Below, piece after piece: positions 1-64,000 of a stretch of DNA of 64,000 bases. Within the stretch, counting starts at the first letter, position 1, and each line of letters starts with the position of its first letter. The notes beneath the pieces are model-generated. The model searched no databases and was not told where the DNA came from. It saw only the letters and a list, made by a program, of their open reading frames with translations. A program made the translations under genes and the position numbers. The stretch comes from Candidatus Nitrospira neomarina (GTDB lineage: Bacteria > Nitrospirota > Nitrospiria > Nitrospirales > UBA8639): positions 3,651,001 to 3,715,000 of the forward strand of contig NZ_CP116968.1 in the NCBI RefSeq assembly GCF_032051675.1, in the 5' to 3' direction.

Positions 1-839
1 CGCATTTCCTGAAACCCCATGCTCGTAAGCTTGTACTTCACGGTATCCAGAAATTCCCGATAGGAATGCCGTCTGCCGACCGCCAGGCGAGGAGGGCGAA
101 GGTTAATGGAATATTTGCGAAAGGATACGTGACGCCAGGACCCGTCTTTTAAGAGTTCAGGGGTCAATTGAGAAATTTCTTGGGCAGCCCCTTCCCGTAA
201 ATGAGGCAGAAGTTTCCGGCCCTCATCTGTAAGGACATAGGTCCGTTCGGTATGATCATCGATGCGAAAGGGTTCTTGCGTATTGCCGCGTTTGACGGCG
301 TATTGTCGAAGCAATGCCTGTTGATCGGATGCAAACGAATCCAGGGGGCGTGCACCTTCCTGAATCTGATTGAGCAGGCTTCGCAAGTCCCTCACGGTGT
401 CACTATCCTTACTGGTTATTTCCAGCACTCCCCCTGCACCCATCTGAACGACGCCTTCTTTCTTGAGAATCCCGATCGCCCGGCTTAGCTCTGAGGGCTG
501 GAATTTCTCCGTACCTTGAAGGTCCTTCACGGTAGGTGAAGAGCCTTCATGAGCGGCACTCTTCACCGTCTGAAGAATCCACTCAAGTGGAGAAGAGTCG
601 GGCTGGTGGTATTGGGCACCGACCGTGGTGAGGGAGACATAGGTCGTTGTGGTTTCGGACGACAGGCTCACCAGTTGTTTCGTAAGCAGCCAGCCGACGG
701 CCATACTGACTTGTGAAGGGGCTAGCTCCGTTTGGTTGGCAAGTTGAAGGTCTGAAAGTGGCTGAGGGTTTTTCCCCAGTTCACGGAGGACCTGAATTTC
801 GAGAGGATGAAGGCTGTCGGTATTATTGGGAGAAATCAT
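1..839 (-). CDS. pheS: Phenylalanine--tRNA ligase alpha subunit, archaeal-type (5' part; gene runs off the window)
   Basis: Charges tRNA-Phe, with a beta subunit presumably encoded further left. I translated the open frame from the ATG at 839 to the window edge: 279 residues are visible without a stop. The N-terminus is a winged-helix-like segment (LRELGKNPQPLSDLQLANQ), and later come LTPELLKDGSW, FRKYSINLRPP and GRRHSYREFLDTVKYKLTSM. This layout (N-terminal DNA-binding-fold domains, then FRxYxIN and a GRxHPhR-like start of the catalytic core) belongs to archaeal/eukaryotic PheS; the usual bacterial form starts with a coiled coil. It starts 8 bp after the rpe stop, so it is the last visible gene of the larC-pdxA-rsmB-rpe run. 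The family call is firm; the catalytic motifs lie outside the window. Confidence 0.88.
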   Translation of the reverse strand, partial: MISPNNTDSLHPLEIQVLRELGKNPQPLSDLQLANQTELAPSQVSMAVGWLLTKQLVSLSSETTTTYVSLTTVGAQYHQPDSSPLEWILQTVKSAAHEGSSPTVKDLQGTEKFQPSELSRAIGILKKEGVVQMGAGGVLEITSKDSDTVRDLRSLLNQIQEGARPLDSFASDQQALLRQYAVKRGNTQEPFRIDDHTERTYVLTDEGRKLLPHLREGAAQEISQLTPELLKDGSWRHVSFRKYSINLRPPRLAVGRRHSYREFLDTVKYKLTSMGFQEM

Positions 840-847
840 GGGCCCGA

Positions 848-1522
848 TTAGACAATCACGGTCTGAGCCGCGGTTCGCATCTGCCGAATGGTTTCAGGAA
901 TATTCTTGCTGCCGAAAATGGCGGAACCGGCAACCAGAACATTCGCACCGGCCTGAATCACCGAAGCCACGTTGGTCGGGTTGATTCCCCCATCCACTTC
1001 CAAATGGGCCGAACTGCGGGAATTATTCATCATGGTCCGGATCCGCCGGATCTTATCCAGGCTGGAGGAAATAAATTGTTGGCCTCCAAAGCCGGGATTC
1101 ACAGACATCACCAAAACTAAATCCACCTCACCAAGTATTTCCTCAAGGGTCGTGACGGACGTCGCCGGATTTAAGGACACTCCGGCTTTGACCTGTCGTT
1201 CCTTAATAGACTGCACCGTGCGGTGTAAATGTGGGCAGGCTTCGACATGCACGGTTAACAGGTCGGCTCCGGCATCCACGAATTCAGGGATAAAATCATC
1301 CGCGTTGGTCATCATCAGATGAACATCTAATGGCAAGGAGGTCACCTTGCGAAGCGCTTCAACCATGGGCGGACCAACTGTCAAATTGGGAACAAAATGG
1401 CCATCCATCACATCCACATGGATCCAATCCGCACCGGCTGCTTCCACCATCTGGACGGCTTCCGCGAGCCGGGCAAAGTCAGCAGAAAGGATTGAAGGAG
1501 AGATTAAAGGTGTGACTGGCAT
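848..1522 (-). CDS. rpe: Ribulose-phosphate 3-epimerase
   Basis: Interconverts ribulose 5-phosphate and xylulose 5-phosphate in the pentose phosphate and Calvin pathways; cytoplasmic. The 224-residue length is normal for this TIM-barrel family. Metal- and substrate-binding signatures are in order: SPSILSADF (8-16), [12 protein letters not shown] (35-46), DVHLM (66-70), [10 protein letters not shown] (141-150) and EVDGGI (175-180). The active-site aspartates in DVMD and EVDGG are present. The start lies two bases after the rsmB stop and pheS begins 8 bp after the end, so co-transcription with both is very likely. Nothing odd was seen. Confidence 0.97.
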
Positions 1523-1524
1523 CG

Positions 1525-2973
1525 TTATTCAGATTTTTTCAACCGGCACGCAAAAAATCCGTCCATGTTCAAGGTCTGAAAGGCCGTACACAAATGCCCC
1601 ATGGCAGTAATGAGTGATTGCCCGGCAGCGGGCACCCAAGGTGTGACGGATTCCTGATAAAATTCAGGATGTTCCTGACAAAATCCGGAGATAATCTCTG
1701 TGGTCTCCTCCGGTTCGACTGAGCAGGCACTATAGACCAAGATTCCCCCTGGTCTCAAGAGGCCACAGACCCGATCCAGAATCTCACGTTGAAGAGCCTT
1801 GGCCTGTTGGATGGTCGATAACGATTTTATTAATTTTCCTTCCGGGTGTCGGCGAAGAATACCCAGAGCAGAACAGGGGGCATCAAGCAGAATGCGGTCA
1901 AACGGTTGGGTCAGCAAGCCAGGAACCGTGAGGCGGGTCGTTGAGCCATGGGTTGTCCTGTCGTGTCCGGCTGTTGCAGTCAGATCATGGTGAACAGGCT
2001 GAACAATGGAGATTCCCAGCCTGGCACAATTTGACACGAGCCGATCTAACCGTCCCGGATGACGATCAAGTGCCACAAGCGTCCCTTGGTTTTTCATCAA
2101 TTGAGCCATGTGTGTGGATTTTCCTCCGGGAGCCGCACAGGCATCAAGAACCCGGTCGCCGGGCTGAGGGTCAAGGAGCAATGGAATGAGTTGAGCGGCT
2201 TCGTCCTCTACGTAACACCAACCGTCTTGCAAGGCGGACAGTTCGCCGGGACTGCCACATTTGTTCATAATCAAACCGACGGGGCTCACGGTGGTTTCCT
2301 GTGCAAGGATTTCTTCCGAGTGGAGGCGGGCAAGCAATTGGGAACGGGAACACTGAAGAGTATTCGTTCGAATTGTTAGCGGCGGAATGCCTATAGACTG
2401 TTGGCAAAGGTGTTCCGCTTGTGTGAGTCCGAAGGATTCTCGCCAGCGCTCAACTAACCAGGGCGGACTCGCATATCGAATGGAGAGGGCCAGGGTGGCA
2501 TCGACTGCCGGATCGGGCATGGGCGGAACAGGTTGACGGAGTAGATTCCGCAATACGGCATTCACGAAACCGGACCAATTGTGGCCAGGCTGCTTCCGGA
2601 TCAGCTGAACGGCTTCATTCACCGCGGCGGAAGCCGGAATACGATCGAGATAGAGCAGTTGATAGGCAGCCACCCGTAGCGTCGTGGCGACCGTCAGCGG
2701 CAGGCGGATCATGGGCTTGCGGGAAACCTGATCTAATCGCCAATCCAGGGTGAGGTAATGCCGTAACACTCCATAGACCAACTCAAACGCCAGGTGCCGA
2801 TCACGGGTGCTGACCACGAGGTCTTTAGTAATGTGATCGAACACGTCATCGCTGAAAGCCCGGGTGCGTTCAATTGTCTGCAAGGCTGCGGCAGCGATTT
2901 TTCTCGCACTCCAGGAGCGACCAGTCGAAGATACCGGTGGTTGGGCGGAGGATGTCGGTTGTCGCGCTCCCAT
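1525..2973 (-). CDS. rsmB: 16S rRNA (cytosine-967-C5)-methyltransferase
   Basis: Methylates C967 of 16S rRNA using SAM. I chose the ATG at 2973 (482 aa, MGARQPTSS...) because it follows the pdxA stop by 16 bp; an in-frame start at 3039 would overlap pdxA by about 50 bp. An N-terminal NusB-like helical domain (to about residue 150) is followed by the SAM-binding [14 protein letters not shown], the DAPCSALG loop and the [10 protein letters not shown] loop, which carry the two cysteines of the RsmB/NOP2 family. A roughly 15-residue hydrophilic insert ([15 protein letters not shown]) precedes the DAPCS loop and looks lineage-specific. It is embedded between pdxA and rpe. Confidence 0.93.
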
Positions 2974-2989
2974 CTTCACGCCTTGCCAA

Positions 2990-4015
2990 TCATGGGGAGT
3001 GTGTGGCCAACTTGGCAGCCATTTCAATGGCCTCAACAAGGCTCATGGGATCAGCCTTGCCTTGCCCGGCAATGTCGTAGGCCGTGCCGTGGTCAACAGA
3101 CGTGCGAATGATCGGCAGACCCACCGTGATGTTCACGCAATGGCCGAAGGCCACCGTTTTGAGCGGAATCAATCCCTGGTCATGATACAAGGCGACAATG
3201 CCGTCAAATGATCCTCGGACCGCCTTGCCGAACAAGGTATCGGCAGGATGAGGACCCGAGCAGGCAATGCCCTGTTTTTTGGCTTGCCGAATGGCGGGTT
3301 GAATGATACGGCCTTCCTCGTCGCCAAACAGTCCATTTTCGCCCGCATGGGGATTGAGGCCCGCCACGCCGATGTGCGGTTTCTGAATGTGGAACAAGCA
3401 GGTGAGTCCCTGATGAGCCAATCGAATGGCCCGGAGAACTGTGGGAGAGGTCAACAGGTTCGGGACATCACGCAGAGCCAGGTGTGTGGTCGCAAATAAA
3501 ATTTTCAAGGGACCCCCGACTATCATCATCCCCGATTCTTTTGCGTTCGTCAGGTCCGCCAACATCTCGGTATGGCCCGGGTACGTGTGCCCTGCTAAAT
3601 GCATCGCATGTTTATTAATGGGTGCCGTGACGATGCCCTGTACGCAACCGGCCTGGGCCAACCGGACCGCTGTTTGAATGCATGTGACGGCCATATCTCC
3701 GGACCGTGCCGTGACACGCCCAATCCTGACCGGACGGACTGATCCGGAAAAGGGATCCAAGACCGGGAGAGAGCCCCGACGGAACATTCGAGAATCCGGG
3801 AGTGTTTCGTGCCCGCTCACCGGCATAAGAACCAGTGAGGCCCCCAAGGATTGCGCGGTGTATTCCAGGATGGTCCGGCTACCGATGACCAGGGGCCGAC
3901 AAACTCGCCAGATTTTCGGCAACTGGAGAGCCTTCACAATAATTTCCGGTCCGATCCCGGCAGGATCGCCCATGGTAATCGCCAGAAGCGGGTTGGTCGG
4001 TTGGGCGGAAGCCAT
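2990..4015 (-). CDS. pdxA: 4-hydroxythreonine-4-phosphate dehydrogenase
   Basis: NAD-dependent step of DXP-dependent pyridoxal phosphate synthesis. The frame is open upstream to 4204, but the real start is the ATG at 4015 (MASAQPTNPLLAITMGDPAG), giving 341 aa, the usual length, and starting just after larC ends. Visible signatures: TMGDPAGIGPE near the N-terminus, HTYPGHTEML (metal and substrate histidines), GLNPHAGENGLFGDEE, ALYHDQGLIPLK and GTAYDIAGQGKADP. All metal-binding histidine motifs are present. It sits between larC and rsmB and is likely co-transcribed with them. Confidence 0.95.
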   Translation of the reverse strand: MASAQPTNPLLAITMGDPAGIGPEIIVKALQLPKIWRVCRPLVIGSRTILEYTAQSLGASLVLMPVSGHETLPDSRMFRRGSLPVLDPFSGSVRPVRIGRVTARSGDMAVTCIQTAVRLAQAGCVQGIVTAPINKHAMHLAGHTYPGHTEMLADLTNAKESGMMIVGGPLKILFATTHLALRDVPNLLTSPTVLRAIRLAHQGLTCLFHIQKPHIGVAGLNPHAGENGLFGDEEGRIIQPAIRQAKKQGIACSGPHPADTLFGKAVRGSFDGIVALYHDQGLIPLKTVAFGHCVNITVGLPIIRTSVDHGTAYDIAGQGKADPMSLVEAIEMAAKLATHSP

Positions 4016-4022
4016 GAATAGA

Positions 4023-5252
4023 TTACTTGCGCTCTGCCAATTTGGCAGGAGAAGTTTTGCGCCGGGATGGGGTTTTTGAGCTGACATACGTCCGGCGTGC
4101 GAGGTCGATGATTGTTTGCACTGGCTGCTTGGTGCGCTCAGCCAAGGTGACACAATCCCGATACTCGGGAGTGACCTTAGAACGGCCCTGTCCAAGACCG
4201 GCAATCTTCATGCGGACAGGCCCCCCCAACAGTCTAATTGTTTGGAAGGAGCGAGGCAGAATGGCTCGGTCCATTTCCTGGATCCGTATTCCCAGCGTCG
4301 AGGTTTCGGAAAATAGTAGCGATTGCAAGACCTGAAGGTCTTGTGAGAGAGCGATCACTGTCACAATCGTGCCGGGCCGACTCCGCTTCATGATGGTTGG
4401 CGTCAAGGTGACATCAAGAGCTCCAGCCTCGAACAGGCGCTCCATGATTACCTCATACAATTGCGGATTCATATCATCAATGTTTGTCTCAAGCTGGAAA
4501 ACGCGTTCGGTGTGATTCAAAGAATCAGAATCTTGACTACCAACAAATACACGTAACACATTAGGCCAGCCATGAGGATCGGCCGTGCCTGCGCCATACC
4601 CCACGGTTTGTGGTGTTAAGGGTGGGAGCGGTTTACAATCCTGGGAGAGAGTTTTAACCAAGGCGATACCGGTTGGTGTGGTGAATTCAATGGCCGGTCC
4701 ATTTGAGAGGATGGGAATGCCCTGGGCCATGTGCGCCACTGCCGGTCCCGGCACCGGAAGCAGCCCATGTGCTGTGGAAATAGTCCCGGCTCCCAGATTG
4801 ATAGGTGAAAAGGACACCGTTGTGATGTTCAAATGCGCGAATCCCAACAGCGTCCCGACAATATCTACCAGCGAATCGATCACGCCCACCTCATGAAAAT
4901 GAACCTTAGTCGGTTCTTGGCCATGCACCCTACCTTCGGCTTCAGCCAGCAGTTGGAAGGTGTGAAGGGCTTGCGTGCGAATGGTGTCGGACAGGCGACT
5001 GTTCTTTAACGTTTTTTTGATAGTGGCAAGTGATAGGGGTTTGGTAAATCCCTTTCGGATGTCCACATCCACTTTGGTAGCCCGGATGCTGTTGCGAATC
5101 ACCTGCTGCTCGCGCAGCCGATAGCCTTTAATGCCTAAGCCTTTGAGGCCTTTTTCAAGAGCAGACAAGGGCACTCCGGTATCTACGAGGGCACCTAAAA
5201 ACATGTCCCCGCTTACACCCGAAAATGCATCAATATGAAGATGTCTGGTCAT
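4023..5252 (-). CDS. larC: Nickel-pincer cofactor nickel insertion protein LarC
   Basis: LarC is the CTP-dependent cyclometallase that inserts nickel into the pyridinium-3,5-bisthiocarboxylate mononucleotide, last step of the lactate-racemase pincer cofactor. The protein begins MTRHLHIDAFSGVSGDMFLGAL, typical of the family (DxFSGxSGDM). Later features are VHFHEVGVIDSLVDIVG, TPTGIAL and LETNIDDMNPQLYEVIMERLFEAGALDV. I prefer the ATG at 5252 (409 aa); an in-frame start at 5276 would add eight residues. In Lactobacillus larC is read through a programmed frameshift; here it is one uninterrupted frame. larB lies 1.4 kb away beyond an opposite-strand gene. larE and larA are not in the window. Confidence 0.92.
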   Translation of the reverse strand: MTRHLHIDAFSGVSGDMFLGALVDTGVPLSALEKGLKGLGIKGYRLREQQVIRNSIRATKVDVDIRKGFTKPLSLATIKKTLKNSRLSDTIRTQALHTFQLLAEAEGRVHGQEPTKVHFHEVGVIDSLVDIVGTLLGFAHLNITTVSFSPINLGAGTISTAHGLLPVPGPAVAHMAQGIPILSNGPAIEFTTPTGIALVKTLSQDCKPLPPLTPQTVGYGAGTADPHGWPNVLRVFVGSQDSDSLNHTERVFQLETNIDDMNPQLYEVIMERLFEAGALDVTLTPTIMKRSRPGTIVTVIALSQDLQVLQSLLFSETSTLGIRIQEMDRAILPRSFQTIRLLGGPVRMKIAGLGQGRSKVTPEYRDCVTLAERTKQPVQTIIDLARRTYVSSKTPSRRKTSPAKLAERK

Positions 5253-5276
5253 GAAATTACACCTGAAAAAGTCCAA

Positions 5277-5792
5277 AGGCGAAACCGTAGCATATCAAAA
5301 ACCTGAACGCGACGCTGAGTTGGTCATTGAGAAGATGACGAGAATTTTGAAATTATCTGGGTTTCTTCCAGACACATAGGACCTTTTTTTTCGGCAAATT
5401 GGCACAAAACCATGTTGGTATTGTCGTAGCCCTTCGGGTTCCCTATGCAGTTCCCCAATTTCGGCTGGAACTCAAAATCGCGGAGGCTGTCCTGAGCCTC
5501 CCCGAAGGGCCCAGACAAGGCAGCCACGCAAAAGGCCGAAGAAAAAATTATTCAACAATTCTGGGATTTGATTGGTCTGAAGGGGAAATCTTTGGCACAA
5601 TATGAAGGATGCTCTCAATAACGAACACCTAAAGGATCTGAGTCCTGGTTGGAGGCTTCACAGTTTTGAGAGATCCTTCGTTATTCTCCGAAGGACATGA
5701 TTGCCCGGGAGTTGCTTTATTCTGGCATTTCTCGGGATTCATCGACCATTGACTGATCGATGGACTTCACGTTTTTACACATAAGGAAACAG
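5277..5792. other. Divergent intergenic region between larC and the FlgD-like gene
   Basis: About 0.5 kb without a convincing gene; short open frames here have no family resemblance. It must hold the promoters of the minus-strand larC run and of the plus-strand secreted protein. The middle is taken up by a nested inverted repeat, listed separately. Confidence 0.6.
5384..5547. repeat. Nested inverted repeat, probable intergenic structured element
   Basis: Three nested pairs of arms can be read. Outer: TTTTTTTTCGGC (5384-5395) with GCCGAAGAAAAAA (5535-5547). Middle: GCCCTTCGGG (5429-5438) with CCCGAAGGGC (5501-5510). Inner hairpin: GGAGGCT-N6-AGCCTCC (5482-5501). It could fold as one long branched hairpin. 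It loosely resembles the long inverted repeats at 22874 and 62664, but I cannot show it is the same family. Confidence 0.5.
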
Positions 5793-6644
5793 ATGCCTCG
5801 TTTATTTAAAATTTCTCTGAAAACACTGCAAATTTTTTCCCTCAGTCTCATTGTCAGTTTAGCCTTTTCCCAACAGGTTGATGCCAAACGAAAAAAAGGA
5901 TCGGCCACTTCCCCCGTGAAAATTTCTGATGTGGTGGTTTCTCCTGATCCCTTTATCCTTGGGAAAAGTCCGTTGAAACTGACCTTGCTCGTGGAGTTGC
6001 CGTCATCGTTGCGTGGAGCCAATGTGCTGGAAGTCTCTGCCATGATCACCTCACCGACGCGGCGCTCAATGAGTTTTGTCGCACATCGTCTGTTGGTGGA
6101 CGAACTGAAGCCGAAAGGGAAGAATCCTACCATTCCAGTGGAGCTGGTCTGGGATGGGAAAGATCAATACCATCAACTCGTTGCTGATGGCTCGTATTTT
6201 TATGAACTCCAGGCCAAGTTGATGGAAGATCAGGGGAATGGACCCCGAACGAAGATTGTGTCACGTCGGGTTCACGGGACACTCGAAGCGTTGGCGTATG
6301 TGGGTGAAGTATTGCCTCCCCTTCCTCCGGAACCGGATATTCCGGAAGAACTTGAAATTCTTCGTGAGGGAGAAAGTTCCGAAGAGAGTGGCCCCAACAC
6401 GGACGAAGATGTGAAGTCTTCCGACGATCCGGCAGTTTCAGAGGAAGAGGCTCCCATGGATGCTGCGGGTGTTCTTCTGCCGGAGGAGGCCGGTGGTTCC
6501 GAGGCCGATACTCAAATCGGTGAACCGGAGGAAAAAGATGAGAGCATAACCCCTGAAATGGGAGAGCCGCTAACATCGGAACCTTTGAGCGAGCCGATGC
6601 CTGCGTTACCTACGTCTGGGGAAGAGCTTCCGCTGGTCCGTTGA
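5793..6644 (+). CDS. Secreted protein with a FlgD-Ig-like domain and acidic C-terminal tail
   Basis: Probably exported, function unknown. I chose the ATG at 5793 (MPRLFKISLKTLQ) over 5760 because AAGG precedes it at a suitable distance and it places a clean signal peptide at the N-terminus (basic start, hydrophobic IFSLSLIVSLAFS, then QQVDA). The next 140 residues include VELVWDGKDQYHQLVADGSY followed by FYELQAKL, the pattern of FlgD/CHU_C-type Ig repeats (WDG...G.Y.Y.L.A). The C-terminal third is very rich in Glu, Pro and Ser and probably disordered. Its last 35 bp overlap the 3' end of larB, which converges on it. A periplasmic or surface role is likely; no partner is evident. Confidence 0.75.
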   Translation: MPRLFKISLKTLQIFSLSLIVSLAFSQQVDAKRKKGSATSPVKISDVVVSPDPFILGKSPLKLTLLVELPSSLRGANVLEVSAMITSPTRRSMSFVAHRLLVDELKPKGKNPTIPVELVWDGKDQYHQLVADGSYFYELQAKLMEDQGNGPRTKIVSRRVHGTLEALAYVGEVLPPLPPEPDIPEELEILREGESSEESGPNTDEDVKSSDDPAVSEEEAPMDAAGVLLPEEAGGSEADTQIGEPEEKDESITPEMGEPLTSEPLSEPMPALPTSGEELPLVR

Positions 6645-7380
6645 TATTGATGCGGTGGGCGAGACAGCCTGCTCCAAACCCGTTATCGATATTTACCACG
6701 CCGATTCCCGATGAGCAGGCATTCAGCATCGTTAAGAGAGGGGCAAGCCCGCCAAAATTCGCCCCGTAGCCCTGACTGGTGGGTACGGCGATAATCGGGC
6801 GATCAACCAACCCTCCCACCACACTGGGCAATACCCCATCCATTCCTGCGACGACGACGACGACTCGTGCCTGGTGAAGGATTTCCTGGCGATCTAAGAG
6901 CCGATGTAAGCCGGCGACGCCCACATCATAAAGTGTACGCACCCGGCTTCCCATGACTTCGGCGGTGACTTTGGCTTCTTCGGCCACAGAGATGTCGGAG
7001 GTGCCGGCCGTGACAACAAGAATCAACCCCTGCTTGTCTCGCTTGCTATCGGAAAGAGAGACCATTCTGGCCATCTCATGATACACCGCCTTGCGGGCTA
7101 ATCGCTTGAGGCTGCGCGCATTAGCGGGCGAAACTCGTGTCGCGAGGAACGGTCCGCCGGCCTTTAACAATTTTCGAGCGATGGCCGTAATTTGTGCGGG
7201 TGTTTTGCCTTCGCACAGGATCACTTCCGGAAAACCCTGTCGAAGCGACCGGTGATGATCCACTGAGGCAAACCCGAGATCTTCAAACGGGAGAGTGCGG
7301 AGCTGTCGAATGGCCTGGGGGACAGAAACGTGTCCGCCTTGAACCCGTTGAAGCAGGGCCGCTAACCGGTCGTGATTCAT
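6610..7380 (-). CDS. larB: Nickel-pincer cofactor biosynthesis protein LarB
   Basis: LarB carboxylates nicotinic acid adenine dinucleotide and releases AMP, giving pyridinium-3,5-dicarboxylate mononucleotide, the first step of the pincer cofactor pathway. The protein has 256 aa with a PurE-like core: VVTAGTSDISVAEEAKVTAE, TLYDVGVAGLHRL, VVVVAGMDGVLPSVVGGL, VPTSQGYGANFGGLAPLL and NIDNGFGAGCLAHRI. These are the signature blocks of the family. Its ATG overlaps the gpsA stop by four bases (ATGA), so it is translationally coupled to gpsA. It is 1.4 kb from larC, with the FlgD-like gene between on the other strand. The last 35 bp overlap that gene convergently. Confidence 0.94.
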   Translation of the reverse strand: MNHDRLAALLQRVQGGHVSVPQAIRQLRTLPFEDLGFASVDHHRSLRQGFPEVILCEGKTPAQITAIARKLLKAGGPFLATRVSPANARSLKRLARKAVYHEMARMVSLSDSKRDKQGLILVVTAGTSDISVAEEAKVTAEVMGSRVRTLYDVGVAGLHRLLDRQEILHQARVVVVVAGMDGVLPSVVGGLVDRPIIAVPTSQGYGANFGGLAPLLTMLNACSSGIGVVNIDNGFGAGCLAHRININGPAEALPQT

Positions 7381-8459
7381 GAATGGGCCCTGGGGCCAAA
7401 AGTGGCGGTGCTGGCGGAAAAAAGGCCATCAGTTTCGCCTTTCGCTAATCGCGACATGAGATCTGTCACAATATGCCGGGGATTGCGCCCTTCAAACAAC
7501 ATTTGAAATACGCCGCGCACAATGGGCATATCCACGTGATAACGTTCAGCCAGCGCCATGGCAGCCCGGCTGGTGGGAACGCCTTCAGCCACGGTTCTAG
7601 TGGTTGAGCGTAACGTGGTCATATTCGCGCCCTTGGCCAGTTGCATGCCGACCTGGTAATTCCGGCTCAACGTCCCGGTGCAGGTGAGCACCAGATCTCC
7701 CAACCCCGATAGCCCATAAAAGGTGGCGACATCGGCGCCCATGGCCCGGCCCAACCGGATCATTTCGGCCAGCCCTCTGGTGATTAAAGCGGCTCTCGCG
7801 TTAGATCCAAGATCCAGCCCATCCACCACGCCGGCGCCAATGGCCATGACATTTTTTAATGCACCGCCCAGTTGGGCACCGATCATATCCCGTCCGGCGT
7901 ACACGCGAAACTGTGGAGTGATGAAGGCTTGTTGCAGACCATTAACCAGATTGAAATCCCGCCCGGCGAGTAAAATGGTCGTGGGTTTCCAACGGCTCAC
8001 TTCTGATGCGAAGCTGGGCCCTGAAAGAATGGTGATAAACGGATGCCAGACGGCAGGAAGATGACTTTCGACCACCTGACTCATTAATTGCAGCGTGCCT
8101 TCCTCAATACCTTTGGTGGCGATGATGATGGGAAGGGGTTCCTTTAATAACAGGTTGAGTTGCTTCACCATATTGGCCATGGCATGTGATGGTGCCGCCA
8201 GCAGGATGACATCTGTGCCCTGTACGCAATCCGGAAGACTGATTGTGGCCTGGATAGAATTGGGTAAGACCACCTCCGGAAGATACCAGGAATTTTCTCT
8301 GGTGCGTTGGATGGTCTCCGCGACCTCAGGTTCATGTGCCCATAAGCGGATGCTGAATCCTTTGGTGGCCAGTAGATGAGCCAAAGCCGTTCCCCAGGCT
8401 CCGGCGCCAATCACAGAAAGGACGCGAACGGAAGAGGGTGTCACGGTGTCTCCTGACAA
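7377..8459 (-). CDS. gpsA: Glycerol-3-phosphate dehydrogenase [NAD(P)+]
   Basis: Reduces dihydroxyacetone phosphate to sn-glycerol 3-phosphate for phospholipid synthesis. At 360 aa it is slightly longer than the usual 330-340 because of short terminal extensions. Rossmann motif VIGAGAWGTALAHLLA sits near residue 17; LLAAPSHAM and ATKGIEEGT follow, then LSGPSFASEV, the catalytic-lysine block GGALKNVMAIGAGVVDGL, the LSGLGDLVLTCTG segment with SRNYQVG, and the VAEGVPTS block. All family blocks are intact. The stop overlaps the larB start as ATGA; the upstream neighbour is divergent, so a promoter should lie in 8460-8727. Confidence 0.96.
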   Translation of the reverse strand: MSGDTVTPSSVRVLSVIGAGAWGTALAHLLATKGFSIRLWAHEPEVAETIQRTRENSWYLPEVVLPNSIQATISLPDCVQGTDVILLAAPSHAMANMVKQLNLLLKEPLPIIIATKGIEEGTLQLMSQVVESHLPAVWHPFITILSGPSFASEVSRWKPTTILLAGRDFNLVNGLQQAFITPQFRVYAGRDMIGAQLGGALKNVMAIGAGVVDGLDLGSNARAALITRGLAEMIRLGRAMGADVATFYGLSGLGDLVLTCTGTLSRNYQVGMQLAKGANMTTLRSTTRTVAEGVPTSRAAMALAERYHVDMPIVRGVFQMLFEGRNPRHIVTDLMSRLAKGETDGLFSASTATFGPRAHS

Positions 8460-8727
8460 AGATGATTCATGAATAATGGTGGAGTTGGTGCATGGGCCAA
8501 GGGGGCAAAGCGAGGTATCGGAAGAGAGACGTGCACCAGTCTGAGGGAACGAATGAGGGTCGATATTGGGATTGAATCGTGATCTATTGAGAAATTATAA
8601 AAATGACGTGGGAAATGAGTCAAATCATTTTGCGGGACCTGCCTGGACGAATCGAAGGAAATTGGGCAAGATAAAGAAATACAACAATCATGAAACATAT
8701 ATCATCTTAACAGAAATCAGGTGCTGT

Positions 8728-9075
8728 GTGAGTGAAACCAAGCCGTGTCCTTCTTGTGGCTATGATCTCCCTCGCCAAGGGCGTTTCTGTCCAAAATGCG
8801 GGAATCGGGTAGATCGAAAACCAGCGGAGGATTCCAAGCAGGAGCCACTCAACCTTCGTATCCTCTATATCATGGTGGGTCTTCTCATCCTGGCGGTCTT
8901 ATTCCCTCCCTGGCAAACGCCACCCGGGCAGCCGCCCGAATTTTTAGGATTTCATTTTATTACCTCTCCCCCCACGGAGGGGGCCCAACGCAGTCCTATT
9001 CTCCAAAACATTCAACTCTTCACGATTGCCGTGGCTGGTCTGTACTTTTCCTGGGCATTTAGGGGCAAAGGCTAA
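8728..9075 (+). CDS. Zinc-ribbon membrane protein, unknown function
   Basis: Small protein of about 115 aa if it begins at the GTG at 8728 (MSETKPCPSCGYDLPRQG); an open frame continues to an ATG at 8566, but that extension is not protein-like. The N-terminus is a compact zinc ribbon, CPSCGYDL...FCPKCG, followed by a charged linker. There are two hydrophobic segments: one around LRILYIMVGLLILAVLF and one at the C-terminus (LFTIAVAGLYFSWAF). The zinc_ribbon_2 plus membrane-anchor layout is common in hypothetical bacterial proteins and gives no function. It is transcribed divergently from gpsA. Confidence 0.7.
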   Translation: MSETKPCPSCGYDLPRQGRFCPKCGNRVDRKPAEDSKQEPLNLRILYIMVGLLILAVLFPPWQTPPGQPPEFLGFHFITSPPTEGAQRSPILQNIQLFTIAVAGLYFSWAFRGKG

Positions 9076-9223
9076 CCAGGACAATTCTCCGATCCGGTGA
9101 GGAGGTTCTTCATGAGGGTGAACTCTGAGGACACGGGAAATCGGGTCTATCTGGCTTTCAGATTCCCTCAACATCCCTGCCCTATTCCTGTGAGTATCAC
9201 GATTGACTCCGGATTACAGCGGG

Positions 9224-10147
9224 TTACTTGGTGACTTGCAGGATTTGTTGAATGGCCTCAGCCTTTTGCATTCGGAGAATCTGGTAGATTTTGGGACCAT
9301 CTTCCAGGACGTATTGTCGGTCTTCGGCTTGCACCTGGGCGCACGGGCCTGGTTTGTTTTGCAAAGAAAGAAAACGGGTGACAAGTGGGGGATTCCGTGA
9401 GATCCGTAAAATACTCACGGCACAGGCTTCCCCATCATAGGGTGCCGACACGATGTTGGCGTCATCCCATTCCTGTATATCATAAACATGGGTATGCACT
9501 TTGAGTTGAGGCACATTCGCATTGACCAGGGATGCGGTCGAGTCGATACACCGTTTAAATTCTTTCATACAGGTGATGCGCGAGGTTTGCAGGACCTCGT
9601 CGGTGTTGCCCTCCTTGAGCATCCAGGAACCCTGGACTTCCACCCATTGTCCCCATTCCTGATCGTGAAAGGTCTGTGGGGGAAGAAATGGGACAACACG
9701 ATTTAAAAGGCGATCATCTTCGGTGAGATGTTTCAGGGTGGGAAAGTCGAGGTCCCCGGTCTGAGAGAGACCTGAATTTTTCTGATAGGCTTTCAAGGCC
9801 TGTTTAGTGGTTTCGTCGAGATTTCCTGTATAGGGTCCGACTCCATATCCAAAGCGTCCGAGAAAAATCTGTACTCCGGTCATCAACGTACGAAATTCAT
9901 CCGGCTTTTTCCGTAACGCCTCCAATTCTTCCTGACCCTTCTTCTCTAACGACATTTTTGCAGCGTCCGTTTGTGCCGATTGAGAGGATGGGGGCGACGA
10001 AGATTCAGAAGATTTTTTTGGGGAGTGGGGGGTGTTCAACTCTTCGCCCGAGGCAAAGCCGGAGCCATTTGAAAAGAGTACTGTCCCGATACCCATGAAT
10101 ACATACAGAGCCATTAATCCGACTAAATTACCGGTGTGTTGCGACAT
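9224..10147 (-). CDS. Exported peptidoglycan-binding-domain protein
   Basis: 307 aa. A hydrophobic N-terminal stretch (residues about 7-30, LVGLMALYVFMGIGTVLF) looks like a signal peptide or anchor, followed by a low-complexity Ser/Pro/Lys linker. Residues about 88-142 match a PG_binding_1 repeat: VQIFLGRFGYGVGPYTGNLD, then TTKQALKAYQKNSGL and GDLDFPTLKHL. The C-terminal 160 residues contain three scattered cysteines (TCMKEFKRCID and GEACAV) and no domain I recognise. A cell-wall-associated role is likely. It is flanked by a convergent zinc-ribbon gene and by the lysine-repeat gene upstream. Confidence 0.75.
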   Translation of the reverse strand: MSQHTGNLVGLMALYVFMGIGTVLFSNGSGFASGEELNTPHSPKKSSESSSPPSSQSAQTDAAKMSLEKKGQEELEALRKKPDEFRTLMTGVQIFLGRFGYGVGPYTGNLDETTKQALKAYQKNSGLSQTGDLDFPTLKHLTEDDRLLNRVVPFLPPQTFHDQEWGQWVEVQGSWMLKEGNTDEVLQTSRITCMKEFKRCIDSTASLVNANVPQLKVHTHVYDIQEWDDANIVSAPYDGEACAVSILRISRNPPLVTRFLSLQNKPGPCAQVQAEDRQYVLEDGPKIYQILRMQKAEAIQQILQVTK

Positions 10148-10395
10148 ATCACATTCCCTTCTAAGAACCTAAAAATCAGAACATCTGTGTGGTGTTCAAT
10201 CAATACCTGTGGAGATCAGGATCATTCCAGGTGGAGTTCGTGGAGTCAAGAGCTCTCCTCGTCCATTGAGAGGTGAGCGGTAGTCCGCAAAAAGGTGAAA
10301 TGGAAAAATGATGGAAAAAGTGGAGATGAGGGAGACCGACAAAAGACCCGGTAAGAGGATTCTGTTCTGATTGGCGGCAGAACAGATGGACCCTA

Positions 10396-10430
10396 CCAAA
10401 ACGCCGGATGGAGCATGCCCCATCCGGCGT
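10396..10430 (-). terminator. Rho-independent terminator of the lysine-repeat gene
   Basis: A perfect 11-bp stem, ACGCCGGATGG (10401-10411) with CCATCCGGCGT (10420-10430), and an 8-base loop. Read on the minus strand it is followed by TTTTGG. It lies 22 bp after the stop codon of the 10452-10580 gene. Confidence 0.8.
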
Positions 10431-10451
10431 AAGGTCCGCACACTGGGAAAA

Positions 10452-10580
10452 TTACCGTTTCTTCGTGGCAGCTTTTTTCTTGGCTGGAGCCTTTTTCTTG
10501 GCTGGAGCCTTTTTCTTGGCTGGAGCTTTTTTCTTGGCTGGAGCCTTTTTCTTGGCTGGTGCTTTCTTCTTTGTGGCCAA
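10452..10580 (-). CDS. Tiny lysine-rich (APAKKK)-repeat protein, histone H1-like
   Basis: A 42-residue protein, MATKKK followed by five APAKKK repeats and AATKKR, ending at TAA. I chose the TTG at 10580 because AGGGGGTGA lies at ideal distance upstream; a GTG nine bases earlier sits directly against that Shine-Dalgarno. It is almost entirely Lys, Ala and Pro, like the C-terminal tails of bacterial histone H1-like proteins and of eukaryotic H1, so binding DNA or RNA by charge is the likely role. A terminator follows 22 bp downstream, which supports a real single-gene unit. The five near-identical 18-bp units (differing only by AAA/AAG) also make it prone to repeat-number change. Confidence 0.75.
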   Translation of the reverse strand: MATKKKAPAKKKAPAKKKAPAKKKAPAKKKAPAKKKAATKKR

Positions 10581-10589
10581 AACACTCAC

Positions 10590-10963
10590 CCCCTTTCAAA
10601 TGAGATGCGACGTCGAAGCCGCAGTGATAGCTCACTCCTACGATAGCAGTGAGTCTGTGAATAGGAACCCTTGAGCCCGTTATTAGTGTAGGACGTCACG
10701 CGAAAAATTTATCGGCGCTATCGTTCTGTAATGCCAAGCGATGTTCGGAAGCGAAATTGAAGAGGGAATGATCTAAGCAAGAAGTGTTTCGATAGTTGTG
10801 CATGATGATATTGAATCTATAGTACAACGTCTAAGCAATTAATTCCAGGAATTTTTTTAATTTTTTTTGTCGTGGTGAATCCGACGCAATACGTCTGTCA
10901 GAAATGATGTCGGCGTGACGAAACGCCAACACATAAACATGCTCGAGGAAGGAAGGAAAATAT
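10590..10963. other. Intergenic region upstream of the lysine-repeat gene
   Basis: About 370 bp, AT-rich in the middle (a T-rich run near 10850-10870). No gene seen. It should hold the promoter of the lysine-repeat gene and the 3' end signals of the DUF2914 gene, but I could not pick convincing boxes. Confidence 0.5.
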
Positions 10964-12136
10964 TCACTGTGTGATGGTCGTCAGTTCATGGGACGGCGAA
11001 TAATTTGCGTCGGCTGAGAACGCCATGCGCCCGATGAGTTGCCCGTCTTCCGTCTCTACATTCACCCGCCATTTACCAGGCTGGAGGCGTTGTTTCATGG
11101 TGTACATGCGATAGCCATGTTCTCTCCCCCCGGTGATGGAAATCGGAATGCGATCCGTGGTGATGAATTCAGCCGACTTGGCGAGTGGTCTCCATTCCCA
11201 GTGGTGATAGATGGTGGTATGCAAGGTGATCGGAGCAAACACGGATGAAAAGCTATAGACGGGTGTGTCCGTTCCGACACGGTCATCCGACCGTTTCCAC
11301 ACAGCGTACCAGGGACCATCTTCATAGGTGAGCAGGTATTCATTCTGTTGTTTTTCGATGTGATGATAGATGCCTCCGGATTTGAGGGAGAGGGGAATGG
11401 GAGGAATCCAATTTAAAAAATATAACGTGGTGCACAGGCCCACCAGGGCAAAAGCCGGGAAACAAATGCTCAAGGAAGCCCTCATAGGAAGATTGGGAAT
11501 GCCGCGGAGGGTGAGACGGACGGTTTCCCATACGACGGCTATGGTGATGAGGGCACCGGTTAAAAAGACCGCCGCATTCATCCAGCCCGTCAGGACAGGG
11601 AGGAAAAAGGTCATAAAGCTTAAGGTGACGATCGCAAAGAGGCCCACCAGCATTTTGAGACTGGAATACCGTTTGGAAAGAAATTCATTGGCGATGAGCA
11701 ACCCGACAATGATTCCCAAAAAGATGGCGGACGTGGACCATGATGCACTTTGGGAATAGAGGATGGCATAGGCACTGAACAGCCCACCTAATAAAAATTG
11801 CATGGCCTTGCCAAAATGCGGACGGGCCTGATGCATCAGGCTCAAGACATTCCAGCCGGGTTTGTCCGGTGTTGAGGGGATCAGTCCTAATTGAAACCGT
11901 CCGGTGAGAATGATGAGAGTGCCCAGGAGCGTGATGTAGAGAAGGATAATCAGATTATCCAGCAATCGATCGATGCGTGTTAACGTGAGGGTGTCATAGG
12001 TCACACCGGCGAAAAAAAAGACGGCCGGGAGAATGGGTTTGAGGAATGTCGAGTGCCACTGCATCATCGTCTGGGCCACTGACGTGGTGAGAGACGCCGT
12101 ATACGTCGAAGACAATTTGTGAGTCGTCAGATTCAT
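10964..12136 (-). CDS. DUF2914 domain membrane protein
   Basis: 390 aa. The N-terminal half has about seven or eight hydrophobic segments (for example AVFFFAGVTYDTL, LIILLYITLLGTLIIL, AIFLGIIVGLLIA, IVTLSFMTFFLPVL, AVFLTGALITIAVVW, FALVGLCTTLYFLNW). The C-terminal 120 residues form the DUF2914 domain: VYSFSSVFAPITLHTTIYHH, the WEWRP block, GGREHGYRMYTMKQRLQPG and KWRVNVETEDGQLIGRM. This soluble domain is presumably periplasmic. The family has no assigned reaction. It is divergent from the broken methyltransferase gene. Confidence 0.85.
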   Translation of the reverse strand: MNLTTHKLSSTYTASLTTSVAQTMMQWHSTFLKPILPAVFFFAGVTYDTLTLTRIDRLLDNLIILLYITLLGTLIILTGRFQLGLIPSTPDKPGWNVLSLMHQARPHFGKAMQFLLGGLFSAYAILYSQSASWSTSAIFLGIIVGLLIANEFLSKRYSSLKMLVGLFAIVTLSFMTFFLPVLTGWMNAAVFLTGALITIAVVWETVRLTLRGIPNLPMRASLSICFPAFALVGLCTTLYFLNWIPPIPLSLKSGGIYHHIEKQQNEYLLTYEDGPWYAVWKRSDDRVGTDTPVYSFSSVFAPITLHTTIYHHWEWRPLAKSAEFITTDRIPISITGGREHGYRMYTMKQRLQPGKWRVNVETEDGQLIGRMAFSADANYSPSHELTTITQ

Positions 12137-12210
12137 TGTACCCCTTCCTTGAAAATCCTCGGAAGATTGACGGGATTTCTTAAAGGGGTGGGGCAGAATG
12201 CTTTGGAAGC

Positions 12211-12684
12211 TTGTACAAGCTGTTTATGAATCAAGACAATGGGACTGCATCGCCTTCAGCTCTTTCTCTGACGCTGGTCGGAATCCAATTTGTCCTAATC
12301 GGGTTGATCGCCTTAACCGGACCGCTGTGGCCACAAGAGTGGAGCCTTCGAGCCATACTTGCTGGTGGCGGAGTGGTAGGCCTCTGGGGGTTGCCGTTCA
12401 TGGGACTGTGTCAGAAAAAGGTGTTTCGGGAAGTTCCTGGCCAGGGGAAACTCATTGTCCTCGGCCCTTACCGTTGGATCAGGCATCCCATTTATACCAG
12501 CGTCTTTTTGGTGTCGCTGGCTTGGACTCTGGGAAGTCCCCTTCCCTACCGTATACTGTTATGAGTGGGATTAGTGATGACCTTATCGTTCAAACTCCGC
12601 TACGAAGAGCGCCTCTTGCTGGAACGATTCCCTGAAAATGAGGCCTACCGACATCAGACAAAACGTCTCATTCCTTATTCTTTG
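12211..12684 (+). pseudogene. Isoprenylcysteine-methyltransferase-like gene broken by an in-frame TGA
   Basis: The first part (12211-12564) encodes several membrane segments and the ICMT/PEMT signature LGPYRWIRHPIYTSVFL, ending ...LPYRILL at a TGA (12562-12564). Translation in the same frame continues at once with VGLVMTLSFKLRYEERLLLE and RFPENEAYRHQTKRLIPYSL, which is exactly the expected C-terminal half. Family members usually carry Trp at this point, so a TGG-to-TGA change is the simplest explanation. After KRLIPYSL the frame runs on without the normal stop, suggesting further decay. A GTG and an ATG just after the TGA could in principle restart translation. It is most likely a recent pseudogene; a sequencing error is the alternative. 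Confidence 0.8.
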
Positions 12685-12940
12685 GTAAAGCAAATCACAT
12701 TGGTGGTCAAAGAGAGTGTTAGAGGGGTTGAGTTGACGTGGTGTGGGGAATCATTCCCATTAAGAGGCCGTATCAAAAGCAACAACTGTGCTAGTATTTG
12801 TTGTCTCGAAGAATATGACCCTGTGAAGCCATCTGGCCTTGGGGTGCTGTGCCTGGCAGGTGAGCATCCAGTCCATTAGGCATCCTATTTTGAATGCTTT
12901 TCGGCTAAATTCAGATGATATTCATGGAGGCGTGACACTT

Positions 12941-13471
12941 GTGGAAGAGTCTAGAGAGCGTGCTATCGAGGCATTCTGGATCCTGAACGACATTGGAGGC
13001 GACTTAATCGGTGCAACCCGAGCCTTTGAGTATTTTGAGACACCCAATTTTAAGGGAGGCGCTACGGATCGGGTGCTTCGGATATTCAACAGAATGGCAG
13101 ACTCGTTTCTCTTTGTGACTTTGGCGAAATGGATTGAATTCTACGATCGCTATCACGTTCTCATCCCTCCGGACGCAAGACCGATCTGTGAATCGCTACG
13201 AAATGAATTGGACAAAAGAGGGGTTCGGGAATTCCGAAACACGGTTATCGGTCATATTTGGAGCAAGAAACATAGTCGCCCTCTTTTGCCAAATGAGATC
13301 GAAATTCTTGCCAGAAAAATCACTAAGGGAGATTCGAAAGAATTTTTAAAATGGATCAATGATCCCAATAATAATCAGCTTGGCGAGACGATTGTTGGCA
13401 CTACCGAATTTGTTCGAGATGCAATCAAGAGGAAGTGGTCGCTTTCGGAGCAAGAGTTATTTTTAAACTAA
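12941..13471 (+). CDS. Hypothetical protein with a HEPN-like RNxxxxH motif
   Basis: Not a family I can name. The frame is open from 12839; I suggest GTG 12941 (MEESRERAIEAFWILND), about ten bases after a GGAGG, giving about 176 aa. GTG 12932 sits too close to that GGAGG. The protein looks largely alpha-helical, with FNRMADSFLFVTLAKWIEFY in the first half and then EFRNTVIGHIWSKKH. RNTVIGH fits the R-x(4-6)-H signature of HEPN RNases, with a polar residue after Arg. AT content is higher than in its neighbours, and it sits between a pseudogene and repeats, so it looks acquired. No antitoxin-like partner is adjacent. The HEPN assignment is an inference from one motif. Confidence 0.6.
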   Translation: MEESRERAIEAFWILNDIGGDLIGATRAFEYFETPNFKGGATDRVLRIFNRMADSFLFVTLAKWIEFYDRYHVLIPPDARPICESLRNELDKRGVREFRNTVIGHIWSKKHSRPLLPNEIEILARKITKGDSKEFLKWINDPNNNQLGETIVGTTEFVRDAIKRKWSLSEQELFLN

Positions 13472-13770
13472 AAAAGTTGATCATCCCTGCCATCCCGTTC
13501 GATCCCGATGCCTTTAAAAGCACCGTGCGAGGGTCACCCATAGTAAACCTTAAGCCCACTGCAAGCTGACCATCGATCAGACACTGTCTGCTGAATTGTG
13601 AACGATCAAGGAAGAGCCTATATCCTAGGAGACCATTTCATTCTGAGCCCTTCGGCAAACTCAAGGCAAGTTCCACGAATGATCTCGCTGAACCCTAGCC
13701 GCTCACTAGGGCACGGATCCTTCGCCGTGGTCTCAGGATGACCGTCGGATTAGGGCCTAAGCGAGTCATC
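13472..13770. other. Gene-free stretch holding a REP-like repeat
   Basis: About 300 bp with no gene. The right half (13639-13743) is a repeat-like element described separately; the left half shows nothing I recognise. Confidence 0.5.
13639..13743. repeat. REP-like intergenic element with terminal inverted ends
   Basis: The left end TCATTCTGAGCCCTTCGGC resembles the inverse of the right end GCCGTGGTCTCAGGATGAC, and a hairpin CCCTAG-N7-CTAGGG lies inside. The wording (CTGAGCCCTTCGGCAAACTC, then CTTCGCCGTGGTCTCAGGAT) is typical of short dispersed repeats in many genomes. There is no second full copy in this window, so dispersal is inferred. Confidence 0.45.
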
Positions 13771-14319
13771 ATGTGTCCATCTAATAACGTGAATGTTCCT
13801 ACCCTCATCCTTCCTGGTATCGGCAACTCTGACCAAATCCATTGGCAAACGCTGTGGGAGTCTGCGAACTCCGAGTTTGTTCGTGTGCAGCAACGAGATT
13901 GGGAAAATCCTGTTTGCCATGAGTGGGTGAATGTTCTTGAGCAAGCCGTGGCAAAAATCGGTGAAAGTCCCGTGCTTGTTGCGCACAGTTTGGGGTGTCT
14001 CTGCGTCGCGCATTGGGCGGCGCGTACGAGTCTCAAGATCAAAGGGGCCTTGCTGGTAGCGCCACCCAATCCAGAAGATAGCGGTTTCCCCTCCGAGGCC
14101 ATCGGATTTTCTCCCTTGCCTTTAGGTTCGTGTGGATTTCCAAGCATCGTGGTGGCTAGTTCCAACGATCCGTATGGGGGTCTTGAGTTTGCCCGGTCTT
14201 GCGCGTCGGGGTGGGGCAGTCGTTTTGTGAATATTGGGCCAGCAGGGCACATCAATTCAGAAAGTGGTCTTGGGGACTGGCCTGAGGGATGGGCTCTTTA
14301 TCAAGAATTGACCGCTTAA
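13771..14319 (+). CDS. RBBP9/YdeN-type alpha/beta hydrolase
   Basis: A small serine hydrolase of about 182 aa from the ATG at 13771; the frame is open to 13738, but those residues are not needed. The N-terminal VPTLILPGIGNSDQIHWQTLW is typical of the DUF1234/RBBP9 family. The nucleophile elbow is VAHSLGCLCVAHW, the acid lies in SSNDPYGG and the histidine in GPAGHINSESGLGDWPEGW, so the triad is complete. Substrate unknown. A folded dispersed repeat begins about 55 bp after its stop. The start codon is uncertain because no clear Shine-Dalgarno is visible. Confidence 0.88.
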   Translation: MCPSNNVNVPTLILPGIGNSDQIHWQTLWESANSEFVRVQQRDWENPVCHEWVNVLEQAVAKIGESPVLVAHSLGCLCVAHWAARTSLKIKGALLVAPPNPEDSGFPSEAIGFSPLPLGSCGFPSIVVASSNDPYGGLEFARSCASGWGSRFVNIGPAGHINSESGLGDWPEGWALYQELTA

Positions 14320-14373
14320 CGGATGTTTTTGGACCACTTTACATTGTGAGGTGGCCTCTAGAACATGATATTT

Positions 14374-14565
14374 GCCGGGTTTCGGCCCGGCAGCCGAGGT
14401 CCTTTTGTTTCGGCAAAAGGACCCAAAACCAGTGACTTCCCGTCCGATCGCATTAAAGTGGGACGGACGCGAGCCTATAGGAGGGCGGCCTAACTCGCTG
14501 CGCTCAAACAAAGTCCGCCGGTTCATGAGAGCGTCCGACCCAAGGACCGGACGGCAGGCGTCGGT
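14374..14565. repeat. Folded dispersed repeat, copy 1
   Basis: About 190 bp, matched by a second copy in the same orientation at 35977-36161. It contains four nested or serial hairpins. GCCGGG/CCCGGC is at 14374-14391. A perfect 10-bp stem, GGTCCTTTTG (14398-14407) with CAAAAGGACC (14414-14423), follows. CCGTCCG (14440-14446) pairs with CGGACGG (14548-14554). Inside that, GGACGGACGC pairs with GCGTCCGACC. In copy 2 the second and third helices differ in sequence but still pair. On the minus strand a dubious frame reads ALMNRRTLFERSEL, a phrase I recall from annotated but spurious short ORFs in other bacteria. Confidence 0.8.
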
Positions 14566-14715
14566 CAAAAGGGAGTGGGTACATAAAGACAAGGAAGAAT
14601 TTGAAAATTAATTGGAATCACTGAAGATAATCGGCCTGGGATAACCAGATCGCTCGATACACCTAAGACGAATAAAGGGATGAAGAGTGAAGGTCCGAGG
14701 TGTCTTTGCCAAGGA

Positions 14716-15600
14716 TCAGGGCGAGGGTTTATCCCTCATTGGCGGGGGATTCTTCGTGGTCAGGATGGTGTGAGCGGCTTGGGAAGCCTCTTTGACCAAA
14801 ATTCCCATTTTGGGGTGGGAAGGTTCGAGGTCGACGGGGAAGCCGTAGTGACGCAACCGTTCGCTTGCCAGATGGCCAATAGAGGCGACCATCATACGGT
14901 GAAGCGCTTTTCTAAAAAGGTTAATCTTCTCGTCTTTTTCCAACACCTTAACGAGATGTTCCACTTGAATGGCGTTCGTGATCAACAAAACAGGAATGAC
15001 CCCATCCATGACTTCCTGAAGCAGATGTTTCAGGGGTGCCAGATCCTCGGGTAAGGTCCAACGATAGACCGGTACCGGCCGGACTTTTGCTCCCCGTACC
15101 CTCAGGCCTTCCAGAAATTTCGGGTTACTGATCCCATATTCCTGCACGGCGATCCGTAAGCCCTGGAGCCCATCCGGGTAGGATGCATCAAGAGCGACGA
15201 GCGTATCTTTCCATGTGTTGGGTTCAGGGACCAGAATGTTCGGCTGAAGTCCAAGCTCCTTTAATACCAGGGCTGGCTTGGGACCCCGGACGACGAGCAC
15301 CGTGTTTCGCAAAGCGGCAATGATCGCCTCACGAGTATGCCGGGTTTGTACAACATCCAGCAGAGTCCGGAATCCTACCCCGGTGAGCAGGACCAGTAGG
15401 TCGACCTGACCTGCCATCAAGGCATCGCCACATTCCAGCGCCTGAGGATTGTCCGATAGTGGGAGCTCCCTCATTGACGGCGCGACCATAGGCACGCCTC
15501 CGTGCCGGATAATCAGCCGTTCCATTTCCGGGGCCATCCGGCTTTCAAGAGCCCCCACACGGAGTCCCTGGAAGCCGACATTGAGTTGTTCACCGCTCAT
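14716..15600 (-). CDS. hemD: Uroporphyrinogen-III synthase (HemD-like)
   Basis: Closes and inverts hydroxymethylbilane to uroporphyrinogen III on the way to heme, siroheme and cobalamin. The protein has 294 aa, slightly above the family norm of 250-270. It shows the two-lobed pattern of the poorly conserved HemD fold: GLRVGALESRMAPEMERLI at the N-terminus, DLLVLLTGVGFRTLLD, VVRGPKPALVLKELGL, the linker LRIAVQEYGISNPKFLEGL, PVPVYRW, and the C-terminal VASIGHLASERLRHYGFPVD with EPSHPKMGILVKE. These Y(R)W and T/N-x-G elements are characteristic. The family is sequence-diverse, so a HemD-domain paralogue is possible. It follows the SUMF1-like gene on the same strand, 29 bp apart, perhaps as one transcript. 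Confidence 0.85.
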   Translation of the reverse strand: MSGEQLNVGFQGLRVGALESRMAPEMERLIIRHGGVPMVAPSMRELPLSDNPQALECGDALMAGQVDLLVLLTGVGFRTLLDVVQTRHTREAIIAALRNTVLVVRGPKPALVLKELGLQPNILVPEPNTWKDTLVALDASYPDGLQGLRIAVQEYGISNPKFLEGLRVRGAKVRPVPVYRWTLPEDLAPLKHLLQEVMDGVIPVLLITNAIQVEHLVKVLEKDEKINLFRKALHRMMVASIGHLASERLRHYGFPVDLEPSHPKMGILVKEASQAAHTILTTKNPPPMRDKPSP

Positions 15601-15629
15601 GGTGGTACCTTACAGAGGGGGTGAAAAAT

Positions 15630-16493
15630 TTATTGGCCCGATGGAGCAGGCACATCCTGGGCGCATCGAAATCCAGTGGAATTATTGCGGTCCGTTGGAA
15701 GACTTTTGATCCTCGTAAAAATTCGTACCTGTGGGGTTTCCCCCTGCCAGCCTGAACTCCGCAATACTTTATATTGGCCGGTTGCGGGTCCTGGGGGATT
15801 CCGGGCAGGACTTTTGGCATAATAATCTGCTTCGTACCAGTCGGCCACCCATTCCCAGACATTACCCGCCACATCATAGATGCCATAGGGGCTTTTGCCT
15901 TTTTCATAAATACCCACCTGGGTTAACGTGGCCTCTCCCCGCCACGATTGATTAAAGTTCAAATGTTCCAGCGTAGGTTCGACGTCACCCCAAGGAAATC
16001 GCCAGTCGTTGGGTCCTTTTGCCGCTTTTTCCCACTCGGCTTCGGTAGGAAGGCGTTTCCCGGCCCAATCGCAATAGGCTTCGGCATCCTTCCAGTCCAC
16101 GTTGATGACGGGAAGGTCGGTGACCGACTCGGGCATCATATTTCCTTTCCAGAGTCCTTTCTTTTGATCCGTGGGATGTTGGGGAGTCCGATGACCGGTT
16201 TCAGTCACGAATTGAAGATACCGCCCGTTAGTGAGTTCATACTTATCCATATAAAAACTACTCACAAACACATCATGATTCGGCCGTTCGTCAAGTCCTC
16301 CATCCCGGGCCGCCTTGGGCACACCCATGGGAAAGACTCCCTCAGGAATCAAGACCATCGGAGCGCCGTCTTTTCCCACAATTTCCTGCGGAGTCTCAGA
16401 AGCGCTAACCGTGCTGGAAACTGCAGCGATGAGTAGTAGGCCTGTCCATATCCCAACATACCCTACCCGTCGATTCCACATCCTTCCTACCAT
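15630..16493 (-). CDS. Exported SUMF1/EgtB-type (formylglycine-generating enzyme-like) protein
   Basis: 287 aa from the ATG at 16493 (MVGRMWNRRVGYVG), with a signal peptide (VGIWTGLLLIAAVSSTVSA). The frame is open to 16526. The mature part is an FGE-sulfatase domain throughout: MVLIPEGVFPMGVP, DERPNHDVFVSSFYMDKYEL, LPVINVDWKDAEAYCDWAGK, RLPTEAEWEKAA, RFPWGD, GIYDVAGNVWEWVADWY, VLRSSGW, and RNNSTGFRCAQD at the end. The catalytic cysteine pair of true FGEs is not obvious, so a structural or chaperone-like role outside the membrane is as likely as oxidase activity. Exported SUMF1-like proteins are common in Nitrospira near respiratory genes (from memory). Confidence 0.88.
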   Translation of the reverse strand: MVGRMWNRRVGYVGIWTGLLLIAAVSSTVSASETPQEIVGKDGAPMVLIPEGVFPMGVPKAARDGGLDERPNHDVFVSSFYMDKYELTNGRYLQFVTETGHRTPQHPTDQKKGLWKGNMMPESVTDLPVINVDWKDAEAYCDWAGKRLPTEAEWEKAAKGPNDWRFPWGDVEPTLEHLNFNQSWRGEATLTQVGIYEKGKSPYGIYDVAGNVWEWVADWYEADYYAKSPARNPPGPATGQYKVLRSSGWQGETPQVRIFTRIKSLPTDRNNSTGFRCAQDVPAPSGQ

Positions 16494-16526
16494 TTTTTCC
16501 TCCAATTTTTTCTGGGAATCACACAA

Positions 16527-16877
16527 TTTTTTAATGATTTGATTACTAAAATACCATAATTCCGTTTGATCATGAATGTTAGGTCAAAGGTTTCGGAGGG
16601 AAAGTTGAACCATGAAGCCACACTTAGACTCCACAGGCTCGGCTTTGGCGTCGCCAGAAGGAGCCGTAGACTATTCCTCCTGTTTTTATCGTGAACCGTT
16701 GGGTCGAAAGGCGGGATCCTAAAGAAATACAGAAATGGTGCGATTTTCAACAGACCTTGGGATTCTTTGACGTTCGTTCGGCAACTTGCTCCATCCCAGG
16801 CTCCTGGGTATGATGCCTTTCTCCGAAAATATTCGTGGGCGATATGGTCTCACTCTTCATCCATTGACGGAATTGAG
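16527..16877. other. Divergent intergenic region
   Basis: About 350 bp between the SUMF1-like and VOC genes; no gene, repeat or clear promoter recognised. It must contain promoters for both directions. Confidence 0.5.
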
Positions 16878-17288
16878 ATGCAGGAAAAACGAAAAACCCT
16901 CGGGCTTCGACATTTGGCCTTACGGGTCAGGGATGTTCAGGCATCCCAGCGGTTTTATGAACGACTTTTTGATATGAAGGTTGTGTGGCAGCCAGATCCC
17001 GGGAATGTCTACCTCAGTACGGGCTATGATAATCTCGCACTGCATCAAGTGACTTCTGAAGAGTTGAGTCAATTTAACCTCTCCCGGGTTCACCCGTTGG
17101 ATCATTTGGGGTTTTTGATGGATTCTCCGGCAAGTGTAGAGGCGCTATTTTCGGAAGCCACAACACAGGGCCTCACGATTGTGAAACCTCTGAAGCAACA
17201 TCGCGACGGCAGTTATTCGTTTTATCTCTCGGATCCGGATTTGAATACAATTCAGGTGTTGTTTGAACCCTCAATCCAATTGCGATAG
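16878..17288 (+). CDS. VOC (glyoxalase/bleomycin-resistance) family protein
   Basis: 136 aa from the ATG at 16878 (MQEKRKTLGLRHLALRV); the frame is open upstream to 16767, but the extra 37 residues are not part of the fold. Two beta-alpha-beta-beta-beta units are visible: GLRHLALRVRDVQASQRFYE, then LDHLGFLMDSPASVEALF with SFYLSDPDLNTIQVLFEP. The metal ligands of the family can be assigned to His in GLRHLAL, His in LDHLGF and Glu in LFEP. The substrate cannot be predicted: dioxygenase, lyase or antibiotic-binding members share this fold. The next gene starts 72 bp downstream on the same strand. Confidence 0.85.
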   Translation: MQEKRKTLGLRHLALRVRDVQASQRFYERLFDMKVVWQPDPGNVYLSTGYDNLALHQVTSEELSQFNLSRVHPLDHLGFLMDSPASVEALFSEATTQGLTIVKPLKQHRDGSYSFYLSDPDLNTIQVLFEPSIQLR

Positions 17289-17360
17289 AGCAAAGTCGAA
17301 CCCTTGTGGTTCCTTCTTTTCGCAGGATACGACTCAGTTCTCTCTCCCTATCATCTTGCC

Positions 17361-18980
17361 ATGAATCCTTGGACGACCATTGATCCCACGCAGCATGTTG
17401 GACTGAACCCGTGGGTCTGGGTTCAGTTGGAGAGTACTGAACCACCAGGGCCTTTCCCGTTTTTGGGCGGGGTGGAACCGGAAGTCGTCAGTAGTCTTCA
17501 TCAGGTGCATGAGATCATGATGAGCGGTATCGAAACCGCCATCAGCGACATCATGGCCCAACGTGCTTCCGTGGATGACCCTCAATTATCCCGTCGTTTG
17601 GAGGACGCCTATGCGGAAGTGGTGCAATCTCGTCCTCCCCTACAACGGCATATTCAGTGCGGACGAAAATCCGATGGGACCTTTTACTGGGACTATTCCA
17701 GAAATCCCACAGCTTCGGCCAAGATGACGTATGGAGGGTTGCGGATTTTTAACTCCGTCACGCGGCAAGCGATCCCCTTCGGCTTTGAGCGGCCAATCGG
17801 GCCGAATGTGGGACATTTCCTTGGTTTTTTCACTGGCCGACATACGATGGGGGAGATTCAAGCGGTGGCCCAGGCCGGCGGGCGAGATCTTGAAAGGCCA
17901 TTGGCGCAGCTATTCACCTTATTGAAAGACCATGATTGTCTGGCCATCGCTCCCAAACACTCACTTGAGGCACATTGGCGTAAAGTCACGAGGGATCAGG
18001 ATGTGGTGCATTTAGGCCATGCGGCTTTGATGTATCGACACCAGGATAATTTTTTATGGTTTGATCCCTGGCTCATGCCATGGTTCGCGGAGTCACCGGT
18101 CCCGTCCCTGTGGGCAAACCTCCTTCCGCGCCCGGCTGGAATTTTTCTCACCCACGACCATGATGACCATGTCGATCCCCGTACTTTGTACCATTTGCCT
18201 AAAGATGTGCCGATCTTTGTGCCGAGTCGACGCAACCGGAAAGCGCTGCATTTTGATTATCTGTCCCTTCTCAGAGAATTAGGTTTTTCGCAGGTCAGAG
18301 AGTTGGCTCATGGGGAAAGTTGGCGTATAGGGGACGCCCAGGTAGTATCCGTGCCGTTTTTCGGTGAAGATCCCTGTGATGTGGAACTTCCGCGAAATTG
18401 TTATTTGGTGGCGGACCGGGGGCGGAACACGCTGGTGCATGCCGATAGCGGGCCGACCAATGATGGCCGTTCGGCTTTGCAGGACAAGGTCATGGCCAAA
18501 CTCGTGTCAAAATATGGTCCGATTCCCCTGGTCTTTGCCTCGCAACAACAACTCAAAGAAGTCCGGAGTTATGCGGCATATGCCTGTCTTTCTCCGCCGG
18601 GAGCCTGGTTGGAGGTGGGAGAAAACGGCTTTTTGACCAATGCCTATTTAGCCGAGTTGTGTCGAACGGCTCAAGCCAAACTCTTTGTCTCCTATGCGAC
18701 AGGGGGTGCGGATTGGTATCCCGATCATTTATCATTTATGTTCAGTGGGCGAAACCCGGCCCGTACGGCCTTGCTCACCGCAAATTGGGATCCTCCTGAA
18801 AGTCTTAGGCATGAACTGGAACCGTTTGGCTGCCGTTATCATTTCGGCCAGGCCTTTGATGTGTTTGGAGCCGGACCCAACGGGGAAACACTGGTGTCTC
18901 ATCTGGAGAATCAACTGACACCGATCGGTTTATACCAGTTGGATCATGGTCCTCCTCCCTTTCTGCGAAAACCTCGATAG
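17361..18980 (+). CDS. MBL-fold metallohydrolase with an N-terminal extension
   Basis: About 539 aa from the ATG at 17361 (MNPWTTIDPTQHVGLN); an in-frame start at 17304 is possible. The metallo-beta-lactamase core begins near residue 230 with VVHLGHAALMYRHQDNFLWF and the metal site FLTHDHDDHVDP, followed by FVPSRRN, SVPFFGED and LVHADSGPTND. It resembles UlaG or CMP-NeuAc-hydroxylase-like MBL proteins, but with a Rieske-less N-terminus. Residues about 120-215 (RPIGPNVGHFLGFFTGRHTM, then EIQAVAQAGGRDLERPLAQL and FTLLKDHDCL) look like a PqqD/winged-helix-type domain. This may mean it acts on a peptide or carrier-bound substrate; that is speculation. Confidence 0.8.
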   Translation: MNPWTTIDPTQHVGLNPWVWVQLESTEPPGPFPFLGGVEPEVVSSLHQVHEIMMSGIETAISDIMAQRASVDDPQLSRRLEDAYAEVVQSRPPLQRHIQCGRKSDGTFYWDYSRNPTASAKMTYGGLRIFNSVTRQAIPFGFERPIGPNVGHFLGFFTGRHTMGEIQAVAQAGGRDLERPLAQLFTLLKDHDCLAIAPKHSLEAHWRKVTRDQDVVHLGHAALMYRHQDNFLWFDPWLMPWFAESPVPSLWANLLPRPAGIFLTHDHDDHVDPRTLYHLPKDVPIFVPSRRNRKALHFDYLSLLRELGFSQVRELAHGESWRIGDAQVVSVPFFGEDPCDVELPRNCYLVADRGRNTLVHADSGPTNDGRSALQDKVMAKLVSKYGPIPLVFASQQQLKEVRSYAAYACLSPPGAWLEVGENGFLTNAYLAELCRTAQAKLFVSYATGGADWYPDHLSFMFSGRNPARTALLTANWDPPESLRHELEPFGCRYHFGQAFDVFGAGPNGETLVSHLENQLTPIGLYQLDHGPPPFLRKPR

Positions 18981-19035
18981 CCGGTGTGAGTCGGAAAGGG
19001 GTGATGGTACTCAAATTAAGCCACCAGATTCCTGC

Positions 19036-19064
19036 TTGGCCTCTTCCAGTAAGTCCGGTATGAT
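19036..19064 (+). promoter_or_regulatory. Candidate sigma-70 promoter of ricT
   Basis: TTGGCC (19036-19041), a 17-bp spacer, then TATGAT (19059-19064), about 50 bp before the ricT start. The -10 box is good and the -35 moderate. Confidence 0.45.
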
Positions 19065-19114
19065 TGACCCTCACGCCTACAGTATTCCTTGGTAGCAAAG
19101 GGAGGCAACGATTT

Positions 19115-19840
19115 ATGGTGCAGGAATCTGACGACCAAACAGAATATACAGAAGAAGTTGCGGTGGTCGGTGTCAAAGTACGGGATCTGGGAGAGGTGAA
19201 AAAAACCCGGACCGATGATCATACCGTGAAGGTCGGTGATTGGGTCTTGTTGGATTTAGACAACGACCATACCTTTGGCAAAGTCTACCTCCCTCCTCAA
19301 TTCCTCCCGTTTACCCCGCCGATGCGGGTGATGCGGCAGATTATTCGAAAAGCCACTGAAGAAGATGAACGCCAGATTGCGCGCCAACTGCGTTTGGCCC
19401 AGGAAGGTGAAGAGTTTTGTCAGGAACGGATTGCCGAATTGGGGCTCGGCATGACGTTAGTGGAAGTGTTTGGTTCATTTGCCCAGCGATCACTCACCTT
19501 CACCTATACGGCCGATGATCGGATTGATTTTCGCCAACTGGTCAAAGATCTGGCCAGGCGATTTGGATGTCGGATTGAGATGCGCCAGATTTCAAGCCGG
19601 GAGGAAGCCGCTCGACTGAGTGGCGTTGATACCTGCGGATTGGTGCTCTGTTGCTCCAGCTTTTTAACCGATTTTAAGCCCGTCTATCCTCGCGGTCGGG
19701 CTGACGCACCCATGAATGGCATGGATAGTCATCGGATCGGGGTGTGTGGACGGATGAAATGCTGCTTGTTATATGAGGAAGAGGGTTGGACCCTCACTCG
19801 ACGCAAACCACAGCCTTTAATTCGTCCCACAAGACGGTAA
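19115..19840 (+). CDS. ricT: PSP1-domain protein RicT (YaaT)
   Basis: 241 aa from the ATG at 19115, preceded by GGGAGGC at a good distance; the frame is open to 19064. The PSP1 domain begins with VAVVGVKVRDLGEVKKT and contains ALRLAQ-type helices and EVFGSFAQRSLTFTYTADDR. The C-terminal part has CGLVLCCSSFLTDFKPV and GVCGRMKCCLLYEEEGW. These clustered cysteines match RicT, the Fe-S-carrying subunit of the RicAFT complex that assists RNA processing in Bacillus; outside Firmicutes its role is less clear. DsrE, ubiE and a radical-SAM gene follow on the same strand. Confidence 0.9.
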   Translation: MVQESDDQTEYTEEVAVVGVKVRDLGEVKKTRTDDHTVKVGDWVLLDLDNDHTFGKVYLPPQFLPFTPPMRVMRQIIRKATEEDERQIARQLRLAQEGEEFCQERIAELGLGMTLVEVFGSFAQRSLTFTYTADDRIDFRQLVKDLARRFGCRIEMRQISSREEAARLSGVDTCGLVLCCSSFLTDFKPVYPRGRADAPMNGMDSHRIGVCGRMKCCLLYEEEGWTLTRRKPQPLIRPTRR

Positions 19841-19938
19841 TACTATGGTAGTCACAAACGTTGGTAGTGAGTTGGGGGCTGCTGAGCCACATCCGCAAGC
19901 TGGAGTGGTTTCCTTCATAAGTGGAGAAATGATGCGCC

Positions 19939-20358
19939 ATGGGGGGTAAGCCACGATTCGTCATTTATGCGCATAATGCGACCTACGATAAGCTCCATCA
20001 AGTGGCCACGCTGGGATTAACGGCTTCCGCGATGGGGAAAGACGTGATGGTGGTGCTGTTGTTCTGGACCATCAAAAAGCTGGCGGAAGGCCGGTTAAAT
20101 GAATTGGATTTTCCTCCGGAATATGCCGCCCAGGCCCCCGAAGTGGCCCGATTGATCCGTGAACGCAAAGTTCCGCTCATTTCTGACATGTTCGAGGAAG
20201 CCCGTCAGGTTGGTCAGTTCAAATTAATTGCCTGTAGTGCGGGACTTGAGTATATGGGAGTCGATGCCAAGGCGGTCACTCAAGGGGTCGATGAAGTAAT
20301 GGGCTTGCCTGCAATTATTTCTGCCTGCTCCGGTGCGGAAACCACCCTATTTATTTAA
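19939..20358 (+). CDS. DsrE/DsrF/DrsH-like family protein
   Basis: 139 aa. A small alpha/beta protein with the DsrE2-like pattern: FVIYAHNATYDKLHQVATLG, then GLTASAMGKDVMVVLLFW, and two conserved cysteine positions, LIACSAGLEYMGVD and ISACSGAETTLFI. Related proteins relay sulfur via a persulfide or act as peroxiredoxin-like partners, so persulfide chemistry is plausible here. It starts about 100 bp after ricT and precedes ubiE by 122 bp. No dsr or tus sulfur-oxidation genes are seen nearby. Confidence 0.85.
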   Translation: MGGKPRFVIYAHNATYDKLHQVATLGLTASAMGKDVMVVLLFWTIKKLAEGRLNELDFPPEYAAQAPEVARLIRERKVPLISDMFEEARQVGQFKLIACSAGLEYMGVDAKAVTQGVDEVMGLPAIISACSGAETTLFI

Positions 20359-20480
20359 TTCCCTCTCCGGTTTTTCTCCGCAGTGTTGGCAGGTTTTGAT
20401 TGTTCACTCCAGTATCCTAAAGGGTTAAATTCTTGACAAAACTTGAGATCGGGTGCTAGGTCCTTGAGGTGGTTCCTGTC

Positions 20481-21230
20481 ATGAATAAAATTGAAATTCC
20501 AGGCAAGGCGGCCTCCACATGGACAGGTCCGGCTCGGGAGCAGGCGGTCCAGCGAATGTTCACGGCCATTGCCAAATTTTATGACCTGAATAATTCCCTT
20601 CTCAGTTTTGGTCTGCACCATTCCTGGAAACGCAAGGCGATTTCCTATATTCCTGGCACCTCTGGGACACGAGCCTTAGATTTAGGTGCGGGGACCTGCG
20701 ACCTTGCGATTTTAGTGGATCAACATCTCCGCTATACGAGCCAAATTATCGCGGCGGATTTAAATTTAGCCATGTTGCGTGTGGGGCAGGATAAGGTCCG
20801 GTCCCAGAAATTGGCCAACCGTATTACCTGTTTGCAAATGAATGCCGAGCATCTCACCTTTCCGTCTGCCACATTTGATACGGTGACTGCCGGATTTTGT
20901 ATTCGCAACGTCGGCAATCTTTCCCAAGCGCTCTCCGAAATCTGCCGGGTCTTGCAACCCGGAGGTCGCTTCGTGTGCTTGGAGTTTTCCCGTCCTGTTT
21001 CAGCCGGCCTGCGCAAGCTTTACGACTGGTACTCCTTTCATTTGCTTCCATGGATCGGCACCAAGGTGGCCCGTGATGGGACGGGGGTGTATGAATATCT
21101 CCCGGCGTCGATACGGAATTTTCCAGATCAAAACCGGCTCGCTCAATTACTCAAGGAAGCCGGGTTTCAGACTGTGGACTATCACAATCTGACCGGTGGA
21201 ATTGTTGCCATTCATGTGGCGGTGAAATAG
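20481..21230 (+). CDS. ubiE: Demethylmenaquinone/ubiquinone C-methyltransferase
   Basis: SAM-dependent methylation of the quinone ring; menaquinone is the likely product in this lineage (menG function). 249 aa from the ATG at 20481, which has GAGGTGG eight bases upstream; a start at 20469 is in frame. Family blocks: FTAIAKFYDLNNSLLSFGLH with HSWKRKA, the SAM motif ALDLGAGTCDLAI, NAEHLTFPSATFDTVTAGFC with IRNV, the motif LQPGGRFVCLEFSRP and VYEYLPASIRNFPDQ. The next gene starts 4 bp after its stop, so the two are co-transcribed. Confidence 0.95.
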   Translation: MNKIEIPGKAASTWTGPAREQAVQRMFTAIAKFYDLNNSLLSFGLHHSWKRKAISYIPGTSGTRALDLGAGTCDLAILVDQHLRYTSQIIAADLNLAMLRVGQDKVRSQKLANRITCLQMNAEHLTFPSATFDTVTAGFCIRNVGNLSQALSEICRVLQPGGRFVCLEFSRPVSAGLRKLYDWYSFHLLPWIGTKVARDGTGVYEYLPASIRNFPDQNRLAQLLKEAGFQTVDYHNLTGGIVAIHVAVK

Positions 21231-21234
21231 CACG

Positions 21235-22866
21235 ATGAACTCCGTACTTTACGTCTTTCTCCCCTGTAAAAAGGTCTATCCCACCGGGATTACCTACCTG
21301 GCTGACTTCATCCACCGGCGCCGGCCGGATGTGCGTCAGCAGATTCTGGATCTCTCCCTTTTTCCTCCGGATCAACGTCAAGCACAATTACGGGAAGTGA
21401 CCAAAGCTTTTCAGCCGCAATTAGTGTGTTTCTCATGGCGGGATATCCAAATTTTTTCTCCGCATGAAGGGGATGCCTCGCTCGAGCATGCGTTTAATTT
21501 TTATTACGCGAGCAATCCCCTGAAGCGAGTGGTGGCCTCCTTCCAAGGCCTTCAAAACCTGTACCGCTATTACACGGATATCCGGCATAATCTTTCCTAT
21601 CCCTGGTTAATTCAGAAGGAATTTCCCTCAATCGGAATGATGATCGGCGGCGGAGCGTTCACGGCCTTTGCGGATCAGCTTATTGAAAAATTGCCGGAAG
21701 GCATCATTGGTATTCTGGGAGAAGGGGAGGACGCGATTCTTAAAGTTCTGAACGGCGAGCCTCTGGGTGAAGAACGGTTCATCATCAAAGAGCAGGGGAA
21801 AGTTACCAAGGGCACCAAAAATACGCCGGCCCTGTTAGATGCGCTCTCCGTGGATATTCCTTATCTCACGTCAATCTTTCCACAATACCGTGAATATATC
21901 GGCGAGTGTATCGGCGTGCAGAGCAAACGCGGCTGCCCGTATGATTGTGCTTTTTGTCTCTATCCCTATATTGAAGGCAAACGGGTGCGCTATCGCCCGG
22001 CGGAAAACGTGGTGAAGGACATTGCTCAGTATTACCATCAATGGGGAGCCAGACGGTTTTGGTTTACCGACGCGCAGTTCATCACGGGCAAAGATGCATA
22101 TCCCCAATGTACGGAAATCCTGGAACGAATTATCTCTCAACAATTACATATTGAGTGGTCGGGATACGTCCGGACCTCCCTGATTAATCCAACGTTGGCC
22201 AAGCTGATGGTGCAATCCGGCGTGGGAGATTTAGAGGTCGCGATCACGGCGGGCTCGCAAAAAGTTTTGAACAGCATGCATATGGGCTTCAAGCTTGAAC
22301 ATTTGTATGACGGATGCCGGTATCTAAAGGAAGCGGGATTCAACGGGCGGGTCATTCTCAATTATTCCTTGAATTCCCCGGACGAAACAGAAGAGACGCT
22401 CCTCCAAAGTATCGAGTCGTACAAAATAGTGGCCTCGATATTGGGAGAAGACCGGGTGTTTCCCTTGATGTTTTTCCTAGGAATCCAGCCCAATACCGAT
22501 TTGGAGCAACGATTATTGTCGGAAGGGTATTTATCGAAGGGCTACAACCCGCTCAGCTTGACGCCCTGGAATATCAAGAAGATGCTATACAATCCGGCGC
22601 CGCTTAATAAGATCATCGCCAAGGCTTGTCTGGCAGCTTGGGGTCGCAAGCATGGGTCGCAAGATCCCCGCCCCTGGTCGGGCAGCTTGAGCCAGAGCGC
22701 CACGCAGCAACAGGGTCACACCTATGCGGACACAAGTCTATCGAAAGGTTTTGAAACCAATTCCGGCCGTGATGCCCTTCTCACGCTGGAAGAAATCCTC
22801 CGTTCCCGCCGTCCATCCGATTCCCAGCCGCTTTCTCCTGACCCCGCACCCAATCCCTCTCGTTGA
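21235..22866 (+). CDS. B12-binding-type radical SAM protein
   Basis: 543 aa. The N-terminal 200 residues look like a cobalamin-binding-type Rossmann domain (VLYVFLPCKKVYPTGITYLA, FQPQLVCFSWRD, IGMMIGGGAFT, GILGEGEDAILKVL). The radical SAM core has the 4Fe-4S motif KRGCPYDCAFCLYPY (C-x3-C-x2-C), YRPAENVVKDI, FWFTDAQFI, VAITAGSQKVLNSMHMGF and NYSLNSPDETEETLL. This resembles B12-dependent methylases or cyclases acting on lipids or tetrapyrroles; the substrate is unknown. It is coupled to ubiE, so a quinone-, hopanoid- or cofactor-related role is possible. The last 70 residues are Ser/Pro/Gln-rich and probably disordered. An inverted repeat begins 8 bp after the stop. Confidence 0.9.
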   Translation: MNSVLYVFLPCKKVYPTGITYLADFIHRRRPDVRQQILDLSLFPPDQRQAQLREVTKAFQPQLVCFSWRDIQIFSPHEGDASLEHAFNFYYASNPLKRVVASFQGLQNLYRYYTDIRHNLSYPWLIQKEFPSIGMMIGGGAFTAFADQLIEKLPEGIIGILGEGEDAILKVLNGEPLGEERFIIKEQGKVTKGTKNTPALLDALSVDIPYLTSIFPQYREYIGECIGVQSKRGCPYDCAFCLYPYIEGKRVRYRPAENVVKDIAQYYHQWGARRFWFTDAQFITGKDAYPQCTEILERIISQQLHIEWSGYVRTSLINPTLAKLMVQSGVGDLEVAITAGSQKVLNSMHMGFKLEHLYDGCRYLKEAGFNGRVILNYSLNSPDETEETLLQSIESYKIVASILGEDRVFPLMFFLGIQPNTDLEQRLLSEGYLSKGYNPLSLTPWNIKKMLYNPAPLNKIIAKACLAAWGRKHGSQDPRPWSGSLSQSATQQQGHTYADTSLSKGFETNSGRDALLTLEEILRSRRPSDSQPLSPDPAPNPSR

Positions 22867-22873
22867 TTCTTCT

Positions 22874-23024
22874 GGGTCTGTCGAAAAAAGCCGCCTGCGG
22901 CGTTTTCGCCATTTTCCCGTGCTCACGTACTACGCGTACGCTCCGCGCGTAAAACAAAAGTTGTGCCCTTTGGGACACGGCAGGCATTTGCGGCCTTGCT
23001 GGACGTACTTTTTTGAACCGACCC
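22874..23024. repeat. Long intergenic inverted repeat (Nitrospira-like), directly after a stop codon
   Basis: Ends GGGTCTGTCGAAAAAAG (22874-22890) and CTTTTTTGAACCGACCC (about 23008-23024) are imperfect inverses. The apex carries ACGTAC-N5-GTACG next to CTC, as in the copy at 62664-62783, and TGCGGCC...GCTG is shared between the two. I recognise this organisation from Nitrospira intergenic repeats (memory, not a search). It begins 8 bp after the radical-SAM stop and may act as terminator or 3'-end stabiliser. Confidence 0.75.
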
Positions 23025-23271
23025 GGAGCCTTTGATGAGTAATCTAATCCTGGGCAAATTTACTTTTTTGAACATCCTTGTTATTCAACACTCCCCCTTC
23101 TATAAATTTGTGTAGTGCGAAACCGACAGGCCAGCAAGAGGATTAGGCTATATCCCCCATCCTCATGGGCGGGTATGTGTGGAAACGAGTCTGTTACAAA
23201 CGGAGGGAGGAGGTATTTCCTATCAAATGAATACCCACGGACCACGTGGAAACATTCTGATGATCTAGAGT

Positions 23272-23880
23272 TTACCCTTTGATCGTAAATTCCATGGTGC
23301 CGATAACGTTGACGGCATGCAGCGCCTGGCCTGGAGAACCATAAAATATCTTGATCTGATATTTCCCCGGTTTCCATCCCTCTTCCGGCTTTGAAATTAG
23401 AAAGTATCCGGATCGCTGATTCATTTCCAGTTCGATCACGTCTTTTCCGACGGGCGTATTCGACGTCACTTGCCCATCCTTCATTCGAAACCACGCAGCT
23501 GCGAATTGGCCAGGGGCGTCTAAGGGTTGTGCTTCGAAGACGATGTAAAACTGCTGCGTGTCTAAGGGAAATTCCGAAACACCCGGGTCCACGGGTTGCA
23601 CATAGGCATCCGTGGTCATCCACCCCGGCCGGCCAAGGGAATCCCAGGGGGTCTCATAGCCACGGGCCATGGTAATCCAGCTAAAGACACCTTGCGGGCG
23701 TTTCCAGTTGACCTGGTCAAACGCCATGTTTTTGAGCATGTCGTTTTTGTTGGGTGCCAGGGTTGAGCTGCCAAACGGATCGTCTGCCAAACTGATGCTG
23801 CTGAACAGGCCAACAAAAACAAGGACCGTCGCAGTGCGAAAAAAGCAGGAACCGCCGACAGACTTACGAAACAATTTCAT
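23272..23880 (-). CDS. Exported hypothetical protein
   Basis: About 202 aa from the ATG at 23880 (MKLFRKSVGGSCFF), where a signal peptide (FRTATVLVFVGLFSSISLA) ends before DDPFGSS; an in-frame start at 23904 is possible. The mature protein has a beta-rich pattern with FYIVFEAQPLDAPGQFAAAW, GKDVIELEMNQRSGYFLISK, GWKPGKYQIKIFYGSPG and a final VIGTMEFTIKG. The closing half resembles the GxYxVxxFxG strands of transport-associated or DUF2914-like beta domains, but I cannot name the family. The function is unknown; a periplasmic location is likely. Confidence 0.7.
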   Translation of the reverse strand: MKLFRKSVGGSCFFRTATVLVFVGLFSSISLADDPFGSSTLAPNKNDMLKNMAFDQVNWKRPQGVFSWITMARGYETPWDSLGRPGWMTTDAYVQPVDPGVSEFPLDTQQFYIVFEAQPLDAPGQFAAAWFRMKDGQVTSNTPVGKDVIELEMNQRSGYFLISKPEEGWKPGKYQIKIFYGSPGQALHAVNVIGTMEFTIKG

Positions 23881-24046
23881 AAAAAAAATTTCTATAACGT
23901 GCATGGTCCACCTCCTGGTGGGAAGGCCTTCTCCATCTAATTCATTTATATCTCTATCATTTTACAATACTTGACCCACAAGTGTTGCGCAATCAGGCAA
24001 GAAAAATGACCGGAGAAAAAGAATCATGGGAAAGCGCAAAGAACAA

Positions 24047-24925
24047 TTACGGGAGAGGAGCAGGCACCCGGGAACCTTCAATCCCTTGCCGGCGACTATC
24101 GACAATTCTATCGGCAACTTCGGCAATGTGCTTTTCCAGAATGAGACGGAGATGGCTGCCAGGCCGATAATCCGCGGGAGCCATGAAATGGACCCGGTCT
24201 GCGTGGAAGGTCAGTTGATAGCATTTTTCAAATGACCGACGGGTCTGATCTTCCGGATTATAGACCGCCAAGGCGAACCCGCCATTTTTCTTCATGACGG
24301 TAAAGCAGGGGACGTCTGTCGGTCCATCGCCTACATAGATCATTTGTCGAAACGGCACCCGGCGACTTTCTTCTGGCATATGGTCGTTCACATCTTCTTT
24401 TAAATCCGTCAATCCTTTGTTGACCCGAAACAGGAATTGGGTTTTCTGTGTGTGGCTGATGGTGCGTTTGGGGAAACTGATGTGTCCGTCCTCCTCGTCG
24501 AACTCACAGCCGAAAATGGCGCGGACCTGGCTGGCAACCACGCTTCCTTCCAAAATAGCCTTGAGTCCGGAACTGACGACATAGTGTTCCAAGCGGATGG
24601 GAACTTCCTCATATTTGGGTTTTTTTAAAATCCCATTGAGTTCTTCAAAAAATGAGGGAACACCCGGGAAAAAGGACAATTGATTGCCCATGTCACGGAG
24701 GTCCTGATTGGAAAGCGTCCGGATGCAGGGTTCTTCCAGCATCCGTTTCATATAGGCCAGCTCCTGATCATAATCCCGGGCTTCGATCAGAGCGGTGCAG
24801 CTTTTCCAAAATGTGGACGGGTCAAGTTCGGCGTGCCGCAGAATCGTGTGGTCCTGCATGTAATGCGGGCTCAACGTATGGTCGAAGTCATAGACGATAG
24901 CAATAATGTTCTGGGGTTGATTCAT
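24047..24925 (-). CDS. HAD-superfamily phosphatase (phosphoserine-phosphatase-like)
   Basis: 292 aa from the ATG at 24925 (MNQPQNIIAIVYDFDHTLSP); the open frame extends to 25048 but lacks family-like sequence there. Motif I is YDFDHTLSP, motif II YVVSSGLKAILEG, and motif IV VGDGPTDVPCF; a lysine for motif III is plausible in NKGLTDLKEDV. The helical cap between residues about 25 and 110 fits the C1-capped PSP-like branch. Substrate unknown. The pentapeptide-repeat gene lies 170 bp upstream on the same strand. Confidence 0.88.
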   Translation of the reverse strand: MNQPQNIIAIVYDFDHTLSPHYMQDHTILRHAELDPSTFWKSCTALIEARDYDQELAYMKRMLEEPCIRTLSNQDLRDMGNQLSFFPGVPSFFEELNGILKKPKYEEVPIRLEHYVVSSGLKAILEGSVVASQVRAIFGCEFDEEDGHISFPKRTISHTQKTQFLFRVNKGLTDLKEDVNDHMPEESRRVPFRQMIYVGDGPTDVPCFTVMKKNGGFALAVYNPEDQTRRSFEKCYQLTFHADRVHFMAPADYRPGSHLRLILEKHIAEVADRIVDSRRQGIEGSRVPAPLP

Positions 24926-25096
24926 GAGGCTGCCCTTCCCGATTCTTGGGAAAAGCAGTGTAAGTTGAGGAGCGAAAGGTGTCAACGAATGAGCCTGCGC
25001 GAGGAAAGAGAGCCCTGAAGGCCTTTTTCGTTTGTGGGATGCTGTCAAAGAAGGAATGATGCTGTGTGAAAGGCGGATCAGAATAAGGACGATCTT

Positions 25097-25540
25097 TTAT
25101 ACGCCATAGCGCATACGCGTGCCCTGCTGGTTCGAAAGAAGAATTTCCTGAGCACTGAGTTCTTTGGGAAAAAGCGTGCCGGATATCTTGGTGCCGTGAA
25201 TGCTGGCCCCTTCCAAATTGCATTGGGAAAGATCTATTCCTCGAAGATCGGCCTGCCGGAAATAACTTCCCCGGAAATCCATCCCTGCCACTTCAATGCC
25301 CCGCAGATCCACATTCCGGAAATCGCAATTACTCAGATCAGGTTTCTCCCCGGTCTTGAACCGGGCATTGAACTCGGTGATTTTCCCGTCTCGAAGCAGG
25401 GTATACATGGGGTGGTTGGTCATTTTAGGCTTCATACCGTGATCTTTGATTCTCTTGAGGTCATCTGAGGATGATTGGTGTCGGTAATCCATTGACCGTA
25501 TCGGTTGATCGTAACCTTGAATAAAGGGCCTTAAGGCCAT
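25097..25540 (-). CDS. Pentapeptide-repeat protein
   Basis: 147 aa from the ATG at 25540, which has GAGGTG just upstream; shorter forms from ATG 25492, 25435 or 25423 (MTNHPMYTLLRDGKITEFNA) are possible and the last matches related proteins best. The second half contains consecutive A(D/N)LXX-type pentapeptides: LSNCDFRNVDLRGIEVAGMD, FRGSYFRQADLRGIDLSQCN and LEGASIHGTKI. These should fold into a short right-handed quadrilateral beta-helix. No DNA-gyrase-protecting features can be inferred. Function unknown. Confidence 0.8.
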   Translation of the reverse strand: MALRPFIQGYDQPIRSMDYRHQSSSDDLKRIKDHGMKPKMTNHPMYTLLRDGKITEFNARFKTGEKPDLSNCDFRNVDLRGIEVAGMDFRGSYFRQADLRGIDLSQCNLEGASIHGTKISGTLFPKELSAQEILLSNQQGTRMRYGV

Positions 25541-25844
25541 TTCACCTCATACGCCGGTAGCATCTTAGGGGAACCCGGTCGAATCAAGCCGGGGCAGGTC
25601 AGGAAATAAAAGGGATACTCATTCTCAAACCGACAAACAGCGGACTCCTGGTATTGTTTATTTTTGGATGTCTTGGAGGGTGAGAGGAAGTTTCTGGATT
25701 CTTGTTAAAAAGAGACCCAATTCCCGGTCTAACGAGAAGAGTCTTTTTTAAACCTCCAGAGCCTGGAACACGCCGTCTATATTTCTTGTTTGAGCGTCAC
25801 GGCCTGTCCGCAGGCGGGGATTGTCGTCTGTTGGGCAATTCGGA
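25541..25844. other. Intergenic region between the pentapeptide and CbbQ-like genes
   Basis: About 300 bp. Nothing recognisable apart from short AT-rich runs. Confidence 0.4.
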
Positions 25845-26657
25845 TTAGAAAATTGCCTTGACGAGTTCCTGAATGCTGCGTTGCATATCGGTATCGTCGG
25901 TGATCGGGCGGGTAATGGCGGCATCGCAGGCCCGGTCGGGGGCCACGCCTTGTTGCATCAAGGTCCCTGCGTAAATCAACAGTCGGGTACTGACACCTTC
26001 TTCCAGGCCATGGTTCCGGAGATTTCGTACCTTTTCACCCAATTTGACTAACCGGATGGCCACGTCCCTGGAAATCTTTGCTTCATGCTCCACGATCCTG
26101 GTCTCGATATCTTTGGGAGGATAACCAAACTCAATGGCCATGAAGCGCTGCTTGGTGCTTTGCTTTAATTCTTTTAAGACACTTTGATATCCGGGGTTAT
26201 AAGAGATCACCAGCAAAAAATCATCTACGGCCTGAATCATCTGCCCTTTTTTCTCGATGGGTAAAAATCGTCGGTCATCACTCAAGGGATGGATCAGCAC
26301 GGTGGTATCTTTTCGGGCTTCGACCACTTCATCCAGATAGACAAGGGCGCCATGCTTGACTCCCAAGGTGAGCGGGCCATCCACCCATACGGTTTCCTCC
26401 CCCTTCAACAGGTAGCGTCCGATCAAATCGGAGGCGGTCAGATCTTCATGACACGCAACGGTAATCAGCGGCCGATTGAGTCGATGAGCCATATGCTGGA
26501 CAAACCGGGTTTTCCCGCATCCAGTAGGGCCTTTCAACATCACTGGTATTTTGTTTTTGGCACCGACGGTGAACAGATCGATTTCTCCGTTCACTTCTTG
26601 ATAGAACGGCTCCTCGGTAACCCGGAATTGTTCAATGCCGAATTCAAGACCCTTCAT
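25845..26657 (-). CDS. CbbQ/NirQ/NorQ-type MoxR AAA+ ATPase
   Basis: 270 aa from the ATG at 26657 ([13 protein letters not shown]); the frame is open to 26696. Walker [21 protein letters not shown], Walker [21 protein letters not shown], sensor-1 [10 protein letters not shown] and the C-terminal CbbQ_C region ([16 protein letters not shown] through [14 protein letters not shown]) are all present. Such ATPases work with a VWA/MIDAS partner (CbbO or NorD) to remodel Rubisco, nitric oxide reductase or related enzymes. No CbbO/NorD-like gene is adjacent; flanking genes are a pentapeptide protein and a divergent small ORF, so it is an orphan here. Confidence 0.92.
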
Positions 26658-26825
26658 AACATTTAATCCATATTTAAGAATGAAACAGCGAAACACATGG
26701 ACGGCTAGGAGAGTATTATACGGGTGTCATTTCAGGGAGGACAACCTACATGGGCGATCGATGCATCTTCATGGAAGACTGTTGAATAATTCAAAATTTT
26801 CACCAGTTCCTCTCATGATTATTTT

Positions 26826-27068
26826 ATGGCGGAGTTAACGAGAGCAAAAAAGGAGAGTTCAAACCATCCCTTCAGTCCCGCCCTGAACCATGCCGAAGGG
26901 AAGTCCGCAGTTTTGCTTGTGACGTCCGGTAGACGTTACCGCATGTTGGCAAGCGGAGTGTACAGGTGGAAACGTGAGCACGACCGAGGGACGGCCATGG
27001 TACCCGTGGAGGTGTTCAACCCTCTCCCGGGGGAGATATTGATCACTCATGAGGGCTGGGCAATGTAG
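26826..27068 (+). CDS. Small hypothetical protein
   Basis: 80 aa (MAELTRAKKESSNHPF...), with a plausible small beta domain at the C-terminus (SAVLLVTSGRRYRMLASGVY, VEVFNPLPGEILITHEGWAM). There is no clear Shine-Dalgarno, and its 3' end overlaps the last 22 bp of the convergent DUF2156 gene. It could be real but is weakly supported. Confidence 0.4.
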   Translation: MAELTRAKKESSNHPFSPALNHAEGKSAVLLVTSGRRYRMLASGVYRWKREHDRGTAMVPVEVFNPLPGEILITHEGWAM

Positions 27069-28003
27069 TTAGGCACTAATTGACAGGGATGATAGGCCAG
27101 TTTTGTCCTTGCTAAGCTCGGTAACCCTGAATCATCCATGGTATTCACCAATGGATATGTCTGAACCTCGCGACAGAATTCACGGAAAAGATATTGGGCT
27201 AAACCGTAGACTGATCGATCTGCCACCTCCAGCAAGACGCAAAACACCTCCGGGGAGCGTGGGAATCCGAACGTATACGCTTTGACAGCTCCATCCACCC
27301 AGACGATTCGCCCGGTGAGACCGAGTTCACGATACTCCTGGAGTGTCACTCGGTGGGCATTGACGGCATCACGAAGCATCAGGCGAGCCACATCCTCGTT
27401 GGGTCCTATTCGGGAAATAGGAATTTCTTCCTTTTGATGGATCCAACGGTGAAAAAGGGCGAAGCACTCATCACGATCGATGATCTGATAGGGGGCAATC
27501 CGGATGCGGTGCCCCCGAATAAAGCGATTGCACGCGGCGCGTTGGGATTTGTAGGGATTTCCTTTCAGTTGGATGAGATCGGCAGTGCGATAGAGGTAAT
27601 CGGAGTCCTTTGGTAGGAGGGTGTAACCCCATTGTTGAATTTCTTCTTTTAAATCAGCGGGAATGTTTTCAATTCGCGTAACGTTGGATCCACGATTCCG
27701 GGTCACCATGTACGCAGTCACTTGACTCAGCACGTCTTTGAGAGGGCTGCTGGAAGAGGGTCCGATTGCAGAATAAGGCCCAACGGGGGGAAGAGGCATG
27801 AATATCCCATCGGAATACTCCGCGAAGAGGCACAGCCAGCCGTCAATGTCCGTCCAGGAAAAGGTGAACAGGTCTTTCCAGATATAATGCGGTGGAAATG
27901 ACCAGGTGCTCAAGGGGGTTTTCCCCCCGATACCTGTGGAGGCAAGGGCCTGGTTGAGACGGGCCTGATCCTTGATGGTCAATGGACTGAGATGAATGGG
28001 CAT
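27047..28003 (-). CDS. DUF2156-type (GNAT-like) protein
   Basis: 318 aa resembling the soluble C-terminal domain of phosphatidylglycerol lysyltransferase-like proteins (DUF2156): a double GNAT-like fold. Visible blocks are PLSTWSFPPHYIWKDLFTFS, CLFAEYSDGIFMPLPPVGPY, the SRIENIP-like TRIENIPADL, DYLYRTADLIQLKGNPYKSQ followed by RAACNRFIRG, and GRIVWVDGAVKAYTFGFP. It lacks membrane segments. It would transfer an acyl or aminoacyl group; the substrate is unknown. The YkgJ-type gene lies 55 bp upstream on the same strand, so they may form a pair. Confidence 0.78.
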   Translation of the reverse strand: MPIHLSPLTIKDQARLNQALASTGIGGKTPLSTWSFPPHYIWKDLFTFSWTDIDGWLCLFAEYSDGIFMPLPPVGPYSAIGPSSSSPLKDVLSQVTAYMVTRNRGSNVTRIENIPADLKEEIQQWGYTLLPKDSDYLYRTADLIQLKGNPYKSQRAACNRFIRGHRIRIAPYQIIDRDECFALFHRWIHQKEEIPISRIGPNEDVARLMLRDAVNAHRVTLQEYRELGLTGRIVWVDGAVKAYTFGFPRSPEVFCVLLEVADRSVYGLAQYLFREFCREVQTYPLVNTMDDSGLPSLARTKLAYHPCQLVPNYIAQPS

Positions 28004-28058
28004 GAAAAATAGTTATACGGGATGAAGGATCTAGGGGAAAAGAGCGAGTCCGTGACCG

Positions 28059-28682
28059 TCACCGCGTGTCGTGTGTATTGGAGGATCGGAGAGTTGCGGT
28101 CAGGCGGTCGAGTGTGTGCAACACGACGACGTCCGGTTGAAACGGAGTCACCAATCGAGGATGAACGGCGAGAGAATCTAGAACGTGATCAGATTCCAGA
28201 TAGTTCGCAATTCTTTGGGCCTGTTCCAGGAATGCCTTTGGAAGGGTCAGTGCTGAAGGTTTTTGGCCAGCTCTCCTGAGAGGGCTTTCTTCCCCGGCTT
28301 GCTCGAGAAGAAACGGGCATAACGTATCCCAACCAAGCACGACCTTCTCGTGTGGGGCATTCCACATAAGCGCGAAAGGATACAATTGGCAATCTAGAGG
28401 ACGAACCTCATAAATGCGACAGTGTTGTGTGACGGGATCAAATGCCGGGCAGAGAAATCCTTCATCCTTGGGATGTCGGACGACTTCAATCTGACTACCC
28501 CGATGATCAGGAAAGGAAGAGGGAGAGATGCCGTGTGTGACGGCCTGTCGAATTTCATCTTCAGTAAAGTACGGTCTGAGGATACTGTCTTGTTCGGGAA
28601 AACGACAGCACACGTCGCATCGAAAACAGACGGCGGAGGGAACGACCTGTGGGCCAGGAATGACGGGGATGGCCTGAGACAT
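28059..28682 (-). CDS. YkgJ-family cysteine-cluster (putative Fe-S/zinc) protein
   Basis: About 207 aa from the ATG at 28682 (MSQAIPVIPGPQ); a start at 28712 is also in frame. The CxCGxCC-like pattern reads VCFRCDVCCRFPEQDS, followed by GFLCPAFDPVTQHCRIYEVR and PLDCQLYPFAL, and a further Cys in WDTLCPFLLEQ. This is the metal-binding cluster of the YkgJ/UPF0153 family (CxxxC...CxxY..RPxxCxxyP). Function undefined. It may be co-transcribed with the DUF2156 gene. Confidence 0.85.
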   Translation of the reverse strand: MSQAIPVIPGPQVVPSAVCFRCDVCCRFPEQDSILRPYFTEDEIRQAVTHGISPSSFPDHRGSQIEVVRHPKDEGFLCPAFDPVTQHCRIYEVRPLDCQLYPFALMWNAPHEKVVLGWDTLCPFLLEQAGEESPLRRAGQKPSALTLPKAFLEQAQRIANYLESDHVLDSLAVHPRLVTPFQPDVVVLHTLDRLTATLRSSNTHDTR

Positions 28683-28712
28683 AAGCGTATAACTTTCATG
28701 GCGACTCGGCAC

Positions 28713-28971
28713 GCCATTCCACTCGGGTGCGTGCCTTGTCTGATTTCAAGAGAGCGTGCTACGATCCTTATTCTAGCAAAAGAGCCGTCATCAAGGTCCA
28801 AGCTTTTCTTTTCATGTTAAGCGCGAATTGAAGTATTTCGTGCAGGTCCAACCGCTTGTGATCGACGAGTGAAGGGCGTGAGGGTGCCTTGGTCCGTTTC
28901 ACCCGTCTTCCACGATTAACCCAGGATCGGTTATTTCTTCCCACGTAGAACAGTCCGGCCCTATTCTGCCA
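28713..28971. other. Divergent promoter region of the YkgJ gene and the 29-36 kb plus-strand run
   Basis: About 260 bp with no gene. It should contain promoters in both directions; none is clear enough to mark. Confidence 0.4.
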
Positions 28972-30381
28972 TTGAGTCCGTCGACATCTGACAGCCCCTA
29001 TCCTCTCTTTCGGGACAGGCTGATCAGGGACGGATTATTTGTGACCGGGCAAGATGATCATTGGCGGGTGGCATGCGGACCCTTTTCGCTTTCCACCGAG
29101 GAGGCCAAATTTTTTGAAGCCTTAGGGCAGCATCTACTGGGGTTCTACCAGGCCTTGAACCGGTTGTATTTTGAAAGCCTGAAAGGTCTGCAACCTGCGT
29201 GGGTTCATGAATATTTGGATATTGGAAAGCCGGAGGATCTTCTGGCCCTTGCACGGATGAATCGATTCAAAAATCACCTTCCAGGTGTCATTCGACCCGA
29301 TATTATTCCCACCAACGCCGGCATGGCCCTGACGGAACTTGATTCCGTCCCTGGAGGGATTGGCTTAACCGGCAGCCTGAGTCGGATGTATGCACAGCAG
29401 GGTTTTCCTGTGTGGCCGCAGTCCGACGGCTTGGTTCAAGGGTTTTCCCATATGTTACGAGGGGCATTGCACGGGCAGCCTCCTCGAGTGGCCATTGTCG
29501 TCTCGGATGAAGCTGAGGCCTATCGCGCCGAAATGCAATGGGTGGTGACCCAACTCCGGCAGGAAGGTTGGGAAGCCTATTGCGGGCATCCCCGTGATAT
29601 TCGATTTACGGAAGAGGGTCTTTTGATTCACCATGAGGGACAGGAGCAGCCTCTCTCTGTGGTTTACCGGTTCTACGAATTATTCGATTTGAAAAATATT
29701 CCCAAAGGGGAATTGATTGCCTACAGTGCCAAAAAAGGCCGGGTTGTGGTCACCCCGCCGTATAAGCCCTGGATGGAGGAAAAGCTGGCCTTAGCGTTGT
29801 TCCACCATCCGATGTTGGAGAAATTTTGGGAGCACGAATTGAAACCCGACACGTATGACTGTCTTCGTGCCATCATTCCCGGGACCTGGATTTTGGATCC
29901 CAGACCCCTTCCGCCTTCTGCCGTGATTCCCGGCTTACGTCATGGAAATCGTGCGGTGTCGGATTGGCAGTGGTTGGGAGAAGCTACCCAAAAAGAACGT
30001 CAGTATGTCATCAAAGTGTCAGGATTTTCCGATCAGGCTTGGGGGAGCCGGGGCGTTTCGATCGGGCATGATATGTCGCAAGTCCAATGGAAAGACGTGG
30101 TGTCCCAGGCTTTGGATCAATTTGAGACGAGCCCTTCGATTCTTCAAATATTTCACAAAGGGCGACTGGTTGTGGTTGAATATTATGACAGCCATTCCGG
30201 TGATGTCGTCAGTATGGAAGGACGGGCGCGCTTATCTCCGTATTATTTCGTGAATGAGGGACAGGCCCAGTTGGGTGGTGTCCTGGCGACGGTGTGTCCC
30301 AAAGATAAAAAAATTATTCATGGAATGCGGGATGCGGTCATGGCTCCCTGTTCCATTATGGCTAGCCACCTAAGCTCATAA
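28972..30381 (+). CDS. Conserved hypothetical protein, possibly ATP-grasp-like
   Basis: 469 aa from a TTG at 28972 without a good Shine-Dalgarno; GTG 29041 is an alternative. I do not recognise the family with confidence. TNAGMALTELDSVPGGIGLT resembles the E-x-D/N-x-x-P-G-G substrate and metal loop of circularly permuted ATP-grasp or glutathionylspermidine-synthase-like enzymes. YSAKKGRVVVTPPYKPWMEE and RQYVIKVSGFSDQAWGSRGV could be ATP-binding lysine strands. Residues 165-230 (PPRVAIVVSDEAEAYRAEMQ, WEAYCGHPRD) look Rossmann-like. It leads the plus-strand run to grx and kamA. Confidence 0.65.
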   Translation: MSPSTSDSPYPLFRDRLIRDGLFVTGQDDHWRVACGPFSLSTEEAKFFEALGQHLLGFYQALNRLYFESLKGLQPAWVHEYLDIGKPEDLLALARMNRFKNHLPGVIRPDIIPTNAGMALTELDSVPGGIGLTGSLSRMYAQQGFPVWPQSDGLVQGFSHMLRGALHGQPPRVAIVVSDEAEAYRAEMQWVVTQLRQEGWEAYCGHPRDIRFTEEGLLIHHEGQEQPLSVVYRFYELFDLKNIPKGELIAYSAKKGRVVVTPPYKPWMEEKLALALFHHPMLEKFWEHELKPDTYDCLRAIIPGTWILDPRPLPPSAVIPGLRHGNRAVSDWQWLGEATQKERQYVIKVSGFSDQAWGSRGVSIGHDMSQVQWKDVVSQALDQFETSPSILQIFHKGRLVVVEYYDSHSGDVVSMEGRARLSPYYFVNEGQAQLGGVLATVCPKDKKIIHGMRDAVMAPCSIMASHLSS

Positions 30382-30457
30382 GGCCCAGAACCCTAGAAAG
30401 CCTGGTTCTTTCGGTCCTAATGTATTTTTCCTCTCACGGAGAAGACCCCTGGTTGAC

Positions 30458-30769
30458 ATGTCTGATACTCTTAACCGCATGAAACTGTATCACACAGAAT
30501 GGTGCCCGGAATGCCAAGTCGTCCGCGAGAGGTTGGCTGAGTTGGGCCTGCCCTACGAAGATGAAGTTGTACCTGATGTACGACCTTTCCGGAAAAAATT
30601 GTATGAAGTCTCGGGACAGAATTATGTCCCGGTGTTGGTTCATGGAGAAACGGTGTTGACGGAGACATCCGATATCTTGGCATATCTGGACGACTACGAA
30701 GACCATGGGAATCCCTCCGGGGAAACCACCAAGCAACCCTCCAGCAACCTTGATGAAAGGAATCATTAA
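30458..30769 (+). CDS. Glutaredoxin / GST N-terminal-like thioredoxin-fold protein
   Basis: 103 aa. Thioredoxin fold with the redox motif YHTEWCPECQVVRERLAEL near residues 11-29 (CPEC in place of the usual CPYC) and the cis-Pro block NYVPVLVHGETVLTETSDIL. It is glutaredoxin-like in length with a short hydrophilic C-terminal tail. An internal ATG at 30479 could be the start. Its stop lies 3 bp before the kamA ATG, so it is translationally linked to kamA; perhaps it keeps a thiol or Fe-S partner reduced. Confidence 0.88.
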   Translation: MSDTLNRMKLYHTEWCPECQVVRERLAELGLPYEDEVVPDVRPFRKKLYEVSGQNYVPVLVHGETVLTETSDILAYLDDYEDHGNPSGETTKQPSSNLDERNH

Positions 30770-30772
30770 GCT

Positions 30773-31897
30773 ATGGATGATTGGAAAAAGGTCCTCGCCG
30801 CAAGTATCACCAAACCCAAGGATTTAGCCAAGTATCTGGGGGTCGATCCCAAGGAGGTGGAAGCCGTCGTGGGGCCCTATCCAATGCGAATTACTCCGAC
30901 AGTGCTGGCCACGATTAAAAGTAAAGGGGATGCGATCTGGAAGCAGGTAGTCCCGGAGGCCATCGAATTGGATGATATCGATGCCCCTGACGATCCGTTG
31001 GAAGAAGATACGGACAGTCCGGTTCCTCATTTGGTTCACCGGTATCCTGATCGCGTATTGTTGATGGTGACCAACCAATGTCCAATCTATTGTCGGTTTT
31101 GCACGAGAAAGCGACTGGTGGGGAAACCGGGGTTTCTCAAAAAGGGTGAGCTGGATCGAGCGGTGGCGTACCTTAAAGAGCATACTGAAGTACGGGATGT
31201 CATCCTGTCCGGCGGTGACCCGTTGTTGTTGCCTGATCGTCTCATTGAGAGAATTCTGAAAGGTCTTCGGTCCATCCCGCATTTAGAATTGATTCGGTTT
31301 GGGACCCGCGTGCCAGGAACTCTCCCTCAACGCATTACTCCCGAATTGTGTGAGATCGTGAAGCGCTTCCATCCAATTTATATGAATTTGCATTTCAACC
31401 ATCCGGATGAGTTGACGCCGGAGGTCAAGGAGGCTTGTGGTCGATTGGCGGATGCCGGGGTGCCCTTGGGTGCTCAAACCGTTTTGCTGAAAGGTGTCAA
31501 TGATGACCCTGAAATCATGAAACGGCTGATGCATCAACTGTTGTTGGCCAGAGTGAAACCCTATTACCTGTATCAAGCCGATCTCACCAAGGGGACGAAT
31601 CATTTCCGGACGCCGGTAGAAACGGGGTTGAAAATGATTCAATCTCTTCAGGGGCATACGAGTGGCATGGCCGTTCCCCACTTTGTCATTGATGCGCCAG
31701 GAGGTGGCGGAAAGATCCCGCTATTGCCTAACGATTATTTATTGAATTTGGATGAAAACGGGGCCGTATTAAAAAATTACGAAAATAAAACCTATCATTA
31801 TCCTCAGCCGGCATCGGGAAACGGGCGTGAGCTCCCCATGGTAGGCGCCCCTGCATCCCAGGATATGTGCGGTGCCGGCGCCATGGATGACTATTAA
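30773..31897 (+). CDS. kamA: Lysine 2,3-aminomutase family radical SAM enzyme
   Basis: 374 aa. PLP- and SAM-dependent; typical members convert L-lysine to beta-lysine, the first step to the osmolyte N-acetyl-beta-lysine or of lysine fermentation. The radical SAM motif is TNQCPIYCRFCTRKR, the SAM-binding block DVILSGGDPLLLPD, with RFGTRVPGTLPQRITP and a PLP-lysine region PHFVIDAPGGGGKIP. The length lies between EpmB (about 340) and clostridial KamA (about 415). The acetyltransferase gene ablB expected for the osmolyte pathway is not adjacent; an EpmB-like role is possible but no epmA/efp is seen. The ATG of the next gene overlaps the stop by one base (TAATG). Confidence 0.9.
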   Translation: MDDWKKVLAASITKPKDLAKYLGVDPKEVEAVVGPYPMRITPTVLATIKSKGDAIWKQVVPEAIELDDIDAPDDPLEEDTDSPVPHLVHRYPDRVLLMVTNQCPIYCRFCTRKRLVGKPGFLKKGELDRAVAYLKEHTEVRDVILSGGDPLLLPDRLIERILKGLRSIPHLELIRFGTRVPGTLPQRITPELCEIVKRFHPIYMNLHFNHPDELTPEVKEACGRLADAGVPLGAQTVLLKGVNDDPEIMKRLMHQLLLARVKPYYLYQADLTKGTNHFRTPVETGLKMIQSLQGHTSGMAVPHFVIDAPGGGGKIPLLPNDYLLNLDENGAVLKNYENKTYHYPQPASGNGRELPMVGAPASQDMCGAGAMDDY

Positions 31898-33057
31898 TGG
31901 TCGATGCTAAGAAGACAGGCATTCTGTCCTTTCAACACCTGCGTGCCCTGGTTCGTCAAAAGGTGATCCGGGCCGATGTGCCCATCACCTCCCGCCAAAT
32001 TCAACCGGCCAGTCTCGATTTACGGCTGGGAACGAAGGCCTACCGTCTCTTGAGCAGTTTTCTGCCAGAACCCTCAGATCAGCAATCACAGTTTACAATC
32101 GAGGACCTCTACCGGTCCGATATGGTGATGTACGATATGGATCTGACCAATGGCGCAATTCTGGAAAAGGGCCATGTCTACCTCGTGCCCTTGATGGAGC
32201 GGGTGAAGCTGCCCAAAGATATCCGCGGTCGAACGAATCCAAAAAGTTCCACGGGGAGATTGGATATTTTTACCCGCGTGGTGACTGATCTCCATATGGG
32301 CTTTGATGAAATCCGCTCCGGGTATGAAGGCCCGTTATTTTTGGAAATTGTGCCTCGGTCGTTTACCATACGTGTGCAGGCCGGATTGGCCCTCAACCAA
32401 TTACGATTAATGTCTGGCAAACCCATGGTCTCGGATTCAGGGTTGCGAGCCGTTCATCGTAAGACCCCGTTGCTGTATCACAATGGAGATTCCGGAAAAA
32501 CGGATCTGGCCGTATCGGCCAAGGAACTTCGAGTAAATAACGGTCTGTTTTTAAGTGTCGATTTGCAAGGATCGAGTGACCATTCCGAGTCGATTGTGGG
32601 GTACCGGGCAAAAAAGAACAGCCATGTTATTGATCTCAGTCTGGTGGGCCATTATGCGGCCTCCGATTTTTGGGAACCGCTAAAACGCAATGCCACCGCT
32701 ACCATGCTGTTGGAGCCGGAAGAGTTCTATATCCTGGCCTCCAAGGAACGAATCCAGGTTCCTCCTAGCTATTCATCGGAAATGGTGGCGTATGAAGCCG
32801 CCTGCGGGGAATTGCGTACCCATTATGCGGGGTTTTTCGATCCCGGGTTTGGCTATGCCAACAGCAGCCGGAAAGGCACCCAGGTGGTCTTGGAGGTCCG
32901 TCCTCACGATGTGCCTTTCCGTATTCATGACGGACAGACGTTTTTTAAGGTCGTTTACGAGAAGATGCGGGATATTCCCACGCAGTTATATGGATCGGCG
33001 TTGGGGTCTTCCTATTACCAGCAGGGGCTCACACTCAGCAAACATTTTAAGTGGTAA
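31897..33057 (+). CDS. dcd: 2'-deoxycytidine 5'-triphosphate deaminase, double-length form
   Basis: 386 aa, about twice the ordinary Dcd. The dUTPase/Dcd fold seems duplicated: the N-half contains QIQPASLDLRLGTKAYRLLS and LPKDIRGRTNPKSSTGRLD with FTRVVTD; the C-half repeats the pattern with NNGLFLSVDLQGSSDHS, MLLEPEEFYILASKERIQVP and YAGFFDPGFGYANSS. This two-domain form is known from alphaproteobacteria and related groups. It deaminates dCTP to dUTP for dTMP supply. It is translationally coupled to kamA (TAATG) and to the membrane protein that follows, an unusual combination whose logic is unclear. Confidence 0.88.
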   Translation: MVDAKKTGILSFQHLRALVRQKVIRADVPITSRQIQPASLDLRLGTKAYRLLSSFLPEPSDQQSQFTIEDLYRSDMVMYDMDLTNGAILEKGHVYLVPLMERVKLPKDIRGRTNPKSSTGRLDIFTRVVTDLHMGFDEIRSGYEGPLFLEIVPRSFTIRVQAGLALNQLRLMSGKPMVSDSGLRAVHRKTPLLYHNGDSGKTDLAVSAKELRVNNGLFLSVDLQGSSDHSESIVGYRAKKNSHVIDLSLVGHYAASDFWEPLKRNATATMLLEPEEFYILASKERIQVPPSYSSEMVAYEAACGELRTHYAGFFDPGFGYANSSRKGTQVVLEVRPHDVPFRIHDGQTFFKVVYEKMRDIPTQLYGSALGSSYYQQGLTLSKHFKW

Positions 33058-33059
33058 CT

Positions 33060-33491
33060 ATGAGTACAGAAACCGAACAACCTCAGTCGACCGACCCTGT
33101 TGCCCCCAAGCCAGTGCCTCCCCGTCCGCCAGTTAGGGATGAAGACCCGGAGGATCAAGAAAACCTGCAGATGCAGGTGGCCATGCGTATGGTGGGGTCC
33201 GCCATGGTCTTTATCGGGTTTTTGCAGGTTTTTCTGTCCGCCAGTACCGGTGCCGAAATCAGCATCTTCCCCATGATTATTTACTTTTCAGGAATGGCCA
33301 TGTGGGCCTATTCCTCCGTGGACAACCTTACCGTCCGTTATACGGTTATGGCGGTGTCTCTGCTGTGCGCGATGGCATTTATGCATTTTGGAGAAGTGTT
33401 ATTTTGGCATAAGTATCTGATTTACTGGGGCACGATCGGGGTCGTCGTGTTTTTTATGTTCAAAAATCCCAAGAAACCCGCCGGCTCGTAG
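33060..33491 (+). CDS. Small integral membrane protein
   Basis: 143 aa from the ATG at 33060, which lies 2 bp after the dcd stop. A proline- and acid-rich cytosolic N-terminus (about 40 aa) is followed by four hydrophobic segments: MVGSAMVFIGFLQVFLSAS, IFPMIIYFSGMAMWAYSSV, YTVMAVSLLCAMAFMHFGEV and YLIYWGTIGVVVFFMF. No family recognised. It is likely co-transcribed with dcd and kamA. Confidence 0.75.
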   Translation: MSTETEQPQSTDPVAPKPVPPRPPVRDEDPEDQENLQMQVAMRMVGSAMVFIGFLQVFLSASTGAEISIFPMIIYFSGMAMWAYSSVDNLTVRYTVMAVSLLCAMAFMHFGEVLFWHKYLIYWGTIGVVVFFMFKNPKKPAGS

Positions 33492-33546
33492 CCCAACGTT
33501 CTTAATTCTTAGTCTTTCCTATTGCGCCTCAACCATTAGGTTTTCC

Positions 33547-34245
33547 ATGGGCATCGCCGTGATCATTCCGGTCTTGAATGAACAGAAGGCTTTGCCGGCT
33601 TTGTTGCCCATCCTGATACCACTGGGGTTCAAGGAAATTATTGTGGTAGATGGAGGAAGCCGGGATGGCACGGTGGATGTGGCCAGAAAGATACTGGAAT
33701 TCACATCCGACTCCCGCAATCGGATCATTTCCGGTCCATGTGGGCGGGCTTCCCAAATGAACGCCGGGGCAGCTTTGGCCAACTCCGAAATTTTGGTATT
33801 TTTGCATGCCGACACCCAATTGCCAGACAATGCCAAGCAATTGATAGCAGACGCCATGGATGATCCACAGTGTGTCGGTGGGCGGTTTGATGTACGATTT
33901 CCACGGGACACTGGGTATGCATGGATGGTGAGCCGGCTCATGAATCTGCGCTCACGCTGGTCGGGGATCTTCACTGGCGATCAAGCCATGTTTGTGCGAC
34001 GTTCCGTGTTTAAAGAGTTGGGGGGCTTTGCGAATATTCCTCTTATGGAAGATATTGAATTCAGCCGCCGGTTGAAGCGAGCTGGCAGGATCGCGTCTCT
34101 GCGAGCGAAGGTCATTACCTCGTTTCGCCGGTGGGAACAGCAGGGCCCTCTCCGCACAATCGTGCGCATGTGGACGCTCCGCACATGGTATTGGCTAGGA
34201 TGGGATCCGCGTCGTCTTCAGCAGTATTATGACACCGTCCGGTAA
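33547..34245 (+). CDS. Family 2 glycosyltransferase, TIGR04283 arsenosugar-type
   Basis: 232 aa. GT-A fold: IAVIIPVLNEQKALPALLPI, IIVVDGGSRDGTVDVARK, the DxD-like VFLHADTQLPDNA, GRFDVRF, GDQAMFVRRSVFKELGGF and LMEDIEFSRRLKRAGR. This matches the rSAM/selenodomain-associated transferase 2 family. The next gene overlaps by 17 bp and belongs to the partner family TIGR04282, so they are co-translated. The usual ArsS-like radical SAM/selenodomain protein is not beside them. Confidence 0.9.
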   Translation: MGIAVIIPVLNEQKALPALLPILIPLGFKEIIVVDGGSRDGTVDVARKILEFTSDSRNRIISGPCGRASQMNAGAALANSEILVFLHADTQLPDNAKQLIADAMDDPQCVGGRFDVRFPRDTGYAWMVSRLMNLRSRWSGIFTGDQAMFVRRSVFKELGGFANIPLMEDIEFSRRLKRAGRIASLRAKVITSFRRWEQQGPLRTIVRMWTLRTWYWLGWDPRRLQQYYDTVR

Positions 34246-35002
34246 CGACCCAGCTGTACGTCGATCACGTCCATCACACCAGAGTCAGGGTGGGAGACGT
34301 CGATCTCTCCCGCCTGCGACGTCGGCGATTATTGTCTTTGCGAAGGCACCGGTTGCCGGTCAAGTCAAAACACGCCTATGTCCGCCTCTCACGCCTGATG
34401 AGGCAGCCAGTCTCCACGGCAGTCTCGTCTTAGATATCCTGGAGCGATGCCAATCGCTCAAGGGCTATGATCGCATCCTGGCCGGAACGCCCTCTCCCCA
34501 TCATCCCTTCTTTCGGGCCATGGAGGCTCGATTCAAAATTCCGGTCTGGGATCAAATAGGGAACGATCTGGGGACTCGCATGGCATCAGCATTCAAACAA
34601 GCGCTCGGTTCCCCATATCGTTCGGTTGTGGTGATTGGAACCGACATTCCCGGCATAAATGGTCCGCTTCTTATAACGGCACTAGACAGTCTTCACGATC
34701 ATGATGTCGTGTTAGGCCCCACCATGGATGGCGGGTATTATTTAATCGGGCTGCGCACTCACGTGCCGGAACTGTTTGAGAATATACCGTGGTCCACGGA
34801 GCAGGTATATGCTCTTACAGAGCAGAAGATAAAGACGCTGGGCCTATCGTTAAAAATCCTACCGAAACTTCGTGATCTTGATACGGTGGAGGATCTTCAC
34901 ATGTGTATCCGGGATTCGAAAGATCGGCAGAATCAGATGTTTTCTTCTCGCACCAAAAATGTGTTGCAGGAGTTGGCCAAGCGATTGACCAACCGCGAAT
35001 AA
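34229..35002 (+). CDS. DUF2064 nucleotidyl/glycosyltransferase, TIGR04282 arsenosugar-type
   Basis: 257 aa. Signature blocks: AIIVFAKAPVAGQVKTRLCP (a sugar-nucleotide-transferase-like start), VVVIGTDIPGINGPLLITAL, VVLGPTMDGGYYLIGLR and the ending LPKLRDLDTVEDLHM. This is the rSAM/selenodomain-associated transferase 1 family. The first 30 residues are basic and Ser/Pro-rich and overlap the previous gene by 17 bp; the true start could be internal. Product unknown; arsenosugar or another modified sugar is suggested only by the family name. Confidence 0.9.
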   Translation: MTPSGNDPAVRRSRPSHQSQGGRRRSLPPATSAIIVFAKAPVAGQVKTRLCPPLTPDEAASLHGSLVLDILERCQSLKGYDRILAGTPSPHHPFFRAMEARFKIPVWDQIGNDLGTRMASAFKQALGSPYRSVVVIGTDIPGINGPLLITALDSLHDHDVVLGPTMDGGYYLIGLRTHVPELFENIPWSTEQVYALTEQKIKTLGLSLKILPKLRDLDTVEDLHMCIRDSKDRQNQMFSSRTKNVLQELAKRLTNRE

Positions 35003-35065
35003 GGGAATAATCATTCTTTTTGAATGACGGGAGTGTCGGCACGAGTACCACAGGAGAAATGAGAA

Positions 35066-35800
35066 ATGATTGACCGTGTGGCGTTGATCACCGGCGGGGC
35101 CAGAGGAATTGGACGGGGTATCGCGCTGGACCTGGCGGACAAAGGTTGGAGGGTGGCTCTTTGCTATCGTACCAGTCAGCAGGAAGCTGAGGAAGTCAAA
35201 CGTGGCATCGAGGGACGGGGTGGAAAGGCGTTGGCCATTCAATGTGATGTCTCCGACCCTGTTGCGGCAACACAGCTTGTTCAGCAGGTGGAAGGTGCCT
35301 GGGGAAAGATTGATACGCTCATTAACGGGGCCGGGCCTTACCATCGCATCTCACTGTTTGAGGAAACTGTTGAGGGATGGTCGGACATGTTCACAAATAA
35401 TCTCCACCCGATTTTTTACCTCGCGAAGGCCGTGGCGCCGGGGATGAAAGCCAGAAAATCTGGCCGCATCATTTCGTTCAGCATGGCCAACGCGGACAAA
35501 ATGGAAGCCCAACCGCATGTGACCGCCCATTATATAGCTAAAGCCGGCGTGCTCATTCTTACCAGGACCCTGGCGAAAATGTTGGCCCCGGATGGCATCA
35601 CCGTGAATGCGATTTCACCGGGATTTATCGATTCCGGGAGCGCGCCACCGGGAGAGCTGGATGGTATGGCTAAGAAAATTCCGGCAGGATATATTGGGCA
35701 GGTTGAGGATACCGTGCAAGCCGTTCGTTATTTCCTATCTGACGAAGCTCGATACGTGACGGGAGCCAATCTGCACGTGAGCGGTGGCTGGGGAATCTAG
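35066..35800 (+). CDS. Short-chain dehydrogenase/reductase with an atypical active-site spacing
   Basis: 244 aa. Classical NAD(P) fingerprint ALITGGARGIGRGIALDLAD and LINGAG; QCDVSDPVA fits the adenine-ring pocket. The C-terminal EARYVTGANLHVSGGWGI is standard. In the active site the sequence reads TAHYIAKAGV: the lysine is preceded by Y at -3 and H at -4, whereas classical SDRs have Tyr at -4 (YxxxK). Ser in IISFSMAN is further from the Tyr than normal. It resembles pteridine reductase or FolM-type relatives. It may be catalytically altered or use a shifted Tyr. Last gene of the plus-strand run; Shine-Dalgarno AGGAG is 9 bp upstream. Confidence 0.88.
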   Translation: MIDRVALITGGARGIGRGIALDLADKGWRVALCYRTSQQEAEEVKRGIEGRGGKALAIQCDVSDPVAATQLVQQVEGAWGKIDTLINGAGPYHRISLFEETVEGWSDMFTNNLHPIFYLAKAVAPGMKARKSGRIISFSMANADKMEAQPHVTAHYIAKAGVLILTRTLAKMLAPDGITVNAISPGFIDSGSAPPGELDGMAKKIPAGYIGQVEDTVQAVRYFLSDEARYVTGANLHVSGGWGI

Positions 35801-35976
35801 AGTGTTTAATCAGTTTGAAACAACCGGATAGCGAATTAGAAGGTTTCTTCAATGCGGTCATTCCCGGCATTTTTTATCGGGAATCCATCCGAGGTTTTTT
35901 CCCAAAAACAGTTGTTGGTAGGTGAAACACGTGAACGTGGTTACCCAACTTTAGTGGGCACGAGATTTTTGGTGAT

Positions 35977-36161
35977 GCCGGGGTTCGGCCCGGCAGCCGA
36001 GCCACTTTTGTTTAGGCAAAAGTAGCCAAAACCATTGACGCCCAGTTCGGCATTATTGGAGGGACGGACGCAGGATGGGGAGCGGACCAACTCGCTACGC
36101 TCAAACAAGGCCCGCCAGTTAATAAGAGCGTCCGACCCGAGGGCCGAACTGCAGGCGTCGG
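35977..36161. repeat. Folded dispersed repeat, copy 2
   Basis: Matches 14374-14565 in the same orientation. Hairpins: GCCGGG/CCCGGC; ACTTTTG (36004-36010) with CAAAAGT (36017-36023), extended by G-C and C-G pairs; GACGCC (36037-36042) with GGCGTC (36154-36159), continuing as CAGTTCGGC (36043-36051) with GCCGAACTG (36143-36151); and inside these GGACGGACGC with GCGTCCGACC. Against copy 1 the helices differ at paired positions on both sides, keeping the pairing. Confidence 0.8.
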
Positions 36162-36350
36162 CTCTTGGTGCTATAGGATCCACAGGCAAAGATAATGGAA
36201 AAAGGCGGCGTAAATACGACCACACCTAATTTTAAAGCCGGTCGGTTCTTACTCTGCCATAAGGTTATTTTCCAAGCAGGCCTATTATCTTTGCGTCGAA
36301 TCCAGAAAGGCGTTCGAACTGACGAAGGGAATGGAGTTTGGAGAAAACGA

Positions 36351-36971
36351 ATGAAGTCCTGCTTGGGTGTGTTAGTGCTGGTTCTAGGTGTGATGGGGAT
36401 GGTGAGTAACGCATCTAGTGATATCGTTCGTCGGACTGACCGGCTCTTTTTTGCAGAGCCTATTCCCTGTCATGTCTATCTCAAGAGAAAGCAATCAGTC
36501 GAATCGAGTCCCAGCTATGTCCCTGGTTCATTTTTTCAAGTTAAAGTAGAGCTCCTCAGAATGGAGCCAGATGTCATCCGCATTAAACAGGTAAAAATTT
36601 ATATACAGGGACAGATGGACAGGGTTGGTATGCAGCAGCACCCCGAGTATGCTGAAAGACTCGCCTCCGCTCTTAAAAGTAAAGAAATTGAAGATAGGTA
36701 CAAGGTCCTCGTCCTCCATGTATTAGAGACGCTGGAAGGGCCAAGCCCTGGGGAAGAGATCGTCATTAGCGTTGACTTTAGAGGGATTAGGGGGTATCAA
36801 GCCATGATTGCAGGTAAAGCAAAGCTGTATGTGCTCGGCTACCAAGGGACTGACAGAAAGATTTATGGTATCACGGTCGATACGCAAGATCTCTATGAGA
36901 GGAATGATTGGTTTTTGACCACCTTGAAACAATGGGTCAGGTGGTTATTATCTGAATGTGACAATGTATAA
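36351..36971 (+). CDS. Exported hypothetical protein
   Basis: 206 aa from the ATG at 36351 (MKSCLGVLVLVLGVMGMVSN), preceded by GGAG; the frame is open to 36195 but runs into the repeat there. A signal peptide or lipobox-like start (hydrophobic LGVLVLVLGVMGMVSNA) is followed by a soluble domain with IPCHVYLKRKQSVESSPSYV, FFQVKVELLRMEPDVIRIKQ and VIISVDFRGIRGYQAMI-like strands. No family recognised. AT content is somewhat higher than in neighbouring genes, and the gene sits right after the dispersed repeat, so it may be an insertion. Confidence 0.65.
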   Translation: MKSCLGVLVLVLGVMGMVSNASSDIVRRTDRLFFAEPIPCHVYLKRKQSVESSPSYVPGSFFQVKVELLRMEPDVIRIKQVKIYIQGQMDRVGMQQHPEYAERLASALKSKEIEDRYKVLVLHVLETLEGPSPGEEIVISVDFRGIRGYQAMIAGKAKLYVLGYQGTDRKIYGITVDTQDLYERNDWFLTTLKQWVRWLLSECDNV

Positions 36972-37068
36972 GGTTTTGCCCTGGGGTCTTCTCATCGTGT
37001 CGCGGTGGAGGTGACGAATGGGAGGGAGAAGATAAAAAATTGAAAAATCATGTCAGCCTTCCCTTAGG

Positions 37069-37095
37069 AAAAAGGAAAAGAGGAGACTTCTCCTC
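37069..37095 (-). terminator. Rho-independent terminator after lipB
   Basis: On the minus strand the hairpin GAGGAGAAGTCTCCTC (37095 to 37080) follows the lipB stop directly and is succeeded by TTTTCCTTTTT. Confidence 0.75.
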
Positions 37096-37098
37096 GAT

Positions 37099-37803
37099 TT
37101 AGGTCTGTGATGATTCCAATTTTTTCTCGGTCCATTCTATTCCGAAAAGATCCGAAAAATGAGTTGCCACTTGTTCTCGTACATGTGCACCATCTACCAG
37201 TTTGTTAAGTAGTTTCTCCATTGATGTCATCACGCAATGGTCAATGCCACATGGTGTCAGCAACGTAAACGGTTGGAGATCGACGTTCACGTTTAAGGCA
37301 AATCCGTGCATGGTCACTCCACGGGAAATCCGTACGCCGATGGAGGCAATTTTTTCCATGCACCGGGCGGATGTGTTCACCCACACTCCCCGAAACGATT
37401 CGTGACGACATCCGGCAATCCCCCATTCCGCTAATGTGCGAATTAGGACCTCCTCTAATTGCTGGACATAGATTTTGGGACCGGGACAGAAATTGCGAAG
37501 TCGTAAAATAGGATATCCAATTATCTGTCCGGGGCCATGATAGGTCACGGATCCGCCTCGCCCGGTCTGATGAAGGTGGACCCCCATGTGCTGCAGTTCG
37601 GTCCAGCGAGGCTCCCAATGTTCAGACTTGGTTGTTCGTCCCAATGTGATGACAGGTTCGTGTTCGGTCAAGACCAATGTGTCGGGCCGACGGTCCTCAA
37701 GACGTTGGGTGACCAGAGACTGTTGAAGTTCCAAGGCTTCCGCATAGAGTAGCCGCGGAAACGTCAGCACCATTCCCGGTTGTCGAGAATCGGCAAAAGC
37801 CAT
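37099..37803 (-). CDS. lipB: Octanoyl-[acyl carrier protein]:protein N-octanoyltransferase
   Basis: Transfers octanoate from ACP to lipoyl domains, the first step of lipoate assembly. The protein has 234 aa. Signatures: TLGRTTKSEHW, QTGRGGSVTYHGPGQIIGYP, KIASIGVRISRGVTMHGFAL with NVNVDL, and the acyl-enzyme cysteine in LLTPCGIDHCVMTSM. The catalytic Lys (KIASIG) and Cys are in place. ybgC lies 12 bp upstream and the CARF gene 18 bp above that, all on the minus strand, so a three-gene transcript is likely, ending at the terminator at 37069-37095. Confidence 0.95.
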   Translation of the reverse strand: MAFADSRQPGMVLTFPRLLYAEALELQQSLVTQRLEDRRPDTLVLTEHEPVITLGRTTKSEHWEPRWTELQHMGVHLHQTGRGGSVTYHGPGQIIGYPILRLRNFCPGPKIYVQQLEEVLIRTLAEWGIAGCRHESFRGVWVNTSARCMEKIASIGVRISRGVTMHGFALNVNVDLQPFTLLTPCGIDHCVMTSMEKLLNKLVDGAHVREQVATHFSDLFGIEWTEKKLESSQT

Positions 37804-37815
37804 AGGAATGCGATC

Positions 37816-38220
37816 TCAGGAGGAAGTGAACCCTAGGGGGAGGCCCAGGACTTTCAGGATAGGAGGCGGGAGGCGTTTGATTCTGCCGTTTGTATCCACG
37901 GCCACAAGGGTTGCCGATCCTTCCACGACCAATCTTTTGCTGGTGCGATCTTTGATGACATGGGAAAACGTGAGAGACGTTCGTCGATCGGCCGCGACCG
38001 TCGTCTCGACCTCCAGGATGTCTCCATAGGTGGCGGCTGATCGATAGGAAAGTTCAGCGCGTATCACGCGAAATTCAGTTCCTTCTTGTATTAATGCGGC
38101 AACCGACAGGCCATGGTTATCCAAGTAATGCGTTCGGGCTCGTTCAAAGTATTTTAGATAGTTGGCGTAATAGACGACTCCTCCACAATCTGTATCTTCA
38201 TAATAGACCCGTACCTCCAT
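37816..38220 (-). CDS. ybgC: YbgC-type acyl-CoA thioesterase
   Basis: 134 aa hot-dog-fold thioesterase. The active-site block YYEDTDCGGVVYYANYLKYF holds the catalytic Asp (EDTD) and the Y-A-N-Y-L signature; YRSAATYGDILEVETTVA and VVEGSATLVAVD follow. YbgC hydrolyses short-chain acyl-CoA or acyl-ACP and is usually linked to the Tol-Pal system, which is not seen here. It is located between lipB and the CARF gene with very small gaps. Confidence 0.93.
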   Translation of the reverse strand: MEVRVYYEDTDCGGVVYYANYLKYFERARTHYLDNHGLSVAALIQEGTEFRVIRAELSYRSAATYGDILEVETTVAADRRTSLTFSHVIKDRTSKRLVVEGSATLVAVDTNGRIKRLPPPILKVLGLPLGFTSS

Positions 38221-38238
38221 TCCGCCCGGTCGCCTCCC

Positions 38239-39501
38239 CTACACATTCATGGTTGGAAATTCTGGAAGGTCGGTGGGAGCCACGCCACTTAATTTTATCA
38301 CCAGGTCATAGAGCTGGTGGTGGCGTTCGGGTTTAATGGGTTCAAATCCGTAACCCAGTAGGGCATGATCGGCGGCATCAAATAAGGATTTCATTTTAGA
38401 CCAATCCGTGACAAAGCGTTGCCCCATGGGATCTCCAAGGGCAGCCAACGCCTGAAATTGCGCCTGTAAAGGAAGGCGGTATTTCCCGTCAATTTCATTC
38501 AGATATTGCCTGCGACAGGTTTCTCGCAGGTCCTCAGGGAGTTGCTCGAGGTTCACATCCCAACTTTTCAAGTGATACTGGGTATACAAACGGGATTGAG
38601 CAAAGCCTTCCAAGGCTCGAAGGAGGACGTGAGTGGCAACTTCCAGATCACGCCCGCGATCTCCACGGCGTTTTGCCCATGCCAATAAGTCGAGAGCCAC
38701 GGCAGGCTTAATATCTTTCGAATCCAGCACAATTCGTTCAAGGAACGAGAGGTTTGCTTTGAGGAGGTGAATGAGGCGATCCATGCCCGGCGGTCCGCCC
38801 CACACAGAGGCCAGTTCCAAGGCTTTGATTCCGCCTTTTAATTTTTCCCAGGCCGGACGATACAGGAGTTGATCCCACAGGCCATAGCCCTGCGCCACAT
38901 CGGCTAGGGCACGATAAAAGGGTTTCAGCCCGCCGCTGATTCGATGTTCCAACGTGTGAAACCCTTTAACGGCCGCATCATAAGAACCATGATTGAAATG
39001 GTAACAAGTCTCGTGTCGTAGATGCGGCGCTTCTTCGTCCCAAGGATTGGCAGAGGCTTCAGATTGCGACAACAATTTGGTGATCGCTTCGACGGCCTGG
39101 TCAGCAGATGGAAAAGGGTGGCCGGGAAACGACAACACTTTGGTGGAAAAGGGAAATCCTGTCAGCACCATGGCGGAGGCCATGCCAACGGTCGCGCTGG
39201 TAATATCAATCACCAGTTCCCCGGGCATCACGTTCCAGGTCGTTAACAAGGGGCCAAGTCCATGGGCCAGGGCTTTCTGGCATGCAGAAAAACTTTCAGG
39301 GGAAGGGGTGAAGATCCAGTCCCAACGCTGTGGCATGCGTGACAAGGCCGGAGGGATCTGAGATTCCACCACCTGTTTATGGGACTCATGCAGAAAAAAA
39401 CATACCATGTCAGGATTCAAGTGCCGCACAATGGCGATGGCGGACGAAGGGTCGGCTTGAATGGCGAGTAGGAGTGCTTTGGTGGGGATATGGGCACTCA
39501 C
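38239..39501 (-). CDS. Stand-alone CARF-domain protein of the Cas02710/TIGR02710 family
   Basis: 420 aa. The N-terminal CARF-like Rossmann domain reads KALLLAIQADPSSAIAIVRH, PDMVCFFLHESHK and ELVIDITSATVGMASAMVLT, where family members have a D-x-T-G-G-T-K-x-M ligand loop. The middle RISGGLKPFYRALADVAQGY with LWDQLLYRPAW and the C-terminal DLLAWAKRRGDRGRDLEVAT, VLLRALEGFAQSRLYTQYHL and SWDVNLEQLPEDLRE are typical of Cas02710. Near the end, family members carry an RNxSILAHG HEPN motif; here it reads ADHALLGYG, so the catalytic Arg and His appear to be Ala and Tyr. No CRISPR array or other cas gene is in the window. It probably shares a transcript with ybgC-lipB. Confidence 0.82.
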   Translation of the reverse strand: MSAHIPTKALLLAIQADPSSAIAIVRHLNPDMVCFFLHESHKQVVESQIPPALSRMPQRWDWIFTPSPESFSACQKALAHGLGPLLTTWNVMPGELVIDITSATVGMASAMVLTGFPFSTKVLSFPGHPFPSADQAVEAITKLLSQSEASANPWDEEAPHLRHETCYHFNHGSYDAAVKGFHTLEHRISGGLKPFYRALADVAQGYGLWDQLLYRPAWEKLKGGIKALELASVWGGPPGMDRLIHLLKANLSFLERIVLDSKDIKPAVALDLLAWAKRRGDRGRDLEVATHVLLRALEGFAQSRLYTQYHLKSWDVNLEQLPEDLRETCRRQYLNEIDGKYRLPLQAQFQALAALGDPMGQRFVTDWSKMKSLFDAADHALLGYGFEPIKPERHHQLYDLVIKLSGVAPTDLPEFPTMNV

Positions 39502-39637
39502 AATGGGTCGACTATATCATCGGTGGAGGAGCCCGGCAAGAAAACCGATGCTGGATATTATGCTCTCAACGGCGAATTCCGGTATTTCTCTTCGCACAGT
39601 GTGAAATTTGATTCCTATCCTGATAGAATCGGCCACG

Positions 39638-40219
39638 ATGAATATTGATGCGGTTATTCAAGCCTTTGAAACCAGTGCCGATGTCAAAAATGAATTTATC
39701 CGGACCCACGCGGAACGTGTCGTTGAAATTGGTCAATTGCTGATCCGTGCATTTCGTGAAGGCCGAAAGGTCTTGCTCTTTGGGAATGGTGGGAGTGCGA
39801 CGGATGCCTCGCATCTTGCCGCGGAGTTTGTTGGCCGGTATCGACGCGATCGAGATCCCCTTCCTGCCCTGGCATTGGCCTGTGATATGGCTGCCATTAC
39901 CTGTATTGCGAATGATTATGACTATACAGATATTTTCTCACGGCAAATAAAAGCGCATGGCCGCAAAGGGGATGTGGCTATTGCCATTAGCACCAGCGGA
40001 AACTCCCTAAACGTGATCCGTGGTGTGGAAGCGGCCACGGACAGTGGCCTTGTCACTATAGCCTGGACAGGCGCCACCGGGGGTAAAGTAGGAGATCTCG
40101 TCGATTATTGTTTTCGAGTCCCTTCTTCGGTGACGGCACGTATTCAAGAATGTCATATTACGCTGGGTCACGTGTTGTGCGAATTTATTGAAGAGCGTCT
40201 TTTTGGTGATCAGGGCTAA
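39638..40219 (+). CDS. gmhA: Phosphoheptose isomerase / SIS-domain protein
   Basis: Converts sedoheptulose 7-phosphate to D-glycero-D-manno-heptose 7-phosphate for LPS core heptose. 193 aa from the ATG at 39638 (MNIDAVIQAFETS); the frame is open to 39608. SIS-fold blocks: KVLLFGNGGSATDASHLAAE with FVGRY, CIANDYDYTDIFSRQI, DVAIAISTSGNSLNVIRGVE and IQECHITLGHVLCEFIEE (metal His and Glu). It overlaps the next gene by 32 bp, so they are co-translated. The remaining heptose genes are not in the window. Confidence 0.92.
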   Translation: MNIDAVIQAFETSADVKNEFIRTHAERVVEIGQLLIRAFREGRKVLLFGNGGSATDASHLAAEFVGRYRRDRDPLPALALACDMAAITCIANDYDYTDIFSRQIKAHGRKGDVAIAISTSGNSLNVIRGVEAATDSGLVTIAWTGATGGKVGDLVDYCFRVPSSVTARIQECHITLGHVLCEFIEERLFGDQG

Positions 40220-41183
40220 ATCATTGCCGACCGGTACGTCTCCGAAGCTGAATCTCGCCCGGCTTCGCACCTACCCGCTTCAGACTCGTCATTCCAAAGT
40301 GAAAATGGCGGATTTTGGTTCACCCTGGCAGCGTGCTGGTTCCTTTCAAGCCTTCCTTAAAACCTTACCGGATATTTTAGCTGGCAAAACGTTCAGGGCC
40401 GTGGTGACGGCGATCGTTGAGGCCCGGCGACGGGGAAAACCGGTGATTCTGGGCATGGGGGCCCATCCGACCAAGGTCGGTCTCAATCCCATTGTCGTGG
40501 ACCTGATGCGCAAGGGTGTGATTACTGCCGTGGCCATGAATGGAGCCGTCATTATTCATGATTTTGAGATAGCCTACCTGGGGCAAACCTCGGAGGAGGT
40601 CGAAGCCGAAATTGATTCCGGACGATTTGGCATGGCAGAAGACACGGGACGCATATTAAATGAGGCGATTGTGCAGGGATGGCAACAGGGTTTGGGCATT
40701 GGAGAAGCGGTCGGCCGGTATCTTTTGAAGTATCCCAGGCAATTTCCACATCGGCGAAGGAGTTTGCTGGCGGCCGGTGCGCAACTTGGTCTTCCGGTCA
40801 CGGTGCATGTGGCGATCGGGACCGATATTATTCACATGCATCCCCAGGCAAATGGTGAAGCGATTGGTGGCGGCTCGTTATTGGATTTTCGCAAGCTCGC
40901 CGCAGTGGTGTCGAAGATGGAAGGGGGCGTGTATATCAATTTGGGATCAGCGGTCATGATGCCTGAAGTCTTTCTCAAAACCGTAACGTTGGGGCGGAAC
41001 CTGGGACGAGCCTTAAAGCAGATCACGACGGTCAATATGGATTTTCTCCCCCATTACCGGCCGATGACCAACGTCGTCAAACGGCCAACGCAAAAAGGTG
41101 GAAAGGGTTATGCGCTGACCGGCCATCATGAATTGATGGTTCCGCTTTTGGCTGCAGCCGTACTGGAGGCGCTTGAGAGGTGA
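40188..41183 (+). CDS. Conserved protein of unknown function paired with gmhA
   Basis: Up to 331 aa. Family blocks I remember from homologues beside heptose or SIS genes: TYPLQTRHSKVKMADFGSPW, GKPVILGMGAHPTKVGLNPI, AMNGAVIIHDFEIAYLGQTS, GRFGMAEDTGRILNEA, VTVHVAIGTDIIHMHPQANG, EGGVYINLGSAVMMPEVFLK and GYALTGHHELMVPLLAA. It looks like an alpha/beta enzyme with many conserved Asp, His and Gly residues. A weak resemblance to deoxyhypusine-synthase-like Rossmann proteins is possible but unproven. Because the N-terminal block matches homologues, the start must be upstream of ATG 40305; I use ATG 40188, overlapping gmhA. Linkage suggests sugar-phosphate metabolism. Confidence 0.75.
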   Translation: MKSVFLVIRAKSLPTGTSPKLNLARLRTYPLQTRHSKVKMADFGSPWQRAGSFQAFLKTLPDILAGKTFRAVVTAIVEARRRGKPVILGMGAHPTKVGLNPIVVDLMRKGVITAVAMNGAVIIHDFEIAYLGQTSEEVEAEIDSGRFGMAEDTGRILNEAIVQGWQQGLGIGEAVGRYLLKYPRQFPHRRRSLLAAGAQLGLPVTVHVAIGTDIIHMHPQANGEAIGGGSLLDFRKLAAVVSKMEGGVYINLGSAVMMPEVFLKTVTLGRNLGRALKQITTVNMDFLPHYRPMTNVVKRPTQKGGKGYALTGHHELMVPLLAAAVLEALER

Positions 41184-41250
41184 GGCATCGGGTGGCTGCG
41201 ACTTTATTGATACGGGATAATCAAATGCGGGCTTAAGGAGGAGAATCCTC

Positions 41251-42660
41251 ATGAAAAAGAAAATTCTTATCGTCGATGATCATCCCGACATTGTCCTCAT
41301 GCTGACAGACCGTTTAGAGGCCCTGGGTTATGACACGATTTCCGCTGGAAATGGGCAAGAAGCGTTGGAGAAATATGAGCAGGACTTTCCTCACCTCATG
41401 TTGTTGGATTTAGAAATGCCACAGATGGCCGGCATGGAAGTGTTGCAACAATTAGCCAAAATGAGTGTGAAAAAAAATGGAGAGACTGATTCACAGACAT
41501 TTGGCGGAGGAGAGTGCCTCCCGCTGCCTGTGGTGGTCATGACGGCTCATGGCACAATTTCCAAAGCCGTTGAAGCCATGAAAGCCGGAGCGTATGACTT
41601 TCTCACGAAGCCTATTGAGCTGGACCATCTGGCCATTGTCCTCAAAAAGGTTCTCACGCGGGAAGCATTAGGACGGCAGATTGCCGCGTTACGCACGGAG
41701 GTGGAAAGCCGGTATAGCCAAATCGTGGGGAATAGTTCCCAGGTGCATTCAATGGTGGAGTTGGCGAAGCGGGCTGCCGAAGCTGATGCCACCGTGTTGC
41801 TGCTGGGAGAAAGCGGGACGGGGAAGGAGTTGTTTGCCCGGTCAATTCACCAATGGAGCGACCGGCGGGATATGCCGTTCAGTATCATCAATTGCGTGGC
41901 TCTCACGGAAACCCTCTTGGAAAACGAACTCTTTGGGCATGAAAAGGGGGCGTTTACCGGTGCAGACTCTCTCCAGAAAGGGAAAATCGAAGCCGCGGAT
42001 GGGGGAACCGTTTTCCTGGATGAAATTGGGGATATGCCGCTTGGGCTTCAGGCTAAATTACTCCGGGTGCTTCAGGATCATGAGTTTCCCCGGGTGGGTG
42101 GGACGCGATTGGTCCGCGTCAACATTCGGGTGATTGCGGCCACCAACAAGGATCTGAAGCGAGCGGTTAAAGAGAGGACCTTTCGGGAAGACCTGTATTT
42201 CCGGCTGAATGTCGTGAACTTGTTATTGCCACCATTGCGGGATCGTCCCGAGGATATCATTCCTCTTGCCGAACATTTTTTAGCCCGCCACATGCGGGAA
42301 ATGAAAAAACGGAAGCGGAGTTTTTCCAAGTCTGCCATTAAGACGATGCGATGCTACGCATGGCCCGGTAATATTCGGGAACTGGACAATGCGATTGCTC
42401 GAGCAGTGGTGTTGGGAGTAGAGGAAGAAATTTCTCCAGATCTCTTGGGCTTGGGGGGAGGAAGAGACGAAATCGATGAGATCGACAACCTCCCCTATCA
42501 TGAATCCCTGGACCGATTCGGTACCCGCATTCTGGAGCAGGCCATGCGTCGAAGCAACTGGAGCCAAACCAAAGCTTCAGAACTCCTTGGACTTCAACGC
42601 ACTTACCTCTCCCGCCTCCTCAAACAAAAAGGCATTCAGCAGGGGACTGAGAGTTCCTGA
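41251..42660 (+). CDS. Sigma-54-dependent response regulator (NtrC-type enhancer-binding protein)
   Basis: 469 aa with a strong AAGGAGGA upstream. REC domain: LIVDDHPDIVLML, phosphoacceptor LMLLDLEMPQMAG, MTAHGT and DFLTKP, with a hydrophilic insert (about residues 70-90) before VVVMTAHG. AAA+ domain: Walker A GESGTGKELFARSIHQW, the sigma-54 contact loop GAFTGA (in HEKGAFTGADSL), Walker B GGTVFLDEIGDMPL and FREDLYFRLNVV. The C-terminal Fis-type HTH is AMRRSNWSQTKASELLGLQR plus TYLSRLLKQ. All elements for activating sigma-54 promoters are intact. No kinase is directly beside it, but candidate sites and sigma-54 promoters lie within 15 kb. Confidence 0.95.
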   Translation: MKKKILIVDDHPDIVLMLTDRLEALGYDTISAGNGQEALEKYEQDFPHLMLLDLEMPQMAGMEVLQQLAKMSVKKNGETDSQTFGGGECLPLPVVVMTAHGTISKAVEAMKAGAYDFLTKPIELDHLAIVLKKVLTREALGRQIAALRTEVESRYSQIVGNSSQVHSMVELAKRAAEADATVLLLGESGTGKELFARSIHQWSDRRDMPFSIINCVALTETLLENELFGHEKGAFTGADSLQKGKIEAADGGTVFLDEIGDMPLGLQAKLLRVLQDHEFPRVGGTRLVRVNIRVIAATNKDLKRAVKERTFREDLYFRLNVVNLLLPPLRDRPEDIIPLAEHFLARHMREMKKRKRSFSKSAIKTMRCYAWPGNIRELDNAIARAVVLGVEEEISPDLLGLGGGRDEIDEIDNLPYHESLDRFGTRILEQAMRRSNWSQTKASELLGLQRTYLSRLLKQKGIQQGTESS

Positions 42661-43367
42661 CCATTCCGGGATTCCGAGGAACCGGGGAAAGACTCCCCAA
42701 GGTTCAAACGATCAATTATTGGTAAAGGGGAATGAGGACCTATTGTCCTATTTGGAATTGGTCTGAATGCCGGCATTCGTAGTGGATATCCCCTTGAAAA
42801 ACCGCCTGATGGTCCGGAAAACCAATTTGCGGCCATAGGGGAATTCAGGCAGGTTAGACATGGGACATACCGTAAGGCCAGGCAACTGAAATACCTTATG
42901 CCGGGCCTGTAAAAAAACGTGGTGGTGGGTCTGGGTTGGGTGAGGGGGTTAAGAAGTTCTCCAATATCAAAAGGCTGGAGGCTTTTCTTCTATTGAAAGA
43001 ATGCCAAGTAGCCGGTTACTTCGGTCATTGAGGAATAAAAGAGGTTACAGATCCGCCGCCGAGCAGGGGAGCGCTAAAAAAACAGACACAGCCAAATCCT
43101 GATAATTGTGCAGGCTCTTGAAAAGCCTGCTGAATGCCAGCTTGATCATTGAGGGTTGCATCTTGCCTAACCACAAGAATTTCCTCAGCTCAACTCAATA
43201 GTCCCTCATAGTTTTTCGTTCCTTTCTGAATAGTCGTAATCAATACTTCTGACTTGCTATTTTTTTTGCGGACACATTCTCAGGCATATGAGCTTCGTAA
43301 ACGGGTTTCAGGGTTTCAGACCCCGCCGTGTAAGGAGTGGTTTGAGGACCTGCATGCCAATAAAATT
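42661..43367. other. Gene-free 0.7 kb downstream of the sigma-54 activator
   Basis: No credible gene. It contains the hairpin GGGGA-N5-TCCCC at 42683-42697 just after the activator stop (a possible weak terminator without a T-run) and a second hairpin, GCAGGCT-N7-AGCCTGC, near 43110. The rest shows nothing recognisable. Confidence 0.5.
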
Positions 43368-44258
43368 TTAGGCCTGCGGTGATTTCTCCACTGCAGGACG
43401 GGTCACCGCGCAGGTAAATTCCTGGCCTTGAAAATTGAGTAGGTACACTGAAATCTCAATAGGGAACTCCTGGCCATTTTTGGTGCGGTGGATCGATGGG
43501 TAGGATAAAGGTTGACCCTTCCGCAAGCTTTCCAGGCGTTGTTGGAATTTTTCATTGTCATGGTAGGGGGCGATGTCGGGAATACGAAGGGTTTTGAGTT
43601 CTTCCTGTGTATAACCTAAGGCGTCGCAAGCTGCCTGATTGGCAAAACGTAAGCGTTTATCCGAATCCGCTACCATGATTCCATTGGGTACATGATCAAA
43701 AGCGAATTGCATCAGTTGAGCATACTCTGCCAGCTGTTCATATGCGGTGAGGTTCAATGGGTGTTGCGTTGCGTCATGAAGGGAAGCCTCGGTGGAGCTT
43801 GGTTGAAGAAGGGAAGGAAAGGTAGCCATGGGATGGGTAGGTGCGAAAGAGCTTTGCCACCCTGCGATCGCAATGTTTCGTGCCAAACAGGCTCGTTGAA
43901 TGGCGGATTTAACTTCCTGCCGTTGGTACGGTTTGGTGAGATAAGCAAAGGCTTTCTCGAGGATGTCCGGATGGGCAGTCCGTCGTAAGGAGGTAAAGGC
44001 GGTCAACAGGATGACGGGAAGATGTGGATGCGTCTGAGAGAGTTCGTTGAGCACTTCAATGCCATCCCGATCTGGAAGTCCGACATCGAGCAGCACGATA
44101 TCATACGATGAGGTTGTACTTTTTTGGAGGGCGGCCCCTCCGGTCTCTACAGAATCCACCTCAAAGCCTTCCTGGCGAAGGTAGTCAGAGAGGGCAAGAA
44201 GGATGTCGGTGTCGTCATCCACGAGCAAAATGCGCGGCTTCGTGGACAAGGTTGACAT
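43368..44258 (-). CDS. REC-PAS response regulator without output domain (first)
   Basis: 296 aa from the ATG at 44258, with AAAGGAAAC upstream; the frame is open to 44315. REC: ILLVDDDTDILLALSDYLRQ, IVLLDVGLPDRDGIEVL, LLTAFTSL and AYLTKPYQ. A Ser/Thr/Pro-rich linker (about residues 130-175) leads to a PAS domain: MQFAFDHVPNGIMVADSDKR with LRFANQAACDALGYTQEELK and HRTKNGQEFPIEISVYLLNF. There is no HTH, kinase or GGDEF domain. The same layout recurs at 54912-55751. It is preceded by the paired palindromes at 44423-44459 and a weak sigma-54-like box. It probably acts by protein contact or as a phosphate sink. Confidence 0.9.
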   Translation of the reverse strand: MSTLSTKPRILLVDDDTDILLALSDYLRQEGFEVDSVETGGAALQKSTTSSYDIVLLDVGLPDRDGIEVLNELSQTHPHLPVILLTAFTSLRRTAHPDILEKAFAYLTKPYQRQEVKSAIQRACLARNIAIAGWQSSFAPTHPMATFPSLLQPSSTEASLHDATQHPLNLTAYEQLAEYAQLMQFAFDHVPNGIMVADSDKRLRFANQAACDALGYTQEELKTLRIPDIAPYHDNEKFQQRLESLRKGQPLSYPSIHRTKNGQEFPIEISVYLLNFQGQEFTCAVTRPAVEKSPQA

Positions 44259-44357
44259 GTTTCCTTTCTTTGGAGGCGAATCAGAGGATTGTAAAATTTT
44301 GGAAGAAAAGGTCACCTAGAAAAATCCCTATTTTCCTCCAGCCAATCAAAAAGCTCT

Positions 44358-44373
44358 GCAATTTATAGGCTTG
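44358..44373 (-). promoter_or_regulatory. Weak sigma-54-like box upstream of the first REC-PAS gene
   Basis: Minus strand AAGCCTATAAATTGCA: the -12 part (TTGCA) is good, but the -24 part has AG instead of the nearly invariant GG. It lies 50 bp from the paired palindromes and about 100 bp from the start codon. Confidence 0.3.
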
Positions 44374-44422
44374 GGTAAATGCTTGTTTTTCATAGAAAGT
44401 GGGACCTGTAAAAATTGGGAAC

Positions 44423-44459
44423 GTATCTCTTTAGATAACTGGTGTATCTAAACAGATAC
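44423..44459. promoter_or_regulatory. Paired palindromic operator/enhancer A
   Basis: Two 16-bp sites: GTATCTCTTTAGATAA (44423-44438) and the perfect palindrome GTATCTAAACAGATAC (44444-44459), start-to-start 21 bp, that is two helical turns. They lie 165 bp upstream of the REC-PAS start (44258). The same arrangement occurs at 48855 and 55965. Confidence 0.75.
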
Positions 44460-44486
44460 GTTTTTGACAGACCGCATGGGTGAATT

Positions 44487-46817
44487 TTAGGAGGGTGTGG
44501 TCGAGAGTGTTACGGGCAAGATAACACAGAAGCGACTCCCCTCTCCGGGAGAACTTTCCACCCAAATCGATCCGCCGTGAAGCTCGACTAAACTCTTCGT
44601 AATAGCCAAGCCGAGCCCAGCTCCCCGATTTTTCATTTCAGAAGATTGCCCCCGGTAAAAACGTTCAAAAATCGTCTGTTGTTCCTCGAGAGGAATGCCA
44701 CAGCCGCTATCAATGACGCATGTTTGAATCATGCCGTCATCCCGCTGGTTGACTTCCACTTTCACGGTCCCGGGAGGTTCTGTAAATTTCAGGGCATTGT
44801 TGATGAGGTTGGTAAAAATCTGAACGAGTTTATCACGATCGCCCTGGATGAATCCGATGGGATCGGAAATATGGGCTTCGAGAATGAGTGAACGTTCCTG
44901 CGCGATAGATTGCAACGTTTCCACCACCTCTCTGGCGAGGCTGCCCATGTTGACGGGGCTCCGGTGCAAGTCCATGCGGCCTGCTTCGATGCGGGAAAGG
45001 TCCAAGAGATCATTGATCATCCGAGTGAGTCGTTCGATGTTGTATTTCATCCGTTCGAGATAGAATGATTGTCGGTCATTTAGTTCGCCGACCAGGCCAT
45101 CCAACATGTTTTCCACCAACCCTTTAATAGAGGTCATCGGGGTGCGAAGTTCATGTGAGACAATGGACACGAAGGAGGACTTTAACCGGTCTAATTCCTG
45201 AAGACGTTCATTGGCGGACTGCAAATCTTGCGTGCGTTCTTTGACCCGTTCTTCAAGCGTTTGAGCGAGCTTTTCGACTTCCTCATAGGTTTGTGCGTTG
45301 TCGATGGCCACCGCCACGTGACTGGCTATGGTCAAAAGCAAATCCAGATCTTCCTGCGTGCAGCGTTGATGGCCCCGATCGGCTCCCAGATACCCCAGCA
45401 CGCGTTGATGGCTCAGCAGCGGGGCGCACACAAAAGAGATCACTTCCATTTGTCGACAGATGGGCAGAATGAGAGGGCTCATCTGATGGGCTATTTCCTC
45501 CAGATCATATGCCAAGACCGGACGTCCGTGGAGCAAAAGGGTTTCATCTATGCTTCCTGGAGAAATGGGAAATTCAAGGTGTCGGATTCGCTTCTCAAAT
45601 TCCAGAGGCACCCCTGACACATCGGAGACCCTGGCTTTCGTGCCTCCAGGATTCTGGAGAACGAGGATCATACGTTGGAATCCCAGATTTTTTCGAAGAA
45701 GCTTCAGGACGGTGGAAAACAGTTTTTGGACATCGAGTGTCGAAGTAATCACAATTCCGGTTTGGTGCAACGTACTGAGTTGCGTGACCTGCTTGGTGAT
45801 GGTGTGAACATAATGAGAGATGGCTTCTTCACGTTGTTGGAGGGCCCGCGCCATCCGATCGATGCTGGTGGTGAGTTGTCCCACTTCATCCTGGGTGTCT
45901 GTCGTGACCGTCACAGACAAATCTCCTTCAGCGATTTTTCTAGAGGCAACTGCCAAATGCTGAAGGGGTGTGACGATGCGATTGGCTAGGAGAATTGTGA
46001 GAAGAATACCCACGAGGATGATTCCCACGGTGAGGAGCCCGATGTGCCACACCGTTTGATTGAGCGATTGTTGCATGTGTGTGGTGGTGATACCGATTTG
46101 GATAATGCCGATGATGGGGGACGGTTTGGTGGAAACCCTGCGACTGTCTTGAAGGGTTTCTGACGCCAGTAGGTCGATCGTCGACAGACGTCTCTCTTGA
46201 CGATAGACCGGAAGAGCCAAATCATAAATGGTTTCTGATCCGATTCGGAATTTTTCTGCTCCCTTTCGTTCTGCCGACCTATCAGGGAGAAGTCCTTCAT
46301 TGTGTGGTGAGGTATGTAAGACCGTCACAAGGGGCTCGTTTTTGGGATTTTGGGGAGCTGGCCTGAGCAGCCCTTCCGTGAGGGAATCATCCGGGAATAT
46401 GGGCCGCGTTTCGTCACGGGTCAGCTTTGTGGTATCGACCAATTTTCCTTTTGATTTCCCGACTAGCACGTGGCCGTGCTGATCTCGTGCAATGGCATAA
46501 ATAACTTCCGGTGCCGATAACGCGCCATCCAGCATGGTCTCTAGATAGTGCGTATCTTGAATGATGAGTCGATTGACGCTGACCTTGTTCAGTGTTTTAA
46601 CCAGAATCGTTCCGGTTTTGAGGAGCGCGCCTTTCATGACTTCGGCTTCTTGTTGGATGAGGTATCCACTGAGACTGGAGCAGGCAAGGACAATGACCAA
46701 ACTAACAAACAATGAAAATTTTGCTCGTAATGAGAGAAAACCCCTCGGCATTGGAGTGGGGTCGGTTCGGAGAAGGGATGAGGGTTGGGGCAGCTGGGGC
46801 CTAAAATCGCTCATCAA
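44487..46817 (-). CDS. Membrane sensor histidine kinase (HAMP-GAF-HisKA-HATPase)
   Basis: 776 aa. The first membrane helix is around residues 30-48 (FSLFVSLVIVLACSSLSGYL) and the periplasmic sensor region extends to about 255. The second helix is HIGLLTVGIILVGILLTILL, followed by HAMP (ANRIVTPLQHLAVASRKIAE, DEVGQLTTSIDRMARAL). A GAF domain follows (about 350-505, including ISFVCAPLLSHQRVLGYLGA), then a coiled coil. HisKA has the phospho-His in SFVSIVSHELRTPMTSIKGL; HATPase has NLINNALKF, IDSGCGIPLEEQ and GAGLGLAITKSLVELHGG. Its ATG overlaps the end of the substrate-binding gene by 17 bp. The REC-PAS gene lies downstream past operator A. Confidence 0.93.
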   Translation of the reverse strand: MMSDFRPQLPQPSSLLRTDPTPMPRGFLSLRAKFSLFVSLVIVLACSSLSGYLIQQEAEVMKGALLKTGTILVKTLNKVSVNRLIIQDTHYLETMLDGALSAPEVIYAIARDQHGHVLVGKSKGKLVDTTKLTRDETRPIFPDDSLTEGLLRPAPQNPKNEPLVTVLHTSPHNEGLLPDRSAERKGAEKFRIGSETIYDLALPVYRQERRLSTIDLLASETLQDSRRVSTKPSPIIGIIQIGITTTHMQQSLNQTVWHIGLLTVGIILVGILLTILLANRIVTPLQHLAVASRKIAEGDLSVTVTTDTQDEVGQLTTSIDRMARALQQREEAISHYVHTITKQVTQLSTLHQTGIVITSTLDVQKLFSTVLKLLRKNLGFQRMILVLQNPGGTKARVSDVSGVPLEFEKRIRHLEFPISPGSIDETLLLHGRPVLAYDLEEIAHQMSPLILPICRQMEVISFVCAPLLSHQRVLGYLGADRGHQRCTQEDLDLLLTIASHVAVAIDNAQTYEEVEKLAQTLEERVKERTQDLQSANERLQELDRLKSSFVSIVSHELRTPMTSIKGLVENMLDGLVGELNDRQSFYLERMKYNIERLTRMINDLLDLSRIEAGRMDLHRSPVNMGSLAREVVETLQSIAQERSLILEAHISDPIGFIQGDRDKLVQIFTNLINNALKFTEPPGTVKVEVNQRDDGMIQTCVIDSGCGIPLEEQQTIFERFYRGQSSEMKNRGAGLGLAITKSLVELHGGSIWVESSPGEGSRFCVILPVTLSTTPS

Positions 46818-47760
46818 AGTGCCTCAGGACGTCCGGGGTCAGAGACAGGCCCAAATACTTGGCGGACTTCTGGTTGATGGATTGATGGACGCGTTCAGGA
46901 GGAATAATTGTTCCCAACACAGATGAAGACGTTTGTTTGGCTAACTGTTGAGTAAGCCGAGCAGCTTGGGTGCCGATGTCCGCATAACGGACATACGCAC
47001 CGACAACAGCGCCGCTATGCACTAACGCGGAAGAAAAACCTACGACGGGAATATTGGCTTCTAAGGTCGTGCTTATCAAAAAGTCCAGCGTGCTTTCGGT
47101 GAGAACGGTACTGTCGGGTAAAAGCCATAAGGCGTCGATGTGATCTTTGAGGGCATTGAGTGCGGGAGCGACCTCTTGTTCTTGATGTATTTCTTCGGAG
47201 AGGATTTTGATCCCCAATGCGTTAACGTCATGGAGAAGTTGTCTATACATCTCGTCTGTTTTTTGCGGATCGAAAAGTACTCCGATGCGTGAAACCTTGG
47301 GTGCCAAAGCGCGCAAAGATTGTAGCGGTTGGCGAAACGGGACCTTCAGAGAGAGACCGACCATATTAGTGCCCGGCAAATCATATTGTTCCGGATCAAG
47401 AACCAAACAAAATATGACGGGAATATCCGGAATTTCGAGTTTGGCAGCAAGAGCCGCTTTTAATCCCACGGCCAGCACAACCTTCACATTGGATGCCCCA
47501 ATGCGCCGAGCTAGCTGGCGGCCTTTTGCCATGTCCCCATGGAGGTCATATTCCCTGATAATCTGAATAGAGGAAGGGAGAGCCGATGTAAATGCGGAAA
47601 TGGCCTCAGAATAGGCGTTGATATCTGCCGACTTCAGGATAGCGACTTCCTGCGCAGAGGTGATTGTGGATAGGTCGAGGAAAATTCCCACACATACGAT
47701 CATCCAGACAAGCTTCCTCAAATAGGCTGATCGGTGGAAAATAGCCCTCAAATTGTTCAT
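46801..47760 (-). CDS. ABC_sub_bind-type periplasmic substrate-binding protein
   Basis: 319 aa. A signal peptide (VWMIVCVGIFLDLSTITSA) precedes a PF04392-like fold: VAILKSADINAYSEAISAFT, GDMAKGRQLARRIGASNVKV and VVLAVGLKAALAAKLEIPDI, then PVIFCLVLDPEQYDLPGTNM, the pivot RIGVLFDPQKTDEMYRQLL, and LWLLPDSTVLTESTLDFLIS with VGFSSALVHSGAVVG. No ABC permease or ATPase gene is nearby; instead it is fused by overlap to the sensor kinase, so it likely serves as the kinase's periplasmic ligand sensor. The ligand may be amino-acid- or nucleobase-like by family analogy only. Confidence 0.88.
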   Translation of the reverse strand: MNNLRAIFHRSAYLRKLVWMIVCVGIFLDLSTITSAQEVAILKSADINAYSEAISAFTSALPSSIQIIREYDLHGDMAKGRQLARRIGASNVKVVLAVGLKAALAAKLEIPDIPVIFCLVLDPEQYDLPGTNMVGLSLKVPFRQPLQSLRALAPKVSRIGVLFDPQKTDEMYRQLLHDVNALGIKILSEEIHQEQEVAPALNALKDHIDALWLLPDSTVLTESTLDFLISTTLEANIPVVGFSSALVHSGAVVGAYVRYADIGTQAARLTQQLAKQTSSSVLGTIIPPERVHQSINQKSAKYLGLSLTPDVLRHFDERF

Positions 47761-48282
47761 CGTGTCTCAGGGACGTTTATGAAGTTGTTTGTTCTACCAT
47801 ATGGTCAGGAAATGGTTGAGGGTTGATTCATTCGAAACCAAAAAAAAGTGTTTACATGGTCGGGTGTCCGGGTATTTAGATTCTTCCTTCATAATCTTTC
47901 CTGCTTGTGAGGGAAAGACTCGGAGATTTCATTCATCGCCAATCTAGGCTCTGATCTCTCATCAGGAATAATCGTATTTTCTTTCAGCGTTTTCTGGTCG
48001 AAGGGCAAACGCAACCTTCACCCTGAAGTCTTACCCAAATATTGAAAAGAAGCAAGGGTAGTACCGGTGGAAAGCTCGCAACAAAATGTCTGGAAATTTC
48101 CTGTCGGAAATGAACAGGAATTTAAGTGGATGAGGGCCTAGGAAGCGAGCAAGAGCGGAAATCGTCTAGGAGGGATGCTCAGATGGAATGGGAAATTTTG
48201 TTTAAACTAATGGAGAAATACCTCGATGTTCGCAGCTATTTCCAAGACCACTCTGGCACCGACTGCCTGTGGCTGTAATAAC
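47761..48282. other. Intergenic region upstream of the substrate-binding/kinase operon
   Basis: About 520 bp, no gene. No sigma-54 box or GTATCT palindrome was found here on either strand, so this operon is probably not part of the palindrome regulon. A housekeeping promoter must exist but is not obvious. Confidence 0.5.
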
Positions 48283-48624
48283 TTATGGTACGCGATGCCA
48301 CTCGTATTCTGAAACAAACTGGTTAGTGAGTGAGCGAATCAATCTGGATTCTGCCGTTTCACGTATTATGGGAGTCTGATAATGCGGTTGCCATCCACAA
48401 TTAAGACAGCGGACCACGGTTTCATTCGAAGTTTCTCCACCCTCTTGATGCACCAGGCCTTGGCATTTTGGACATTGATCGAGTGCGTCGGCACAGTAGG
48501 CCGATGGATCGGGTCTGAGGGAATCCAAATGGATACGAGTATGGCGTCGGCGAATTTTTCTCTGGGTGGTGGCCGGATTATTCGCGGATGAATTGGTTCT
48601 TTGTTGGAGAGTGGATTTCATCAT
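48283..48624 (-). CDS. Small zinc-ribbon protein under a predicted sigma-54 promoter
   Basis: 113 aa from the ATG at 48624 (MMKSTLQQRTNSS), preceded by GAAAGGGA; the frame is open to 48699. The N-terminus is basic (TTQRKIRRRHTRIHLDSL). A zinc knuckle follows: DQCPKCQGLVHQEGGE, then VVRCLNCGWQPHYQTP. The C-terminus is helical (ESRLIRSLTNQFVSEYEWHR). Family not recognised; the metal site suggests nucleic-acid or protein binding. It has both a near-consensus sigma-54 promoter (48730-48745) and paired palindromes (48855-48891) upstream, so it appears to be a dedicated output gene of the regulon. Confidence 0.75.
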   Translation of the reverse strand: MMKSTLQQRTNSSANNPATTQRKIRRRHTRIHLDSLRPDPSAYCADALDQCPKCQGLVHQEGGETSNETVVRCLNCGWQPHYQTPIIRETAESRLIRSLTNQFVSEYEWHRVP

Positions 48625-48729
48625 GTGGATCCCTTTCTTAAAATAAATGCCGTGGTGAGGTAGCCTTAAGTCTTCAGGATTATTCACACTCCATCGCAAT
48701 TATGCTTCCCGATGGTACTTAGAGAATCA

Positions 48730-48745
48730 AGCAAGAGAAGTGCCT
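48730..48745 (-). promoter_or_regulatory. Sigma-54 (-24/-12) promoter of the zinc-ribbon gene
   Basis: Minus strand AGGCACTTCTCTTGCT against the consensus TGGCACGNNNNTTGCW: only the first base and the G after the -24 box differ. The predicted start of transcription near 48719 gives a leader of about 95 nt. Confidence 0.8.
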
Positions 48746-48854
48746 GAAGGACTTGAATAAATCCTCGGAAGTAAATGCCAACAATTATTAAGCACTAAGG
48801 TGCGAAAAGAAATTGAAGCTTACACAAGGGCAGAGGGGAAGAAAGAATCACTAG

Positions 48855-48891
48855 GTATCTAAATGGATACAGAATGTATCTCATCAGATAC
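48855..48891. promoter_or_regulatory. Paired palindromic operator/enhancer B
   Basis: GTATCTAAATGGATAC (48855-48870) and the perfect GTATCTCATCAGATAC (48876-48891), start-to-start 21 bp. They lie 110 bp upstream of the sigma-54 promoter, the usual place for enhancer sites of NtrC-type activators. Confidence 0.82.
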
Positions 48892-48997
48892 ATGTAATGG
48901 GTGGTGCAAATTTTTAGGGAACGGCAGGGAGATATGGCGTGTATGGGAAAAGGGAGACTTCCTGGCCTTTCATCCTGCGGCGGGAAGGGAGATCTGA

Positions 48998-49804
48998 TTA
49001 TATCTTTGAGCAGGTGACGCGAAAGAGTTGTTGGTCATCCAGGCGCAGGGCAACGAGTTCACGTCCCCACACGCATCCACCGTCGATCCCGAACACGCCT
49101 GGGCCTTTCACGACTCCTAAGGCGGACCAATGACCAAAAATAATAGTGTCCTCTTGTGTCGCTCGATTGGGAACTTTGAACCATGGCATATATCCCGGAG
49201 GGGCGTCGTCGGGATGCCCTTTAAACGAAAACTCAGGAATTCCTTCTTTGGTGCAGACCCGAAGGCGTGTCAGGACATTGGTCGTGAGACTTAACCGTTC
49301 GTCATGGCTCAGATGGGGGGAAAACTCAATGGGTTTTCGAAAATAGATTGCCGGTAAGTACTGGTGAAAATTCTCATCCCGTAAGGCTTCCTCCACCTCT
49401 CGAGCTAACTCCAGTACTTGGGATATGGACCAGGAAGGTAAGAGGCCTGCATGAATCAGGCAATATCCATTTTCGACGTGGGCAAGGGGTCGAAACCGCA
49501 ACCAGGTGAGCAATTCATCCACATCGGGTGCCGAGAGTACCGATTGTAAGGTGTCTTTTCGACTAAGAGTGGTGACTCTGGCCCACACCGCCAAAAGATG
49601 TACGTCATGATTGCCCAACACGGTGATGGCCGAGTTCCCTAGCTCCTTGATGAGGCGAAGCACTTCCAGGGAAGCCGGTCCTCGATTGACTAAGTCTCCA
49701 ACGAACCAGAGTCGATCGGATGCGGGATTGAAGCGAATCTTTTCCAACAGATGGTGTAAGCCCTGGACGCATCCCTGTACATCTCCAATTGCATAAGTAG
49801 CCAT
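48998..49804 (-). CDS. apaH: Symmetrical bis(5'-nucleosyl)-tetraphosphatase
   Basis: Cleaves Ap4A to two ADP and removes Np4-type RNA caps. 268 aa metallophosphoesterase: YAIGDVQGCVQGLHHLLEKI, WFVGDLVNRGPASLEVLRLI, VLGNHDVHLLAVW, CLIHAGLLPSW and IIFGHWSALG, i.e. all five metal-binding blocks (GDxxG, GDLVxRGP, GNHD, HAG, GHW). The length matches the ApaH family. It is divergent from the alpha/beta-hydrolase gene. Confidence 0.94.
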   Translation of the reverse strand: MATYAIGDVQGCVQGLHHLLEKIRFNPASDRLWFVGDLVNRGPASLEVLRLIKELGNSAITVLGNHDVHLLAVWARVTTLSRKDTLQSVLSAPDVDELLTWLRFRPLAHVENGYCLIHAGLLPSWSISQVLELAREVEEALRDENFHQYLPAIYFRKPIEFSPHLSHDERLSLTTNVLTRLRVCTKEGIPEFSFKGHPDDAPPGYMPWFKVPNRATQEDTIIFGHWSALGVVKGPGVFGIDGGCVWGRELVALRLDDQQLFRVTCSKI

Positions 49805-49906
49805 CGTGAAGGATCCTCGGATGGTAAAAGAAATATCTACTGGAAGAATACCCTAATTTAGCATTTTTTATCCGTCTTGGTGCCCCTGTCTTGCTACAAT
49901 GGGCCG

Positions 49907-50668
49907 ATGTTTGAAGGAGTCTTTGTATTTCAGCCCTCTTCTTGGGAAGATCGGAATTGGGCGAGTCTCAGTGGACTGCCTTTAGAAGAGGTGTGGCTTC
50001 CAGTTGATGAGTCAGCCACCATATTCGGCTGGTTTGTTAACGCCGGACCGAACAAGCCGGTGCTTCTTTGGTGTCATGGGAATGCCGGTAACATTAGTCA
50101 TCGATTAGACAATATCCGTCAGCTGTATCGGCGCGGATTATCTGTTTTCATCTTTGATTATCGTGGGTATGGTCGGAGCACCGGCACTCCAACAGAGCCC
50201 GGCATGTATCAGGATGCCCTAGCCTCCTATGACTATGTCTTAAACCGACGTGGAATTGCCTCGAGCCGGATTGTCGTGTTTGGACGGTCTTTGGGCGCTT
50301 GTGTGGCCGGTGAAGTGGCCATTCTCCGGCCATCGGCCGGAGTCATTCTTGAGGGGGCATTTCCTTCTATCCAGGCCATGTCGGACCACCATTACTTAGG
50401 ATTGCCCGCCCGCTGGTTGCTAAATGCGAACTTCAACCTGATTGAAAGGTTGGCCAAGCTCAGGCGTCCGCTCTTGGTGATTCATGGCGAAAAGGATTCC
50501 ATTGTTCCGATGGCCCTGGGGCGGAAGGTCTATGATGCAGCACATGAGCCTAAACAATGGTTTGTGGTAGTGGGTGCAGGACATAATGATGTGCCGTTTG
50601 TTGGGGGAACCTCCTATTTTCAAAAAATCACAAGCTTTGTTCAGACTTTAATCGAGAGGTCTCCGTGA
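49907..50668 (+). CDS. Alpha/beta hydrolase (ABHD13/YfhR-like)
   Basis: 253 aa from the ATG at 49907 (MFEGVFVFQPSSWEDRNW). Oxyanion block VLLWCHGNAGNISHRLDN, nucleophile elbow VFGRSLGACVAGEVA, acid VIHGEKDSIVPM and histidine GAGHNDVPFVGG, so the triad is complete. It resembles the serine-aminopeptidase S33/ABHD13-like group (YRGYGRSTGTPTEPG). No clear signal peptide; cytoplasmic or membrane-associated. Substrate unknown. The MOSC and methyltransferase genes follow on the same strand. Confidence 0.92.
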   Translation: MFEGVFVFQPSSWEDRNWASLSGLPLEEVWLPVDESATIFGWFVNAGPNKPVLLWCHGNAGNISHRLDNIRQLYRRGLSVFIFDYRGYGRSTGTPTEPGMYQDALASYDYVLNRRGIASSRIVVFGRSLGACVAGEVAILRPSAGVILEGAFPSIQAMSDHHYLGLPARWLLNANFNLIERLAKLRRPLLVIHGEKDSIVPMALGRKVYDAAHEPKQWFVVVGAGHNDVPFVGGTSYFQKITSFVQTLIERSP

Positions 50669-50756
50669 TTGATGTAGTCCTGGTTGACCATCCTTTCGAT
50701 CGATGGCTACCATCCTCTTTGTCTCGGACGGGTATGTCGGTGATGTAAAGATTTTT

Positions 50757-51248
50757 ATGGGTTCTGTTGCGTATCTCTATCAAATTAATCGTTCTCCAGG
50801 TGGACTCCCCAAGCTGCCCGTGCCCGAGGCGTGGATTACGTTCAAAGGAATGGATGGAGACCGGCACCGGAATCGGGCTTTGCATGGCGGCCCGGATCGG
50901 GCCTTATGCCTGTTCTCGTTTGAGGTCCTGGAGGCCTTGCAACAAGAGGGGCACACAGTACACCCTGGAGCCTCGGGAGAAAATTTCACTCTAGCCGGAC
51001 TAAACTGGACACAGCTGAAACCAGGGGACCATCTGAAAATTGGAGAAGAGGTGCAGATCAAACTGACAAGTTATTGTGAACCGTGTCGTCATAATGCGCA
51101 ATGGTTTGTGAATGGCGACTTTTCGCGGATCTCGCACCGGCAATACCCCGGATGGAGCCGATTGTATGCTCGGGTCTTGTTCGAAGGACGGGTACGGCAA
51201 GGTGATGGTGTGTGGGTCGTGACGTCGCCGAATAGGAATATGAAATGA
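50757..51248 (+). CDS. MOSC-domain protein
   Basis: 163 aa from the ATG at 50757 (MGSVAYLYQINRSPGGLPKL); a start at 50703 is in frame. The MOSC (Moco sulfurase C-terminal) fold is recognisable by GDRHRNRALHGGPDRALCLF, GASGENFTLAGLNWTQLKPG and the conserved cysteine region SYCEPCRHNAQWF. YiiM-like members reduce N-hydroxylated compounds with molybdenum cofactor; the Cys in EPCRH may ligate it. It overlaps the next gene by 4 bases (ATGA). Confidence 0.88.
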   Translation: MGSVAYLYQINRSPGGLPKLPVPEAWITFKGMDGDRHRNRALHGGPDRALCLFSFEVLEALQQEGHTVHPGASGENFTLAGLNWTQLKPGDHLKIGEEVQIKLTSYCEPCRHNAQWFVNGDFSRISHRQYPGWSRLYARVLFEGRVRQGDGVWVVTSPNRNMK

Positions 51249-51907
51249 TGGAACGGGTTCTCGAACCGGAAATTATGGATGATCCGGTGCAAGTTCAGGC
51301 CTATGCCGAAGCGGATTTTCAAGAAGAAAATCAGGGGTTTGTGGATACCTTTCTTCGACTCTATGAGGACCGTGATGGCCCTCATGTTGTGGATGTGGGG
51401 TGCGGCCCCGGAGATATCGCCATCCGCCTGGCCCGTAATCATCCCACCTGTCTGATTACAGGAATTGATGCCTCCATTCCCATGATCACCTGGGCGGAAC
51501 AGGCAGTGAAGCAAGCCGGGTTAGCTCATCGAATAGAGTTTCTGTCCCAACGGTTTCAAGATGTCAAATTGGCTACTCCAGCTGACGCCGTGATGTCGAA
51601 CAGTTTGGCCCACCATGTTCCCAATCCGTTACGATTTTGGTATGAGATAAAAAAAATGATCAAGCCAGGTGGGCTAGTGGTGGTCATGGATCTCCTGCGT
51701 CCGGATTCTCCCGAGGAAGCGCAGGCGCTCGTTGACCAGTATGCAGCTCATGAACCGGAGAGATTAAAAAAGGATTTCTTTCACTCCCTGTTGGCGGCCT
51801 TTACGGAGGATGAGGTGGCTGCCCACCTCGCAGAGCTTAATTTAAGCCGCTTGATGGTAGATGTCCCGGATGATCGGCATTGGATCGTGTACGGGCGTGT
51901 GTACTGA
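51245..51907 (+). CDS. Class I SAM-dependent methyltransferase
   Basis: 220 aa. SAM motif I VVDVGCGPGDIAIRLA, motif II GIDASIPMITWAEQA, the motif-IV-like ADAVMSNSLAHHV and motif VI MIKPGGLVVVMDLLRP. It resembles methyltransferases of the UbiE/arsenite type only in the fold; the substrate is unknown. Its start overlaps the MOSC stop (ATGA), so it is co-translated with it. tRNA-Gln begins 53 bp after its stop. Confidence 0.88.
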   Translation: MMERVLEPEIMDDPVQVQAYAEADFQEENQGFVDTFLRLYEDRDGPHVVDVGCGPGDIAIRLARNHPTCLITGIDASIPMITWAEQAVKQAGLAHRIEFLSQRFQDVKLATPADAVMSNSLAHHVPNPLRFWYEIKKMIKPGGLVVVMDLLRPDSPEEAQALVDQYAAHEPERLKKDFFHSLLAAFTEDEVAAHLAELNLSRLMVDVPDDRHWIVYGRVY

Positions 51908-51960
51908 CCTTGAAAGATCTTGACGCTTTAGACCCGTAAGTCTTAAAGTGCCTGTTCGGT

Positions 51961-52034
51961 TGGGGGATCGTCTAGGGGCAAGACATAAGATTTTGGATCT
52001 TAGAACCCAGGTTCGATTCCTGGTCCCCCAGCCA
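51961..52034 (+). tRNA. tRNA-Gln (anticodon TTG)
   Basis: The acceptor stem TGGGGGA (51961-51967) pairs with TCCCCCA (52024-52030); the D-arm is GTC...GAC. The anticodon stem TAAGA/TCTTA encloses the loop TTTTGGA with anticodon TTG, reading Gln codon CAA. The T-arm is CCAGG-TTCGATT-CCTGG. The discriminator is G, and CCA is encoded (52032-52034). Confidence 0.95.
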
Positions 52035-52137
52035 GCCAAATCAATAGCTTACAGAGTTTTTAAAAATCAAAAAAGTTGAATGTAGACTCTGTGTAGACTG
52101 TCTGAGCAACTTCGATTCCTTCCTTCCCTTTTTTTTT

Positions 52138-52389
52138 CTACGCCGCCTTTCTTCGTTGGAGTTTCTGTGGTCTTCGAGCTTCCGTGCTCGGCTTAAACGG
52201 TTTGGTCCTTTCTTCCACGGTAAAACAGGAAGAGTGACCGATAGCTTCATATTTTTTCAGATCGTCTTGGGCCTTGGCTGGAGATCCATACAAAAACCCT
52301 AATATCTCGAAACCTTGTCCAGCTTTCTCCCGGCACGTTTGACAGTCACAAGCTACGGCGTACAACACTTGTTCGCGTCGTGTTCTCAT
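52138..52389 (-). CDS. Small hypothetical protein next to tRNA-Gln
   Basis: 83 aa from the ATG at 52389, preceded by AAAGGAA. The N-terminus contains VACDCQTCREKAG, a CxCxxC cluster that may bind metal; the C-terminus is basic (TEARRPQKLQRRKAA). No family recognised. It starts 3 bp after the stop of the RHH-like remnant on the same strand, like a small two-gene cassette. The position right behind a tRNA gene hints at an integrated element. Confidence 0.6.
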   Translation of the reverse strand: MRTRREQVLYAVACDCQTCREKAGQGFEILGFLYGSPAKAQDDLKKYEAIGHSSCFTVEERTKPFKPSTEARRPQKLQRRKAA

Positions 52390-52392
52390 GAT

Positions 52393-52563
52393 TCAGATTC
52401 CTTTCTTTTGTGGTCTAGCAAACTCTTTCTCTAGTAATGCCCGGACAAATCCCGAAACCGAGTAGCCTTGGGCTTTCATGACATCCAGTTTGGCTTTCAT
52501 GGATACCGGCAAATGGATGTGATGTGGTGTTAGAGGATAGCCGAAACCTGAGTCAGGAACTCG
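52393..52563 (-). pseudogene. Ribbon-helix-helix (CopG-like) protein fragment
   Basis: The frame open from 52563 reads TPHHIHLPVSMKAKLDVMKA followed by QGYSVSGFVRALLEKEFARP, a convincing ribbon-helix-helix: a beta-strand (HIHLPVS), helix A and helix B. No start codon lies before the beta-strand; the first ATG (52500) would remove it, leaving 35 aa. A stop sits at 52564-52566. I read it as a 5'-truncated regulator gene; a TTG at 52512 is the only alternative start. Confidence 0.6.
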
Positions 52564-53016
52564 TTAAGGCGGGTATGGCCTGGTGAATGGACATAGAAGA
52601 ATTCATTCAAACAACTCTGACTCCAATCATGGATGGTGTTAAAAAAAGCACAAGACAATGGTGTTAAAAAAGCACGAGACGCTACCAGGTTAAAGAAACC
52701 TGAAGTAGATACCGACATGGTTAATCCTCGCGTAATGCACAGTGCGACGACCAAACGGAACACATTACGGCATGGTTAATAGAAGCATTGTGTATATGAT
52801 GGTGGACTTTGATATTGCGGTTACGCTGATTTCAGGTCAGATGCAGGAGGAAAATTCGCATTAAAAGTCGCCGGGATAGAAGGCATTGAAGGAGGAGGAG
52901 GGCAGCGTTAATCGTAGTACCGCAGTCAGTCAGGTCAAATTTCAAATTCCTATTACATAGCCCAACCAAAATTCCTTCAGGTTTTCTTCACTTGCAAACA
53001 AAAACCACCGTTTCTA
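52564..53016. other. Degenerate gene-free stretch behind the RHH remnant
   Basis: About 450 bp without a supported gene. It contains a tandem pair of near-identical 23-24 bp units (listed separately). It looks like decayed mobile DNA, but no transposase fragment could be identified. Confidence 0.5.
52633..52680. repeat. Tandem repeat of two 23-24 bp units
   Basis: Unit 1, 52633-52656, and unit 2, 52658-52680, both begin ATGGTGTTAAAAAA and end GCAC(A/G)AGAC. They differ by one A in the run and one substitution. Confidence 0.65.
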
Positions 53017-53032
53017 GGGCACTAAATTTGCA
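53017..53032 (+). promoter_or_regulatory. Sigma-54 (-24/-12) promoter of the small secreted protein
   Basis: GGGCACTAAATTTGCA against TGGCACGNNNNTTGCW: GGCAC and TTGCA are both intact. The predicted start near 53044 is about 36 bp before the ATG. No GTATCT-type palindrome lies in the 200 bp upstream, so another activator or a different site is expected. Confidence 0.65.
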
Positions 53033-53079
53033 TCATACTGTGACCGATAGTATTTTTTTCCAGGAAAAGGAGGTGTGGT

Positions 53080-53415
53080 ATGTGGAAAAAGCTATTATTC
53101 ATAATTACGGTTTTGGTAGCTTTGCCGGTCACTGTCCATGCGTCGGACGGTCAGGACCCTGACACCGTGATCAAACAATTGTGTGAAGCGAAGTGGGGAG
53201 ACGCTTATGGGGGGCAGGAGTATTGTCTGGAGAAAGAATATCGTGGTCTTGAATCAATACAAGAATTTGGAACTCGATACCCACAAGGAACGCAAGAATA
53301 TACGATTCTGGCAAATTGCCTGGAAAAGTGGACGGATAGCATAGGAGAAAAAAGCTTTGAAATGGTGGTGTACTGCACGAATAGACAAGTTAAAGTCTAC
53401 CGGAATTTAAACTAA
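53080..53415 (+). CDS. Small exported hypothetical protein
   Basis: 111 aa from the ATG at 53080, with a strong AAAAGGAGGT upstream. A signal peptide (KKLLFIITVLVALPVTVHA) precedes a soluble domain with four cysteines (KQLCEAKWGDAYGGQEYCLE, LANCLEKWTDS, MVVYCTNRQ) that could form two disulfides. No family recognised. It is preceded by a sigma-54-type promoter, suggesting conditional expression. Confidence 0.72.
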   Translation: MWKKLLFIITVLVALPVTVHASDGQDPDTVIKQLCEAKWGDAYGGQEYCLEKEYRGLESIQEFGTRYPQGTQEYTILANCLEKWTDSIGEKSFEMVVYCTNRQVKVYRNLN

Positions 53416-53906
53416 AAATGGTATTGTCAAATTAAGCCGAATGGGGATCAATCCATGCGTAGAGCCAGGAATCTGATCCCTGACAAATCATTGGGTTATA
53501 GCCCGGTGAACTGTCTGCTGAGCGTTTAATTTTTTTTTAAGTTGACAATATCCAACTGGGGTATCCTGGAATTTAATGAAATTTTGTACTAAGCAACTCG
53601 GAATGCAAAGAATTCTGGGGTAGGTCTCCCAAGCCGAAAAGTTCTAAAATCGTCCACTAGCCCCAGCCAGCCTTCATTCTCTTTCCTTTCAAACCCTTCA
53701 CTTCATTTTTGTGTTTCCCTTGTTGGCTTGTCTGCCTCACTGGGCCAGGTTTCTGGGTTCTGTCGAAAATTGTTGGATATTGTTAATCTAAGCCTATGGG
53801 CATAATGATAAAAGGAAAAGCTCCTCAAAATAATTGCAACGGAATTTTTGAGGCATTGGCAAAATCCCCTTGCCGGCTTGGCTGTTCATAGATAACGTAA
53901 AGAGAT
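53416..53906. other. Intergenic region
   Basis: About 490 bp, AT-rich, no gene. A possible stem CCTCAAAA...TTTTTGAGG is visible near 53822-53855, before the Nudix gene; otherwise nothing was recognised. Confidence 0.45.
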
Positions 53907-54542
53907 ATGTTCGCATGGTTAACACGGTTTATTGAGCATCACCCCCACCTTCATCGTTTTGCCCTTTATATTTGGAGGCTGTTTCCTCCACGGGTGGCAG
54001 GATTTTTTAAAGGATTGCTCGCCAAAAGCTGGGTTGTAGGGGCAATAGCCGTCATGGTCGACGAAAGTTCATCCCCTCCGGAGGTGCTCCTGGTTGAACA
54101 CAGTTATCGGCCTAAAGGCGCATGGGGTCTTCCTGGTGGGTCTCTCGAATCGACCCCCGGAGATCCGACCAGGCCAAGCAACACTTCATCGCCTGACGAT
54201 GTTATACAGGCAGCTCTTTGCAAGGAAATGTCCGAAGAACTCGGTATCGCCATCAGGGTGAATAGTCTCCTTAGAATTGATGCTATTCCCTATCTTCCTG
54301 AAGAACCCGGCCCCTATCGATTGCACTTTTACTTCCGCTGTGCTCCACAGGACGGTTTCGCAATTTTCCGTGCGAAACTGAATTCCGGGCACATACGCCC
54401 CAGATCCCCCGAGATCAAAAATATACGGTTCGTTCCAATTCCTGAGTTAAACAAGTACGACATATTTTCAACCGATCTAAGATTTTTAAATGATGATTTA
54501 CCAAGGCTTGAGCCAGCCCTTGCTACATTAAAATCCGACTGA
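53907..54542 (+). CDS. Nudix hydrolase with an expanded Nudix box
   Basis: 211 aa. After an N-terminal helical segment (MFAWLTRFIEHHPHLHRFAL) comes the Nudix fold: VGAIAVMVDESSSPPEVLLV, RPKGAWGLPGGSLES and ALCKEMSEELGIAI. In a canonical box the GG and the RE are about 15 residues apart; here about 15 extra residues (STPGDPTRPSNTSSPDD) are inserted, and Arg is replaced by Lys in KEMSEE. The two metal glutamates of the EE pair remain. The substrate is probably a nucleoside diphosphate derivative. It is isolated, with no operon partner. Confidence 0.85.
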   Translation: MFAWLTRFIEHHPHLHRFALYIWRLFPPRVAGFFKGLLAKSWVVGAIAVMVDESSSPPEVLLVEHSYRPKGAWGLPGGSLESTPGDPTRPSNTSSPDDVIQAALCKEMSEELGIAIRVNSLLRIDAIPYLPEEPGPYRLHFYFRCAPQDGFAIFRAKLNSGHIRPRSPEIKNIRFVPIPELNKYDIFSTDLRFLNDDLPRLEPALATLKSD

Positions 54543-54911
54543 ATTTTATTTTTTCGATTATATAAAAAATTTGCGATGGGAATGTGTAGGCTCAAACAGT
54601 TTTTCAGTGAACCTGAATGGAAGGAAAATCAACGATCAAAAATACGTGTGTTTCCGAAATGGGATAACATGCGCATGAACAGGTGAACCGACGGAGTCAC
54701 ATTGGGAATGGTGAGGTACGACTAGATTCGAATCTCCATCGGATTTTCCCCACTAAGAACCCGCATCATGTTGGAAGGATTTCACGGCAGAAAGCATTCA
54801 ATGTTCGCACCGAATCCTACAACCCGTTTGGGATTGCTCTTCTTCAGCTCATGCTTGTGCAACCGATTCTCTTTACCTCACCGCTCAAAACAGAGAGCCA
54901 TGTCCAGGGGC
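54543..54911. other. Intergenic region between convergent Nudix and REC-PAS genes
   Basis: About 370 bp. Short open frames are not convincing; no terminator with a clear T-run was found. Confidence 0.4.
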
Positions 54912-55751
54912 TCATACGTTCTGAAACTCCAAAGGCCTTTCCTTTTTTGATTCTCGAAACGAGAGGTCCCGAATAAATCCGGAATAGGAAGGATGTGTCC
55001 CTGTCATCCAGGAATTCAAAGAGAGTTCGATGGGGAATTCCTGCCCGCTTTTTCTTAATCCATGGAGTGTGATCGTTTTCCCGATGACGTGAGATTCGCC
55101 TGTTGTTTGTAACCGGTTCATGCCTTTGGTATGAGCTTCCCGGTAGCGACTGGGCATGATCAGTGTCAGTGGTTTTCCGAACATTTCCTCGGCGGTGTAT
55201 TCAAACATCGATTCAGCAGCCTTATTCCAGGACATGATGCGGCCGGTGTGATCGGCTAATACAATGGCATCAGTGGCTGCCTGAAAGACGGCTTGGAAGC
55301 GGATTTCGCTTTCATATAAGGCGTGACGGGCGCGTTCCATTTTTTTTGCCAGGGCATAAGCCTTGAGAGCTTGACGCACCGTGGTTCTAATTTCAGAACG
55401 GTTGATGGGTTTATGGAGATAGGCAAAGGCGCCCTGTTCTTCAAGGGGGCCGGTCACATCATCGAGAGTGGTGTAACTCGACAAAATAATGATGGGAAGA
55501 CCTGGCACCGCTTTTGTCATCTTCTCTAGAACGAGTAACCCATCCATGTCTGGGAGTTTGACGTCAAGGATTACCACACTAGGTGAGTGAAGTTTTATGC
55601 ATTCCAATGCGGTCCCGCCTGTTGAAGCCACATTAATGTTATGCCCGTCGGCTTCCAAAAGATCTCGTAAAGTCAGGACAATATCCTGTTCATCGTCGAC
55701 GACGAGAATGGGGGAAGAGGAAGAGGATGGTATCGGGGATGTGTGTCCCAT
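54912..55751 (-). CDS. REC-PAS response regulator without output domain (second)
   Basis: 279 aa. REC: ILVVDDEQDIVLTLRDLLEA, VVILDVKLPDMDGLLVL, ILSSYTTLDDV and AYLHKPIN. A helical linker (QALKAYALAKKMERARHALY) connects to a PAS domain: RFQAVFQAATDAIVLADHTG, RIMSWNKAAESMFEYTAEEM, RKSGQEFPIELSLNSW. As in the 43368 gene there is no DNA-binding or enzymatic output. It has a near-consensus sigma-54 promoter (55826-55841) and paired palindromes (55965-56002) upstream. Probably a regulon member acting through protein contacts. Confidence 0.9.
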   Translation of the reverse strand: MGHTSPIPSSSSSPILVVDDEQDIVLTLRDLLEADGHNINVASTGGTALECIKLHSPSVVILDVKLPDMDGLLVLEKMTKAVPGLPIIILSSYTTLDDVTGPLEEQGAFAYLHKPINRSEIRTTVRQALKAYALAKKMERARHALYESEIRFQAVFQAATDAIVLADHTGRIMSWNKAAESMFEYTAEEMFGKPLTLIMPSRYREAHTKGMNRLQTTGESHVIGKTITLHGLRKSGQEFPIELSLNSWMTGTHPSYSGFIRDLSFRESKKERPLEFQNV

Positions 55752-55825
55752 GGTTTGACCTCATGTCTGGGGTAACTGCCCCTCAATGCGGATGTTCCTG
55801 AGAGTGGGCTTATAATGATTGAACA

Positions 55826-55841
55826 CGCAATCTACGTACCA
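55826..55841 (-). promoter_or_regulatory. Sigma-54 (-24/-12) promoter of the second REC-PAS gene
   Basis: Minus strand TGGTACGTAGATTGCG against TGGCACGNNNNTTGCW: GG and GC with correct 10-bp spacing, one change in the -24 box and one at the last base. The predicted start near 55814 gives a leader of about 63 nt. Confidence 0.75.
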
Positions 55842-55964
55842 ATTACGGCATACGTTGTATCGGTCAGGAGATAAGCCTTTGGAAAAGGTATGATTTTGTG
55901 AAAATTATTTAAGGGAAAGCCCCTGTGTTATTGACTTTACTTATATGAAAAAAAGGAAATTTTG

Positions 55965-56002
55965 ATATCTGTTTGGATACATCCAATTATCCAAATGGAT
56001 AC
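55965..56002. promoter_or_regulatory. Paired palindromic operator/enhancer C
   Basis: ATATCTGTTTGGATAC (55965-55980) and TTATCCAAATGGATAC (55987-56002), start-to-start 22 bp. They lie 124 bp upstream of the sigma-54 promoter. Half-sites match GTATCY/RGATAC less perfectly than in A and B. Confidence 0.7.
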
Positions 56003-56559
56003 ACAACCTTGGCCTTTATACTCGACGAGATGGAACTCACCGACAAGTGTGCAGGCGAATTCGCCCTAATTTTTCACACTGTTTCCTTTAATAGATCAAC
56101 TAGTTATTTCTAAGCCTCAATAATCTGGCTCTACCAGACGTAAAATTGTGAAGAGCACTGATCTCATTCGCCTTCGAAACCAAAATCGGCACTTTTGCCA
56201 TGTATGACAGAACCATAAAAAGTGCGATACGTATCCTGTGGGGTAGGGTGTGTATGGAAGTGGATCCAGGAAACCTATGAAGGTCCAGGGATTTTCGGCG
56301 AATGGGTTCGGATCCATGAGTCATCAAGGGCAGGTTTGGCCTCAATGTGGTGTGGCTTGAGTTCACCCATTGGTTATGGCACTCTCCACTGTTGATAAAC
56401 AAGAATTATGGCATGTTCATGCGGAAATTGGGTGTGTGGCTATACTGGTATGAAGGTCTGGGATAATGCCCGCGGCCCACTTTCCTCAAGCTGTCTATAG
56501 ATTTCTCATCCGCTCATTCCCATGAATGTTGAACCGCTGGTATATATGGTGAATTGAGA
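56003..56559. other. Intergenic region upstream of pyrF
   Basis: About 550 bp, no credible gene. It must hold the pyrF promoter. A 10-bp palindrome GATACGTATC occurs at 56226-56235, and again at 57492-57501 downstream of pyrF; it is not the same as the spaced GTATCY-N4-RGATAC sites. Confidence 0.45.
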
Positions 56560-57336
56560 ATGAACATGGTTATCCCCATACAGGAACGGTTAATTGTCGC
56601 ACTTGATGTTTCCTCCTTAGAGGAGGCCCGTCAATATGTGAAAGATTTAGAGGGTGTCGCCTGGTTCTATAAAATCGGTCTGGAATTATTTCTGGCAGTT
56701 AATGCGGATTTTATCAAGGAATTACGTGCACAAAATTGCCGGGTTTTTTTAGATCTGAAGATGAATGATATCGATGAAACCGTACGCCGAGCCGTGAATC
56801 TGGCGGCTGATCTTGATGTTGATTTTCTGACCATATTGGGAAATCATGCCACAGCCAAAGCAGCAGTGCGTGGCAGGGGGGAGCGGCCATTGAAAATTCT
56901 GACCGTTCCGCTCCTTTCGAGTTGGGGGGAGAAGGATCTTCAAGATCTGGGGATGTTGAGTGCGCAACCAGGAGAGCCCGCACGTTTTCATTCTGTGGAT
57001 GACTACGTCTTATGGCGAGCCGATATGGCGATGGCCCAAGGGTGCGATGGTCTGATCGCCTCAGGAAAATATGTAGGAATTCTTAGAGAACGGTTTGGTC
57101 GAAAGGCGCTCATTGTCTCTCCAGGTGTGAGACCTGCCGGACAGGACACCCATGAACATCAACGTTCGTTAACTCCATTTGAAGCCATTCGAGCCGGGGC
57201 CGATTATTTGGTCGTTGGGCGACCTATTCGCGATGCGGACAATCGACGCAAAATGGCCGAAGGGATTCAAGAGGAAATTGCCTTCGCGGTCAAGGCCGGT
57301 CCTTCGAAGGAGCCGATCTTGGCTGGAGAAAGATAG
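56560..57336 (+). CDS. pyrF: Orotidine 5'-phosphate decarboxylase
   Basis: Last step of UMP synthesis. 258 aa from the ATG at 56560 (MNMVIPIQERLIVALDV); a TTG at 56554 is also in frame. Signatures: IVALDVSSLEEARQYVKDL, FYKIGLELF, the catalytic tetrad block VFLDLKMNDIDETVRRAV (Lys-Asp-x-x-x-Asp; usual form DLKxxDI), IVSPGVRPAGQDTHEHQRSL and AGADYLVVGRPIRDADN. Intact and single; flanked by long intergenic regions. Confidence 0.95.
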   Translation: MNMVIPIQERLIVALDVSSLEEARQYVKDLEGVAWFYKIGLELFLAVNADFIKELRAQNCRVFLDLKMNDIDETVRRAVNLAADLDVDFLTILGNHATAKAAVRGRGERPLKILTVPLLSSWGEKDLQDLGMLSAQPGEPARFHSVDDYVLWRADMAMAQGCDGLIASGKYVGILRERFGRKALIVSPGVRPAGQDTHEHQRSLTPFEAIRAGADYLVVGRPIRDADNRRKMAEGIQEEIAFAVKAGPSKEPILAGER

Positions 57337-57962
57337 GTGGCATAATCCCATGAGTCTTGAAGGTACCAAAGTAACCCTTCATTAAATTTCCTGCACGTTT
57401 TTTCCCATTGCTTATTATTTTAGGAAAATGTCTGCTCACGCTCCCTTTTGTCTCTAGGTGGTTTGCCTCACTCCCTGAATGGCCAACTGTTGATACGTAT
57501 CCTCTCCTATTAAGTAATTTCGACTGTATGGTGACGTCTTGGTGCATCGGATCGTGATGCACCGTTTTTCCGAAATTACAGGGGGAGCGATTGGGATAGC
57601 CAGTGGACCCCTTCCCGATAATCTTTTCCCGGTATCCTCTCTCCCTTTTTGTTGATGCGGAGAAGCGTGACCATTAATGCCGGGATTGTTATGATGGGGC
57701 CGGATGATTGGGAGATATTGGGGTTGATTTCCGGATGGCCATGAGCCGCGATCAATCCCCTGAGCGAAAACAACATCCTGTGTCGCCGATGCTGAGGTAC
57801 GATGCGCTGGAGTAACCGGAGTAGAGATGGAAATCCAAGTAGACCCTGCCGTGGAAAGTCTAGCTTCACACACCTCTAAGGCAGAAAGCTCCAAATACAT
57901 CTTCGAATAACTTCCGAGGGTCACACACACAGTTCTGGACGGTAGACATCATGGAGGGATAT
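57337..57962. other. Intergenic region between pyrF and the hybrid kinase
   Basis: About 620 bp. One minus-strand open frame (57454-57930) has a GTG start and unnatural composition, and I do not accept it. Otherwise nothing recognised. Confidence 0.45.
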
Positions 57963-59930
57963 ATGGCGATGCGAAGGGAATGGTTGCGAATCCTCATTGT
58001 GCAAGACCGTCCTGACCAATTGGAAGCGCTCGTCAATGTTCTAGGGGAAGAAGGTTATGAGGTGGTAGGGGCCAGGACGGCCGCGGAAGCTTCGGTATTT
58101 GCGAAATGCGAAAGCTTTGCGGTCGCATTGGTCGATGTGCAGGCGCCGGATGTTTCCGAAGTCTCATTGCTTTCCCTTCTCAAGGCGAAGAATGCTGAGA
58201 TTCAGATGATCCTGAGTCCGGCCTTTGCTACTCTGGATTCAGCTAAAGATGTCATTGGTGAGCGCGTCGTTGCCTACCTTAAACGGGATGGGTCCCCATC
58301 AGAATTGCTGAGTACTCTCCGTCAAACGTTCCGTGACCAACTGACGGAATACACAAAGGAACTGGAGATCGCGCTGGAAGAGAGGGATGAACGATTTCGG
58401 CAACTTGTGGACCATATCAAAGAAGTGTTTTGGGTCTTTTCCCCTGACCAGTCTGAGATCTGGTATATCAGCCCTCAATACGAAACGGTCTGGGGACGGA
58501 GTTGTGCCAGTCTTTTGGAAAATCCTCGAAGCCTATGGAATGCGATTCATCATGAGGATCAACCACGATTTCACACACACCAATTTGCACCGGATGTGAA
58601 TGGGGTGCAGGGAGAATGCCGGATTGTGAGACCGGATAACACCATGCGGTGGGTGCGAATACAAACGGTTCCCATCCGAAAGCCTAATGGGGACTTGCTG
58701 AGCCTTGCGGGAGTGGCGGAGGATATTACAGAACGGAAGCGTGTGGAAGCGGCTCTGACGAAATCCGAACGCCAGTTTCGACAATCCAGCCGCATGGAAG
58801 CCATTGGGACGTTGGCAGGCGGCATCGCCCATGATTTCAATAATATTTTAACGGCAATTTTGGGCTATACCGAGTTGGCGTTGGCCACGGTGCCAAAGGA
58901 AAGCCGTACTCAACGAAATCTACAAGAAGTGCTGACCGCGGGTCACCGAGCCAAGCACTTGGTGCTTCAAATTTTGACCTTTAGTCGTCAAGCGGGTCAG
59001 GGGAAGAAGCCCACACCTCTCCACATGGTCGTCCGGGAAGCCCTGAAACTCTTACGATCCACGATTCCCACGACCATTGAGATCCGTCAAGCATTGAACA
59101 CAGAAGCCACCATTCTAGCGGATCCGACCCAAATGCATCAGATCATTATCAATTTATGCACCAACGCTGAATATGCTATGCGAGAACCTGGCGGGATATT
59201 AACCATTGCCCTGGAAGATGTGGAAGTGACAGAGGAACTCACGGGAGCGATCTCGGGATTACATCCTGGCTCGCATGTTCGAATGACGGTGGAAGATACC
59301 GGTTCGGGCATGACGCCTGAGGTACTCGAACGGCTGTTTGACCCTTTCTTTACTACCAAGCCGATTGGCGAAGGGTCGGGGATGGGGATGGCCGTGGTGC
59401 ATGGAATCATTACGAGTCACAAAGGAGCCATTGTCGTTGATAGTATCGTGAACAAGGGGACGAAGATCGACGTGTACCTCCCGACCGTTCCGACACAGGT
59501 CTTAGAACCTATTTATGATCAAAAAGCCTTTCCGACTGGGAAAGAATCGGTTTTATTTGTGGATGATGAAGAGACGATTGTGCGTCTTGGAAAGGAACTT
59601 CTCACCCAACTGGGATATACCGTGGAAGTGCACACGAGTTCCATCGAAGCCCTGAGGACATTTAGGCAAGACCCTCATCGTTTTGATCTCGTGATTACCG
59701 ATCAGACTATGCCGGGAATGACCGGGGAGGCTCTATCCCGTGAGCTTCTGCGGATTCGTCCGGATCTCCCCATCATTTTGTGTACAGGATTCAGTCATGT
59801 GATCTCTGCGGAACGAGCGAAGGCATTGGGTATTCAGGGCTATTTAATGAAGCCTTTGGCGATTCGGGATCTGGTTCCGATTATTCGCCATGTCCTCGAC
59901 AAAACATCTTCCTCCCTAGCCGAGTCTTAA
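57963..59930 (+). CDS. Cytosolic hybrid histidine kinase (REC-PAS-HisKA-HATPase-REC)
   Basis: 655 aa from the ATG at 57963, which has GGAGGG just upstream; ATG 57951 is in frame. The N-terminal REC (RILIVQDRPDQLEALVNVLG, VALVDVQAPDVS, AYLKRDGSP) has a Gln where the first acidic residue is normal, so it may be weakly active. The PAS domain spans about 140-260 (FRQLVDHIKEVFWVFSPDQS). HisKA has the phospho-His in GTLAGGIAHDFNNILTAILG (NtrB-like), followed by HATPase (DTGSGMTPEVLERLFDPFFT, GMGMAVVHGIITSHKGAI). The C-terminal REC is complete (LFVDDEETIVRLG, LVITDQTMPGMTG, YLMKPLAI). No membrane segment. Confidence 0.93.
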   Translation: MAMRREWLRILIVQDRPDQLEALVNVLGEEGYEVVGARTAAEASVFAKCESFAVALVDVQAPDVSEVSLLSLLKAKNAEIQMILSPAFATLDSAKDVIGERVVAYLKRDGSPSELLSTLRQTFRDQLTEYTKELEIALEERDERFRQLVDHIKEVFWVFSPDQSEIWYISPQYETVWGRSCASLLENPRSLWNAIHHEDQPRFHTHQFAPDVNGVQGECRIVRPDNTMRWVRIQTVPIRKPNGDLLSLAGVAEDITERKRVEAALTKSERQFRQSSRMEAIGTLAGGIAHDFNNILTAILGYTELALATVPKESRTQRNLQEVLTAGHRAKHLVLQILTFSRQAGQGKKPTPLHMVVREALKLLRSTIPTTIEIRQALNTEATILADPTQMHQIIINLCTNAEYAMREPGGILTIALEDVEVTEELTGAISGLHPGSHVRMTVEDTGSGMTPEVLERLFDPFFTTKPIGEGSGMGMAVVHGIITSHKGAIVVDSIVNKGTKIDVYLPTVPTQVLEPIYDQKAFPTGKESVLFVDDEETIVRLGKELLTQLGYTVEVHTSSIEALRTFRQDPHRFDLVITDQTMPGMTGEALSRELLRIRPDLPIILCTGFSHVISAERAKALGIQGYLMKPLAIRDLVPIIRHVLDKTSSSLAES

Positions 59931-60207
59931 GATCTCGCAAAAAGAATAAATGGGGAAGGTACGGTTTTATGAGTTTGTGGTGGATTATAAAATAGCCCTC
60001 TGAGGGCAGGCTATTGCGGATAATAATCATGAATCCCAGAAGCGGATCAGATATTGTTGATGTCATGTTTAATGGTCGAGATGTTGTCAGTTTGACCCAA
60101 ACCGTTATTTATAAAAGATCCAACATTGGCCGCACAGTCCATGATGGCCATTTCCTGGGGAAGAGGGAGATGACCTTCAGGAGTGAGGCGTGGAAAGAGA
60201 CAAAGTT

Positions 60208-60579
60208 ATGGCAAATATTCTTGTTGTGGATGATGATCGGCAGGTTTGTGATCTGTTGAAGCAAGCCTTAGAAAACCAGGGATATACTGTGGACTGTGCC
60301 TCAAACGGAGTCGAAGGCATCAAGGAATATCGCAACCACCCTGCCGATCTCATTATTTTAGATATTCTTATGCCCGAAAAAGAGGGGCTTGAGACCATAC
60401 TGGATTTGCGGCGTGAATTTCCTCAGGTAAAAATTATTGCCATGTCGGGCGGAAGTGAGCGAGCCAAACTCGATTTGTTGGACCTCGCTCGTCGGTTAGG
60501 GGCTCAACACACCATTGATAAGCCGTTCCAATTGCACGCCATTACGGACCTCGTTACGCAAGCCCTGCACGATAATTAG
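60208..60579 (+). CDS. Single-domain (CheY-like) response regulator
   Basis: 123 aa from the ATG at 60208 (MANILVVDDDRQVCDLLKQA); the frame is open to 60190. Acidic pocket VVDDD, phosphoacceptor LIILDILMPEKEGLETIL, IIAMSGGSE and the conserved lysine HTIDKPFQL. REC only. It follows the hybrid kinase by 0.28 kb on the same strand and may be its phosphotransfer target. Confidence 0.92.
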   Translation: MANILVVDDDRQVCDLLKQALENQGYTVDCASNGVEGIKEYRNHPADLIILDILMPEKEGLETILDLRREFPQVKIIAMSGGSERAKLDLLDLARRLGAQHTIDKPFQLHAITDLVTQALHDN

Positions 60580-60608
60580 ACAAGGTTTACCTGTTTGGAA
60601 CACGAGCA

Positions 60609-61187
60609 ATGCTGTATTTTCGGACTCAACCTGATGCGGTGTTTATGCCGTTTGTGAGGCAGGCGCTTGACTACGAACTTCAAGCCGTACGGCGTGTCGC
60701 ATCTCACAATGACACCGATGCCTGGTTAGTGGAGTATCCGGCCGTCGGGATGCTGTTTACTCCCTATAGTGCACTCATCACGCTTGAGGAATTGCTGGTT
60801 GCCCATGAGGCATCGATGGTCTATCGATTGACCGACTATCATTGGCTTCTACTATACGCAAGCCTCAAAAATTATTGTCTTTGGCACAACGATCAGGTTC
60901 ATGATGAATCGGTGTCTTTTACTGTGTTGGAGGGGTACCGGTTTGGGCTAGTGGATTTCGACACAATGACGGATCGGTATTTCTGGGATCATGAATTTAT
61001 GGAACTATTATACGCCGATGTGGATGATTCAGATTGCTGTCTATGCGGAGACCACACAGATGGGTCTGATATTGATCTTTCATATGGATTACGTCCGCAT
61101 CCGGACAAGCTCAAATTAATCCCTGTGGAGGAGCCCGCCTGGCGCATCCCGGACCCCGAAGAATGTGGTCAGTGGCGTCTACCATAA
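60609..61187 (+). CDS. Conserved hypothetical protein
   Basis: 192 aa, acidic. Not recognised. It contains FMPFVRQALDYELQAVRRVA, several aromatic-rich segments (DYHWLLLYASLKNYCLWHND, DRYFWDHEFMELLYADV) and a CCLCGDHTDG knuckle. The start 30 bp after the CheY-like gene suggests co-transcription. Soluble, no signal peptide. No function can be suggested beyond the link to two-component signalling. Confidence 0.65.
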   Translation: MLYFRTQPDAVFMPFVRQALDYELQAVRRVASHNDTDAWLVEYPAVGMLFTPYSALITLEELLVAHEASMVYRLTDYHWLLLYASLKNYCLWHNDQVHDESVSFTVLEGYRFGLVDFDTMTDRYFWDHEFMELLYADVDDSDCCLCGDHTDGSDIDLSYGLRPHPDKLKLIPVEEPAWRIPDPEECGQWRLP

Positions 61188-61236
61188 GGCCGAATCATCA
61201 ATGAGTGAAGTGGCGTAAAGTTCATCAGGAGAACTC

Positions 61237-61836
61237 ATGGAAAAACCAGCAGACGTTCAATTTCACATTCATGACCTATTACGTCGTCGCTGGAGTCCAA
61301 GAGCGTTTGCTGATCAGCCGGTAGAACGAGAGAAAATCCAAAGCTTGTTGGAAGCAGCACGATGGGCTTCCTCCTGTTTTAACGAACAGCCCTGGGTCTT
61401 TATTCTTGCGACAAGCGAGCACCCCGAAAGCCACCAGAAGCTTCTGAGTTGTCTGGTGGAGGGAAATCAAATCTGGGCGAAACGCGCTCCGCTCCTTCTG
61501 CTCACGGTCGCAAAACTCCATTTTGATCAGAATGGACAGGTCAACCGCCATGCCTATCATGATGTCGGATTGGCCGTAGGAAATCTGGTCATGCAAGCCA
61601 CAGCCATGGACCTGGTGGTCCATCAAATGGCCGGGATTCTTCCTCACACCATTCGCGAACGCTATGCTTTTCCTGCCGGCCATGAAGCCGTAACCGGAAT
61701 CGCTATCGGGTACCAGGGAGATGCATCTACCCTCCCGGTCCCGCTTCGTGAACGGGAATTGGCACCACGGTCTCGCAAAGAATTGAGGGAATTTGTGTTC
61801 TCCGAGACGTGGGGACAAAATCCGGAATGCGTGTAG
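61237..61836 (+). CDS. Nitroreductase-family FMN protein
   Basis: 199 aa with AGGAG before the ATG. The FMN-binding N-terminal block LLRRRWSPRAFADQPVEREK, then LLEAARWASSCFNEQPWVFI, NRHAYHDVGLAVGNLVMQAT and the C-terminal HEAVTGIAIGYQGD match the family. Substrates in the family are very varied (nitro compounds, flavins, quinones). It is flanked by a hypothetical gene and a class II aldolase gene on the same strand. Confidence 0.88.
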   Translation: MEKPADVQFHIHDLLRRRWSPRAFADQPVEREKIQSLLEAARWASSCFNEQPWVFILATSEHPESHQKLLSCLVEGNQIWAKRAPLLLLTVAKLHFDQNGQVNRHAYHDVGLAVGNLVMQATAMDLVVHQMAGILPHTIRERYAFPAGHEAVTGIAIGYQGDASTLPVPLRERELAPRSRKELREFVFSETWGQNPECV

Positions 61837-62066
61837 CGCATGATAGCCGCCTCGGCCCATGTTTCGGAGCGCTCCATCCCGGGTCCCACTTTTTATGAAC
61901 ATGTCTCCTCGCTCATTGGCAACAGCGAGCGCTCTCTGTCTGCCCAAATGAGTCTGTCTTTAATGGCGGACAGGTGCTCGGTGAAAGGGTAAGAGAAAGC
62001 AAAACAGAATGGTGCACTTATCGGAAAAAATCAAGATCTAAACAGTAAGGAAGGAGACACCAATCT

Positions 62067-62663
62067 ATGATAACAGCCATAGGCGATGTGTTACGGCGGT
62101 GTTATGAGCGTGGGTGGATCACCAGCCGTGACGGAAATTGCAGTCTGAGGCGAGCGAGGAGCGTCTACCTGTATGTCACTCCCTCAGGTTGGCGAAAGAC
62201 AATTGTCCATCCTGAGCATATGGTCAAAATTAAGTTCGTAGACGGGAAGTTGCTGGTGGCTCCCGGAACTAATCCTTCCGGTGAGCTGCACATGCATTAT
62301 CTCTTGACGAGAGGGATGAATCGGACGCGTGCCGTCGTGCATGTGCATCCAACCCATGTGGTGGCAGCGATCTACCGCGGATTCGATCTACAGAAAATTT
62401 GCAAAGACTTTCCTGAGATTTATCGCTATACCCGAATCGGGCCTACCGCCCCCGCCCTTCCGGCCATCAGTACCGAACTCGGAGAAGCGACGGCGAAGGC
62501 CTTAGGTGTCACAGAAGCCAACCCAGCGGGCGATTACGATATTGTTGGCCAAGCCAACCATGGAGTCTGCTCCATGGCATCAGACCCCTGGTCGGCCTAT
62601 GAGCATATCGAACGGTTGGATCATATATGCGAAATTGTCCTGAAGAGCGGCGTCTCTCCCTGA
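62067..62663 (+). CDS. Class II aldolase/adducin-domain protein
   Basis: 198 aa with AGGAGA nine bases upstream. Fold signatures: GWITSRDGNCSLRRARSVYL, LYVTPSGWRKT, GTNPSGELHMHYLLTRGM and the zinc ligands in VVHVHPTHVVAAI; a later histidine in GQANHGVCSM completes the site. The family includes fuculose- and ribulose-phosphate aldolases and epimerases; the glutamate in SGELHMH may be the catalytic acid. Substrate not determined. The inverted repeat at 62664 begins directly after the stop. Confidence 0.88.
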   Translation: MITAIGDVLRRCYERGWITSRDGNCSLRRARSVYLYVTPSGWRKTIVHPEHMVKIKFVDGKLLVAPGTNPSGELHMHYLLTRGMNRTRAVVHVHPTHVVAAIYRGFDLQKICKDFPEIYRYTRIGPTAPALPAISTELGEATAKALGVTEANPAGDYDIVGQANHGVCSMASDPWSAYEHIERLDHICEIVLKSGVSP

Positions 62664-62783
62664 CAGGATGGTGAAAATGGCCATCAGCTTTGTTCTCGCT
62701 TCGCTTAGGGACTCAACGTACATGAGTACGTCTCGTCCCTTCGCTTGCTGCGGCCGCGCTGAATGGCCATTTTGATCATCCTG
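62664..62783. repeat. Long intergenic inverted repeat, directly abutting a stop codon
   Basis: The arms CAGGATGGTGAAAATGGCCA (62664-62683) and TGGCCATTTTGATCATCCTG (62764-62783) are inverse with two mismatches. The centre is GGGAC-tca-ACGTAC-atga-GTACGT-ctc-GTCCC, and CAGC pairs with GCTG between, so almost the whole element can fold into one hairpin. Same family as 22874-23024 by apex and TGCGGCC...GCTG motifs. It may act as terminator for the aldolase gene. Confidence 0.82.
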
Positions 62784-62970
62784 CCAACTGGTCCCTTCCG
62801 TTCCGTTGTCTCGGTACGTCCCAAAGCAGATTTAAAACTCACAGAATTTCCCTCTCCACAGTGGGAAAGGGTTAGGAGAGAAATACGCTTGCCCATAGGC
62901 ATTATCGATTGTTCTAGTTGATTCCATCCATTTTTAATTATTCTCACCCTTCAACTTTTTCAGTAAACCT

Positions 62971-63195
62971 TCATAGTTTTTTTTGCACCGTTTTTGTATT
63001 GGGATGTTCTGGGCCAAAGGCATGTTCCCGAATGGCCAAGGCACGCATTAGGATTGATTCCGCCTTGGCGTAATCCCCTTGATTGACATAGAGCGCTCCT
63101 AAATTGTTGAGGCTCGTGGCGACCTCAGGATGTGTGGACCCCCAGGTCTGTTCCCGAATGGCTAGGGCTCCTTTTGTTTTTATGGGAAAATACCT
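62971..63195 (-). pseudogene. C-terminal remnant of a TPR (kinesin-light-chain-type) protein
   Basis: The minus strand, open between stops, reads ALAIREQTWGSTHPEVATSL, then NNLGALYVNQGDYAKAESIL and MRALAIREHAFGPEHPNTKT, ending VQKKL-stop. These are one and a half TPR_12-type repeats (ALAIRE...G..HP..A.SLNNLA.LY..QG.Y..AE). A TGA at 63196-63198 and the lack of any start show the gene is truncated; upstream DNA is unrelated. Probably left over from a larger TPR gene removed by rearrangement. Confidence 0.78.
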
Positions 63196-63473
63196 TCATA
63201 GGAATTTTGAGGCCGAAAACCGCTGGATGGTTAAGGTATGCTCCATCGTAGATGAAACGTGTTGGTTTGCCTTTAAGCTTCCCAGGAATTCCCTAAATGT
63301 TCAAGAGGTTTTTGCGGTTGGACTGACAGATCCATCCTGTGGAAATTGTTTAAATCGGCCTGTACTTCCCTCACGTATTGCTGGAGTCCGATGGAAAGGC
63401 TATGATTTCTTTTTTGATCCAACCTTTGGTTCAATTTTTTCTCTTCTTTATCGATTCATAGAAAGGACTCTGC

Positions 63474-64000
63474 ATGGCTCAAAAGAAATCTGTTCGTCGC
63501 GTGGCTTCAACACCCCCTTCCAAGAAACCTTCAACAAAAATAAAAAAAGCTGCGACGAAAAAGGCGAGAAAAACCAGTGCAGCTATAAAAAAGAAAAAGG
63601 CTTCCCCAAAGCTCACATCCGGTAAAAAGACGGTTAGTTCTAAAAAAACTGTGGCAACGAAAGCCAAACCGACCTCTTCAAAAGGTGCGTCTGCCAAAAA
63701 AGCTGTATTGAAGAAGAGAACCACAAAGAAGAACGTGGTGAATGCTGCTTCAAAGCCAACAGGCAAAAAGTTCGCTGCTCAACAACCGTCAACTCACAAA
63801 AAGACGATTTCTGTCGCGAAGAAAACAACCGTTTCAGGGAAGGCTTCTAATCCGAAATCTGTGGTCACAAAGCAAGCGGGGTCGGTGTCCAAAAAGAACG
63901 CCGGTTCGACTATTGCCAAAAAAGTGGTCACTAAGGCTCCTAGTCGATCAGTTCCATCCCCTACCCGTTCAGCCGAGACGAAGACTGGAGGAGAAACGCT
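63474..64000 (+). CDS. Lysine-rich, histone H1-like protein or N-terminal tail (runs off the window)
   Basis: 175 residues are visible from the ATG at 63474 (MAQKKSVRRVASTPPSKKPS) with AAAGGA upstream and no stop before the window end. The sequence is dominated by Lys, Ala, Ser, Thr and Pro with AAKK/KK-type blocks (ATKKARKTSAAIKKKK, GKKTVSSKKTVATKAKPTSS). Such tails occur in bacterial H1-like proteins and, in some Nitrospira-type genomes as I recall, in front of TraR/DksA zinc-finger domains. The C-terminal half that would decide is outside the window. Nucleic-acid binding is the likely property. Confidence 0.7.
   Translation, partial: MAQKKSVRRVASTPPSKKPSTKIKKAATKKARKTSAAIKKKKASPKLTSGKKTVSSKKTVATKAKPTSSKGASAKKAVLKKRTTKKNVVNAASKPTGKKFAAQQPSTHKKTISVAKKTTVSGKASNPKSVVTKQAGSVSKKNAGSTIAKKVVTKAPSRSVPSPTRSAETKTGGET

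Follow-up and report, generated by a model that had tools for sequence, protein, structure and literature searches.

The window analysed here, which is the whole 64,000-nucleotide stretch of DNA from Candidatus Nitrospira neomarina, contains the gene of a TIGR02710-type CARF-6H-HEPN protein that is likely a disarmed and repurposed Csm6-type effector of Nitrospira-type bacteria. Proteins that combine CARF and HEPN domains are generally taken for immune effectors. Judged by its residues, this one has very probably lost the canonical RNase reaction, and a role other than CRISPR immunity is quite likely. The finding is judged to be genuine: a protein of a known kind has been repurposed across a whole lineage, and this is undescribed in the searchable literature. 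Text searches returned no paper describing a disarmed Nitrospira Csm6, an earlier mention in CARF classification work being possible, and two type III surveys that were consulted do not mention Nitrospira.

Family, fold and neighbourhood

The open reading frame has bounds of exactly 38239-39501 on the minus strand, starts with GTG and comprises 420 codons (420 aa), with a HEPN domain predicted to be catalytically dead. The plus-strand translation of 38239-39501 has many stops and is not open. A sequence-only reading had placed the protein in Cas02710/TIGR02710, and this placement holds, as the TIGR02710 model is matched at 102.8 bits against a cut-off of 83.9 (residues 24-405). All 62 aligned members match the same NCBIfam model at E <= 0.001. 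Pfam recognises the Csm6 6H domain (PF22205, E 2e-9, residues 163-252) and the Csm6 HEPN domain (PF09670, E 6.9e-17, residues 268-404), and the PADLOC model PDLC01812, named “CARF1--CARF_HEPN”, matches at 529 bits over residues 4-419. PDLC01812 scores 832 bits against the Nitrospira defluvii homologue and 372 and 144 bits against two copies with intact motifs (L074 and L047, respectively); a third intact copy, L081, is unlisted at 1e-20. The protein is not a new family, since NCBIfam and PADLOC models already capture these sequences and label them CRISPR-associated or candidate defence.

Three domains follow each other in the order typical of the Csm6 fold, as seen from the Pfam matches and the predicted structure together: a Rossmann-like CARF domain (residues 8-150, 39052..39480, minus strand) located by model secondary structure and VIA-align, a 6H helical linker (residues ~151-262, 38716..39051, minus strand) matching PF22205, and a pseudo-HEPN domain (residues ~263-420, 38242..38715, minus strand) matching PF09670 and, structurally, the Csm6 HEPN. 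Structure prediction and comparison with Csm6, which the sequence-only reading had proposed as a check, bear the assignment out. The AlphaFold2 model made from the 62-sequence alignment (pLDDT 89.9, pTM 0.79) has Thermus thermophilus Csm6 (TtCsm6) as its nearest solved structure (Foldseek E 5.6e-9). VIA-align superposes the two with Z 21.0 and an rmsd of 7.0 over 377 residues; so high an rmsd is no surprise for a multi-domain protein whose domains are arranged differently in the structure it is compared with. The next matches are the cA6-type Csm6 proteins of Enterococcus and Streptococcus (VIA Z 17.2 and 16.5), and the CARF half (residues ~6-153) aligns with Can2, Card1 and Cam1 at VIA-align Z 12-14. 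A single-sequence phmmer search of the PDB found no relative, and an alignment-profile search was needed to reach TtCsm6 (E 2e-16). The CARF-6H-HEPN architecture is common to the window protein and TtCsm6 (PDB 5FSH, 8JH1, 8JBB) over the whole length; the differences are an identity of only ~17%, the replacement of R415/N416/H422 by A/D/Y and of K137 by V, and the absence of a type III partner genome-wide.

The neighbours lipB, ybgC and gmhA, named earlier from the sequence, are confirmed by Pfam. A ybgC-type thioesterase (37816..38220, minus strand; PF13279, E 4.8e-15) lies 18 bp downstream of the CARF gene, and lipB (37099..37803, minus strand; PF21948, E 7e-44) begins 12 bp beyond ybgC. Upstream and divergent is a gmhA-type SIS isomerase (39608..40219, plus strand; PF13580, E 9e-24). 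Just upstream of the CARF gene sits a promoter-like site (39511..39539, minus strand; TTGCCG-17-TATAGT, 9/12, with TG before the second hexamer), which is a consensus match only, as is the terminator-like hairpin with a T-rich tail directly after lipB (37080..37095, minus strand). A single CARF-ybgC-lipB transcript is plausible, and the hairpin is consistent with it. The 64-kb window has no CRISPR-like array, as had been noted before.

Several features of the surroundings can be recorded. Beside gmhA, window positions 40188-41183 (plus strand) encode a protein that is well conserved throughout the order (55-99% identity), matches no Pfam family at 1e-5 and, by reading, may resemble deoxyhypusine-synthase-like proteins. 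The gap between the CARF gene and ybgC is 370-540 bp in many loci of one related family (f3). In Ca. Nitrospira defluvii a short open reading frame (L087, 5585-5974, minus strand) separates the CARF gene from ybgC; by reading it is four-helix-bundle-like and resembles a 23S intervening protein.

Altered HEPN and CARF motifs

The motifs read earlier as ADHALLGYG and DITSATVGM are confirmed at residues 377-385 and 99-107, respectively. In the HEPN half, A-D-H-A-L-L-G-Y (residues 377-384, 38350..38373, minus strand) replaces R-N-x-S-I-L-A-H. A profile alignment places A377/D378/Y384 of the window protein on R415/N416/H422 of TtCsm6, in which each of R415A, N416A and H422A abolishes RNase activity (PMC10897365, PMC4748810). 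The R-x4-6-H catalytic motif of active HEPN ribonucleases is thus absent, and the earlier claim that the catalytic residues are lost is upheld. The loss is not due to chance, as 67 distinct homologues share it: the HEPN Arg (R377) occurs in 0/67 homologues of the window's clade. Intact R and H residues placed elsewhere by the alignment would have spoken against the claim; the three positions map directly onto the TtCsm6 active site. A shifted active site was also considered and rejected, since 64/67 homologues have no relocated Arg within residues 371-383.

The dead site is itself fixed as A...G.G.F, with A377 in 64/67 homologues, G383 and G385 in 67/67 and F386 in 66/67. The Asn position varies among N/D/H/S/Y/Q and the His position among H/Y/G/Q/A/N, and the two change together, the dominant pairs being N-H (26/67) and D-Y (17/67), as though their side chains were still in contact. 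In apo TtCsm6 the residues equivalent to this Asn/His pair form a hydrogen bond (PMC10897365).

The protein might still be an active RNase through altered chemistry, with another residue replacing the HEPN Arg and with a toxin-like or housekeeping function. The His is kept in 43/67 homologues, and R278, R295, Q302 and R393 are found in all 67; against this, the window's own lineage retains neither the Asn nor the His, D288, R292 and Y349 have disappeared as well, residues 371-383 contain no Arg in 64/67 homologues, and R415A by itself inactivates TtCsm6. Such activity is very unlikely overall; since 43 of the 67 homologues keep the His, 26 of them together with the Asn, a weak or altered nuclease activity outside the window's genus is conceivable.

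The CARF motif is altered as well. Residues 99-107 (39181..39207, minus strand) read DITSATVGM where intact homologues have DYTGGTKPM, and all 11 intact homologues have G103 and K105, neither of which occurs in any of the 67 members of the window's clade. Hence the CARF motif (D/N)-x-(S/T)-x3-(R/K) is incomplete: D99 (kept in 66/67) and T101 are present and K105 is not. In the profile alignment V105 of the window protein falls on K137 of TtCsm6, and K137A abolishes cA4 binding (PMC10897365, PMC4748810). The motif-I glycine G15 is found in only 5/67 homologues.

The data support a loss of cA4-type binding. The clade consensus D-[LI]-[TS]-G-A-T-P-A-M aligns with N-L-S-S-A-T-P-Q-I of the cA6-binding Csm6' of Streptococcus; because of this resemblance to cA6-type Csm6', the Lys loss, which removes a cA4-type contact, is compatible with binding of another ring nucleotide, and such binding may persist. 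In Enterococcus italicus Csm6 (EiCsm6), replacing Asn10, Thr114, Gln116 and other residues with alanine lowers cA6-dependent activity or all but abolishes it (PMC7101355). With EiCsm6 numbering carried over via the Csm6' alignment, the Thr114 position is T in 55/67 and S in 10/67 homologues, and the Gln116 position is mostly Ala or Gly. The earlier argument from the CARF loop therefore stands as regards the lost Lys and is weaker than implied as regards loss of ligand binding. The cA6-type Csm6 proteins of Enterococcus italicus and Streptococcus thermophilus have the fold and the S-A-T-P loop in common with the window's clade but are active R-x4-H RNases, and they differ at the Gln116 position.

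These features bear on whether the protein is a cyclic-oligoadenylate sponge, ring nuclease or decoy, whose CARF domain would damp the type III signalling of passing plasmids or phages while the dead HEPN renders binding harmless. The CARF fold and D99 are retained, the S/G-A-T-P loop is like that of cA6-type Csm6', and Csm6 ring nuclease activity is known to reside in the CARF domain (PMC10897365, PMC7101355). However, the Lys required for cA4 binding by TtCsm6 is gone throughout the clade, G15 is rare, the Gln116 position is seldom retained, 53/55 carriers have no Cas10, and the window's genome has no SMODS cyclase. This reading is unlikely, if slightly less so than an RNase of altered chemistry.

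Descent, constraint and CRISPR context

The distribution was followed in a relatives sample of 60 genomes (the window's genome and close relatives) and in a phylum-wide sample. The gene is present in 47/60 relatives: 34/37 genomes of the window's own family (f1), 11/11 of f3, 2/8 of f2 and 0/4 of f4. Across the phylum, 55/56 genomes of f1/f3 carry it, and nearly all genomes of other families have either no copy or distant, intact relatives. Since it is missing from most f2 and all four sampled f4 genomes, the gene is dispensable to the order. Named carriers include Nitrospira moscoviensis, Ca. N. defluvii, N. lenta and Nitrospira sp. CG24A, CG24C and CG24D. The conservation of gene order, suggested earlier as a check, is seen for ybgC, which is next on the same strand in 66/75 outside loci; lipB is likely the third operon gene in the window's genus. 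A divergent gmhA lies upstream in 63/71 outside loci.

In the tree, the window's clade is one group (support 100/100, stem 0.91) whose neighbour is a set of intact copies from the f19 lineage; distant outgroups are long-branched, and only this core/f19 split was used. Pairwise distances track those of gmhA (rho 0.77), the 40188-41183 gene (rho 0.83) and ybgC (rho 0.66). The gene is single-copy and vertically inherited in the order, in a largely conserved position between gmhA and ybgC. A recent horizontal arrival was rejected, as the tree, the synteny and the correlated distances all speak against it. In one genome bin there are two almost identical copies on different contigs (L049, G003:C8:1395-2654, and L003, G003:C220:814-2073) with the same neighbours and 96% and 98% identity to the window protein, probably a strain mixture in the bin.

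Selection on the gene is evident. Overall dN/dS (omega) is 0.04-0.15, with 0.04-0.12 in the HEPN half, and nearly all homologues are full-length open frames without stops. Nineteen positions are invariant across the 11 intact homologues, and seven of these (G103, K105, D288, R292, Y349, R377 and A383) are kept in 0/67 members of the window's clade. Class-specific residues have been gained at W60, D61, A108, P194, W234, D260, K265, K312, W314, K340, Q348, A377, G383 and Q396; those that are near-invariant in the clade and absent from the intact homologues include W60, D61, P194, W234, K265, K312, W314, K340, Q348 and Q396. As read from the alignment, this joint loss and new fixation is the pattern of changed function rather than decay. 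A decaying relic would explain the lost catalytic motifs, the variable Asn/His positions and the patchy presence in f2 and f4, but not the low omega in both halves, the open frames or the fixed new residues; purifying selection led to its rejection, and it is very improbable.

The window's genome, a complete single contig of 4.80 Mb, has no Cas1 and no Cas10 above the cut-off; the type III locus close by outside the window that would have spoken against the earlier reading was thus not found. Its one sub-cut-off Cas10 match was considered as a source of cyclic oligoadenylate and rejected, as the protein is, by reading, an HDOD-GGDEF protein. On these searches and that for arrays in the window, the protein does not have the Cas10 or cas genes that mark a type III ancillary effector. 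True Cas10 (>60 bits) occurs in 2/55 f1/f3 carriers of the phylum sample (G036 and G172), and two genomes of the relatives sample (G025 and G026) also have it in addition to a degenerate copy. Three of these four type III-bearing carriers (G025, G026 and G172) possess a further, distant copy whose RN..LAHG and (S/G)GTK motifs are intact (L047, L048 and L081); in G172 it is located ~11 kb from Cas10. The intact second copy is presumably the working effector.

The f19 lineage (L074-L077) has a sole copy with ~35% identity and intact motifs, and Cas10 is present in 4/5 carriers. The presence of Cas10 with intact (4/5) versus degenerate (2/55) copies differs with a Fisher p of 0.00015, which is descriptive only, representing one phylogenetic contrast. 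The f19 copies and the window protein are of equal length and have the C-terminal LPxFPxLxL in common; the f19 copies differ in having intact RN...LAHG and DYTGGTKPM motifs and a site beside nadK/rho/prfA/murA instead of gmhA/ybgC. In L074, L075, L076 and L078 the intact Csm6-type gene lies beside nadK and/or rho-prfA-murA, and f19 loci with readable context have no cas genes in the stretch read. In f19, then, a conserved effector is unlinked from its CRISPR locus, with Cas10 elsewhere in 4/5 genomes.

An ordinary type III effector could act in trans with CRISPR loci elsewhere in the genome or in other strains. All 62 aligned sequences carry the TIGR02710 name, PADLOC has a CARF_HEPN model for the cluster, and in the sister lineage unlinked copies with intact motifs occur in genomes that have Cas10. 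Catalytic and ligand residues are nevertheless lost clade-wide, Cas10 is present in only 2/55 carriers, and most type III-bearing carriers have a separate intact effector, so that action in trans is highly unlikely. The cluster has been seen before as TIGR02710/PDLC01812, a name implying a CRISPR-associated RNase effector, which is contradicted by the residues and genomic distribution of the window protein.

Proposed origin and role

The disarmed, repurposed effector probably arose as follows. On the branch to the Nitrospira order, an intact-motif ancestor like the f19 sister copy would have lost the HEPN Arg together with CARF contacts of the cA4 type. The disarmed gene would then have settled beside gmhA/ybgC and acquired new invariant residues, with vertical, single-copy inheritance thereafter, almost always without Cas10. 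The suggested sequence begins with an effector that is no longer linked to its CRISPR locus and continues with Cas10 loss and then loss of catalysis; we infer the relative order of the last two.

Csm6 acts as a dimer. Speculatively, the CARF cleft of such a dimer would bind a nucleotide or an RNA end from the cell, and RNA or a protein partner would be bound by the HEPN/6H half, which would not cleave, giving a ligand-gated binding switch rather than an enzyme. R278, R295, Q302 and R393, invariant in the clade, are candidate residues of the RNA- or partner-binding surface. Binding of nucleic acids has been proposed for HEPN domains in which the conserved charged and polar residues are missing (PMC3710099). 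A CARF domain outside CRISPR is likewise found in RtcR, an RNA repair regulator whose ligands are tRNA 5' fragments with a cyclic phosphate end (PMC7790460). The window protein does not have the RtcR-type architecture (CARF, AAA+ sigma54 activator and HTH), its effector half being different and without AAA+ or HTH, and no rtcBA neighbours were seen. A ligand-gated RNA- or protein-binding mechanism is tentative and less likely than not. More doubtful still is an order-wide housekeeping signalling role, in which CARF would sense a nucleotide or RNA end unrelated to CRISPR and the HEPN dimer, itself dead, would pass the signal on by binding RNA or a partner, in step with ybgC/lipB or gmhA. The sequence-only reading of a domesticated sensor rather than an active RNase is borne out as far as domestication, predicted inactivity and the missing CRISPR partner are concerned; sensing is a proposed function.

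There are consequences for annotation. In each Nitrospira genome, roughly one gene that is apparently dead receives a CRISPR-associated or candidate defence label from PADLOC and from TIGR02710, which is an “equivalog” model. Such labels would inflate counts of orphan effectors, and systematic mis-annotation in Nitrospira genomes is likely. According to one study, where type III subtypes have lost signalling by cyclic oligoadenylates, CARF-HEPN proteins tend to disappear as well (PMC12669027). Here a whole order has kept the protein after the apparent death of its active site, mostly without Cas10. This would be an exaptation of an immune receptor, open to direct tests in nitrite oxidisers and comammox bacteria that are in culture.
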